Assembly: GCA_011523945.1 (NCBI GenBank)
Contig: WTFU01000081.1
Location: forward strand, 1 to 45,016
Reading direction: 5' to 3'
DNA length: 45,016 bases
Origin: Mariniblastus sp.
Lineage (GTDB): Bacteria > Planctomycetota > Planctomycetia > Pirellulales > Pirellulaceae
The notes beneath the pieces are model-generated. The model had not been told where the DNA came from, did not search any database, and saw nothing but the letters and a program-made list of their open reading frames with translations. This document shows positions 1-45,016 of the stretch, piece after piece (the first letter of the stretch is position 1; every line of letters starts with the position of its first letter). The position numbers were made by a program, and so were the translations under genes.

Positions 1-9
1 TGCCGTTTC

Positions 10-100
10 GCTCCCTTCGCCGGTATGACCCGTATCAGGTTCGAAGGGTTGTTTCGAATCGTAATGTCCGAAACTCTCAGCCAAAATGGGACACCCCCGC
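10..100 (-). promoter_or_regulatory. TPP (thiamine pyrophosphate) riboswitch
   Basis: Read on the minus strand, this stretch has the conserved THI-box parts in order: a G-rich 5' strand (GGGGGUGUCCC), the CUGAGAG signature (plus positions 74-80), the ACCCUUCGAACCUGAU segment, and the closing ACCGGCGAAGGGA (about plus 11-23). That element pairs with the CCUUCG arm. The gene it controls lies beyond the left edge on the minus strand. By family knowledge it is usually a thiamine synthesis or uptake gene such as thiC, but that gene is not visible. No expression-platform hairpin can be judged because the window ends. Confidence 0.93.
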
Positions 101-433
101 GATTTATAACAGTATCGCTTTTAGGAAATTCTCGGTCAACACCCAAAACGTTTTCACCCCAACAGCAAGCGCCCTAAATCGATGGAAACTTGATTAATTA
201 ACGCATGGCAATCAATAAAGGCTCATTCGGTATTCCGTCGACCGCATTGCAAGCGGACACGCTAACGGGGGACTGTGGGCTTGAATGGGCTAAGTTATAT
301 CTTGCTTTCGCTGATGGAGAAAAAGTTTTGGGGTACACATTGGTACAAGGCAAGCAATTGGTGTTTGATAGTTTCACGAGTTATATTTCAAGTTCGTCGC
401 AGGTCGAGAGGTTCCCTTAAGAAAGGTTCATTT
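101..433. other. Intergenic stretch between riboswitch and Asp-box gene
   Basis: This holds the promoter region for the leftward TPP-riboswitch transcript and for the rightward Asp-box gene. A 71-codon open frame at 205-420 has no ribosome binding site and no recognisable protein features, and the signal peptide of the next gene begins only at 434. I see no RNA gene or repeat here. Confidence 0.5.
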
Positions 434-1585
434 ATGAAGTTTAGTCTTTTCATCGTTGTAGCTTTGTTATCTCCTTCCTTCTCATTCGCTCAACCCCCCA
501 AAGACATCAAGCATGTCGTCGTCTACCAAGAAGACGGTAAGTTTGCTGGCTGGCCGGCCAACAATGGAGCGTGGATTTTTGATGGTGACGAACTGCTTGT
601 TGGTTTTACTCGCGGTAAATACGAACTCAAGGAAAGAGGTCATAACATTGGAAAAGGCCTTCAAGAATGTTGGCTTGCCCGAAGTACTGACGGGGGAGAA
701 AACTGGAAGGCCTACAATCCAAAAAACTACGTTGGAGATGCGGGAGACAAACCCAAATGCCTACCGCTCAAAAAACCTATCAATTTTGAGCACTCCAAGT
801 TCGCAATGCGGATGGTTGGCGCCGGGTATCACGGAGCCAAAGACGGGCGAGGACATTTTTATTACACCTACGATGGCGGCGCAACCTGGAACGGACCTCA
901 TCGGTTTGGCAAACTTCATCAAGCACCAGAGCTTAAGCAAGCAAAGCTTACTGAGTTGACACCGCGAACCGATTACGTCGTGACGGGGAAACAGGAAGCT
1001 GTGCTTTTACTTTCCAGTCGCCAAAAAGGTAAATTTGGTACCGATCGAATCTTCACCGCCCGCACAAAAGACGGCGGAAAGAGCTTTGAATTTCTGAACT
1101 GGGTTGTTCCTGTCGATGACAAAGCTCGCGCTGTTATGCCAGAAACATTTCGTACTGACTCCGGTGTTCTTATTACAGCAATGAGGCGAAAAAGAAAAGA
1201 TAAAGATATCGGCGAATTGAATTGGGTCGATGCCTACACTTCAACTGATAGCGGCCAATCATGGAATTTCACCGCAAAAATCGGTGACTCAGGAACCAGC
1301 AACGGCAATCCACCTGCAATCGCCGAAACGGCGGACGGTAGACTTTGCGCAGTTTTCGGGGAGCGTGACCAAGGCAGAATACTGGCAGCCTATAGTGCGG
1401 ACGAGGGAAAAACATGGTCGGATCCGATTGTCCTTCGCAATGAATTCGGTTCCGAAGATAACGAGACCAATGACCTGGGTTACCCTCGGTTACTTCGACG
1501 GTCAGACGGAAAAATGGTGGCAGTCTATTATTATTCGACCAAAGACTGTCTTCACCATATCGCCGCAACTATTTGGACACCATGA
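434..1585 (+). CDS. Secreted Asp-box (BNR repeat) protein, sialidase-like
   Basis: This predicted exported protein of 383 residues starts with a signal peptide (hydrophobic core about 4-17, cleavage probably after SFA-Q near residue 20). The start at 434 follows a good AAGAAAGG ribosome site and puts the signal peptide at the N-terminus; the upstream open frame lacks one. Five Asp-box-like motifs are visible: STDGGENW (84-91), TYDGGATW (145-152), TKDGGKSF (211-218), STDSGQSW (270-277) and SADEGKTW (321-328). They imply a six-bladed beta-propeller of the sialidase/BNR type. The FRIP-type arginine motif of true sialidases is not seen, so neuraminidase activity is not supported; a general glycan-active or glycan-binding role is the safer call. 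It converges with a sulfatase gene on a shared hairpin, which would fit breakdown of sulfated polysaccharide (inference). Confidence 0.85.
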   Translation: MKFSLFIVVALLSPSFSFAQPPKDIKHVVVYQEDGKFAGWPANNGAWIFDGDELLVGFTRGKYELKERGHNIGKGLQECWLARSTDGGENWKAYNPKNYVGDAGDKPKCLPLKKPINFEHSKFAMRMVGAGYHGAKDGRGHFYYTYDGGATWNGPHRFGKLHQAPELKQAKLTELTPRTDYVVTGKQEAVLLLSSRQKGKFGTDRIFTARTKDGGKSFEFLNWVVPVDDKARAVMPETFRTDSGVLITAMRRKRKDKDIGELNWVDAYTSTDSGQSWNFTAKIGDSGTSNGNPPAIAETADGRLCAVFGERDQGRILAAYSADEGKTWSDPIVLRNEFGSEDNETNDLGYPRLLRRSDGKMVAVYYYSTKDCLHHIAATIWTP

Positions 1586-1591
1586 GTGCCC

Positions 1592-1616
1592 ACGGGATTC
1601 CTTTTTGGAATCCCGT
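1592..1616. terminator. Perfect hairpin between convergent genes
   Basis: ACGGGATTCC (1592-1601) and GGAATCCCGT (1607-1616) form a perfect 10-bp stem with a TTTTT loop, 6 bases after the stop of the Asp-box gene and 42 bases from the sulfatase stop. Neither strand has a strong U tract after the stem, so it may be a weak bidirectional terminator or an mRNA-end stabiliser. Confidence 0.55.
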
Positions 1617-1658
1617 CCAGATCTGACAATCAAACTGGAAAAATCTTTCCAGAGAATT

Positions 1659-3212
1659 CTATTGTGGAATCCGGGGGCGGAGTTCTTTGCCCTCCTGATC
1701 TACCGGGTACAGCGCTCCTTCGGCTTGGAGCTGCTCGATCATTTCACCCATCATCCGCTTAAGTACCTGTGGCTGTTCTCCGGCGACATTTGATTTCTCA
1801 AAAGGATCGTCCTTAAGATTGAACAATTCGTACTGCGTCTTGGCGGGATTCATGCTCGGCAGGTAGTGATAGATGACCTTCCATTGCCCCAGACGGAGGA
1901 CAGTGTAGTAATTACTGCGGTGGCTATGGGGGAAGTGCATCAGAAACCGCTCTTCGCGGTCGGGATTTCGCTTGCCGCTAAGTTGTTTGGCCAGGTCAGT
2001 GCCATCAATCGCATGTCCCTTGGGCACTGCAACACCTGCGAGGTTGAGGATCGTAGGGTACAGGTCCATCACACAGCCGAGCTGTTGCTGGATCGCGCCC
2101 TGAGCGATGGGCAGTTTCTGCTGCCACGGATTGCTGGTGTTCGGTTTGGCCCAGGCGGCGATAAAAGGTGCCCGCATTCCCCCTTCGTAGTGCGTGCCTT
2201 TCTTGGCCCGCAACGGGAACGAGCTGTTGTGCTCGTGAGTCGGGCCCAACGGTGCGTCGCTGCCATTGTCTCCCAAAAAGATGATCAGCGTGTCCTCGGC
2301 AATCCCCTTAGCTTCGAGGTGATCCATGACGTCGTTGAGACACGTGTCCATGCTTTCCACCAGCGTCGCGTAGGCTTGCGCGGACTTACCCTTGCCCGAA
2401 TCGGCGTAGTTAGCCGCGTAACGTGGATTGCTGTGGAAGGGCGCATGCAACGCGTAGAGTGCGAGGTCGAGAAAGAACGGCTTGTCGTCCTTTACCGCGT
2501 TATCGATTTGCTGTTTGGCCTCGATCGTGAGTGCCTCTGTGAGGAATTTCTCGGAACCGTGATACTTTTCAAGATGCGGAACCGCACGTTTCTTGTTGCC
2601 TTTGAGATGTCCGTATCCATCTTCCCCGTAGTAACTGCCAGGTTGCCCCCAGGAACAGCCGGCGATGTTGATGTCAAAGCCGAGATTTTCAGGGAACTCC
2701 GAAGGCTCATCGTTCGGTCCAAAATGCGCTTTGCCGATGAAGATCGTGCGATAGCCTGCGGTCTTGAGTCGGCCTGGCAAGGTTCGCGTAGCATCCTGAA
2801 ATCCAGTCCAGTTCCAATCGGGCGGGCCAAACGGCCCCTTGTTGTTACCTTCCGAACGAATCCACTGGGTAACGCCATGGCGAGTCGCGTTCTGTCCGGT
2901 GAGAATGGAAGTGCGAGTCGGCGAACAGACACTCATGGCGTAGAAGTTGTTGAGCCGTGTCCCTTGGGCCGCTAATCGTTCCATGCCCGGGGTTCGATAG
3001 TAGTCATTGAGCGGATAGCGTTTGGGGTTGCTTTGCTCATCAGTCATAAACGGAACGGAGGTGTCCATCGGCCCCATATCGTCAACGAGAAAGACGATGA
3101 TATTTGGTTTTTCGTTTGCATGGGCAGTCGACAACACGGCCAAAATTACCGACGGAAAAATCAGCGCTAACCACAAACGCATATTAGGTAATCGAAACAT
3201 AGGTGACGGCAT
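1659..3212 (-). CDS. Secreted sulfatase (arylsulfatase family, S1)
   Basis: A predicted sulfate ester hydrolase of 517 residues with an N-terminal signal peptide (hydrophobic core about 12-30, ending AHA near 32). The sulfatase signature CSPTR lies at residues 96-100; Cys96 should be converted to formylglycine by an FGE or anaerobic maturase, neither of which is in this window. Metal-site features are the PNIIVFLVDD strand (Asp44, Asp45) and a GDNG motif in the second half, followed by KGTHYEGG. Length is normal for the family. ATG 3212 was chosen because GAAAGG sits 7 bases upstream; a TTG two codons earlier is possible. Planctomycetes carry many such genes for degrading sulfated algal polysaccharides, but the substrate cannot be told from sequence. 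It converges with the Asp-box gene. Confidence 0.95.
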   Translation of the reverse strand: MPSPMFRLPNMRLWLALIFPSVILAVLSTAHANEKPNIIVFLVDDMGPMDTSVPFMTDEQSNPKRYPLNDYYRTPGMERLAAQGTRLNNFYAMSVCSPTRTSILTGQNATRHGVTQWIRSEGNNKGPFGPPDWNWTGFQDATRTLPGRLKTAGYRTIFIGKAHFGPNDEPSEFPENLGFDINIAGCSWGQPGSYYGEDGYGHLKGNKKRAVPHLEKYHGSEKFLTEALTIEAKQQIDNAVKDDKPFFLDLALYALHAPFHSNPRYAANYADSGKGKSAQAYATLVESMDTCLNDVMDHLEAKGIAEDTLIIFLGDNGSDAPLGPTHEHNSSFPLRAKKGTHYEGGMRAPFIAAWAKPNTSNPWQQKLPIAQGAIQQQLGCVMDLYPTILNLAGVAVPKGHAIDGTDLAKQLSGKRNPDREERFLMHFPHSHRSNYYTVLRLGQWKVIYHYLPSMNPAKTQYELFNLKDDPFEKSNVAGEQPQVLKRMMGEMIEQLQAEGALYPVDQEGKELRPRIPQ

Positions 3213-3379
3213 GGTCAAGCCTTTCAGTGAGCCGTGGATGTTATTACGAGATAAATTTGAAATAAAACGATATGTCTACAATACCGCCCCCGCCTCCAAA
3301 AGGCCACAAAAATCCAAAATCGAATTCCAGTAGGCAAGTTACTGGTTTCAGTTTTTACCCCAACTATTCCGTCGTACGT

Positions 3380-4018
3380 TTAACCATCGCTGCGTAGCGG
3401 AATCACAACGTAATGGCCGTGATGCTCGTACGGTTCTCCCAGTTCGTCTTCCTCTGCATATCGGCTCACGGCCCGGACAGCTGCGGGAATGCTTAAATCA
3501 CTGGAATTTTTGAACCAAACCTTGAAGTAGCGAAACGGGATGATGGCTTCCACCTGAACCTCCGTCATGTTCTCTTCATCATCCTCAGCCATAAATTTCC
3601 AGCGAACCGGAAAGACATTGTTGCTTCGCGTTCCGAACTCAATCTGGTTTCGATTGGTATGCCAGTGATGCGCCTCATAATAAAACTCACCCGGATCACT
3701 CGGCATGATCGGGGAAGAAGCTTCGAATTCTACCGATATACATTGTCCGGCAAGGTCGTGCCAGGATTTGACGGGGATATCAAGACCACTAATGCTGGCG
3801 TGGCACCCCTCTCCAGACACAAACTCGAATTCCTCACGCCGGAAACTTAGATCCTCTGCCGATTCTCCTTCTAGCGGCAGCAGTCGGGCGGGACCACAGC
3901 GGACCCCGATGGACCAGGTTGGCAGGCGTTCAGGTTCATCCTGTGATAGAAATCCATAGATTTCTGAGTGGTCCGCGACCAGTTCAAACTCAAACCCCAT
4001 TCCCAGTATTGTCAGCAT
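3380..4018 (-). CDS. Hypothetical protein, acidic, no recognised domain
   Basis: I do not recognise this 212-residue protein. It has no signal peptide or membrane segment and is rich in Glu and Asp, so it is probably cytosolic. Notable patches are the aromatic, His-rich FYYEAHHWHTNR in the middle and EHHGHYVVIPLR at the C-terminus. ATG 4018 is preferred because CAGGAG lies 6 bases upstream; the longer open frame would start at a TTG ten codons earlier with no such site. It stands alone on the minus strand, with about 170 bases to the sulfatase start, and diverges from the sigma factor gene. Confidence 0.7.
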   Translation of the reverse strand: MLTILGMGFEFELVADHSEIYGFLSQDEPERLPTWSIGVRCGPARLLPLEGESAEDLSFRREEFEFVSGEGCHASISGLDIPVKSWHDLAGQCISVEFEASSPIMPSDPGEFYYEAHHWHTNRNQIEFGTRSNNVFPVRWKFMAEDDEENMTEVQVEAIIPFRYFKVWFKNSSDLSIPAAVRAVSRYAEEDELGEPYEHHGHYVVIPLRSDG

Positions 4019-4350
4019 AGCCTTCTCCTGATGCGTGCATTTACCCAAATTGTAATTCGCTTGAACGGATAACGCCTACCACCGGAACCGTTTTTTGGTT
4101 CGATACGTAAAACCAAGCCAGCTACGTCTTACTCCATCACCCAAGCCCCGCGATGACGAGGTAAAACGGAAGACTCGCCGGCTCAAAATGATTGGCTAGG
4201 TCTTGTACCCCGACGCTAGTGAAGGCGTTCGCACAGACTGACAATGCAATTATTGAATATTTCTCGGTTATGCTAATTTTAGTTCGTCACACGTGGACGG
4301 TTAGAGACAACCATTAATAGCAGTATTTTAAATTCGTTTAGGCTTGAAAA
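4019..4350. other. Divergent intergenic region upstream of the ECF sigma gene
   Basis: About 330 bases between two divergent genes, so both promoters should lie here. I see no RNA gene, tRNA or strong hairpin. The last 80 bases before the sigma gene are AT-rich. No clear ribosome site precedes the TTG start at 4351. Confidence 0.4.
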
Positions 4351-4914
4351 TTGAATCGCGAGAAAGTTAACAAATTGCCACACAAACGGGATCGATCTGA
4401 AGTCTTATTCGAAACTTTGGTGCGCGAAAACGAGCGAACTGTCACCGCGTTTTTACGAACAATGGTTCGTGATCCTGGATTTGTGGATGACCTGTTTCAG
4501 GAAACGCTCATTACGGCCTGGAACAAATTTGATGAATTTGATCCCAGCCGATCCCTAGGGCCTTGGCTGCGAGGAATCGCTTTTAATTTAGTACGAAACG
4601 CGGCTCGTTCACGCAAACGAGACTGCCTGGTTTTTGGGGCAGCGGCTACCGAGGCGATCGAATCACTATTTAACAATTTTGACGGGGATCAGGGAAAGTG
4701 GGAGGAGCAAGTAGATGCGTTGCGGGCTTGTGTGGAGGCGCTGCCGGAAAAATCCAGAAGAATTGTCGAGCTCCGATATGAAAAAAGAGTCAACGCCGCT
4801 GAAATCGCTCAAAAGGTCTCGAGCTCTCCGTCAGCAATCCGCAAAAAGTTGCAGCGTATAAGACAGCTCCTCGCTGAATGCGTGATGGGCAAGATTCAGC
4901 CAAGTCAAATCTAG
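4351..4914 (+). CDS. ECF-type RNA polymerase sigma factor
   Basis: A 187-residue sigma-70 family protein with only regions 2 and 4. Region 2 (about 16-88) contains the core-binding and -10 recognition part, including DDLFQETLITAW and the PWLRGIAFN helix. Region 4 (about 120-177) has ALPEKSRRIVELRY followed by a helix-turn-helix (AAEIAQKVSSSPSAIRKKL). The C-terminus resembles the planctomycete ECF groups. The start is uncertain: TTG 4351 has no clear Shine-Dalgarno, but the next ATG would cut into region 2. Downstream lie a small open frame and a single-pass membrane protein that probably acts as its cognate regulator. Its regulon is unknown; the heme/copper monooxygenase genes just downstream are candidates by position only. 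Confidence 0.92.
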   Translation: MNREKVNKLPHKRDRSEVLFETLVRENERTVTAFLRTMVRDPGFVDDLFQETLITAWNKFDEFDPSRSLGPWLRGIAFNLVRNAARSRKRDCLVFGAAATEAIESLFNNFDGDQGKWEEQVDALRACVEALPEKSRRIVELRYEKRVNAAEIAQKVSSSPSAIRKKLQRIRQLLAECVMGKIQPSQI

Positions 4915-5066
4915 TGTTATTTTTAGGCACGCATAAACATGGATACGTGACCGAATCAGAAGAAACAGAAATGATGATGTCAGCACTAAATTCAAATACA
5001 GATTCAGTCATCCGGTGTTTCCTCCGCAGGACAGCAGCACTATTTTTTTAAAAGTTGGTTACCAAG

Positions 5067-5255
5067 ATGAAAACTAAAACCGATCGCAATACAAACAACG
5101 ACCAACCTCGAATGGACATGAAATATCTTATGTTCGATTTAGAAGCAACCCTACGAGAACGTGACTCGTATAAGAATGCGTTAGAAGACGAAACACCATT
5201 CGCAATTGCGATCGATTGCGGAATGAAGGTTGCGGCCCAAAAAGCAATCAAATGA
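5067..5255 (+). CDS. Possible small hypothetical protein between sigma factor and regulator
   Basis: A 62-codon frame (66 if the upstream TTG at 5055 is used), hydrophilic in its first 40 residues and with a short apolar stretch (TPFAIAIDCGM). No domain is recognised. No good ribosome site precedes either start. It lies on the same strand as the sigma factor and the membrane regulator, 57 bases before the latter, so it could be a genuine small member of that operon. The support is only position and an uninterrupted frame, and chance is a real alternative. Confidence 0.35.
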   Translation: MKTKTDRNTNNDQPRMDMKYLMFDLEATLRERDSYKNALEDETPFAIAIDCGMKVAAQKAIK

Positions 5256-5312
5256 ATACGGGACGAAAAAATGCTGATAGAACCATTTACATTGTTAAAT
5301 TAGAAAATCGTG

Positions 5313-6395
5313 ATGACTGATTACAACCACAAACCGGAACCCAAGATACAGCATGCTGATTCGGTCGAAATTTGGTTGGACGAGCCCAACCTTGATGGCC
5401 AATGTTCAGTGGACAGAAATTCCGTGGACGCAAACGATGATGCAAAGAACTCAAACGATTTTGATGAATTGACCAATACTGAATTCCAACAATTACTGAC
5501 GCACGCGATGCTCGCGGAGTGTTTTGAGTCGCCTGCAGATCGGGAAAAGCGAATAGAAAAAACAATCCGAAGTCTTGACTCAACAGACTTGATTCAAACC
5601 TCAACCGTCTCGGTTTCGACAAAAGCAAATCATTCCCTGAAGGCACCCGGCCCGAAACCCAATATTCCTACGCGTCCAACACCCAAATTGTGGTTTGCGC
5701 CATGGTGGTCCGTCGCGATAGCAACGGCGGCCTCAATTGCGATTATCACGGTAATTGGATTGTCGCTTTCACCCTCCCAAGCCTCTGCAGCCATGAGTCG
5801 AGTAATTGAATCATGCCGAGCTTCCAACACCCGAATCTACGACATAACGATTGATCGCTCGGGACTACTTTTCCGCGAGAGACGACTCGACGGGACCTTA
5901 CATACGCGTGGAACTGATCGTTTTGTTGCCAAATTCCCTGAAACCCCCAAAGGCCCAACCGCTCTCGGATTTGACGGCGAATATCGTTGGTGGTTGCAGG
6001 GGGATGAACAATGGAATTCCGGTAACGGAATCGAGACACCTCGCGATGCAGTTATCAGCCTTTTAACCAGCTTGCAGTTGCAAATTAACTCACTTTTGAT
6101 CGAGTTGCCAGAACAATACGAGATACGGTTGCTCGAAGCGGAGCCGTTGCCGGGTGAACCAACAGTAACTTGCCACCCGATTGAGGCAACAAGGACGGGA
6201 GCCAACCGTCGCTTAGCTTCGACGGTGAGGATTTGGGCTCACCCAGTAACGGGTGTCGTGGTGCAAATGGAGTTGGTACACGAGAAATTCAAACAGGTTG
6301 CAGCTAGTCGTGTCAGATTAACGTTGCGTGAGGAGGTCAATGTTCCGGATTCGATGTTCAAAGCAAATTATCATGAGTCCGAAACAGTGAAATAA
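5313..6395 (+). CDS. Single-pass membrane protein, probable ECF sigma regulator (anti-sigma-like)
   Basis: A 360-residue protein with a cytoplasmic N-terminal part (1-130, rich in Asp, Asn and Pro), one membrane helix at about 131-152 (WWSVAIATAASIAIITVIGL), and a periplasmic C-terminal domain of about 200 residues. The order sigma factor then single-pass protein with a soluble N-terminus is typical of sigma/anti-sigma pairs. However, I do not see a zinc-binding HxxxCxxC anti-sigma motif, so the assignment is by architecture and position. The beta-rich C-terminal part (EYRWWLQGDEQW, VRIWAHPVTGVVVQME) resembles lipoprotein-sorting or outer-membrane-sensor folds seen in planctomycete regulators (tentative). 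A GTG one codon earlier (5310) is an alternative start. Confidence 0.7.
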   Translation: MTDYNHKPEPKIQHADSVEIWLDEPNLDGQCSVDRNSVDANDDAKNSNDFDELTNTEFQQLLTHAMLAECFESPADREKRIEKTIRSLDSTDLIQTSTVSVSTKANHSLKAPGPKPNIPTRPTPKLWFAPWWSVAIATAASIAIITVIGLSLSPSQASAAMSRVIESCRASNTRIYDITIDRSGLLFRERRLDGTLHTRGTDRFVAKFPETPKGPTALGFDGEYRWWLQGDEQWNSGNGIETPRDAVISLLTSLQLQINSLLIELPEQYEIRLLEAEPLPGEPTVTCHPIEATRTGANRRLASTVRIWAHPVTGVVVQMELVHEKFKQVAASRVRLTLREEVNVPDSMFKANYHESETVK

Positions 6396-6642
6396 GAGAT
6401 AACAGTCTCCTACAATCGCTGTCCATGTCAACGAATAATCTTGCGATGAATGTTGCACAGTGGTTTTGTCACACCTGGAACTTCTCTGACAACAACTAGT
6501 AGATAGATCTTCGAATCACAATTTGGAAAATCGAGTTCACGAAAAACCAAACGAGATTTGCATTCTTCAAACGCGGAATGGCCATCGACCGCTCTAACGA
6601 GCCTGAAGGCAGCTAAGGATGCAATTCACCGGAAAGGAAATT

Positions 6643-8277
6643 ATGAGCACCGGCAAGACATTTCTTACAGCAGCGATGATGTTAACTAGCGTCATTTTGG
6701 GGTTGCAGCAAACAAGTGCAGAAACGATCACATTTTCCAGTCACATTGCAAAAATTGTTTATTCAAAATGCAGCTCATGCCATCGACCGGGGCAATCTGG
6801 TCCGTTTAGCTTGTTGACTTACAACGATGTTGCAGATCGGGCCAGCACAATCCAGGCAGTCATTGACGACGGCTATATGCCTCCATGGAAAAATGTGACG
6901 AATGACGTTCGTTTCGAACATGATCGACGACTAACCAAGCAAGAGCTTGAGCTCATCCAACGTTGGGTGGAGGATGGTGCGCCTCTGGGCGACCCAAAGA
7001 AAGCTCCCCGCCAACCAGAATTCCCTTCTGATTGGCTGCTGGGGAAACCAGACATGGAAGTAGAGATGAATGGAAACTTCACAATTCCTGCAAGCGGACC
7101 AGACACCTACCGTTCCTTTGTGTTTCCGATGGATCTACCGGAAGACAAGTGGATCAAAGCAATCGAGATCAAGCCACAGGCTAAATCAGCTTTGCATCAT
7201 GCGTTGTTTTTTCTTGACATTGCCAAGGCAGGCCGGACCGTAGATGGTAAGGATGGGCGAGCCGGCATTTCAGGAATGAGCTTCCTAGGTCGAAATGCGT
7301 TTACCGGAGTTTCTACTGATAATAAAAACTCAACCAAGACATCGATTTCTCTGGGCGGATACGTACCCGGGACGACGCCAATGCTTCTCCCGGGTGACAA
7401 TGCCATGCTGCTTCCTAAGGGTTCCGACCTGATCATGCAAACCCACTTTCACCCCAGCGGAAAGAAAGAAGTTGAGCACGCGCGGATGGCCCTCTACTTT
7501 GCGGATAAACCACCGTCGAGACAACTTACCACACTCATGATTCCACCTGTATTCGGTCGATTCGCAAATATCGATATTCCCGCCGGACAAAAGGACTACA
7601 CCATAACCGACTCCTTTACACTACCGGTTGGAGTGAACGCGATACGGACATCGGGACACGCCCATTATTTAGCCACAGAAATGTCGTTGGTCGCTACTCT
7701 CCCCGATGGCAAAAAGATCAACCTTTTTCAAGTTGATGACTGGGATCTGGATTGGCAGGACACGTATCAATTCGCCAGTCCTGTCACACTACCTGCTGGG
7801 ACGTTACTTGAATCAAAGATCGTCTATGACAATTCCTCTGCAAATCCTTCAAACCCGAACAGTCCACCTCAACGCGTAACGTGGGGACGCGAATCGAACG
7901 ACGAAATGGGAAACGTAACAATTCAAATGATTGCACAAAACGCTAGTGAACAGGCAACCCTGAATAGAGCTTTACAGGGAAAAACACGTGAATCGATGAT
8001 GGCCTCTATCCAGCTTGGACGATCCCAACCCAAACGTGAATCCCAACCTCCAGCCCAAGTACTGGTAAAAAAAATGGATAGCAACCAAGACGGTCGGATT
8101 CAACTTGTTGAATTTAAAAAGCAATTCCCGCGTGCCGAAAGGCTATTCAATCGTTTCGACATTAATAACGACGATGAGCTTGATAAATCGGAATTGGATG
8201 CGGCTCGCCAACCAATAACCCAAGTCCTAAATCTTCGAAAACGAACTCAGGGCTTTGGAGGAAAGGAGAGAGAATGA
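6643..8277 (+). CDS. Heme c / PHM-type copper monooxygenase / EF-hand fusion protein
   Basis: An exported 544-residue protein with three modules. After a signal peptide (1-26) there is a cytochrome c-like domain with the heme-binding CSSCH at 43-47 and a possible axial Met79. Next comes a copper type II, ascorbate-dependent monooxygenase unit (PHM/DBM fold). All copper ligands known from peptidylglycine hydroxylating monooxygenase have counterparts: His185-His186 and His268 for the first copper; His339, His341 (GHAH) and Met422 (DEMGN) for the second. The C-terminus has two EF-hand loops (D479-N481-D483-E490 and D506-N508-D510-E517). The substrate is unknown; the family hydroxylates C-H bonds using O2 and electrons, which the heme could supply (inference). 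ATG 6643 follows GGAAAGGA and starts the signal peptide; an in-frame ATG at 6619 is possible. It overlaps the redoxin gene by 4 bases. Confidence 0.88.
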   Translation: MSTGKTFLTAAMMLTSVILGLQQTSAETITFSSHIAKIVYSKCSSCHRPGQSGPFSLLTYNDVADRASTIQAVIDDGYMPPWKNVTNDVRFEHDRRLTKQELELIQRWVEDGAPLGDPKKAPRQPEFPSDWLLGKPDMEVEMNGNFTIPASGPDTYRSFVFPMDLPEDKWIKAIEIKPQAKSALHHALFFLDIAKAGRTVDGKDGRAGISGMSFLGRNAFTGVSTDNKNSTKTSISLGGYVPGTTPMLLPGDNAMLLPKGSDLIMQTHFHPSGKKEVEHARMALYFADKPPSRQLTTLMIPPVFGRFANIDIPAGQKDYTITDSFTLPVGVNAIRTSGHAHYLATEMSLVATLPDGKKINLFQVDDWDLDWQDTYQFASPVTLPAGTLLESKIVYDNSSANPSNPNSPPQRVTWGRESNDEMGNVTIQMIAQNASEQATLNRALQGKTRESMMASIQLGRSQPKRESQPPAQVLVKKMDSNQDGRIQLVEFKKQFPRAERLFNRFDINNDDELDKSELDAARQPITQVLNLRKRTQGFGGKERE

Positions 8278-8927
8278 TCCGCTCAATCGCGATGAGCTTA
8301 CAGCCTCAGTTGTTACTTATTACCTTACTTTGGATAACCGCAATGGTTGGCTGCCGCCCCGCCGACGAAGTTCCTGTCGCTGTGGATACCTTAAAACAGG
8401 AAAGACTTGATCGTGGAAGTACACACGACGATGTATCCGATATTGAGGGGAATCAGCATCGGTTGTTCGATCACAATTCTAATCGATTTCGAGTCATCAC
8501 GTTCGTAACGACTGACTGCCCAATCGCGAATGTCTATCAGCCAATACTAAGAGAACTCGCCGAAGATTTTTCTGAGGCGAAGATTGACTTTTTCCAGGTA
8601 AACCCAACCCGGTCCGCCACGATCGAAGAGGCCAAACTGCACTCCTCTGATTTTGAAATCACCTCTCCGATGATTCTTGATTCGAATCAGGCAATTGCTG
8701 ATCGCCTTGGCGCAAAAGTAACCCCAGAGACGTTTTTGATTTCACCGTCTGGAGAAGTTGTTTATCGGGGACGGATCGACGACCTGTACGTTGGCTTTGG
8801 AAAAAAACGTCAAAAGCCAACCAGTCATGACCTCCGTGACGCTATCAATTCTGCGCTCGCTTTGCAACCAATCTCGACACCGACTACAACACCGGTTGGC
8901 TGCATCATTCAGTACGGCCATAAATAG
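8274..8927 (+). CDS. Redoxin/thioredoxin-fold lipoprotein
   Basis: A 217-residue protein with a lipoprotein-type signal peptide ending in MVGC (Cys27), so probably membrane-attached outside the cytoplasm. The thioredoxin-like fold is indicated by VITFVTTDCPIAN, with a single active-site Cys82 rather than CxxC, and the cis-proline loop KVTPETFLI (Pro151). A second conserved-looking Cys210 sits in PVGCIIQ close to the C-terminus and could resolve or relay with Cys82. Its ATGA start overlaps the stop of the copper monooxygenase gene, and its GGAAAGGAGAG ribosome site lies inside that gene, so the two are translationally coupled. A role in delivering reducing equivalents or copper to the monooxygenase is inference. 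SCO-like or peroxiredoxin-like activity are alternatives. Confidence 0.82.
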   Translation: MIRSIAMSLQPQLLLITLLWITAMVGCRPADEVPVAVDTLKQERLDRGSTHDDVSDIEGNQHRLFDHNSNRFRVITFVTTDCPIANVYQPILRELAEDFSEAKIDFFQVNPTRSATIEEAKLHSSDFEITSPMILDSNQAIADRLGAKVTPETFLISPSGEVVYRGRIDDLYVGFGKKRQKPTSHDLRDAINSALALQPISTPTTTPVGCIIQYGHK

Positions 8928-9399
8928 ACTTGGAAGCTTCAGGTAAATTTTTGAGCGATACCGATATCCTAACCTTTAAAAGGCAACTCGGGATCGAGTA
9001 TCCCTGAATTAAAACGACTGGAAAGAAACTCAACTAAACGCCTTATAACCAGAAAATCTGACAAAAGACTAACGAACTAATTCACTTCTCGTTTCACACA
9101 CAAAAAGCCACGACTGTGTTGGCCAAACTTGCGCGGTATCTTTTTTTTAAAGATACCGCTGACCGTGTATCTGATATAACTGGGCGTTAGTTGATCCGAC
9201 GCCTTACTGAACGTTGTAAGCATATCAGCACAATACGGGAAACCTCCCTCGTCACAAGGCTTACCGAATACAGACAGTATTTTTCATGAGACAATTTTGC
9301 ACCGAATCGAAGACGCTTTCCTTCGGCTATTTAAATCGGCTACGTCGTTTTTCTTGACGATGAGTTCAGTTTTAAGAAAGACAAGAAAGGAGACGAGGA
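8928..9399. other. Intergenic stretch upstream of the DUF1592 gene
   Basis: About 470 bases without a convincing gene. It holds one strong hairpin (9133-9159) and ends with a GAAAGGAGACGAGG ribosome site for the next gene. A 64-codon frame at 9297-9491 overlaps the DUF1592 signal peptide in another frame and is judged a shadow. Confidence 0.5.
9133..9159. terminator. Perfect 11-bp hairpin, probable terminator
   Basis: GCGGTATCTTT (9133-9143) and AAAGATACCGC (9149-9159) are exact inverted repeats with a TTTTT loop. It lies about 200 bases after the redoxin stop. There is no U tract after the stem on either strand, so intrinsic termination is plausible but not certain; a regulator binding site is the main alternative. 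Confidence 0.45.
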
Positions 9400-12300
9400 A
9401 TGAGAGCAACAACCTTAACTTCTATTTCGGTACAATTTACCTTAATCATTGCGCTTGGTTTAGAGTTGCTTGCTCCCGTCTGCCAAGCTGAGGACTTGCC
9501 AGATACTTTGACCGCATTCTTCGAAAACCACTGTGTAGATTGTCACGGCAATGCAGGGGAGGGTGGATTAAATCTACTGTCACTGGAATGGAAACTTGAG
9601 GATCCGCATAACAGCAGTATCTGGGTCAAGATTCACGACCGGATCGAGTCCAACGAAATGCCGCCAAAGGAAGACAGCCATTTAAACGAAGTCGATCGAA
9701 GTGCGGCATTGAAGGATCTGGCGAGTCGAATCGCCCAATATCAAAAGCAGAAATACAATCAAAACGGACGCGCGGTTTCTCGGCGAGTGAATCGTTTCGA
9801 ATACGAGAATATCCTTCGCGATCTCCTACACGACCCTCAGCTCAAAATCGCGGATCAGTTACCATTGGACGGTGAAGTCCATGGCTTCGCCAAAGTGGGC
9901 GAAGCCCTTGATGTTTCCCATGTGCAGGTCGATGCCTACCTCGATGTAGCCGAGTTTGCCCTTCGTCGCGCGCTTGAGTTTCCCGCGAAACAACCCAAGC
10001 CGACGACTCACCGCTACTATGCCCGCGAGGAGAACCGGATGTGGGCGGGTAATGGAAATGGCGGCTGGGCGAGATTTTCCCTCGCGCTGGAGGGGCTTAA
10101 TATCAATGAGAAATACTCCTTCGATCAAAAAGGCTTTGATCCATCCAAGAAGGCTCGGAGCATCCAGTTCCCGGGCACCACCGTAGACGATACCGAGGCG
10201 GAACGCACCGGAAACTGGCGCAAGTCCACCCGTCGTTCCAACCATATAGGGTCGCACTATCTGGCTACCGACAAAGGCAATGGACGCTACGAAATTACTT
10301 GGAAGGCCTCGTTACCTAAACCTGGGACTTACGAAGTACGGGTCAGTTTTGGTGGGGGAGAGGGATTGGCCAGAAAGGTACCTTATCGAGTTCGCCACAC
10401 CGGGGGCGAAACCCTCCTGACCATCGATCAAAGTCAGAAGCCGAACATCCAAGATCTCTGGTTTTCCCTCGGCCGTTTCAACTTCGGTTCAAGCGACACT
10501 GATTCGAAGACCAAACCGGTAGTGGCCGAGGTGTCGCTAAGTAATAAGGACGTCAAGGGCTGGGTAATCGCGGATGCAGTTCAGTTCGTACACGTCGACG
10601 ATCTTAATAAAAAGGGCGAGAAGACTGAGCCTCAGGAAGAGGCATCCACCGCTATTTTTCGCGGAGCTTATACTCCGTTTTACTACGGTTTTGACAAATT
10701 TAAAGCTCCGGTCCGCGGAAACTACAAGATTCGCCTGAAGGCACGATCCGTGCTTCGCCAGACAGATTACGTCGATTGGGAGGGGGAAAAAAAGCCACGC
10801 CACTATCCGAACCTGGTACTCGATGCAACGCGGCGTTATCCAACTCCGGTGAATGATCGCATTTTTCCTGGAGACCGCAGTGAACCAGTCAAAGTCTATT
10901 CTTCCACCCTGTCTGAACCCAATACCCAAAGCATGCTTCCGATCGGGATATTCGAAGCCCCCCCCGAAGCCCCGGGGATTTTTGAACTTGCGGCCTTTCT
11001 GGAGAAAGGAGCGATGGTAAAACTCGATTGCATGCGACTGCCCAGCCCGATGGTGCCGGCAATGCCGCATACCATCCGGAAGACTGATGGCGGATACCCC
11101 GGAGTCGCCTTCCATTGGCTCGAGGTCGAAGGACCCATTGTTCAGGATTGGCCGCCCGCGTCCTACCGAGCGCTGTTTGGTGATGTTCCTTTTAAGCAGG
11201 CAGGTCGTCATGTCGAGGCGATTTCGGAGCAACCAATGAAGGACGCGGGTAAGCTGTTGGCAGCTTTCATGGATCGGGTGTACCGGCGCCCGGTTGCGGA
11301 AGCCGAATTCAATCGCTTCCTTGGATATGCGAAGCAGCTGCTAAAGGAAGGAAAATCCTTTACGAAGACGATGATTGCGACCTATTCGGCGGTGCTGGCT
11401 TCGCCCGAGTTCCTCTTCCACTGCAGTCAACCTGGTGAGCTGGATTCATTTGCGCTGGCCGAGCGTCTTGCTTTTTTCCTAGGGGAATCCATGCCGGACA
11501 AACAACTCCGCAAGCTGGCGCGGCAGGGAAGACTTCGGGATCCTGCTACGTTGCGAACCGAAGTTGATCGCCTTTTAGAAAAGCCAGAAGCCGAACGATT
11601 CGTAAAGGAATTCCTGAATGCGTGGCTCAAACTCGACGAGATCAACGACACCGATCCCGATAGAGAACTCTATCCTGAATACGCCGGAGACTGGTGGTTA
11701 GTGAACTCAATGATCAAAGAGTCACGTCTCTTCTTTGCGGATCTCATTGCCGGCGATCTACCGGCGCGAAATGTAATCGACGCCGATCATACTTTTGCCG
11801 ATGAACGCCTTGCCCGGCACTACAATATTCACGGAGTGTCAGGTCCAGCGTTTCAGCGCGTCACGCTTTCAGAAAAGAGTCCTTACGGTGGAATTCTGAC
11901 TCAGGCAGCCGTAATGAAGGTCACGGCGAACGGAACCGTTACCTCTCCGGTCTTGCGCGGAGTTTATGTAATGGAAAAAATCCTGGGCGATCCGCCCTCT
12001 CCGCCGCCTCCGTCCGTCCCTGCAGTGGAACCTGATATCCGCGGTGCGTCGACCATCCGTGAGTTGCTGAAGAAGCATCGGAAAAATTCATCCTGCGCGA
12101 GCTGCCACCAGAAGATCGATCCTCCGGGCTTCGCGCTGGAGAATTTTGACGTCATGGGGCGCTGGCGGGAAAGCTACCGCTCGCTTGGTGGCGGATCGGA
12201 ACGAGTTGAGGGCCTGGGGCGAAGTGGGAACGAGTTTGTACACTACATCGGAAACGAAGTCGACGCCTCCGGGGTAACGTCTAGGGGCGAATCTTTTGTC

Positions 12301-12516
12301 GACATCCTCGAATTCAAAAAGCTCTTGTTGCAGGATGAGGAGACCATTGCACGTAATCTGACCGAACAGCTCCTAGTGTATGCTACGGGTGCTCCGGTTG
12401 ATTTCGCGGATCGCGAGGCCGTTTCTGCGATTCTCGCAAAGAGTCGAGAATCAGAATTCGGCGTTCGCACCCTCATTCATGAAATTGTTCAAAGTCCTTT
12501 GTTCCTGCGGAAATAA
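9400..12516 (+). CDS. Planctomycete cytochrome-type protein (DUF1587/1595/1592/1588/1585) with golvesin-like insert
   Basis: An exported 1038-residue protein: signal peptide (1-30), heme c motif CVDCH (45-49), DUF1587 start NRFEYENILRDLL (about 130), DUF1595 near FMDRVYRRPV (about 620), DUF1592 from SPEFLFH (about 667-800), DUF1588 from YGGILTQAAVMK (about 828) with a second heme-type motif CASCH (899-903) followed by KIDPPGFALENFD, and DUF1585 to the end (about 955-1036). Between DUF1587 and DUF1595 (about 255-400) sits a region with VDDTEAERTGNW, PGTYEVRVSF, LWFSLGRFNF and VIADAVQFV, which resembles the golvesin/xanthan-lyase carbohydrate-binding domain. It is followed 4 bases later by the DUF1552 gene, the usual partner. 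Function of the pair is not established; periplasmic electron transfer in glycan oxidation is often suggested. GAAAGGAGACGAGG precedes the ATG. Confidence 0.92.
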   Translation: MRATTLTSISVQFTLIIALGLELLAPVCQAEDLPDTLTAFFENHCVDCHGNAGEGGLNLLSLEWKLEDPHNSSIWVKIHDRIESNEMPPKEDSHLNEVDRSAALKDLASRIAQYQKQKYNQNGRAVSRRVNRFEYENILRDLLHDPQLKIADQLPLDGEVHGFAKVGEALDVSHVQVDAYLDVAEFALRRALEFPAKQPKPTTHRYYAREENRMWAGNGNGGWARFSLALEGLNINEKYSFDQKGFDPSKKARSIQFPGTTVDDTEAERTGNWRKSTRRSNHIGSHYLATDKGNGRYEITWKASLPKPGTYEVRVSFGGGEGLARKVPYRVRHTGGETLLTIDQSQKPNIQDLWFSLGRFNFGSSDTDSKTKPVVAEVSLSNKDVKGWVIADAVQFVHVDDLNKKGEKTEPQEEASTAIFRGAYTPFYYGFDKFKAPVRGNYKIRLKARSVLRQTDYVDWEGEKKPRHYPNLVLDATRRYPTPVNDRIFPGDRSEPVKVYSSTLSEPNTQSMLPIGIFEAPPEAPGIFELAAFLEKGAMVKLDCMRLPSPMVPAMPHTIRKTDGGYPGVAFHWLEVEGPIVQDWPPASYRALFGDVPFKQAGRHVEAISEQPMKDAGKLLAAFMDRVYRRPVAEAEFNRFLGYAKQLLKEGKSFTKTMIATYSAVLASPEFLFHCSQPGELDSFALAERLAFFLGESMPDKQLRKLARQGRLRDPATLRTEVDRLLEKPEAERFVKEFLNAWLKLDEINDTDPDRELYPEYAGDWWLVNSMIKESRLFFADLIAGDLPARNVIDADHTFADERLARHYNIHGVSGPAFQRVTLSEKSPYGGILTQAAVMKVTANGTVTSPVLRGVYVMEKILGDPPSPPPPSVPAVEPDIRGASTIRELLKKHRKNSSCASCHQKIDPPGFALENFDVMGRWRESYRSLGGGSERVEGLGRSGNEFVHYIGNEVDASGVTSRGESFVDILEFKKLLLQDEETIARNLTEQLLVYATGAPVDFADREAVSAILAKSRESEFGVRTLIHEIVQSPLFLRK

Positions 12517-12520
12517 GCCC

Positions 12521-13774
12521 ATGGAAACCTCCCGTAGAAAATTCCTTCAGGCTACCGGAGTCAGCCTGAGTCTGCCTGTGCTCGAATCCTTCGGAGCCGC
12601 CTCCGGGAGGACTTCTCCCAAGCGTATGATCGCCATCAACCAGGATCTCGGTTTTATTCCTAAAAACTTTTTTCCGAAGACATCTGGAAAAGAATATCGC
12701 TTATCGCCTTACCTTGAGAAGATCGCCGCGCACCGAGAGCAATTCACCGTATTCAGCGGACTTTCTCATCCCGGCGTCGATGGAGGGCACCGAGCCGACA
12801 AAACATTTCTGACCGCGGCGCCACATCCGGGGCGGGCGAGTTTTCGCAACAGCATTTCTCTGGATCAGGTGATGGCCAATGAAGTGGGACACGAGACCCG
12901 CTTTCGATCGCTTTCCCTGGCTATCAACGATGTGCGGAGTCTGTCCTACACTCAAGCCGGGGTTGAAATCCCTACGATTCGAAGCGCCGCGGAGATGTAC
13001 AAGAAGATGTTTCTTCAGGGCGATCGTAAGGCAATGGAAGCGCAACTCGTACGGCTGCGCGAGAAGGGTAGCATTCTCGACGTCGTATTGGGGCAAAGCT
13101 CGAATCTGAGTAAACGCGTGAGTGCTTCTGACCGCAGGCGGATCGACCAGTTTCAAACCGCAGTCCGAAGCCTCGAACAGCGACTGGCCGAAGCAAAAGC
13201 CTGGGAAACCCGCCCCAAGCCCAAGGTCAGCGATGCTATGCCGGAATACCCAAGTGACAAAAAGGAGTTCTTTGGAATGATCCGCATGATGAATGATATG
13301 TCACGGCTCGCCTTTCAAACGGATTCCACCCGGATAATCACTCTGTTTCTAGGCAGTGTACGCACGCCGGGCGTGAATTTTGACGACGGCCGGTCGCTCG
13401 GCGGTTACCATAATCTCTCCCATCACGGCAAAGACGAGACGAAGTTAAAACAACTGGAAGAGATCGAAATCGCACAGATGGAATTATTTGGGGAACTGCT
13501 TCGGGAGCTCCAGCAAGTTGAGGAAGCTGACGGCAGCCTGTTGGATAACACGATGGTGCTCTATGGCTGCCACATGGGAGATGCCAACATCCACAACAAC
13601 CTCAACCTCCCCATCATCCTCGCAGGCGGTGGGTTCCGCCACGGACAACACCTGGCTTTTAACCCGCATAACAACACACCCCTGTGCAATGTCTTTGTCA
13701 GTATGCTGCAAAGGATGCAAATCGAATTAGATCATTTTTCTAGCAGTACAGGAACACTGACAGGATTGACATAA
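12521..13774 (+). CDS. DUF1552 protein with TAT signal
   Basis: A 417-residue protein that starts with a twin-arginine signal (SRRKFLQATG at 4-13), so it is predicted to be exported folded. Family features include MIAINQDLGFIPKNFFP after the signal, FSGLSHPGVDGGH, RFRSLSLAIND in the first half and LLDNTMVLYGCHMGD near the end, as in DUF1552 proteins. Together with the DUF1501 family these are sulfatase/phosphatase-fold relatives, but no catalytic role is established. The gene begins 4 bases after the DUF1592 stop. This two-gene order is common in planctomycetes and implies that the two products act together. ATG 12521 was chosen because it gives the TAT signal; the open frame continues 47 codons upstream inside the previous gene. 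Confidence 0.93.
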   Translation: METSRRKFLQATGVSLSLPVLESFGAASGRTSPKRMIAINQDLGFIPKNFFPKTSGKEYRLSPYLEKIAAHREQFTVFSGLSHPGVDGGHRADKTFLTAAPHPGRASFRNSISLDQVMANEVGHETRFRSLSLAINDVRSLSYTQAGVEIPTIRSAAEMYKKMFLQGDRKAMEAQLVRLREKGSILDVVLGQSSNLSKRVSASDRRRIDQFQTAVRSLEQRLAEAKAWETRPKPKVSDAMPEYPSDKKEFFGMIRMMNDMSRLAFQTDSTRIITLFLGSVRTPGVNFDDGRSLGGYHNLSHHGKDETKLKQLEEIEIAQMELFGELLRELQQVEEADGSLLDNTMVLYGCHMGDANIHNNLNLPIILAGGGFRHGQHLAFNPHNNTPLCNVFVSMLQRMQIELDHFSSSTGTLTGLT

Positions 13775-14034
13775 AACTGAATCGTTCAGCTCCATTCCCC
13801 AATGCTCCAACGTTGCTTGCAACGATCTAAGCTGCCGGGTACGAAATGGCTGAGAAATTGCAATTTTACATTTTAATTGTCAATTCTTGTCCACTTTTCT
13901 CCGTGGTTACGTGAACTAGTAATTGGGGAGATTTGTTTTTCAGGGACGCAAAAATCTCCTACCGTTCCCCATTTTGGACCGATAATTTTAATCACTCGCT
14001 TTCAGCACAACCTATGCTGCGAAAAAACAAAATC

Positions 14035-15261
14035 ATGAAGAAAACCACTGGACTAACATTTTTGTGCCTGCTTGTTTCACTGACTTTTGTAGCACGCACA
14101 AACGCGGATGATTCGATCAAGCAACAGATTCTTAAGCTCTTTCCGCAGGCCGACACTGATAAAGATGGTGTCATATCTGATGCGGAAGAGTCGACAGTTC
14201 GCCAACAAATTCTCAAGCGGTTTTCACGAGCCGACAAAGACGGAGACAGCGTTCTTTCCGATTCTGAAATGAAAGCGATATTTCGACAGGCGGCTAAGCG
14301 AGGGAATCGGAACACACCGAGTACGGGTAACTCGCGAATAAACAATGCAAAAAAGAATCCAGGCGCAGAGGCAATCTTAAATTCGCTGGGCGTGAAAAGC
14401 GAACTCGACATCGAGTACAAAAAGAACACTTCCCAACAAAGAAATAAGCTGGATTTCATTTACCCAAAAAAGAAAGTTTATGAAAAAGCACCGCTCTTTA
14501 TCTACATCCACGGAGGCGGTAACACCGGTGGTACAAAAAACGCCATCTACACGAAAGGCGATTTGGTTCTGAAAGAACTTACCGATGCAGGGATCGCCGT
14601 CGCGACTATTGATTACCGGCTATTTGGCCAGGGCGAAGAGCTTGGTTTCCACCAGCTGTTTCAGGACTGCAAGGATGCAATTCGATTTCTGGCAAAAAAC
14701 TCAGAACGCTTTGGTATCGACCCGCACAAAATAGTCACTTGGGGGACGTCCGCAGGTGGATCGAAAGCGTTAATCTGCGCCCTCACGGCGAACGATCTCC
14801 TTCCCGGGGAAGTTACTGGTCCGGGCACCGAACACACGGTGATCGGCGCGATCTCGTTCTTTGGCGCCACCACTTACCTCGTGCCCGAACTTTGGAATAA
14901 GCGGCTCGAGCGATTTCCGGCGAGGAGCCAATCCAAAGGTGAAATGATGTTCAAACCATTTGATGGCTTGAGCTCTGAGGAGATCAAAAATCTGGTCAGC
15001 GCTGATCAACATTTAAAAGCGGATAGCCCACCCATTCTGTTGGTTCATGGCGATACGGACCCCACCGTACCGATTGAACTTTCCAAACACCTCTATCAAA
15101 AGGCGAAGACGTCAGGCGGTGACGTGAAACTTGTCGAAGTCACCAACGCCGGACATGGATTCAAACCAGTCAAAGGCAGCAATGCTGCACCATCTATGAC
15201 CTGGAACGAAACCCAGACGTTGGTGATCGAACAGGTGATGGAATGGGTGAAACAGAAATAA
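14035..15261 (+). CDS. Secreted EF-hand / alpha-beta hydrolase (esterase-like)
   Basis: A 408-residue exported protein: signal peptide (1-24), two EF-hand loops (Asp40-Asp42-Asp44-Glu51 and Asp67-Asp69-Asp71-Glu78), then an alpha/beta hydrolase of the HSL/BD-FAE kind. The oxyanion motif HGGG is at 159-162, the nucleophile Ser239 in GTSAGG, the acid Asp342 in GDTDPTVP, and the catalytic His374 in AGHGF. The triad is complete, so esterase or deacetylase activity, perhaps on polysaccharide side groups, is likely (inference for substrate). The EF-hands suggest calcium binding. ATG 14035 gives the signal peptide at the N-terminus; ATG 14014 and an upstream frame to 13933 are less likely. No strong ribosome site is visible. 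A broken relative follows downstream. Confidence 0.9.
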   Translation: MKKTTGLTFLCLLVSLTFVARTNADDSIKQQILKLFPQADTDKDGVISDAEESTVRQQILKRFSRADKDGDSVLSDSEMKAIFRQAAKRGNRNTPSTGNSRINNAKKNPGAEAILNSLGVKSELDIEYKKNTSQQRNKLDFIYPKKKVYEKAPLFIYIHGGGNTGGTKNAIYTKGDLVLKELTDAGIAVATIDYRLFGQGEELGFHQLFQDCKDAIRFLAKNSERFGIDPHKIVTWGTSAGGSKALICALTANDLLPGEVTGPGTEHTVIGAISFFGATTYLVPELWNKRLERFPARSQSKGEMMFKPFDGLSSEEIKNLVSADQHLKADSPPILLVHGDTDPTVPIELSKHLYQKAKTSGGDVKLVEVTNAGHGFKPVKGSNAAPSMTWNETQTLVIEQVMEWVKQK

Positions 15262-15404
15262 CACTTGGCGGCCTGTTCGACTTGGGACTAAAAAAACAGA
15301 ACGGCGACAAGCATTCCATAATACTTTCCGCGTTGCCGCCTCTGGGCGGGTTTCCAAGGTAACCGTTAATCGCCGTCGGTCTGCTTCATAAGGAACCGTA
15401 AACC

Positions 15405-15614
15405 ATGAATAAACAACGTCTCATTCTATGTTTCGTGATCCTTAATCTGCTGGCAACAACGCGATTATGCAATGCGCAAGACCAACAGCCGTCTGAGAAA
15501 CAACTGGGGAGAGTACTTAGACGTTTCCCCCAAGCGGACACCGACAAGGATGAAAAACTGACGGAGGAGAAGGCTCAACAGTTCCTCAAATCCAGACAAA
15601 TGAATAGGCGGTAG
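15405..15614 (+). CDS. Small secreted EF-hand protein, probably the 5' remnant of a broken gene
   Basis: A 69-codon frame with a signal peptide (about 1-24, ending CNA-QD) and one partial EF-hand loop (QADTDKDEKLTEEKA) in the same context as the first EF-hand of the neighbouring esterase (FPQADTDKDG). The start follows AAGGAACCG. It stops at TAG 15612-15614, after which the same frame stays open for 51 codons encoding what looks like the tail of an alpha/beta hydrolase. The simplest reading is that the gene lost its middle and gained a stop. It might still be expressed as a tiny calcium-binding secreted protein. Confidence 0.55.
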   Translation: MNKQRLILCFVILNLLATTRLCNAQDQQPSEKQLGRVLRRFPQADTDKDEKLTEEKAQQFLKSRQMNRR

Positions 15615-15770
15615 ACCGCGCCGGCTCAACCGACGGAGTCTGGGGATGTGAATGTAAAACACACCGAGTTTGAGGGGGCAGATCATCGCGCAGGGGGAAA
15701 AGCTGTGTTTAGTACTGCGGAGTTGGTGGATTGGATGCTCGGGTTTAAACGAACAAAAATCGCAGAATAA
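15615..15770 (+). pseudogene. C-terminal remnant of an alpha/beta hydrolase, in frame after TAG
   Basis: Reading on in the frame of the preceding small EF-hand gene past its TAG gives 51 codons up to TAA 15768-15770. The peptide contains VKHTEFEGADHRAGG, then STAELVDWMLGFKR. That is the usual ending of secreted prolyl-oligopeptidase or esterase-type hydrolases: beta strand, GxGH-like segment carrying the catalytic His, then a helix with the pattern TxEL..WML. No nucleophile Ser or acid residue region is present between the EF-hand and this tail, so about 200 residues are missing. A decayed paralogue of such EF-hand hydrolases is the best explanation. Confidence 0.6.
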
Positions 15771-15849
15771 GAAGGAAGTACCTTCATTGTTTTCTCCGGG
15801 TTCAGGTATTCATCACTCTGCCTAAGGGACGCGGGCATCATACTGATTA

Positions 15850-17007
15850 TCATCGGTTCGCGGACATCGCACTCTTCACTCCGGCAGGATCGGTCCATTT
15901 GATTTTGCAGTTTGGCAAACTGGTACGCAATTCCTCGATCTGTTCGGCAGGAAGTGTCGGATTCCACCCGAGATCGATCACCTCTAGCTTTGTGAGAGAG
16001 AATAAAGCAGCCACCGAATTTAACCGATTGCCGCCTAAGTACAGCTGTCGCAAATCCTCAAGCTCCTCTAAACCTTGGAGTGTCGTCAGTTGATTGCCCT
16101 CAAGGCTCAGACTCTCGAGCTGGTACAGCTTCTCAAGGCCTTCAATCGATGATAGTTGGTTGCCTGATAGGACTAGATCCGTCAGGTTCGTAAGATTTTG
16201 CAGATCTTTTGCCGAGGTCAAGGCATTACCGAACAAGTTCAGTTTTTCGAGGTTTTTTATCCGCCCAATCCCATGAGCGGATGTAATTTGATTCCCGTAC
16301 AAGGAGAGCTCTTTCAACTGCGTGAAATCTTCTAGCCCTTGAAGCGAAGTTAATATGTTATTGTCAAGGTGCAGTTCCTGAAGTGCTGCCGGTCCGCCAA
16401 GTTGGCGTAAACGAACGAGCTTCCCATTGGTGATTTCAGTGTTCGTGAGATCGAGCCGACGGAGATGCCGCAACCGACTCAGTTGCTCAAGCCCAAAATC
16501 GCCTATCGTGCTACCTGCGAGTGAAAGATTCTCCAAGTCTCTCAGTCCGGCAAGGTGGATAAGCCGGTTCTCCGGAATGCTACTGTAGCTGAGATCGAGC
16601 TGTTTTAGTTTTTTCAAAACCTCAATTTGTTGCCATTGCCGGTCCCCCAGACTGCCGTTCCAATCTAGAGACACAACGCTTACCTCTTGAAAAAAGTCAT
16701 CTCCCAATAGATCCCTTAGCCACCGCGGCGAAGCTGTTTGCCCGCTGTTCTTTGCCTGGTAATCGTACTCAACTCTTCCTCCTGATTTCAAAATCACTTT
16801 TACTGCTTGCCGCTGTCGGTTTGCTTGCTGCATTTTAATACCGAAATAGCAGAAGCATATGCTGCTCAGCGTTACCAGGGTAAAGATTGATTTTAGACTT
16901 AGCTGATACCACTTGCGTTTGATAATGACATCCTTAATTCTCGTCGCAGTCGCCACCTGTTTTGCTGATATCGATCTGCAAATCGCATTTCTCTTGTTGC
17001 GCAACAT
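15850..17007 (-). CDS. Membrane-anchored leucine-rich repeat protein
   Basis: A 385-residue protein with one N-terminal membrane helix (about 36-57) preceded by a basic stretch. After the helix comes the planctomycete header pattern QQANRQRQAVKVILKSGGRV.YDY. From about 130 to 365 there are roughly ten leucine-rich repeats of about 22 residues (LKQLDLSYSSI, LENLSLAGSTI, LKELSLYGNQI and similar), of the SDS22/internalin kind, so it should form a curved protein-binding scaffold. Partner and role are unknown. The N-terminus is probably cytoplasmic, with the repeats outside. ATG 17007 has a short GGGA upstream. It diverges from the small membrane protein at 17194. Confidence 0.88.
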   Translation of the reverse strand: MLRNKRNAICRSISAKQVATATRIKDVIIKRKWYQLSLKSIFTLVTLSSICFCYFGIKMQQANRQRQAVKVILKSGGRVEYDYQAKNSGQTASPRWLRDLLGDDFFQEVSVVSLDWNGSLGDRQWQQIEVLKKLKQLDLSYSSIPENRLIHLAGLRDLENLSLAGSTIGDFGLEQLSRLRHLRRLDLTNTEITNGKLVRLRQLGGPAALQELHLDNNILTSLQGLEDFTQLKELSLYGNQITSAHGIGRIKNLEKLNLFGNALTSAKDLQNLTNLTDLVLSGNQLSSIEGLEKLYQLESLSLEGNQLTTLQGLEELEDLRQLYLGGNRLNSVAALFSLTKLEVIDLGWNPTLPAEQIEELRTSLPNCKIKWTDPAGVKSAMSANR

Positions 17008-17193
17008 TTCCCGTATTCTCTAAGCCCGTTTATCCTGCAAAGATTCGACTCCAGCGGCGCTATTATGACCAGCAACTAGACTAAAGTCACTACTGCTCGC
17101 GGTCGACGGAATAGCCCCACGGCGTCCAGATTTAATCCATAGTCGAAAAGTGCTGTTTTCTTTTTTAGAATCGTCAATTGTTATACTGACGTT

Positions 17194-17625
17194 ATGAACG
17201 AAACTAGCACCAACCATCCATCAATGAATTCAAGCACGACAAATCCTTACGCTGCGACTGTAGGAAAAAAGCAAGTTTCGCGTAAAAAAAAGACGATCCC
17301 TTGGAAAAGGAACGCCTGCATAACCGCAGCAAATTCGATTCCTTTACTTTTAGTCATGCGAGGGACATGGCTCCTTGCTTGGGGTGAACTTGGACATATG
17401 CCGCGTGCGATGTTGGACGATCCAAAGTTTATTTCACCGCTTGCAAGTGGCTTTCACAGATTTGCATACTCGACTTTTCCTCTCTGGCTTTTCGGAGGCA
17501 TGCTGACAACTTTACTTTCGGTCATCTTTCTCCGCTTTCGTTTATTCAACCTGTGCATAGGAATATTGAGCTGGCTGTGCACGTTGTCTCTAGTTTCGGG
17601 GATGATGGAATGGTTCTTAGACTGA
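17194..17625 (+). CDS. Small membrane protein, function unknown
   Basis: A 143-residue protein with a short hydrophilic N-terminus containing NPYAA, a motif seen at the start of many small planctomycete membrane proteins, then a basic patch (KKQVSRKKKT). Three apolar segments at about 42-60, 90-112 and 117-140 suggest two or three membrane helices. No enzymatic motif is recognised. ATG 17194 lacks a clear ribosome site; ATG 17224 is an alternative. The gene diverges from the LRR gene with about 186 bases between them. Confidence 0.7.
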   Translation: MNETSTNHPSMNSSTTNPYAATVGKKQVSRKKKTIPWKRNACITAANSIPLLLVMRGTWLLAWGELGHMPRAMLDDPKFISPLASGFHRFAYSTFPLWLFGGMLTTLLSVIFLRFRLFNLCIGILSWLCTLSLVSGMMEWFLD

Positions 17626-18032
17626 CAAGCTTCTGTTAAGCATGATGTTCCGAAGGTCGTCTGGGAGGTTTCCCGGGCAAGACGCAGTTGGAGGCATCGC
17701 GCGAGTTACAGTTGATCCTCGCCCCCGAGTTCCTATAACCGGTTTGGCGAGCTTTTTGTCGAGGATGGCCATGTTTCCGGCGATTCAAATACGTGATAGA
17801 TCGGCTCAGGATTGGTGGCTTTTCGCATCGCAGGTCGATAAGCTCAAATATTTTCTACGTTCGTTCGTTTGCTGCACGACGGAACCATTCGACGGTACGC
17901 TGAAGATGTTCATCTCCGTAGAGCTTGGAGAATTTTTTGTTCTCAATGTGTTGATCGAGTTATTAAAGCGAGTCCCGCGATTGGAAATGGTACGGAACAA
18001 GCAAAGCACCAAAAACCGGCGATACTTAGGGC
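17626..18032. other. Gene-poor stretch between small membrane protein and tmRNA terminator
   Basis: About 400 bases. The open frame from 17642 runs straight through the tmRNA terminator and tmRNA 3' end, so it is not credible. A second frame (17869-18057) faintly recalls a transposase C-terminus (HLRR, then AIGNGT), but the match is too weak to call. I see no RNA gene here. Confidence 0.35.
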
Positions 18033-18079
18033 AAAAAAGAAAGGCTCGCCAGAATGAACTGACGAGCCTTTTTGTTTTG
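18033..18079 (-). terminator. Rho-independent terminator of tmRNA
   Basis: On the minus strand AAGGCTCGTCAG (plus 18059-18070) pairs with CTGGCGAGCCTT (plus 18041-18052), with one G-U pair, around a TTCATT loop, followed by TTCTTTTTT. It begins 35 bases after the mature tmRNA 3' end. A T run also follows the stem on the plus strand (18071 onward), so it may act in both directions. Confidence 0.88.
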
Positions 18080-18104
18080 AGCCGGGTTGTGACTCCGACG
18101 TGAG

Positions 18105-18466
18105 TGGAGGCGGCGGGGATCGAACCCGCGTCCCGCGATGAATCCGCTATATCCTCTACGTGTGTAGTCGTCGATTTAATTTTCGTTCGAACCACCGGGC
18201 AACGACACCCTGAAATTCAAACTAGTCTGAAACTTCATTTAACAATCCGCGTGTCAAACATGACTGATTGCGATCTGGAATTGGTGACCAGCAGTCTAGG
18301 CTCTCCAGCGAAACCTATCAGCCGGGGCAGCCTATTTCTAGGCAGCCATTGCGAAAGAGTTATCTTCTGCAAATAAAAGTTTTGGTCAGATTTTTACGTA
18401 GCCCTCTGACCAGCTACGACACGCCAACACAACTTCAAGCAATCCGGTCGATTCCAATTCGCCCCC
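18105..18466 (-). ncRNA. ssrA: tmRNA (transfer-messenger RNA)
   Basis: The minus strand starts GGGGGCGAATTGGAATCGAC (plus 18466 downward), matching the tmRNA 5' tRNA-like half. It ends in GGACGCGGGTTCGATCCCCG, then CCGCCTCCA (T arm and acceptor strand). GGGGGCG at the 5' end pairs with CGCCTCC at the 3' end. The last encoded base is the discriminator A at 18105; CCA is not encoded (CTC follows), so it must be added by tRNA nucleotidyltransferase. The internal reading frame gives the proteolysis tag AEDNSFAMAA followed by TAG at plus 18331-18333, with a second in-frame TAG two codons on. The product rescues stalled ribosomes together with SmpB. Length is 362 nucleotides, normal for one-piece tmRNA. 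Confidence 0.96.
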
Positions 18467-18689
18467 TATTCAGCAAAATTTATTTACAACTCTCAAAAAA
18501 GCACTTCTCCAACATTCATCGAACTGCCGGAATCAAATCATCACAACAATTCAAATATTCTGGTGGTTGCGTCCTCTCATCGACGATCGGAAACCAAAAA
18601 ATCCAACCAATCCCCATGAGCGAACCACGCTTCACCTTATCATTTACGGCCCGATTGGCCAAACGGTTCATTCCAGCCAATACTTGAGG

Positions 18690-20369
18690 CTACTCGTCGG
18701 TCACACAACCCTCGGACGCTGATTTGACATTTTTAATGTATTTATAAAGTGTCCCTTTAGTGGCCTTGAGGGGCGGCGCCGACCACTGGGCTCGCCGTGC
18801 TTCCATTTCTTCATCGCTAATCGCGACTTCGATACTATTTCGGTCAGCGTCAATCGTAATTGAATCCCCATTTTTAACAAGCGCCAGTGGACCGCCATCC
18901 TGAGCCTCCGGGGTGATATGACCAACAATGAACCCGTGAGAGCCTCCTGAAAATCGACCATCGGTGAGAAGTGCAACATCGGCTCCCAAACCGGCTCCCA
19001 TGATTGCCGAGGTAGGAGTCAACATCTCCGGCATCCCCGGACCTCCTTTGGGACCTTCGAAGCGAATGATGACAACATCACCGCGATTGATCTGCTTGGC
19101 TTCCAGCGCCGCGACCATCGCTTCTTCTGAATCAAAGACATTCGCCGTGCCCTGAAAAACAGAACCCTCTTTTCCGGTAATTTTTGCGACCGCTCCATCT
19201 GGGGCCAAATTGCCTCGGAGAATCTGAATGTGGCCGGTTGCTTTAATCGGATCACTCAAAGGACGGATCACTTCCTGCCCCGCCTCCAAACCAGATAGCT
19301 CAGCGACATTTTCCGCAAGTGTCTGACCGGTAACCGTCAGGCAATCTCCATGCAACATTCCTTCACCTAATAAGAACTTCATGACCGCCGGCGTACCTCC
19401 GACGGCGTGCAGGTCCTCCTGAACGAATCGACCACTCGGTTTCAAATCTGCGATAAACGGGACTCGATCGCTGATCGTCTGAAAGTCATCCAGCGTCAAC
19501 GGCACATCTACTGATCGCGCCATGGCGATCAAGTGCAGTACAGCATTGGTCGACCCGCCCAGGGCCATGATGACGACCATTGCATTTTCGAATGCTTCCC
19601 GCGTCATAATATCTCTTGGTTTGATATCCCGCTCCAGCAACTTCAAGATTGCTGGACCCGCCGCATGGCATTCGTTGATTTTGTCAGTATCCTCGGCGGG
19701 AATGGAAGCGCTAAATGGCAACGACATTCCAAGTGCCTCAATCGCACTGGCCATTGTGTTAGCCGTATACATGCCACCACAGGCACCTGCTCCGGGACAT
19801 GATTTTTTTACGATTTCCTGACGGGTTTCATCATCGATGGTTCCGGCCACATACTCGCCAAAGCACTGAAATGCGGAGACAATATCGAGCTTTCGCTTCC
19901 CCATCACACCCGCACGAATCGTTCCTCCATAAACCATCAGAGAAGGACGATTTAGCCGCCCCATGGCAATCAAACACCCGGGCATATTCTTGTCACACCC
20001 GGGTAGCGCGATGCACGCGTCATACCACTGCGCACTCATGATGGTCTCAATCGAATCAGCAATGACGTCGCGGGACTGTAATGAGTAACTCATCCCATCG
20101 GTTCCCATCGAAATGCCGTCGCTCACACCAATGGTGTTGAATCGCATCCCCACCATGCCCGATTCAACCACTCCCTGCTTCACTTCGGCAGCGAGTTTAT
20201 TGAGATGCATATTACAGGTGTTACCCTCATACCAAACACTCCCAATTCCAATCTGGGGTTTGTTCATATCTTCGGAGGTCATCCCCGTCCCATAAAGCAT
20301 TGCCTGCGAGGCGCCTTGAACTTTGGGCTGAGTAATTCGACTACTGTATTTATTGAGTTGGCTCGACAT
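18690..20369 (-). CDS. ilvD: Dihydroxy-acid dehydratase
   Basis: The third common enzyme of isoleucine and valine synthesis (and on to leucine and pantothenate): it dehydrates dihydroxy acids to 2-keto acids in the cytosol. The protein has 559 residues. Iron-sulfur cluster cysteines are visible as [10 protein letters not shown] (Cys52), [10 protein letters not shown] (Cys125) and [12 protein letters not shown] (Cys197). The tail has [19 protein letters not shown] and HITPEA, all classic for the family. The short length and three-cysteine pattern fit the oxygen-tolerant [2Fe-2S] type better than the longer E. coli [4Fe-4S] type (inference). ATG 20369 ([10 protein letters not shown]) is preferred to the TTG four codons upstream. 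It stands alone, downstream of the sugar isomerase-like gene on the same strand, with about 230 bases between. Confidence 0.98.
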
Positions 20370-20537
20370 AAATAATTTCAACGAAAGTGGTTTTTGTTAA
20401 GGCTAACAGCATCGCAAATGAGCACGGGTTTTCAATCGAATAACGGACGATTTTACAAAATTAAGATACGATTTAATTCAACGGCATAAACACACTGCTT
20501 AGCTCGCCCCAATGGTGCCCCGCCTCCCGATACCTAC

Positions 20538-20569
20538 AAAAAAAACCCCAAGCTATAAAACCTGAGGTT
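20538..20569 (-). terminator. Rho-independent terminator after sugar isomerase-like gene
   Basis: On the minus strand AACCTCA and TGGGGTT form a stem (one G-U pair) directly followed by eight T. It lies about 30 bases after the stop of the TIM-barrel gene and ends that transcript before ilvD. Confidence 0.75.
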
Positions 20570-20598
20570 ATTAAATCTAGAATTAACCGGAAGCCATC

Positions 20599-21576
20599 TT
20601 AAGAGGTAGCTACCGGGGCTGACGAAGCGGATTCATCAGAATCGCTCGCCTCTGAATCGGCTTCCGCAGCGGCGTCTTCCGCGGCCTTGGCTTCTGCCGC
20701 TTTAATTTCGGCAGGATGTTCGCCAGCGACCAACAAATCGATTTGCTTCGTAATGCTTCCGACGATCGCGTCTCGAGTCCCGGAAGAGAATGTCCCAAGA
20801 TCAGTTGAGATGGAAACCGGCACTTCAACACCAGCTTCGGAGAGTGCTCTGCAAAGTTTTACAGAGAACGAATCCAAACTGTCGCCAGGTAACGATGAGC
20901 GATCGGAATCTTTCAAGGCGGCTATATCAGCACCTTCGGCGACATCCGCCAAACGCACTTCGGATACCACATCCGACAAACCGGCTGCGACGAGGTGTTC
21001 TACGGTACCACCACCAGCGACCCACTGAAATGCGTCGACGCAAATTCCGACATTGGGTTGCCCCACTGCTTTAACAAGCGTCAACAACTCCTCAGCCGTT
21101 TGAATGAATTTAAATTCGCCGTCAGGTACTTCAGAGTCAGTGCCACGAAGCCACAGACCGATGTTCAATGAAGACTCACTGCACTTCTCACTCAATTCCT
21201 GAAGCCGTTGCTGATATTTTTCAAAACACTCTTGGAATGAATAAAGGCCGTTACTGGTGGCCACGTTGACATAGCAACCTTTGGCATTAAGCGTCGTCGC
21301 TAAATCGAGAATCGTATCCAGCTTTTCCATCGCGGCTTTGTAATCGTCGTCCGAGGCACCGAGATCCAACGGCAACTCAAAGGTACCCATATCAATTTTG
21401 GCACTCTGCAAGAATTGACACGCAAATTGCTTACCGAGAGTGTCATGGCGTCCAACGAGATCAACCATGTCGACTTCGACACCGTTGAAACCGTGGGTCA
21501 ACGCTAATTCAATCAGTTCATTTTGTTTTCCAGCAACTCCAAGACCGCCACTGTTCAGAATTTTATACACTTGCAA
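20599..21576 (-). CDS. Xylose isomerase-like TIM-barrel protein with acidic tail
   Basis: A 325-residue cytosolic protein. The first 280 residues look like the sugar phosphate isomerase/epimerase superfamily (AP endonuclease 2-type TIM barrel): LGVAGKQNELIELALTHGF.GVEVDM, AKGCYVNVATSNG, NIGLWLRGTD and PNVGICVDAFQW, then SEVRLADVAEG, where VCVD/DxxH-like acidic positions usually bind metal. The C-terminal 40 residues are a low-complexity Ala/Glu/Ser/Asp tail, unusual for this fold. Substrate and reaction are unknown. Start: TTG 21576 has GGGAGA 5 bases upstream and gives MQVYKILNSGG; the TTG at 21609 would add 11 residues. A terminator follows the stop. Confidence 0.8.
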   Translation of the reverse strand: MQVYKILNSGGLGVAGKQNELIELALTHGFNGVEVDMVDLVGRHDTLGKQFACQFLQSAKIDMGTFELPLDLGASDDDYKAAMEKLDTILDLATTLNAKGCYVNVATSNGLYSFQECFEKYQQRLQELSEKCSESSLNIGLWLRGTDSEVPDGEFKFIQTAEELLTLVKAVGQPNVGICVDAFQWVAGGGTVEHLVAAGLSDVVSEVRLADVAEGADIAALKDSDRSSLPGDSLDSFSVKLCRALSEAGVEVPVSISTDLGTFSSGTRDAIVGSITKQIDLLVAGEHPAEIKAAEAKAAEDAAAEADSEASDSDESASSAPVATS

Positions 21577-22409
21577 AATTTCTCCCAAAGGACCTTTGCT
21601 GGCGGACAAAACAAACCAACTTGGTCATTAACTTTTGTTTTCAAATATCTGTCAAAGCTCAACGTACGATCACCCCATCGAATTACTGCTAAGGTGAATT
21701 CCATCAGAACTTCCCAAAGACAACCCGTCGGTAACCTACCCGAAGTCGGGAACCATTCGTCCGCGGGGAATTGAGCTATCTAAGTCAAATCTGCGAAAGA
21801 GGCCGAATTCAACTGCCCCTTGCGGCAGATTATGACAGATTCGCCTAAATTATCATAGGGCTACGCGTTTCAGTGGATTTCCCCTGAAAAATAAGGGGCC
21901 TCGCGCCACTAAGCCGCGACAAATCGGCTCAGATCTCCTTCCCCCGCCCGCTAAACACGTTTTCGCCACCAGATTATGGATTTAAGCACCCACGATCACG
22001 CGAGACCGCAACGCTCGAACGCGGTGACCAAGCCATGGTATCTGACAACCAAACCTCGACTTCCCAATCATCTCAGGAACGGAAATAACGACGACAGCAC
22101 TTCTCTACCAATTCGAAATCTCTAAACGCCCAGACGCCTGCAGTGGTGAAGTCAAAGTTTAACGACTAGGCAGCTATTCCTCCTCGCCAGTCTGAAATGC
22201 CGTTAAGCTGTAACAAATATAAGGATCAATCTGCCCGCACATTCGCAAAAAAACGTCTTATCTGCACAACGCGAGCAAGAGGCAGAAAGAGAATTGACGA
22301 TGCCTCTGAGAGAAACACAGCATCGAGTGCATTCGAGTTGCGAGGTTCGGGCAACTACCCTCGCCATCCCAATTCGCTCGAAAAATGAACTGTTCTCCTG
22401 GGGTTGGAA
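21577..22409. other. Long gene-free region with clustered hairpins
   Basis: More than 800 bases with no convincing coding frame; the 63-codon frame at 22197 has no family features. Three short hairpins cluster between 21813 and 21929: CTGCC/GGCAG (21813-21828), CCCCT/AGGGG (21881-21898) nested in AGTGG/CCACT (21872-21910), and AGCCG/CGGCT (21912-21929). It should also contain the promoters of the divergent TIM-barrel gene and of the TPR/export operon. I do not recognise a known RNA family. Confidence 0.4.
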
Positions 22410-23948
22410 ATGTTGCAAGAGCTTAAGAAATACATTGGCATTGGCATCGGTGCCGCTGTTGTGACCAGTTTCACAATTCATTCGTTCTCACCTCAAACGA
22501 AAACCTCCGTTACATTTCAGTTAAAAAACGATAGTTTTAAGTCAATCTCAAGTTTTGCCCCCCCAATACCGCTCGGAGATCAGCCAATCGCAGCAAGCCC
22601 GCTTGCGGAACTTAAAAAAGACAATCCCAACTCCGGTAGTCAACCGTCTGCACTTGAAAAGGCGAAAATCGCCAAAGCAGCAATCGAAGCCAAGCCAAAG
22701 CCAGTTTCCCAACCGGAGCCTTCCACTGAGACATTCTCGTCGCTACCGACAGTAACCGCCGTTCCTCAAATCACGACCCCCTCCGCTGAAGTTCCTCTGC
22801 AAGTAACTACCGCGGTAAACAACGCGTCCTTGATGGAGTCCATTGCAAAAACACCGCTAAAAAAACCATCGCAAGAAGCAACTCAAGCCATCGTCGCGCT
22901 CGCCAATCCAAACAGTACAGCGTTCAATAAGTATGGCACAGATCAACGGCAAACCATCATTCGTCAAGCCAGCAATGAAGTAGCCGCACCGAAGGCTCCC
23001 GCTGCCTTACCACTGAGTCTTCCGCTGCCCGAGCAGATCGCTCACCAAGCTGTGCATCACATTGAATACGGTAAGTCACTTTCACGTCGCGGCTCTTTTT
23101 ACTCAGCCCAACAAGAGTTTTATGCCGCGCTTCGAATTATTGCGATCTCTAATGATTCGCAAACCAGCACGAACCACTACAGTAAATCGCTTGCCGAAGC
23201 TGTCGTGGCTATGAAAGAAGCGCGAGATTTTGTTGGTGCCGAACTCGAATCAGAGGCCTTTCTAAGTGTCGCGTCAACGGTAGAAACCCATCAAAGCAAG
23301 ATCATCAAACCAACTGAGCTAGAGCAGACGTCACCTAGGCAGGCCGTCCAGCAGTATTTCCAGTTCGCTCAAAATCGACTCGATCAAGCGGGAGGACGAA
23401 ATGTAGTTTCGGCAGAGGCATTTTGCTGCCTTGGAAAATTGCACACCTCGATGAGACCATCTGAATCTTCCCCCCAAGCAATGGAAGTTGCGAAAGCGAT
23501 CGCATTTCACCGAGCAGCACTCCTCAGTGATCCGGACAATTCGAAAAGTGCAAATGAGCTAGGTGTTCTAATGGCCAAAATTGGACAGCTCGAATCAGCG
23601 ATTTCACTTTTCCAACAGAGTTTAATGAAGCAGCAAACGCCTCAAACCTGGAGAAACCTCGCAAAAACGCATCAACAAAAAGGTGAATTCGAATTGTCCA
23701 AAGCCGCGGAAGATCAATATCAGGCCCTCATGCAGGCTCCTCTTACCGAGAACCAATCGTCGATCCGCTGGATGGACCGGGGGCTGTTTAATCAAAACCA
23801 AACCAGCGAATTCAATCAAATGAACCCTACTCCAAACGCGTTTAGCCGAGACAGAACCAACGCTAGTCAGCCTTCCGCGGTCACCGCTGATCAACGCGAC
23901 GCCATTCCCGGAAAAACACTAACCGAACGTCTTAAAGAATTCTTTTAA
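22410..23948 (+). CDS. TPR-repeat membrane-anchored protein beside polysaccharide export gene
   Basis: A 512-residue protein with an N-terminal hydrophobic segment (IGIGIGAAVVTSFTIHSF, about 8-25) that acts as a signal or anchor. A Pro/Ala/Ser/Lys-rich linker follows to about residue 195. From about 215 to 450 there are helical TPR-type units (HHIEYGKSLSRRGSFYSA, KAIAFHRAALLSDPDN, ANELGVLMAKIGQLESA, and so on). The C-terminal 70 residues are polar. No enzyme motif is seen. It lies 66 bases upstream of a Wza-type export gene in the same direction, so it may be a periplasmic scaffold for exopolysaccharide export (inference). ATG 22410 is preferred to the TTG two codons before it. Confidence 0.8.
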   Translation: MLQELKKYIGIGIGAAVVTSFTIHSFSPQTKTSVTFQLKNDSFKSISSFAPPIPLGDQPIAASPLAELKKDNPNSGSQPSALEKAKIAKAAIEAKPKPVSQPEPSTETFSSLPTVTAVPQITTPSAEVPLQVTTAVNNASLMESIAKTPLKKPSQEATQAIVALANPNSTAFNKYGTDQRQTIIRQASNEVAAPKAPAALPLSLPLPEQIAHQAVHHIEYGKSLSRRGSFYSAQQEFYAALRIIAISNDSQTSTNHYSKSLAEAVVAMKEARDFVGAELESEAFLSVASTVETHQSKIIKPTELEQTSPRQAVQQYFQFAQNRLDQAGGRNVVSAEAFCCLGKLHTSMRPSESSPQAMEVAKAIAFHRAALLSDPDNSKSANELGVLMAKIGQLESAISLFQQSLMKQQTPQTWRNLAKTHQQKGEFELSKAAEDQYQALMQAPLTENQSSIRWMDRGLFNQNQTSEFNQMNPTPNAFSRDRTNASQPSAVTADQRDAIPGKTLTERLKEFF

Positions 23949-24014
23949 TCATCTCTTTTGATATTCGTTTTACCCCGCTGAAAGAATTTCAGAACACACA
24001 GGAACCAGTGAATC

Positions 24015-25334
24015 ATGAGACTCACGACATCAATCAAATCGAGCGTGCTAGGGTGTTTGGCGGTTGCCGCGGTAGGGTTGAGCGTCAACGGTCAAAGTTC
24101 AACCTCGGAAGCGAACTTCAGCCAATCACAGATAACTCCCGCTGTTACGGACTCGTTCGCAGTTGATTCCGGACAAATCCAACTCTGCCAAGGTTATGAC
24201 ACCAACAATTCCGGAACGGTTAGCAATCCCGGTATCGTAGCCGGGATTAACCAAGGCCAGTTCGGATTTGTCGCCCCTGCAACTGCCCACGGTATGCCGA
24301 CGAAATCACTTCAGGGAGTGGATCAATTTACTCCCGGACGCAATGGAGCAGAGGCGAAATGGCGCGACAGTGGCTGTGTACCTTGGGAGTCCATGGCTTA
24401 CGGAGAGTACATCGGTCCTTACCGACGCCCTGCAATGGGTGAGTACCGTTTGCGCGTCAATGATGAATTAGAACTGGTGTATTTACGCACCCGTCAGAAA
24501 TCAGTCAAACCCTACCAATTATTTGTAGGTGACACGATCCGCATTTCATCTGCGATCGACCCCTCACTCAATGCAGAGAGCCTTGTGATTCGCTCTGACG
24601 GGATGGTCTCGCTTTCCTTAATTGGGCAGGTAGCCGTTGCCGGAAAAACGGTTGAACAATTGCAAAAAGAACTCGACAAGCGCTACGAAGCCTGGGTGAT
24701 TAATCCTGAAATGTTAGTCCAGCTCATTAAAGGGGAAACTCCGTTAGAGGACATCATCAATTCGGTCGATGCTCGAGCAGGGCAGGGCGGCACGGGTCGT
24801 TCCGCAACCGTCTCCCCCGACGGCACAATTCAGCTTCCGGGAATCGGCAGCATTCCGGCGATTGGATTGACACTCGAAGAAATGGGAAGAGAGATCAATG
24901 CCCGCTACCAGGGACGCCAGGGGGGAATCGAAGTCACGCCAATCCTGACCCAGAGGGCTCCCAGCTATATCTACGTTGCCGGAGAAGTTCCGAACTCCGG
25001 TCGATTTGAGATGGTGGGACCTACCACCGTAATCCAGGCGATCGCACTCGCAGGTGGATTCAACCCAGGCGGGAATGTCAGAGAAGTGGTTGTATTCCGC
25101 CGCGATCAAGATTGGCGCCTCACAGCGACTCGATTGGACCTCAACGGCGCTTTACTCGGTAAACGCCCTCATCCGTCTGACGAAATTTGGCTTCGAGATT
25201 CCGACATTGTCTTAATTCCAAAGAAACCGATCCAGCGTGTATCAGAATTTGTAGAACTCTACCTGACCAACACGGTGTACAGCATTTATCCTCAACAAGC
25301 CGTTTTCGACATCGATAACAATACGAGGTTCTAG
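24015..25334 (+). CDS. Polysaccharide export protein (Wza-like, poly-export and SLBB domains)
   Basis: A 439-residue exported protein, probably the outer-membrane channel for polysaccharide secretion. A signal peptide (about 1-26) is followed by a spacer to about 150. Then comes a poly-export domain (FVGDTIRISSA, LVIRSDGMVSLSLIGQVAVAG, LQKELDKRYEAW), a second beta unit (TVSPDGTIQLPGIGSIPAIG) and an SLBB domain (YIYVAGEVPNSGRFEM, AIALAGGFNPGG). The last 100 residues hold VVVFRRD and DSDIVLIPKK, again typical of the family. No lipobox cysteine at the signal end is evident, unlike E. coli Wza. It forms a unit with the TPR gene before it, and a strong terminator follows. Confidence 0.93.
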   Translation: MRLTTSIKSSVLGCLAVAAVGLSVNGQSSTSEANFSQSQITPAVTDSFAVDSGQIQLCQGYDTNNSGTVSNPGIVAGINQGQFGFVAPATAHGMPTKSLQGVDQFTPGRNGAEAKWRDSGCVPWESMAYGEYIGPYRRPAMGEYRLRVNDELELVYLRTRQKSVKPYQLFVGDTIRISSAIDPSLNAESLVIRSDGMVSLSLIGQVAVAGKTVEQLQKELDKRYEAWVINPEMLVQLIKGETPLEDIINSVDARAGQGGTGRSATVSPDGTIQLPGIGSIPAIGLTLEEMGREINARYQGRQGGIEVTPILTQRAPSYIYVAGEVPNSGRFEMVGPTTVIQAIALAGGFNPGGNVREVVVFRRDQDWRLTATRLDLNGALLGKRPHPSDEIWLRDSDIVLIPKKPIQRVSEFVELYLTNTVYSIYPQQAVFDIDNNTRF

Positions 25335-25679
25335 TAATTCGGATCCTAAAAAATTGAGGAACCTAGAGAATATTCGCCCAGTCGAAGCTCTCTCCTTTGA
25401 CGAACAGTCTCTATCAGACTCCTCAACCAATACGACGTCCTAAATCGTTTGCGTTCCAATGAACGCAGGCGATTTTTTTATACAGTCTGGGCAGTCTCCG
25501 CAGTTTGATCTGGCCAAACTTGCCATGCCCACCCCTCCGTTTTGTTCACCTTAAAACCGAGGAAAAGATGCCTAAGAACGCGAGATCAAAAAATTTAAAA
25601 TTGCGAGCCCTTTGGTTTGCATCCCGCTGAAATCGCCCCCATAATGAATTTTTAGATTATCGATCATACGGCGACCGAC
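25335..25679. other. Intergenic region between export gene and LysR gene
   Basis: About 345 bases containing the terminator at 25442-25479 and, after it, the promoter region of the LysR gene. I see no coding frame or RNA gene. Confidence 0.5.
25442..25479 (+). terminator. Rho-independent terminator of the TPR-export operon
   Basis: AATCGTTTGCGTTC (25443-25456) pairs with GAACGCAGGCGATT (25461-25474), with two G-U pairs, around a CAAT loop, followed by seven T. This is a strong intrinsic terminator 108 bases after the export gene stop. Confidence 0.9.
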
Positions 25680-26621
25680 ATGGACTTAGGCCAACTCCGA
25701 TATTTTAATAAAATTGTAGAACATCGGAGTTTTACGCGCGCTGCGAAAGACTGTTTCGTTTCACAACCCGCGCTAAGTCAACAAATTGCAAAACTGGAAA
25801 AAGAACTCGGGCAACCACTGTTCGAACGGCAGGGTCGCACCATTCGAATGACGCCGGCCGGACAGATTCTTCAAAATCATGCTCAAAAAATTCTCCAGCT
25901 TGTCGAGGATGCGAAGCGCCAGATTACTGACGACGGCCAGTCTGGACAAATCTGCGTTTCAGCCACACCTACTATCGCACCTTATTTTTTTCCTGAGCTG
26001 CTCAAACGGGTTACGACGCAATTCCCCAAGGCAGATTTTTCGCTGATTGAAACGAGTTCTGATTCATTGATCCAAGCCTGCTTAAAAGGCGAATTGGATG
26101 TCGGCATACTCGCTCTCTCACCCTTGGTAAAACAATCTGCGAGCTATCTCTCATTTGAGTCTCTAATCGAAGAAGAGATCGTTCTGGCAATCCCCGCTAA
26201 CCATCTTCTCTGCAAGAAAGCGAGAATTTACCTAAAAGACTTAGTCCAAAGTAATTTCCTGATGTTGCCGTCGAATTCCAGTTTAAGTGCAACAATAGAT
26301 AGTTTTTTTCACCGCAAGAAATTTCTTCCTCAATCCATCACACGTGTCGAGCAACTCGCAACACTCCAAGCCATGATCGCCTCAGGCTATGGCGTTTCGC
26401 TGGTTCCCCGGATGGCCACGCATGACAACTTTCATGAAATTGTGTATCGCTCGCTCAGTGGCGAGCAACCTCGCCGCGAAATTGCTTTGTGCTGGAACTC
26501 GAAACGCTACCAAAGTGAATTACTCTCTAATTTCCTGAAAGCTCTTATTGAATATGCCGGAGACCGGCTTAAGCCTGTCGACACCACGGTTGCCGAGCCA
26601 TTCGCAAATGCCAACATCTAG
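25680..26621 (+). CDS. LysR-family transcriptional regulator
   Basis: A 313-residue DNA-binding regulator with the standard N-terminal winged helix-turn-helix: LGQLRYFNKIVEHRSFTRAA, then VSQPALSQQIAKLEKELGQPLFER and MTPAGQILQNHA. An effector-binding domain starts at about residue 90 (ICVSATPTIAPYFFPELL, LDVGILAL, GVSLVPRMA). The layout resembles the OxyR/CynR branch, but the OxyR redox cysteine pair is not evident, so peroxide sensing is not supported. LysR proteins commonly control a divergent neighbour; here the neighbour upstream is co-directional and separated by a terminator, so the target is unknown. Confidence 0.95.
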   Translation: MDLGQLRYFNKIVEHRSFTRAAKDCFVSQPALSQQIAKLEKELGQPLFERQGRTIRMTPAGQILQNHAQKILQLVEDAKRQITDDGQSGQICVSATPTIAPYFFPELLKRVTTQFPKADFSLIETSSDSLIQACLKGELDVGILALSPLVKQSASYLSFESLIEEEIVLAIPANHLLCKKARIYLKDLVQSNFLMLPSNSSLSATIDSFFHRKKFLPQSITRVEQLATLQAMIASGYGVSLVPRMATHDNFHEIVYRSLSGEQPRREIALCWNSKRYQSELLSNFLKALIEYAGDRLKPVDTTVAEPFANANI

Positions 26622-26678
26622 GTCACTGTCGCCAGGCCCCCGTTTGGAAACCCTTACGCTTTCGAAGACCATCCAGAT

Positions 26679-28244
26679 TCAGTCGTCGGAAATCAAAAAG
26701 TTCGCTTGCGTTTGAATTTGGGAAATAGGCACATCAATGTCCACGACGACGCCGTCCCGATTTATTAACATTGCCCGGGGAAGTACATCCGTGGGGCATT
26801 GTTCCCAAACTCGATTGGCTCCCTTCTTCTGAATATCGCCGTTCCCAAAAATCACACCGTTAGACGCAGCAATGTCCACCAGCAAGCTACTGTCCGCTTT
26901 CTCATCAATTGAATCATCAATTGAAATTGCCAGTAATTTACCTCCACGTCGCCGCCATGATTTTGTGGTTTCGCAAGCTTGAAGCAGGCCATTGATGGAA
27001 TCCTTGTTTTCTTTTGACCAGAGCACCAAAACGACAACGCGATTGGTCAAACTCGATAGATCTACTGGATTCTTATTATATTCAATTTGCTCCAAATTAA
27101 TTTTCTTGTCGACCAAGTCTAATCGAGCAAGCCCGTTTTGGCCCAGGCGATTTGCGTTCCCCAACCGCGTCTCACCGTCTGGACCGTCCAACGAAGAATT
27201 CGTTTCAGAGAGCGACTGATAGATTGCCGCTGCAGCTTCATAGTAAGCTTGCTGCTCGAGCCAACGGGCAACTTGATCGACATCTTTTACAACCCATGAG
27301 TTACAACGGTCGTCCTGCAATAATTGCTGAGACAAACGAACGAGATTTTCATTTCCCTCAACTCCGTTAATCCAGCGATTATTAAAAGCCTCTTGGTAAC
27401 CTGAAACCGAGATCATCAAATTCCCCTGAAGGAAATTCAGCATTTTGCTCACTGGTTCTGAATCAAGCGTTTGCATCCATTCGTCGAGTTGCCCAACTAC
27501 TAAAACTGCATCGTCAATTTCTTTTTCGATATAATAATTAACGACCTGTTGAATTGTCGCAATCACCAAAGGGTCATCTGGAAACTTCTTCAGCAAATTC
27601 AGCATCGTTTCACAAACAGCATCAACACTGGTGGATTGCTCCGGTTTTAATCGCTCGAATGCCAGTTGTTTAAACTGGGCCAGAGCGGCAACTCTTGCGA
27701 CGCGGGGATTTGCATCAACAAGAAAAGTACTTGCAAAAACCTTAAGATCCTCGGTTGCATCAGGACCACTTAATTCCTTAGAAAATCCAAGACCGTAGAT
27801 CACGGACAGTGCACCAATTTTGGTTTCGATTGCAAACGCGCGGTCTTTTTCGGAAAGTTTTCTAGTCAACAACTCGTCGGCGACCGCAATTTTTTGACGA
27901 CATTTCGTCTCGATTTCAAACTTAGACGGCGTTTGAATTTCCGTCCGACCAAGCTCGACCAACATAGCCGTTAACTCTTTGATCGAACTTAGTTCCACTA
28001 GACGGCCGAAGCGATTGCTCTTTTTCGTAGATACCCTAGCGTCGATCGCTTTCGCTGGTTTGACAACTGGCGCTTGCGGTAGCGTTGGGAAAAATTGACT
28101 GACAGCTAACAACCCCAGAAGAAGCGTAGTCACGAGGCCAAAAATAAAGGAGGGGAAGTGTACGCCTGCTTCGGCTACAGTTCTTTCATCTGAAAAACCA
28201 GCAAAACCATTCTTCGAGCGACCTTTTCGCTTGCCCCGTTTCAT
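26679..28244 (-). CDS. Membrane-anchored protein with thioredoxin-like C-terminal domain lacking CxxC
   Basis: A 521-residue protein: a basic cytoplasmic N-terminus (MKRGKRKGRSK), one membrane helix (about 33-55, FIFGLVTTLLLGLLAVSQFF), a long helical middle part (about 90-370), and a C-terminal thioredoxin/TlpA-like domain (about 385-521). The last is shown by VVVLVLWSKENKDSIN, KLLAISIDD and LPRAMLINRDGVVVDIDV. Where thioredoxins have WCxxC, this protein has WSKEN, so it cannot do dithiol chemistry and may only bind a partner. ATG 28244 has GGGA upstream and starts the basic stretch; the frame extends to 28331 without support. It lies downstream of kdsB-pyrG-DUF1844 on the same strand but 241 bases away. 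Confidence 0.75.
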   Translation of the reverse strand: MKRGKRKGRSKNGFAGFSDERTVAEAGVHFPSFIFGLVTTLLLGLLAVSQFFPTLPQAPVVKPAKAIDARVSTKKSNRFGRLVELSSIKELTAMLVELGRTEIQTPSKFEIETKCRQKIAVADELLTRKLSEKDRAFAIETKIGALSVIYGLGFSKELSGPDATEDLKVFASTFLVDANPRVARVAALAQFKQLAFERLKPEQSTSVDAVCETMLNLLKKFPDDPLVIATIQQVVNYYIEKEIDDAVLVVGQLDEWMQTLDSEPVSKMLNFLQGNLMISVSGYQEAFNNRWINGVEGNENLVRLSQQLLQDDRCNSWVVKDVDQVARWLEQQAYYEAAAAIYQSLSETNSSLDGPDGETRLGNANRLGQNGLARLDLVDKKINLEQIEYNKNPVDLSSLTNRVVVLVLWSKENKDSINGLLQACETTKSWRRRGGKLLAISIDDSIDEKADSSLLVDIAASNGVIFGNGDIQKKGANRVWEQCPTDVLPRAMLINRDGVVVDIDVPISQIQTQANFLISDD

Positions 28245-28485
28245 TCTGATTCCCAAGCCATCTGAAATATATCCCCAAGTCGCCCCCGTTGATCTCTCGC
28301 ACAGGAGGCGAGCGGCGGTTCCGACTGACATTCGGAGTCAGTATGCTTAAAATACAGGAAACATTCAATCAAAATCGCGAGATAGAAAACAACCGGCTTC
28401 CCTGGACGAAGTTGGCGAAAAACGATTGCTTAACGCCGTATTCGTTTAAATTGCCCCTTTTGTACACAGAGCAGCAGGGGTTGGC

Positions 28486-28920
28486 TCAGGGCAACTCAAT
28501 CGATGACTTCGGGGCCGCCTCATCTGCGGTTCCAGCCGAGGATTGTTCGGTTGAAACATAGATCATTCGCAATTGATGCAAGCCATCCCGCAAATGATTG
28601 GCCTCTTCCTCCGTGAGATTACCTTGTGTTTTTTCCTGCAACATTCCCAGGAGATCAATAAAATGCTTCGCCATTGGCAGATTAACACTCGGTTGCCCCG
28701 TCACGGGATCCGGAATCAATCCCATCGCCGCCATCGCCTGGGTAGCCAAGGTAGACATCAACACCATGAAGGAAGCCGGAGGTAGGGCGTGCTCTTCCGC
28801 TTCGCCTTTGGGCTCATTCGCGGACTTCTTTAGTTCCTCTTTCTCTTTCTCAACTTGAGATTTCCAATCATCATCGACAATGATCTTGGGCTCTTCGCCC
28901 GAACCGGTTTCTTCCGACAT
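28486..28920 (-). CDS. DUF1844 domain protein
   Basis: A 144-residue cytosolic protein. The N-terminal third is highly charged (acidic and Lys-rich). The middle carries the DUF1844 core: PPASFMVLMSTLATQAMAAMG, then AKHFIDLLGMLQEKT and LTEEEANHLRDGLHQLRMIY. No function is established for this family. AAAGGA lies 8 bases before ATG 28920. It sits 46 bases after the pyrG stop in the same direction, so it is probably cotranscribed with pyrG and kdsB. Confidence 0.88.
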   Translation of the reverse strand: MSEETGSGEEPKIIVDDDWKSQVEKEKEELKKSANEPKGEAEEHALPPASFMVLMSTLATQAMAAMGLIPDPVTGQPSVNLPMAKHFIDLLGMLQEKTQGNLTEEEANHLRDGLHQLRMIYVSTEQSSAGTADEAAPKSSIELP

Positions 28921-28966
28921 CGATGGTTCCTTTGATTTAACTCAGAATTTTTGTTTACAAACGCGT

Positions 28967-30730
<1,764 letters not shown>

Positions 30731-30735
30731 TTATC

Positions 30736-31488
30736 TTAGCAATTTGTATGCCGTCTGACAAACGACTGGTAGTCCTCAAGCGTATCGATTCCCGCGATCG
30801 GATGATCTATTTCACCCACCAATATCTTATGACCATTCGACAAAATCCGCAGTTGTTCGAGCGACTCCGCCTTTTCAATCGCGGTCGGCGACAAATTTGG
30901 GATGTTCTGCAAAAATCCGCTTCGGTAACAATAAAGCCCCACATGCTGGAAAAACAAAGCTGGTTCTGATGTCAAATATTGGTCAGTCCAATCTCTTGGG
31001 TGCGGAATGACACTCCGGCTAAAGTAAATCGCATGCATTTGTTTGTCGAATACAATCTTCACGCAATTGGGATCCTCAAGCATTTGTCGATCGCGAATAG
31101 GAGTCGCTAAGGTCGCCATTGGGATTTCAGGGTTTTGCCCGAGCAGCTCAATCGCCTGATCAATCGCCTCCGCCGAAATTTCAGGCTCATCTCCCTGAAC
31201 ATTGACAATTACCTCAAATTCGGTGAGCGTTGCGGCAACCTCGGCAACGCGATCAGTTCCGCAAACATGGTCAGGGTCAGTCAAAATAACCTCCCCCCCA
31301 AATTGCTTCACTGCGTCGACAATCTCAGGATCATCGGCCGCGACGATGATTCGATCCGCTAAAGCGCTCTTGGCAGCGGATTCATAGGTGTGCTGCAAAA
31401 CCGTTTTACCGGTCTCGTTGAGCAACAATTTGCGTGGTAATCGCGTGGACGCCAATCTCGCCGGAATGACAATCGCGGACTTCGCCAT
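30736..31488 (-). CDS. kdsB: 3-deoxy-manno-octulosonate cytidylyltransferase (CMP-Kdo synthetase)
   Basis: Activates Kdo with CTP to give CMP-Kdo for lipopolysaccharide core synthesis. The protein has 250 residues, normal for the family. Motifs are IPARLASTRLPRKLL at the N-terminus (nucleotide loop), ILTDPDHVCGTDRVAE, NVQGDEPEI (metal and CTP binding) and FSRSVIPHPRD. A good AGGAG site precedes ATG 31488. Its presence supports a Gram-negative type outer membrane with Kdo-containing lipid. It is the first gene of a minus-strand group with pyrG, which supplies its CTP. Confidence 0.96.
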   Translation of the reverse strand: MAKSAIVIPARLASTRLPRKLLLNETGKTVLQHTYESAAKSALADRIIVAADDPEIVDAVKQFGGEVILTDPDHVCGTDRVAEVAATLTEFEVIVNVQGDEPEISAEAIDQAIELLGQNPEIPMATLATPIRDRQMLEDPNCVKIVFDKQMHAIYFSRSVIPHPRDWTDQYLTSEPALFFQHVGLYCYRSGFLQNIPNLSPTAIEKAESLEQLRILSNGHKILVGEIDHPIAGIDTLEDYQSFVRRHTNC

Positions 31489-31978
31489 TAAAAATCTCCT
31501 AGACAGTGTGACCTGATGTTAACTTTCTCCGATCAGATTACCACTCCCGCACACCACTTCGTTTCAGTCGCATTGAATCCCTTGTGCCCGAAAACAACCC
31601 CAATCCAGCGGCTTACGCTTCGTTTCGATCAGCCAACTCAATAATCACAACGCCAACGTAACTGAAAGAATCTGACTTAAGCCCTGCAATTCGGTCAATT
31701 CGGAAGTATTGACCACAAATTCACACCCGCTCCTAGCCGATTTTTTGAGCGTTAACAATCGGAGGACAAATCAGTTAATTTTATAGCCGAGTTTTGCCGT
31801 AGACCGCCTAGAGTGAATAATTACCGAAAAACGGCCAATACCGTTATTTAGCGCAAGTCTATCTACAGATATACTTAAAGCAGAGTCGATCAAACTCGGA
31901 ATCCTCGGATATTTGATCGAAAGCACAACCTTCAGCCAAGGCCATGAAATTTGCATCGGCCGCGCGTGAACCGAAAAC
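31489..31978. other. Divergent intergenic region between kdsB and sdhC
   Basis: About 490 bases between divergently transcribed genes. It must carry the promoters of the kdsB group and of the sdh operon. I see no coding frame, tRNA or strong terminator. The part from about 31730 on is AT-rich. Confidence 0.45.
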
Positions 31979-32713
31979 ATGAATCGTATTCAAACGCTGT
32001 ATAAAAGTAATATTGGCAAGAAAGTCATCGCCGCTGTCACCGGCCTGATCCTTTTTGGCTTCCTCTTGGGACACGTCGCTGGCAACCTCAAGGTTTTTAC
32101 CGGTTCCAACGAACAAGGGATTCCCCATATTGATGAATATGGGCAATTTCTGAAGGTCGCGGGGGAGCCATTGCTTCCCGCCGGCGCTTTGCTCTGGGGA
32201 GCACGCCTGGTTCTTCTTACCGCGGTGATTTTACACATAACGGTTGTCGTCCAACTTGCGATGCTTAGTGCAGAGGCTCGGCCGGTTTCCTACGTCAAAA
32301 GCAAAAAGAAGGCCGCTTCGCTACCGGCGCTCTGGATGATGTTTTCAGGTTCACTGATTGCCGGTTTTATCGTGTTTCATATCTTGCACTTCACAACGGG
32401 AACTATCCAGCTTGGAGAGTTTGAACACGGTTACGTCTACAACAACCTAAGGAGTTCCTTTTCCAACCCGTTTGTTGCTGGGGGCTACATATTCGTCATG
32501 GTTGTCATCGGAATTCACTTGAATCATGGAGTTTGGAGCATGTTCCAAACGCTTGGTATCGACAACCCAGATCGCAATAAATTCCTCCGAACGGCTTCAA
32601 CCGCGGTCACGACCGCGATCATCCTCGGTTTCATTGCCGTCCCCGCCTCCTTTTTGTTTGGCCTGATGCCGGAGGCGGCAGATTATGCCCACGACTTGTT
32701 AACCGGCCACTAA
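31979..32713 (+). CDS. sdhC: Succinate dehydrogenase cytochrome b subunit
   Basis: The membrane anchor of complex II, 244 residues with five membrane helices (about 15-35, 66-95, 116-138, 164-188, 206-230), which is the single-subunit di-heme b558 type of Bacillus and Wolinella rather than the two-subunit E. coli type. Histidines placed in the helices as heme ligands include His32 (LLGHVAGN), His86, His134 or His137, and His180 or His183. This subunit type is often associated with menaquinone (family knowledge). It is the first gene of sdhCAB, with sdhA 73 bases downstream. No strong ribosome site precedes ATG 31979. Confidence 0.94.
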
Positions 32714-32786
32714 TTCTACCCATTATCTGTTTCGATACGCGTTCAAAAACCGACACCGAATCAAACCGTTTTTAAAAGTAAATAAT

Positions 32787-34709
32787 ATGCTGACGCTCGA
32801 CTCAAAAATCCCGGATGCCCCAATCGAAGATGCTTGGACCTTCCATAAGAACAACAATCTGAGATTAGTTGGTCCAAAGAATCGCCCAAAATACAAAATC
32901 ATTGTTGTGGGCAGTGGTCTTGCCGGCGCATCGGCGGCCGCTTCGATGGGCGCGATGGGCTACAACGTAGAATGTTTCTGCTTTCAAGATTCCCCGCGTC
33001 GAGCACACAGCATCGCCGCTCAAGGCGGCATTAACGCATCGAAAAACTATCGGAATGACGGCGACTCCACTTGGCGGCTCTTCTACGACACCCAAAAAGG
33101 TGGTGATTATCGTGCTCGGGAACAGAACGTCTACCGGTTGGCTGAATTAAGTACCTCGATTATCGATCAGGCGGTTTCTCAGGGCGTTCCGTTTGCTCGT
33201 GAGTACGGTGGAAAGCTTGCCAACCGTTCTTTCGGGGGCGTGCTCGTCGAGCGAACCTTTTATTGTCGCGGAGAAACAGGCCAACAATTACTGCTCGGTG
33301 CCTACTCGGCACTGGAAGAGCAAATCGCCGCGAAAAAAGTAAAGATGCACACCCGACATGAGATGCTTGACCTCGTTGTCGTCGATGGACGCTCACGTGG
33401 GATCGTCGTTCGCAATTTGGAAACGGGCGAGATCACCTCCCACGCTGCCGACGCGGTTGTCCTTGCAACCGGCGGTTACGGCAACGTGTTTTATCTCTCT
33501 ACTAACGCCAAAGGCTGTAATGTCACGGCAAACTTCCGGGCCTATCGCAAAGGTGCCGGTTTTGCGAATCCTTGCTTTACCCAGATTCATCCGACCTCCA
33601 TCCCAGCCTCCGGCGACTACCAGTCAAAGCTAACGCTCATGAGCGAATCACTTCGCAACGACGGGCGAATCTGGGTTCCACGTGACCCCGATGAAAAACG
33701 AGCACCGAGGGACATCCCCGAGGAAGACAGATTTTACTATCTGGAAGAACGCTACCCTCGTTTTGGTAATCTGGTGCCCCGCGACGTCGCCGCTCGAAAT
33801 GCGAAAGACGTATGCGACCAGGGATTGGGAGTCGGGCCAACTGGTTACGGTGTCTATCTCGATTTTGCCGCTGCGATCGAGGAAAAAGGGATCGACGCCG
33901 TCAAATCAAAATACGCCAACTTGTTTGAGATGTACCAACGAATCACCGACGACGACCCAGTCGAAACGCCGATGAGAATTTATCCAGCTGTACATTACAC
34001 CATGGGCGGGCTTTGGGTTGATTACAACTTAATGACGAATATCCCCGGCCTGTACGCGGTCGGCGAATCTAACTTTGCCGATCACGGAGCCAACCGCCTC
34101 GGTGCAAGTTCGCTGATGCAGTGCCTAGCCGACGGCTATTTCATCATCCCCGTCACGATCGGTGATTTCCTTAGCCGCCACGAATCCGGGGAAATCACAA
34201 CAGATCACCCGGCGTTTCAAGAGACTGAGACAGCAGTCAAAGAACGAATTAACAAACTACTGTCAGTTAAGGGAACGCGAAGCGCCCAGTCATTCCATCG
34301 GGAACTTGGAAAGATAATGTGGGAGCACTGTGGTATCTCAAGAAACAAAGAATCACTCGAAGAAGGACTTCGAAAGATCCCAGCCCTTCGAGAGGAATTT
34401 TGGCGTGATCTAAAACTGCCCGGCAACCCTAGCGAACTGAACCAGTCGCTCGAACATGCCGGCCGTGTTCTCGACTTCCTCGATTTTGGGGAATTAATGT
34501 GTCGCGATGCATTGCTGCGAGATGAGTCTTGTGGTTGCCATTTCCGGGAAGAACATCAGACTCCCGAAGGTGAAGCCGAACGAAACGATGAAGAATATGC
34601 TTTTGTCTCTGTATTTGAATACAAAGGTGAAGGAATTGAACCCGAGTTGAACAAAGAACCGCTGTCCTTCGACGCCTTGCCGTTGGCAGCTAGGAATTAC
34701 AAAACATGA
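32787..34709 (+). CDS. sdhA: Succinate dehydrogenase / fumarate reductase flavoprotein subunit
   Basis: The catalytic subunit of complex II, oxidising succinate to fumarate on the cytoplasmic side. It has 640 residues. The FAD-binding Rossmann motif is [10 protein letters not shown] (about 42-51), and the covalent flavin attachment site is His74 in AHSIAAQGG. Active-site features include [15 protein letters not shown] and [10 protein letters not shown]. The C-terminus [13 protein letters not shown] is typical of the non-E. coli branch. Its stop overlaps the sdhB start by 4 bases (ATGA), giving translational coupling. Confidence 0.97.
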
Positions 34710-35482
34710 GAATTAAACTGCACGTTTGGCGTCAATCTTCTCGCTCCGATAAGGGGCAAATGGAGACCTATGAACTCGACAATGTTATCGAGGACATGTC
34801 GTTCCTTGAGATGATGGACACGCTTAATGAAAAACTTACCGTTGAGGGAAAAGAACCGGTCGCGTTTGACCACGACTGCCGAGAAGGTGTTTGTGGCATG
34901 TGCTCGATGGTAATCAACGGTGAAGCCCACGGTCCTAAGTCCGAAACGACGACTTGCCAGCTATACATGCGTCACTTTGACGATGGTGCGGAGATTTTCA
35001 TCGAACCATGGCGGGCCAGCGCGTTCCCGGTCGTTCGCGACCTCGTCGTTGATCGATCCGCGTTTGATCGCATCATTCAGGCGGGCGGCTTCGTCAGCAA
35101 CCACTCCGGCCCCAAGCCGGACCCCAACTCGATCCCGATTGAACCCGACATTGCGGAGACGGCTCTCGACGCGGCCACTTGCATTGGTTGCGGAGCTTGT
35201 GTTGCTGCTTGCCCTAACGGTTCAGCGATGCTGTTCACTTCAGCCAAAGCCTCGCACCTCGGATTGTTGCCGCAGGGCCAACCCGAGAGGTTTGATCGAG
35301 CTAAGTCAATGGTTTCGCAAATGGAATCCGAAGGGTTTGGATCCTGCAGGAACTATGCTGAATGCGAGGCTCAGTGCCCCAAGGGAATCAGTATCGCGTT
35401 CATCGGCAGACTCAATTCAGATTTCCTGAAAGCGTCGTTGGTTGAACCAATCGACCGTCGCGGCGACATGAAAGCTCAGTAG
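34706..35482 (+). CDS. sdhB: Succinate dehydrogenase iron-sulfur subunit
   Basis: The electron-transfer subunit between the flavin in SdhA and heme/quinone in SdhC, 258 residues. The N-terminal [2Fe-2S] ferredoxin domain has Cys58, Cys63, Cys66 ([11 protein letters not shown]) and Cys84. The C-terminal part has [12 protein letters not shown] (Cys159, 162, 165, 169) and [14 protein letters not shown] (Cys214, 220, 224), which bind the [4Fe-4S] and [3Fe-4S] clusters. The gene overlaps sdhA by 4 bases and is followed by a terminator, so it ends the operon. Confidence 0.97.
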
Positions 35483-35524
35483 TTTGTCGAGCAACGGTAA
35501 TGTTGCAGCAACCCAACCAAACCC

Positions 35525-35553
35525 AACCCGGCCTCAAGAGGTCGGGTTTTTTT
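35525..35553 (+). terminator. Rho-independent terminator of sdhCAB
   Basis: AACCCGGCC (35525-35533) pairs with GGTCGGGTT (35540-35548), with one G-U pair, around a short TCAAGA loop, followed by seven T. It lies 43 bases after the sdhB stop. Confidence 0.88.
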
Positions 35554-35567
35554 ACGCGCCGACATGC

Positions 35568-36437
35568 CTAACGCGTGCAATCCAAGTGAGCCAGAACCCA
35601 CTGAGTGAACTCGTAGAGCGATGTAACTTCCCGTTTCTTGGTCGCGCCAAAATTGGTTTCCGAGCCAATGGGCATGCGCCGATTCAACCAAACTGCATCC
35701 CAACCCGCCAAGCGTGGAGCAATGCAGTCATTTTGAAAATCATCGCCAACCATAAAAATAGACAGATCGTTTTTTGATTGAGGGTTGATACATTCGATTG
35801 CCGAGTGAACCTGCTGGAAAAACAAAGGACTGGGCTTTCGAAAGCCAACTTGCGAGGAGCAAAATAGATAATCTGCATTCGAGATTGGAACCAATTGGTC
35901 AACAACTAAGCTTAAGCGAGAATCGAAATTGGATGCGATTCCAATTTCGATTCCATGCATTTGTAGTTCCGACCAACAAGCCTCTACATCGGTAAACAAA
36001 CGCCAGTTCTCTGGCTTTTCAAAATAGCTCCACAATTCATCAAATAATAAATTGGGAGAATCAAGATCCTCAAACACGTGAAAGACTAGTTGCTTCCACA
36101 GTTCACGCTCGATTTCATCCGAAGATTCCAGCTCCGCAAGCATTGGGGCTGAATTTTCTGAATCTGCAAATCGCGTTTGTGCAGATTCCCCCACATTGAA
36201 GAAGTTGCGCCGGGCCGAAGCAATCCGCCCACCCAAGACGGGGCGAGTTAACTTGCTGCCGTGCTTCAAACCAAGGCGGTGATAAATATTTACTATGGGC
36301 TCAACCGGTTCAATCACCGTCCCGACAGCATCAAATAAAACAATCGCGTGGCAAGGTTTCACATCAAACTCGCGACAGTAAAAGGATTCTGAAAATGAAA
36401 TACTCGGGAGGTACAATGGCTCAAAAACGCCTTGCAT
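35568..36437 (-). CDS. HAD-superfamily hydrolase-like protein with altered motif I
   Basis: A 289-residue protein with HAD motifs: motif I LFDAVGT (nucleophile Asp36), motif II ASNFD, motif III lysine in GFRKPSP, and motif IV GDDFQND. The acid/base Asp normally two residues after the nucleophile is Val38 here, as in some HDHD3/REG2-like members, so ordinary phosphatase activity is doubtful. A helical cap lies between motifs I and II. The start is uncertain: ATG 36437 has no ribosome site, and the conserved part begins only about residue 28, so an internal GTG (residue 26) is possible. It follows the lipoprotein gene by 32 bases on the same strand, so the two may be cotranscribed. Confidence 0.82.
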   Translation of the reverse strand: MQGVFEPLYLPSISFSESFYCREFDVKPCHAIVLFDAVGTVIEPVEPIVNIYHRLGLKHGSKLTRPVLGGRIASARRNFFNVGESAQTRFADSENSAPMLAELESSDEIERELWKQLVFHVFEDLDSPNLLFDELWSYFEKPENWRLFTDVEACWSELQMHGIEIGIASNFDSRLSLVVDQLVPISNADYLFCSSQVGFRKPSPLFFQQVHSAIECINPQSKNDLSIFMVGDDFQNDCIAPRLAGWDAVWLNRRMPIGSETNFGATKKREVTSLYEFTQWVLAHLDCTR

Positions 36438-36469
36438 GTGGACGCAAGGAATAAGTATCGGCTCAACTT

Positions 36470-37597
36470 TTACCGGTTCAACGTCTTTTCCTGAGAATTC
36501 TGCTTTGTCGAATAAACACGGCGGTTCAATGGAAGCTGTCCTGAGAACTCCGTGGCGGCCGAGCCATCGCTTGGCGGAACATCGGGATGAACTCCTCGAA
36601 CAACAGCCGGACTGCCGATACTACGAATACTCACCTGAGGAGAAACCTGCACAGAACGATCCTGTGGAGTTACCGCCGTCATTCGCAGAACACGCAGTTC
36701 GGTTTGCTTTGGTTGGATCAATGTCGCGACAGAATGTGACTTTTGATCCTGCGTTACCGGATATTTTTGCAGCTGCTCTCGCCAACTCAGCGAGCTTGCT
36801 GGCAGTCCATTGTTTGGTTCAATCGCTTCGGGCTCCTGCTCGCCGACAGCAAAGGGTAAAGAGCGAATCGAGACATCATTACTAACCTCGAATCCACGAT
36901 CGCGGGGCTGGATCAAACTCAACGAAGCTTGAGCGGTTTGGTCAGACGGCTGAAAAGCACTCGCATCGGGCGTTGCCCGGAGAACAATCATCTCCCCAGG
37001 GGCAGAATCGTCGGCAAACGAATCTAATTCTGACATCGCATCCGCGTCGGCCAGTAAAGCATCAAGCCCGCGAATCGCCGTATCCGATGCGTATAGTCCC
37101 TCTAGCTCAGCATCTATTGAGCGAAACTCATCCGCCCCTTCTTCATTCGCCTGGACGGAGCGTGTCCGAAACTTGGCAACCTTCGCAATTCGTGGCTTAC
37201 CAATCCGAAACCACGACTTTAGTGGAGCAGCCTTTGGCCTTTCTGCCCCCCCACGCTCGGCCTTCTCTTTCTCGGTAAGTGGAGCCGTCACGTCGGGGCC
37301 GTGAAGCTCAGCGAGCGGTTCCGCTGTCATACGTTTCCTTGAAAATTTTGGAAGCATTTCCTGAAGAGACGTCCGGTTACGAACCTCCGGATCTTCCGTC
37401 GTAGAACCAACGATTTCGGTTGGTTCCGCAACTGACTCCTGCTCAACCACTCCCGGCGACTCAGATTTTGAATCGAAAACAAAGCTGGGAACGAAGTTCG
37501 AAATTCCGGAAGTCCGCTTAGGCTCCCCCGATGTGCAGCCAACAACGACGGCAAGCAACCATCCGAGTCCGACAACGACTACGTGTTGAAAACGCAT
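36470..37597 (-). CDS. Hypothetical lipoprotein with internal duplication
   Basis: I do not recognise a family. The 375-residue product starts with a hydrophobic signal (VVVVGLGWLLAVVVGC) ending in Cys21, so it is probably a lipoprotein. The rest is polar and low in predicted structure, with a basic patch around KSWFRIGKPRIAKVAKF. Two copies of a motif are visible: PRDRGFEVSNDVSIRSL (about 231-247) and PQDRSVQVSPQVSIRSI (about 311-327). ATG 37597 has GAGG 5 bases upstream and gives the signal at the N-terminus; the frame continues to 37633. It precedes the HAD-like gene by 32 bases. Confidence 0.65.
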   Translation of the reverse strand: MRFQHVVVVGLGWLLAVVVGCTSGEPKRTSGISNFVPSFVFDSKSESPGVVEQESVAEPTEIVGSTTEDPEVRNRTSLQEMLPKFSRKRMTAEPLAELHGPDVTAPLTEKEKAERGGAERPKAAPLKSWFRIGKPRIAKVAKFRTRSVQANEEGADEFRSIDAELEGLYASDTAIRGLDALLADADAMSELDSFADDSAPGEMIVLRATPDASAFQPSDQTAQASLSLIQPRDRGFEVSNDVSIRSLPFAVGEQEPEAIEPNNGLPASSLSWREQLQKYPVTQDQKSHSVATLIQPKQTELRVLRMTAVTPQDRSVQVSPQVSIRSIGSPAVVRGVHPDVPPSDGSAATEFSGQLPLNRRVYSTKQNSQEKTLNR

Positions 37598-37852
37598 CTC
37601 AGCCTCATCCATGAAAAACACAACTCTGCTCACCCGACCAACCCTTGTGGCGGCACTAACCGGCAGATAACTCTATTTCTTCATGAAGATATCGACAGTT
37701 ACAACCGAAACGGTCGGCCTTTCTGTTTACAGAGAAAGACCTTCCTCAATCCGATTGAGACCGAGGATTCGAACAATCCTCGTGGGCAGGTTGACCGGCA
37801 CAGTACGCACAACCCGCATTCCGATTAGGCAAACTGAGTCAGCCTTGACGGC

Positions 37853-38203
37853 TTAAAGCCCAAGTTGATCAATTTTTGCCGCGAGGATGAAGTCGTTTTC
37901 GCTGAGACCACCGATTGCATGAGTCCAAATCTCAATCGATACGTTTTTGTATCCGACGAGGTGGAGATCTGGATGGTGTGCTTCCGCCTCCGCGATCTGA
38001 CCGACGCGTTCAAAAAAGGCCAGACCTGAAACAAAATCCTTCACTTCCCAATCCTTGCGAATCCGCTGGTTCTCGTGCGTCAAATACCAGCCGGGCAGCC
38101 TTTCCAATTGCTCCGTTACAAATGGAAGGGGACAGGGGTCAACACCGCCTTCGCAGGGGACACACTTTCGTACGGTAAGTTGTTCAGAATCTTGAATTTC
38201 CAT
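37853..38203 (-). CDS. Pterin-4-alpha-carbinolamine dehydratase
   Basis: A 116-residue cytosolic enzyme that dehydrates 4a-hydroxytetrahydrobiopterin in pterin recycling, and in bacteria may also help molybdopterin metabolism. Catalytic features are AEAHHPDLHLVGY (His76, His77, His81) and the following IEIWTHAIGGLSENDF. An N-terminal extension with CVPCEGG and CP pairs (Cys14, Cys17, Cys24) is commonly present in bacterial members. GGAAGG lies 7 bases before ATG 38203. No phenylalanine hydroxylase gene is in this window. It lies 111 bases after the HD-domain gene in the same direction. Confidence 0.94.
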   Translation of the reverse strand: MEIQDSEQLTVRKCVPCEGGVDPCPLPFVTEQLERLPGWYLTHENQRIRKDWEVKDFVSGLAFFERVGQIAEAEAHHPDLHLVGYKNVSIEIWTHAIGGLSENDFILAAKIDQLGL

Positions 38204-38314
38204 TGATGTGCCTTCCAGTGAGAATGGGTTAATGTCATCTAAGAACCGTAACGTTCCGCATTTAATTCACCGTCAGCGTTAGCAAACCAAAGCGGGGGGT
38301 GGGGACCGCTTAAG

Positions 38315-38896
38315 CTAAACCGATGGGGTTAGTTTCAGCAACGTTGCATGCTCTGCAAGTGCGTCAATTACAAATTGAATGTGCTCATTTAGGTCAACAC
38401 CGATCGCCTCGGCACCCGAGGTGATATCCTCTCGAATCACTTTCTCGGCAAAACTCTTTTGCTTCATTTTTTTGCGAACACTCTTGGCCTTCATTCCCTC
38501 GATTCCCGTTGGCCGCACCAAAGCAACGGCCGTAATGAATCCACAAAGCTCGTCACAGGCAAACAAGGTCTTATCGAGAACAGAGCGGCGAGGGCAATCG
38601 GGAATACCATCGACATGTGACTTGATCGCGTAAATGACATCTGATGGATACCCCATCTCGGTGAGAATCGCCGCGCCCTGCAAGGGATGGTCCGGCACGG
38701 TCGGCCATCGTTCGTAATCAAAATCGTGCAATAAACCCACGATCCCCCATTTCTCAACTTCTTCTCCTAATCCCAGCTTTTGAGCATAGGCGCGCATCGC
38801 GATTTCTACACTCTGCATATGCCGCTGCAAACCTTCCTGCTGCGTATACTCGCACATCAATTGATAGGCAGCGGCGCGATCAGGAACCCAGGTCAA
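38315..38896 (-). CDS. HD-domain phosphohydrolase-like protein
   Basis: A 193-residue cytosolic protein of the HDIG-type HD superfamily. The metal ligands are all visible: His26, His57-Asp58 (LLHDFDYE), His70 (PDHPLQG), His94 (IKSHVDG) and Asp115 (ACDELCG). It therefore probably hydrolyses a phosphate ester or nucleotide, but the substrate is unknown. The start appears to be TTG 38896, immediately after the TAA of the upstream TPR gene, with AAAGG inside that gene as ribosome site; the next ATG (residue 14) would still leave the first metal ligand. Direct abutment suggests translational coupling with the TPR gene. Confidence 0.85.
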   Translation of the reverse strand: MTWVPDRAAAYQLMCEYTQQEGLQRHMQSVEIAMRAYAQKLGLGEEVEKWGIVGLLHDFDYERWPTVPDHPLQGAAILTEMGYPSDVIYAIKSHVDGIPDCPRRSVLDKTLFACDELCGFITAVALVRPTGIEGMKAKSVRKKMKQKSFAEKVIREDITSGAEAIGVDLNEHIQFVIDALAEHATLLKLTPSV

Positions 38897-40768
38897 TTAA
38901 AGCCCACCTTTCTTGTCTTCTTTCTTGTCTTCTTTCTTGTCTTCTTTCTTGTCTTCTTTCTTGTCTTTTGACTCCGACTTGGCTTTACTTTCTTCTTTTT
39001 CTTTCTCAACGTTTTGGAGTTCGCGCCACGGCTTCTTCTGTTTGTAACTCTCGTATTCTTTTCCTAAACTCTCACGTTGTGCATCAGTCCTCGTTTTATC
39101 CACTGCCTCCTCGCCCGCCGCTTTATTAAGTTCAATGGCATCTTTGATGTACTTGATAGCATTTTCAAAGTCTCCAACCTCTGCGTATCCCGAGGCCAAA
39201 GTACTCAGGATGTGAGCCTCTTTAAATTCCGTTAGCTCCGCGGCTTGCGTTGCATAGTCGATCGCAAGCTTCCCGTTCCTAACCTTATCATCGGGTGAAG
39301 TCGCCAAAACCCATGCCAGATTATTGAGGACTCCATCGTCTAGGGAACTTGGCTCTTCGACGTCTTCTTCCACTTCCAATTCCTGAATTTTGATTCCTAA
39401 ATCCAGTGCCTCCTGGAAATCCTCCACAGCTTTTGTGTGCTCACCCGTAGAAAGATGGGCATCGCCTAGCCCCCGAAGCGAGGCAGCACGTCTCTGCATA
39501 ATCGCGATTTTTTCTTGGTTCCCTTTCTTATCCCACGAACCTTTGGGGTCTTTTTTCAGCAGCCTTTCATAGATCTTAATCGCTTTAGAAGGTTCATCAT
39601 TGGCATTGAACAAGATGGCTATCTGCCGGAGGAACATCGTATTTTCAGGATCACTATTGAGCAATAAAGCGATGTCGGCGATCGCTTTTTCAAACTCCTG
39701 TTGCTGCGAGTAAATCATACTTCGCAATTGAAAGGCACCAAAGGTTGGCGAAATACCAATCGCTTTGTTGATGTCTGCAAGAGCATCGGAATACCTTTCC
39801 AGCTCAGATAACGTAGAGCCCCTCAAGAGCAATGCTTCAATATTTTTGGAGTCTATTTCGATAGCTCGACTGGTATCCTTCACCGCCTCCTCGAGATTTT
39901 CGCCGATCAAATTGATGCGTGCACGCATCACCATCGTTGCCGGATTGTCAGGGGCGATTTCAATTGCTTTGTCGAGAATTTGAATTGCCTCTTTTTGCAT
40001 CGCTTCGTCGAACTTTTCGCCAGTCATCATCAACTGCTGGGCGACCAGATTATAATTATCTGCATTCGGCTCATCCGATTCGAGCCACTTGCCCAGATCC
40101 TTCAATGCCTTCTCTGGCTCTTGATTACGAATGTAATAGAGTCCTCGGACACGAATCGCATCCATATTCTTAGGATTGATCTTGATTGCTTGATTCAAAT
40201 CCGCCAGCCGGGCTTCGTCATCCTCGGCAACTGTCGCGCGATAAAACAATGCTGATGACAGGGCTTCCTGATCATCCCCCGCCAACTCGACTGCTTTCTC
40301 AATAGCTACTTTCGATTGTTTTTTATCACCGCCCGGCAAGGCATTGAGCTTCGCAATTAACAAAAAGGCATCGCCCATATCGGGAGTAAATTTCACGGCC
40401 TTCTTTAATTTATTGAGCGCCTGAGAACGATAAACGCGCCATCGTGGGTCTTGAGCACCCGATGCAAATATCTTCTGACCCAACTGGTCCGCCTGTTGAA
40501 AAAGAACTGACGACGCGAGTTGCTGTGCCTGCGCTAAACTACTTTCGTCCAGGCCTTTTTTAATCGCAGATTCACAAAGCTTGACAACTTTATCCAAATC
40601 ACGCGAAGACGTGGCATCGATTTTCTGTTGAAAAGCCTGCTCTAGCTCAGCACTTCCATCTGTTTCCTGAGCGAACACGGAACTGCCGTTTAGCAAAATC
40701 GAAGCAGCGGGCAGAACAACGATTAACAAAAAGACGCGTGGGACAGAGATCCGGATATTGGCTCGCAT
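38897..40768 (-). CDS. Secreted TPR-repeat protein with charged DKKE repeat tail
   Basis: A 623-residue exported protein with a signal peptide (hydrophobic core about 10-28, ending VFAQ). About eight to ten TPR-like units follow (ALNKLKKAVKFTPDMGDA, ADLNQAIKINPKNMDAI, DTSRAIEIDSKNIEALL, ADINKAIGISPTFGAFQ, and so on), forming a protein-interaction superhelix. The C-terminus is a Lys/Glu/Asp-rich tail with five tandem DKKE units, encoded by a 12-bp repeat. ATG 40768 is chosen because GGGAG lies 6 bases upstream; the frame extends ten codons further. It is the first gene of a minus-strand run continuing with the HD-domain gene. Partner proteins are unknown. Confidence 0.9.
   Translation of the reverse strand: MRANIRISVPRVFLLIVVLPAASILLNGSSVFAQETDGSAELEQAFQQKIDATSSRDLDKVVKLCESAIKKGLDESSLAQAQQLASSVLFQQADQLGQKIFASGAQDPRWRVYRSQALNKLKKAVKFTPDMGDAFLLIAKLNALPGGDKKQSKVAIEKAVELAGDDQEALSSALFYRATVAEDDEARLADLNQAIKINPKNMDAIRVRGLYYIRNQEPEKALKDLGKWLESDEPNADNYNLVAQQLMMTGEKFDEAMQKEAIQILDKAIEIAPDNPATMVMRARINLIGENLEEAVKDTSRAIEIDSKNIEALLLRGSTLSELERYSDALADINKAIGISPTFGAFQLRSMIYSQQQEFEKAIADIALLLNSDPENTMFLRQIAILFNANDEPSKAIKIYERLLKKDPKGSWDKKGNQEKIAIMQRRAASLRGLGDAHLSTGEHTKAVEDFQEALDLGIKIQELEVEEDVEEPSSLDDGVLNNLAWVLATSPDDKVRNGKLAIDYATQAAELTEFKEAHILSTLASGYAEVGDFENAIKYIKDAIELNKAAGEEAVDKTRTDAQRESLGKEYESYKQKKPWRELQNVEKEKEESKAKSESKDKKEDKKEDKKEDKKEDKKGGL
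38909..38968 (-). repeat. 12-bp tandem repeat, five copies
   Basis: The plus-strand unit TTTCTTGTCTTC occurs four times exactly (38909-38956) and a fifth time with one change at the last base (38957-38968). It encodes DKKE units at the end of the TPR protein. Because 12 is a multiple of 3, copy-number changes would keep the frame. Confidence 0.95.
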
Positions 40769-41302
40769 TACAGGCTCCCGTAACAAATTGGGTAACATAA
40801 AAACCCCAGGTAAAAACAGCAGATTAACGGACCAGAAATAGGGGCCGCCGTATCATGAAAGTAGCTTGGTGGATTCTATGGGATTTTGCCCTGCGGGTGA
40901 ACAAGCAAACGCGTTTAAGAACCATCCGTTGACCACTTTTCAAACTTTTTTCTTAGCCTGAATGTAGCAAAGTGAGAGAAGCCACGGATTCGCCTCGCAG
41001 ACAGTCTCCCCACCATTCTTTACCATGACATTTTTAAAAATGAAGAGCCGTTGATATTCCTTCGATCTTCGACGTTAAAAATTGAGTTGCAGAGCAGTAA
41101 ACTACGCGGCTTCGATCTTTGGCGGAGAATGGGGATAAATATCAAAAATTCCGATCGTATGGATTAGTTCGAGTTTATCGAAACTTCTTGTCTTTTAATT
41201 TCGTTAGAGGACTTTTCGAGATCACCTCTTCCAAGTTTAATAGGGCTAAACGTGTTAATCCCAAATAACTCCCCCGTAACAACACTATAAAGGCGATTTA
41301 GA
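40769..41302. other. Divergent intergenic region upstream of hppA
   Basis: About 530 bases between divergent genes, AT-rich, holding the promoters for hppA and for the TPR gene. An apparent minus-strand frame (41164-41496) runs into the hppA signal region and is rejected. I see no RNA gene or riboswitch I can name. Confidence 0.45.
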
Positions 41303-43747
41303 ATGTCAAAAATACTCCGCTGGAGTACCATTCCCGTGCTTATTTTCTTGGTTTTTTCCGTCTCGAGCATGTTTTTTATCGACTCAGCTCTGTCGACGGA
41401 ACCAACTGGTACCTTAAGTTCAGCATCCACTGCCGCTGACATCGGTTCTTCGACCGTCAGTGAATCCCAACCGCCTGCTGGTGCAAAGAGTCGCAATAAA
41501 TTTCAACTCATTACCTATATCGTGCCTGCTTTGGGAGTCCTCGGGCTTTTGTTCACGCTATGGAAATCTCGTTGGGTCGGTCAGCAGGACGTAGGCACGG
41601 ATCGCATGGCCAGAATTGCTGGCAATATTAACGACGGTGCCATGTCATTCCTGCAAGCTGAATACAGCATTCTGTTTGTCTTCGTGCTCGCGGTCGCCGC
41701 ATTGCTCGGCTTTGCCGGAAGCCAGCAGGGAGATTTGTCTTCACCACTAATTTCGCTGTCGTTTGTGCTGGGAGCCTTCTGTTCGGCATTGGCCGGGTTC
41801 ATTGGCATGAGAGTCGCAACGAAAGCCAACGTTCGGACAACCCAGGCCGCTCGTGGAAGCCTCGGTAAAGCACTCGAAGTCGCCTTTGCCGGCGGAAGCG
41901 TTATGGGAATGGGTGTGGTTGGACTGGGTGTGCTAGGCCTCAGTGTACTGTTCCTCGTTTACAGCCAGCTCTTTGGTATCGAGTCAACTGAAAATTTGAC
42001 CCGTGTCATTACCGTTCTCACCGGATTCTCATTCGGAGCATCTTCAATCGCGTTGTTTGCCCGTGTCGGCGGTGGTATTTATACGAAAGCGGCTGATGTT
42101 GGAGCCGACCTCGTCGGTAAGGTCGAAGCGGGAATTCCCGAAGACCATCCTCTAAACCCTGCGACGATTGCCGATAATGTTGGCGACAACGTGGGCGACG
42201 TCGCCGGAATGGGCGCTGATCTATTTGAATCCTATGTGGGGTCAATCATTGGTACGATGGTGCTTGGAGCCGCATTCTTTAGCCTTCCGGAATTCACCGG
42301 AGATCAAGGTGATGGATTTTTAGGCTTGTCGGCCGTCCTCCTACCTCTCGCACTCGCCGGCGTTGGGATTGTGACCTCCATCGTCGGTACTTTTTTTGTG
42401 AAAGTGAAAGAAGGGGGCAACCCTCATCACGCATTGAATTTAGGTGAGTTTGGCTCCGCTGGAATCTTACTCGTTCTAACCTACCTCGTAATTCAGTGGA
42501 TGCTCCCCGCGCAGTGGGTAGTGGTTGCCAATGGAGTAACCACTGAATACTCCAGCTTAGGCGTATTCGCTGCGATTTTGATCGGACTGTCTGCTGGCTT
42601 AGCGATCGGAAAGATCACCGAGCACTACACAGGTACCGGCACGGGTCCCGTCAAATCCATTGTTAAACAGTCGGTTACAGGTTCCGCAACCAACATCATC
42701 GCAGGTCTTGGTGTCGGCATGATGTCGACTGCCATTCCAATTATCATTATTGCCTTCGCGATTATCTTCGCATTCCAATTTGCTGGACTGTATGGAATCG
42801 CGATTGCAGCGGTCGGAATGCTATCCAATACCGGCATTCAGCTTGCCGTCGATGCCTATGGCCCTATTTCGGACAACGCCGGTGGAATCGCACAGATGGC
42901 GGAATTACCCGATGAAGTTCGCGAGCGGACCGATAAACTTGACGCCGTTGGAAACACAACCGCGGCGATCGGAAAAGGATTCGCAATTGGTTCGGCAGCT
43001 TTGACAGCACTTGCCTTGTTCGCTGCCTTCATGACCTCCTACAACCTGACCCATGCCGATACACCACTGGTCGGGATCGACATCACCAACCCGTTTGTAA
43101 TGGCATCTCTATTCATCGGAGCAATGTTACCCTTCCTGTTCTCGGCCATGTCAATGAACGCCGTGGGACGTGCCGCCAATGCCATGATTGAAGAAGTTCG
43201 TCGGCAGTTCCGTGATATTCCGGAACTCGGTGCTGCTTTAAAAGTCATGAACAGCAATGAGGGAAAGAGCTACGCCGATTGGTCAAAAGAGGATCAAGCC
43301 ACGTTTGATGCAGCCGATGGAAAAGCAGAGTATGGAAAGTGTGTTGCTATCTCAACCAAAGCATCGATTCGAGAAATGATCGTACCTGGATTGGTCGCGG
43401 TACTTGTCCCGGTCGCTTTTGGATTCCTTCCCTTGTTGTATTTTGGTGAAGGTAATAACACGAATGCCATGATGCTCGGCGGGCTTCTCGCGGGTGTCAC
43501 CGTCAGTGGTGTCCTCATGGCTCTATTCCAGTCAAACGCAGGTGGTGCTTGGGATAACGCCAAGAAGATGATCGAAGAAGGGTTCGAGTTTGACGACATT
43601 AAACTCGCCAAAGGGAGCGAAGCTCACAAAGCCTCTGTCGTGGGAGATACTGTCGGTGACCCGTTTAAGGATACGTCGGGACCATCGCTCAATATTTTAC
43701 TCAAATTGATGAGTGTGGTTGCACTGGTGATCGCAACTCTGATTTGA
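41303..43747 (+). CDS. hppA: Membrane-bound ion-translocating pyrophosphatase
   Basis: An integral membrane enzyme that couples pyrophosphate hydrolysis to cation pumping. It has 814 residues, longer than the usual 650-750 of bacterial members, because of an N-terminal hydrophobic segment (about 8-30) and a Ser/Thr/Pro-rich linker to about 65. Catalytic motifs are [16 protein letters not shown], then [21 protein letters not shown], and near the C-terminus [17 protein letters not shown]. Ala554 and Gly557 in [10 protein letters not shown] are the residues associated with the K+-dependent class (Lys/Thr in the K+-independent class). Glu309 in LFESY sits where Na+-pumping and related K+-dependent enzymes have it. 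So it is probably K+-dependent; whether it pumps Na+ or H+ cannot be settled. A terminator follows. Confidence 0.96.
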
Positions 43748-44394
43748 GCACCTCACGAGCTTCAATTCATTCAACAACGTTCCACAGCCGGTTGCTGCGG
43801 AACGTTTTTTTATGTCTCTCAGGCAGCCAAACTCAGCCGGCCAAATCCACCGCGGCACTTAGATCAATCAACAGAAAACAACCAACAGAAAAAACTCTGG
43901 CAAGTCAGCCAGAGAATTAGACAAGACAGCCAACCATGCAATGCCAGCTTAGCCCCCCGACCGAATTCGCCTGCTAATTTATTTCGGTCATAGCGGTTAT
44001 CGGGGCGGCATTTTCGGTCTGTTCGTTGCTACCCTCTGCGACCGATTGAACCGAACCACCGGCACGACCCCGACCAATCTCTCCAACTGGACACCGTCCG
44101 ACCAAACTGCTGCCAGCGTTCTAATTGACCGATATGTCAAAAACAATAAGTGATACCAATGAAATGGCTCGATTTCGAACTGACACCAAGCGTTTAATCG
44201 TTTGCATGCAGTCTTTTTCTGATCGGAAACCGTTTAAAAACTGGGAAATTACTTGGATTTTACTAAATCTGCGACTATCCTTGAACAGTCGGCCGGCGGA
44301 ACAGAGCTGTTAGCATCCACGCAACCGATGTACCTTATTGGTAGCACTGACCGATGCGGGCAAGCTTCGGTTCTAAATAACGAGGAGTTCTTTA
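43748..44394. other. Gene-free stretch between hppA and glycine-rich gene
   Basis: About 650 bases. It contains the hppA terminator and, at its end, the GAGGAG ribosome site of the next gene (44382-44387). A minus-strand peptide frame ending near 43978 and a plus frame at 44125-44313 have no ribosome site or family features. I see no RNA gene. Confidence 0.45.
43776..43811 (+). terminator. Rho-independent terminator of hppA
   Basis: AACGTTCC (43776-43783) pairs with GGAACGTT (43799-43806), extended inward by CAGC/GCTG after one mismatch, and followed by seven T. It lies 29 bases after the hppA stop. Confidence 0.88.
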
Positions 44395-45016
44395 ATGAGA
44401 ACAATGATGAATAACTGGATCAAATTTTCAATAGCCTTCGTTGCGGCGATTTCGCTCGCAAGTTCCTCTTTCGCTCAGGATCAGACAGATGAACCTACGA
44501 AAGAAGAATCGCCACGGCAAAAACTAGTCACTCAAAAGCGATTGAACACAATCGCCAAGACTCAATCACCTGTTGAGGGTTTCTCTTCAGTTGATTTATT
44601 CCAGGCTATGGATCACGGTGAAATCGAAGTTATCATTCGCAACAAAGACGCAGCCAATGCGAACTTGATTGTCGAAAACAAAACCGATAAACCACTGGCC
44701 ATTAGAATGCCAGCTGCCTTCTCATGCGTCCCAGTGATGCGTCAAGGTGGTGCTGGAGCACCCGGAATGGGTGGCGGCATGGGCGGTGGAGGATTCGGCG
44801 GCGGCGGATTCGGCGGCGGCGGATTCGGCGGCGGCGGCATGGGCGGCGGAAACCAAGGTGTTGGAGGTGGATTCGGCGGCGGCATGGGCGGCGGTGGATT
44901 CGGCGGCGGCGGCATGGGCGGCGGCGGAATGGGCGGCGGTGGAATGGGGGGCGGTGGAGGATTCTTCAATATCCCTCCCGGACGCGTTGGTAAAACATCT
45001 CTTAAAACATTTTGCC
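44395..45016 (+). CDS. Secreted glycine-rich protein, cut by the window edge
   Basis: The frame is open from ATG 44395 to the end of the window (207 complete codons, no stop), so the gene is partial. GAGGAG lies 7 bases before the start. A signal peptide (about 1-27, ending SFA-QD) is followed by a 90-residue region with SSVDLFQAMDHGEIEVIIR and ANLIVENKTDKPLAIRMPAA, which looks like a small beta domain. A glycine tract of about 70 residues follows (118-188) made of GGGGF, GGGGM and GGGMG units, and then FFNIPPGRVGKTSLKTFC begins a further domain. I do not recognise a named family. The glycine tract is likely flexible or surface-exposed and could be a linker. Confidence 0.85.
   Translation, partial: MRTMMNNWIKFSIAFVAAISLASSSFAQDQTDEPTKEESPRQKLVTQKRLNTIAKTQSPVEGFSSVDLFQAMDHGEIEVIIRNKDAANANLIVENKTDKPLAIRMPAAFSCVPVMRQGGAGAPGMGGGMGGGGFGGGGFGGGGFGGGGMGGGNQGVGGGFGGGMGGGGFGGGGMGGGGMGGGGMGGGGGFFNIPPGRVGKTSLKTFC
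44745..44962 (+). repeat. Glycine-codon low-complexity tract
   Basis: An imperfect repeat of GGCGGCGGCGGATTC- and GGCGGCGGCATG-like units within the glycine-rich gene, locally very G-rich and much higher in GC than its surroundings. Expansion or contraction in steps of 3 would keep the frame. Confidence 0.85.

Follow-up and report, generated by a model that had tools for sequence, protein, structure and literature searches.

PHM and DBM are standard examples of enzymes that run on ascorbate, and a bacterial gene that joins their set of copper ligands to a heme-c motif raises the question of what such a protein does and where its electrons come from. The gene lies in a window of 45,016 nucleotides, the whole stretch of Mariniblastus sp. 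DNA that was analysed (contig WTFU01000081.1). Our answer, which we regard as probable on balance, is that it specifies a monooxygenase of the PHM superfamily that is exported, carries its own heme relay and has a thiol partner dedicated to it, a redoxin encoded immediately downstream.

The open reading frame spans 6619-8277 of the forward strand (552 codons plus stop). Position 6643, corresponding to Met9, is the likelier start because the ribosome-binding stretch GGAAAGGAA, directly 5' of it, is the better one there (Table 1). Residues are numbered here from 6619, eight higher than in the earlier note on this DNA, whose His185, His186, His268, His339, His341 and Met422 were all recovered as H193, H194, H276, H347, H349 and M430. 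From the N to the C terminus, the protein carries a signal peptide, CSSCH, MPPW, a PHM-like region and two EF-hand loops, and its only cysteines are C51 and C54. As had been claimed, a heme-c motif, PHM-type ligands and EF-hands are thus united on one chain with an export signal.

Table 1 Coordinates of the heme-PHM gene, its motifs and its neighbours in the window
Feature	Position	Strand	Basis or remark
ECF sigma factor, Rhodopirellula/Verrucomicrobium family (TIGR02989)	4351..4914	+	154 bits, cut-off 124.55; candidate regulator
Protein containing a hydrophobic segment; gene lies after the sigma gene and before the PHM gene	5310..6395	+	Candidate anti-sigma; putative role
Heme c / PHM-type dicopper / EF-hand protein	6643..8277	+	ORF from 6619, likelier start 6643
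Sec-type signal peptide	6643..6720	+	Read by eye; cleavage probable past T-S-A, residues 32-34
CSSCH heme-c attachment motif (C51, C54, H55)	6769..6783	+	Kept in 87/87 covered relatives
MPPW, residues 87-90	6877..6888	+	M87 candidate axial heme ligand, Met 88/88; putative role
H193-H194, CuH ligands (PHM H107, H108)	7195..7200	+	His 90/90; profile alignment with PHM
Q274-T-H276 (H276 = PHM H172, CuH; Q274 = PHM Q170)	7438..7446	+	H276 90/90, Q274 75/90
H347-A-H349, CuM ligands (PHM H242, H244)	7657..7665	+	His 90/90; profile alignment
DWQDTY (Q380 = PHM Q272, plus Y383)	7750..7767	+	Each 90/90; profile alignment
M430, CuM ligand (PHM M314)	7906..7908	+	Met 89/89 covered; profile alignment
EF-hand loop 1, residues 487-498, DSNQDGRIQLVE	8077..8112	+	Pfam and sequence
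EF-hand loop 2, residues 514-525, DINNDDELDKSE	8158..8193	+	Pfam and sequence
Redoxin (AhpC/TSA, TlpA/ResA-like)	8274..8927	+	4-nt overlap with PHM gene stop; probable lipoprotein (lipobox MVGC, read by eye)
DCPIAN with redoxin C82	8514..8531	+	Cys in 70/70 readable rows
Redoxin C210, VGC tail	8901..8903	+	Cys in 67/67 covered rows

It is the family profile and the fold that assign the copper region to PHM, Pfam being weak for the single protein. There, Cu2_monoox_C (PF03712) scores 15.1 bits, under its curated cut-off of 23, the N-terminal copper domain Cu2_monooxygen (PF01082) has no Pfam match, and no PHM emerged when the single sequence was searched against the PDB at E up to 1. Among relatives at E 0.01, PF03712 matches 24/66 and PF01082 9/66, and a PF03712 profile search of the source genome was uninformative, coming back blank everywhere and likewise for 14 controls. 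A profile built from 66 relatives, by contrast, ranks PHM structures first in the PDB (rat PHM, E 7.5e-8). Aligned with rat PHM, it brings six copper ligands into register, together with PHM Q272 and Q170; the PHM residue numbers that we give to aligned ligands (H242 and H244, for example) are assumed from the chain index. The underlying alignment, A1, holds 66 of 74 ORFs, eight having been left out: three contained X owing to N bases, and five were fragments or second copies. An AlphaFold2 model computed on the 66-relative alignment (pLDDT 89.4, pTM 0.80) agrees with the profile at the level of fold: in a Foldseek search of the PDB, the best 31 of the 50 matches listed are all PHM or DBH entries (3mll: E 1.4e-12, TM 0.62 by target and 0.39 by query), and the remainder of the 50 are weaker matches to PNGase F and other proteins. 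Profile and model together point to a member of the PHM/DBM copper type II monooxygenase superfamily.

The ligands themselves are constant. Across 90 relatives (97 ORFs minus 7 duplicates, 5 short ORFs having been dropped earlier), H193, H194, H276, H347, H349, Q380 and Y383 are each invariant (90/90), M430 is Met in all 89 that cover the position, and Q274 is Gln in 75/90. With ligands invariant wherever they are covered in 90 relatives, the set is not a product of chance. According to an excerpt of PMC6123673, Q170, Q272 and H108 of PHM belong, together with the peptide substrate, to a network of water molecules. The earlier note had staked its reading on homologues sharing the ligands that it named, and every one of them is kept wherever a homologue covers it. 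A looser alignment of 74 ORFs that includes fragments has one row with R at M87, ligands being otherwise unchanged or gapped.

Residues R240 and Y318 of PHM, which we take to be its contacts for the substrate carboxylate, behave differently: their positions hold S345 and T434 in the window protein, and among the 90 relatives only 4 have R at the first and 8 have Y at the second. The oxygen chemistry therefore seems to be preserved, but the PHM substrate site apparently is not, which makes peptide amidation unlikely. We accordingly see very little prospect of a classical ascorbate-type peptidylglycine hydroxylase that makes amidated peptides in bacteria; such an enzyme would share the fold and copper ligands found here, but the carboxylate-binding Arg and Tyr are not conserved, and a Pfam scan of 16 window ORFs, out of 45 of at least 120 codons, detected no PAL-like (NHL) domain. 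That the PHM substrate residues are not kept also speaks for a role of the fold other than as an oxygenase, in copper sensing, copper storage or electron transfer. This we think improbable, since six ligands plus Q380 and Y383 are constant in all covering relatives, which is stricter than a store needs, and DBM-type enzymes also differ from PHM at the substrate site.

The heme motif is held as firmly as the copper site. CxxCH is kept in 87/87 covered relatives and M87 is Met in 88/88, and since neither varies more than the copper ligands do, heme very likely belongs to the unit. An exported protein (export judged by eye) that has CxxCH and a conserved Met fits the pattern of a c-type cytochrome, and the CSSCH domain is predicted to bind heme. 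Pfam recognizes Cytochrome_CBB3 in the window protein at 22.7 bits, under the cut-off of 27, and in 45/66 relatives at E 0.01. Modelled in isolation (pLDDT 84.3, pTM 0.78), the heme domain has no Foldseek match in the PDB under E 0.001, perhaps because AlphaFold places no heme; the best, at E 1.0, is 5c2v (hydrazine synthase alpha), a chain that likewise leads the non-PHM matches of the profile search (E 0.028).

Comparing genomic context, as the earlier note had advised, revealed a redoxin next to or fused with most relatives. The window's own copy matches AhpC-TSA at 44.5 bits (cut-off 26). A redoxin profile finds 2ywi, 2cvb and 3u5r closest in the PDB (E 3e-30 to 9e-27), all three having equivalents of C82 and C210 in the alignments, followed by thioredoxin-family chains and then ResA at E 6.8e-12. 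At the thioredoxin CxxC position the window redoxin reads CPIA, and the second Cys occurs in 3/71 sequences; redoxin alignment A3 contains 48 of 57 redoxin ORFs. Arrangements were tallied on 95 genes, reduced from 130 ORFs in 128 loci by dropping any that shared 200 identical consecutive residues (near-copies were retained) and then, by setting aside five cut by contig or locus ends, to 90 uncut ones. A same-family redoxin accompanies 71 of these 90, a fraction that is not unbiased because the loci were fetched by similarity to the window gene; with near-copies merged into 84 groups, it accompanies 61 of 80 uncut. It lies downstream in 39 cases and upstream in 10, while 20 are N-terminal and 2 C-terminal fusions; one of the C-terminal fusions, L062, comes from Rhodopirellula baltica, a marine planctomycete of free-living habit that has other copies too. 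Downstream redoxins sit within 450 nt in 36/39, the other three at 791, 1252 and 1782. As no redoxin appears for 19/90 uncut genes within the DNA covered, at least 1.2 kb on each side, the partner is not universal.

The source genome (92% complete) repeats the pairing on a small scale. All three complete PHM copies have a redoxin, P0002 and P0003 as N-terminal fusions, and only four redoxins of this kind were found in the genome, three of them paired with a PHM copy. In 20/20 N-terminal fusions, the GC tail cysteine of the redoxin stands 26-35 residues ahead of the heme motif. On a tree made by a quick method from 92 of the 95 rows, in which 29/89 inner branches are under 80, arrangement class changes 19 times with the cut class included (shuffled mean 48) and at least 14 times without it. 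Redoxin arrangements are thus inherited, yet the partner has shifted around the PHM gene repeatedly. Two further leads on the redoxin were set aside: a Cys/His copper site, weakened by H123 being His in only 54/68 covered sequences, and a joint alignment of fused and separate redoxins (A2), which seemed misaligned (8-17% identity to the fusion) and was not used. Separately, locus L069 of a Bryobacteraceae MAG carries four tandem cytochrome-PHM frames at 3114-8063, the last partial, with no redoxin in the locus; its genome gives 16 profile matches, pieces counted.

EF-hand_7 (33.7 bits, cut-off 30) is the only Pfam domain above its curated cut-off in the window protein. By a loose EF loop pattern, 40/95 genes have one loop or more beyond the copper core; the pattern misses some loops, detecting one of the window protein's two. 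EF-hand_1 occurs in 27/66 A1 rows, a lower bound because many rows are trimmed at the C terminus. On the tree, EF-hands concentrate in the clade of the window gene, with few elsewhere, among them the own-genome copy P0003. The pair is a calcium module that some members of the family have as an accessory, and it does not define the family. The description of this protein as a three-module enzyme therefore holds for the chain itself, where heme motif, copper core and EF-hands are all there, and needs amending for the family, in only part of which EF-hands occur; it also overlooked the redoxin. TPR repeats were found by Pfam in 8/10 hand-picked relatives, mostly long and without EF-hands (seven strong, L095 weak). 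In the heme-PHM proteins of L086, L077, L081, L085, L089, L018 and L028, the C-terminal part is a TPR array.

Counting as strong those matches with E at most 1e-40, mostly across the heme and copper regions, we found them in 57/149 sampled genomes of the window's phylum and in 3/96 genomes of the phylum of G151, centre genome included. In the phylum of G149, 24/119 genomes match under a limit of E 0.001, G194 reaching no better than 8e-4, and eight of the 24 have 13 or 14 matches each, pieces counted. We take the phyla of these genome sets to be Planctomycetota, Verrucomicrobiota and Acidobacteriota. The architecture is common, not unusual, among the sampled planctomycete genomes. A search of a plasmid collection with query residues 32-447 gave no match.

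Upstream, a same-strand relative of the sigma factor precedes the PHM gene in 10 of the 30 relatives that have at least 2.7 kb of upstream DNA, which makes a linked regulator likely in part of the family. These sigma genes end 871-1114 nt before the PHM frame; in the window the distance is ~1.7 kb. The intervening 5310-6395 protein has no Pfam match at E 1. Downstream of the redoxin lie a PSCyt1/PSD (DUF1592-type) protein into which a Golvesin_C domain is inserted (9400-12516) and an HXXSHH (DUF1552) gene (12380-13774), whose frames overlap. Neither was retained as part of the system: a PSD relative is downstream in 1/30 relatives tested, and no HXXSHH relative appears in 69 loci with flanks of ~6 kb or less, often shorter. 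Elsewhere in the window are an esterase (BD-FAE, 13933-15261) with an EF-hand-like stretch ahead of its catalytic domain (26.4 bits, cut-off 30), a tmRNA gene at 18102-18466 (-) and a TPP riboswitch match at 1-108 (-), its 3' end cut by the window edge.

What might the redoxin do for its partner? ResA/CcmG and TlpA act as maturation factors for heme attachment or copper sites, and the redoxin may likewise reduce CxxCH before heme is attached, or prepare the copper site, while ordinary periplasmic cytochromes feed the heme. We hold this to be possible, though less than even in probability. It would fit the ResA match of the redoxin profile and the 19/90 uncut genes with no redoxin in view, and PMC6107167 cites a work whose title concerns the reduction of a copper chaperone by TlpA. 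It sits less well with nearest PDB relatives that are 2ywi, 2cvb and 3u5r rather than ResA, and with the general lack of CxxC. Moreover, three of the four own-genome redoxins go with PHM copies despite the presence of other c-type heme proteins (PSCyt1 at 9400-12516), and a factor used once has no need of fusion to its client. As a role for the redoxin, maturation and thiol donation are nonetheless close in likelihood.

The reading that we prefer, a monooxygenase with its own heme relay and thiol partner, builds on the ligands, the heme motif, the modelled PHM fold and the strong redoxin pairing. CuH (H193, H194, H276) and CuM (H347, H349, M430) would activate O2, at CuM as in PHM, and hydroxylate the substrate. 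Covalent heme c on the same chain would pass electrons to CuH in place of ascorbate, and the redoxin, through C82 and C210, would either feed the heme/copper chain from thiols or keep the metal sites reduced and loaded. Excerpts of PMC8981238 report that a small c-type cytochrome reduces and activates copper LPMOs, which makes a heme-to-copper supply chemically reasonable. The respiratory chain, suggested in the earlier note, is one possible electron source, and thiols through the redoxin are another. Taken to its full extent, the proposal is an ascorbate-free chain running from redoxin (C82/C210) through heme c to CuH/CuM, acting as one unit in Planctomycetota, Acidobacteriota and Verrucomicrobiota on a substrate other than peptidylglycine; in that complete form we advance it tentatively and consider it doubtful.

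In the literature, a table of a 2020 review (PMC7435645) places PHM and DBM under eukaryotes only, and a passage of PMC6529398 discusses PHM-like sequences of protists, not bacteria. The main text of a cuproprotein survey (PMC2147054) contains no word starting with peptidylglycine or dopamine. Judged by title and start of abstract, none of the open-licence papers listed describes a heme-PHM-redoxin architecture. This variant of the PHM superfamily is real, well conserved and, as far as the literature searched goes, little described; what is new is an invariant heme motif with a moving redoxin partner, rather than a single gene. A large bacterial family with dicopper core, heme motif and redoxin would show a different electron supply and would bear on the origin of the animal amidating and hydroxylating enzymes, and it makes heme-to-dicopper transfer directly testable within one polypeptide.

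Set beside known systems, the window protein shares with rat PHM (1opm, 1sdw) the double jelly-roll fold and the order of the six copper ligands, as well as Q272 and, in most relatives, Q170. It differs in having a heme-c motif on the chain and a redoxin partner, and the PHM disulfides are absent and the Arg/Tyr clamp is not kept. Human dopamine beta-hydroxylase (4zel) shares the superfamily fold (Foldseek E 3.6e-12) and is an ascorbate-driven eukaryotic enzyme that is not known to have heme c or a redoxin. The redoxin belongs by profile with TlpA/ResA-type redoxins and with 2ywi, 2cvb and 3u5r, the last three sharing C82/C210, but it is tied to PHM genes and predicted to be exported, and its relatives mostly lack CxxC. 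The closest analogue in working is Cellvibrio CjX183 with its LPMO: although, in the excerpts of PMC8981238, the copper enzyme is unrelated and the cytochrome belongs, as a domain, to a separate protein (Cbp2D), there too a small heme c reduces a secreted copper monooxygenase.
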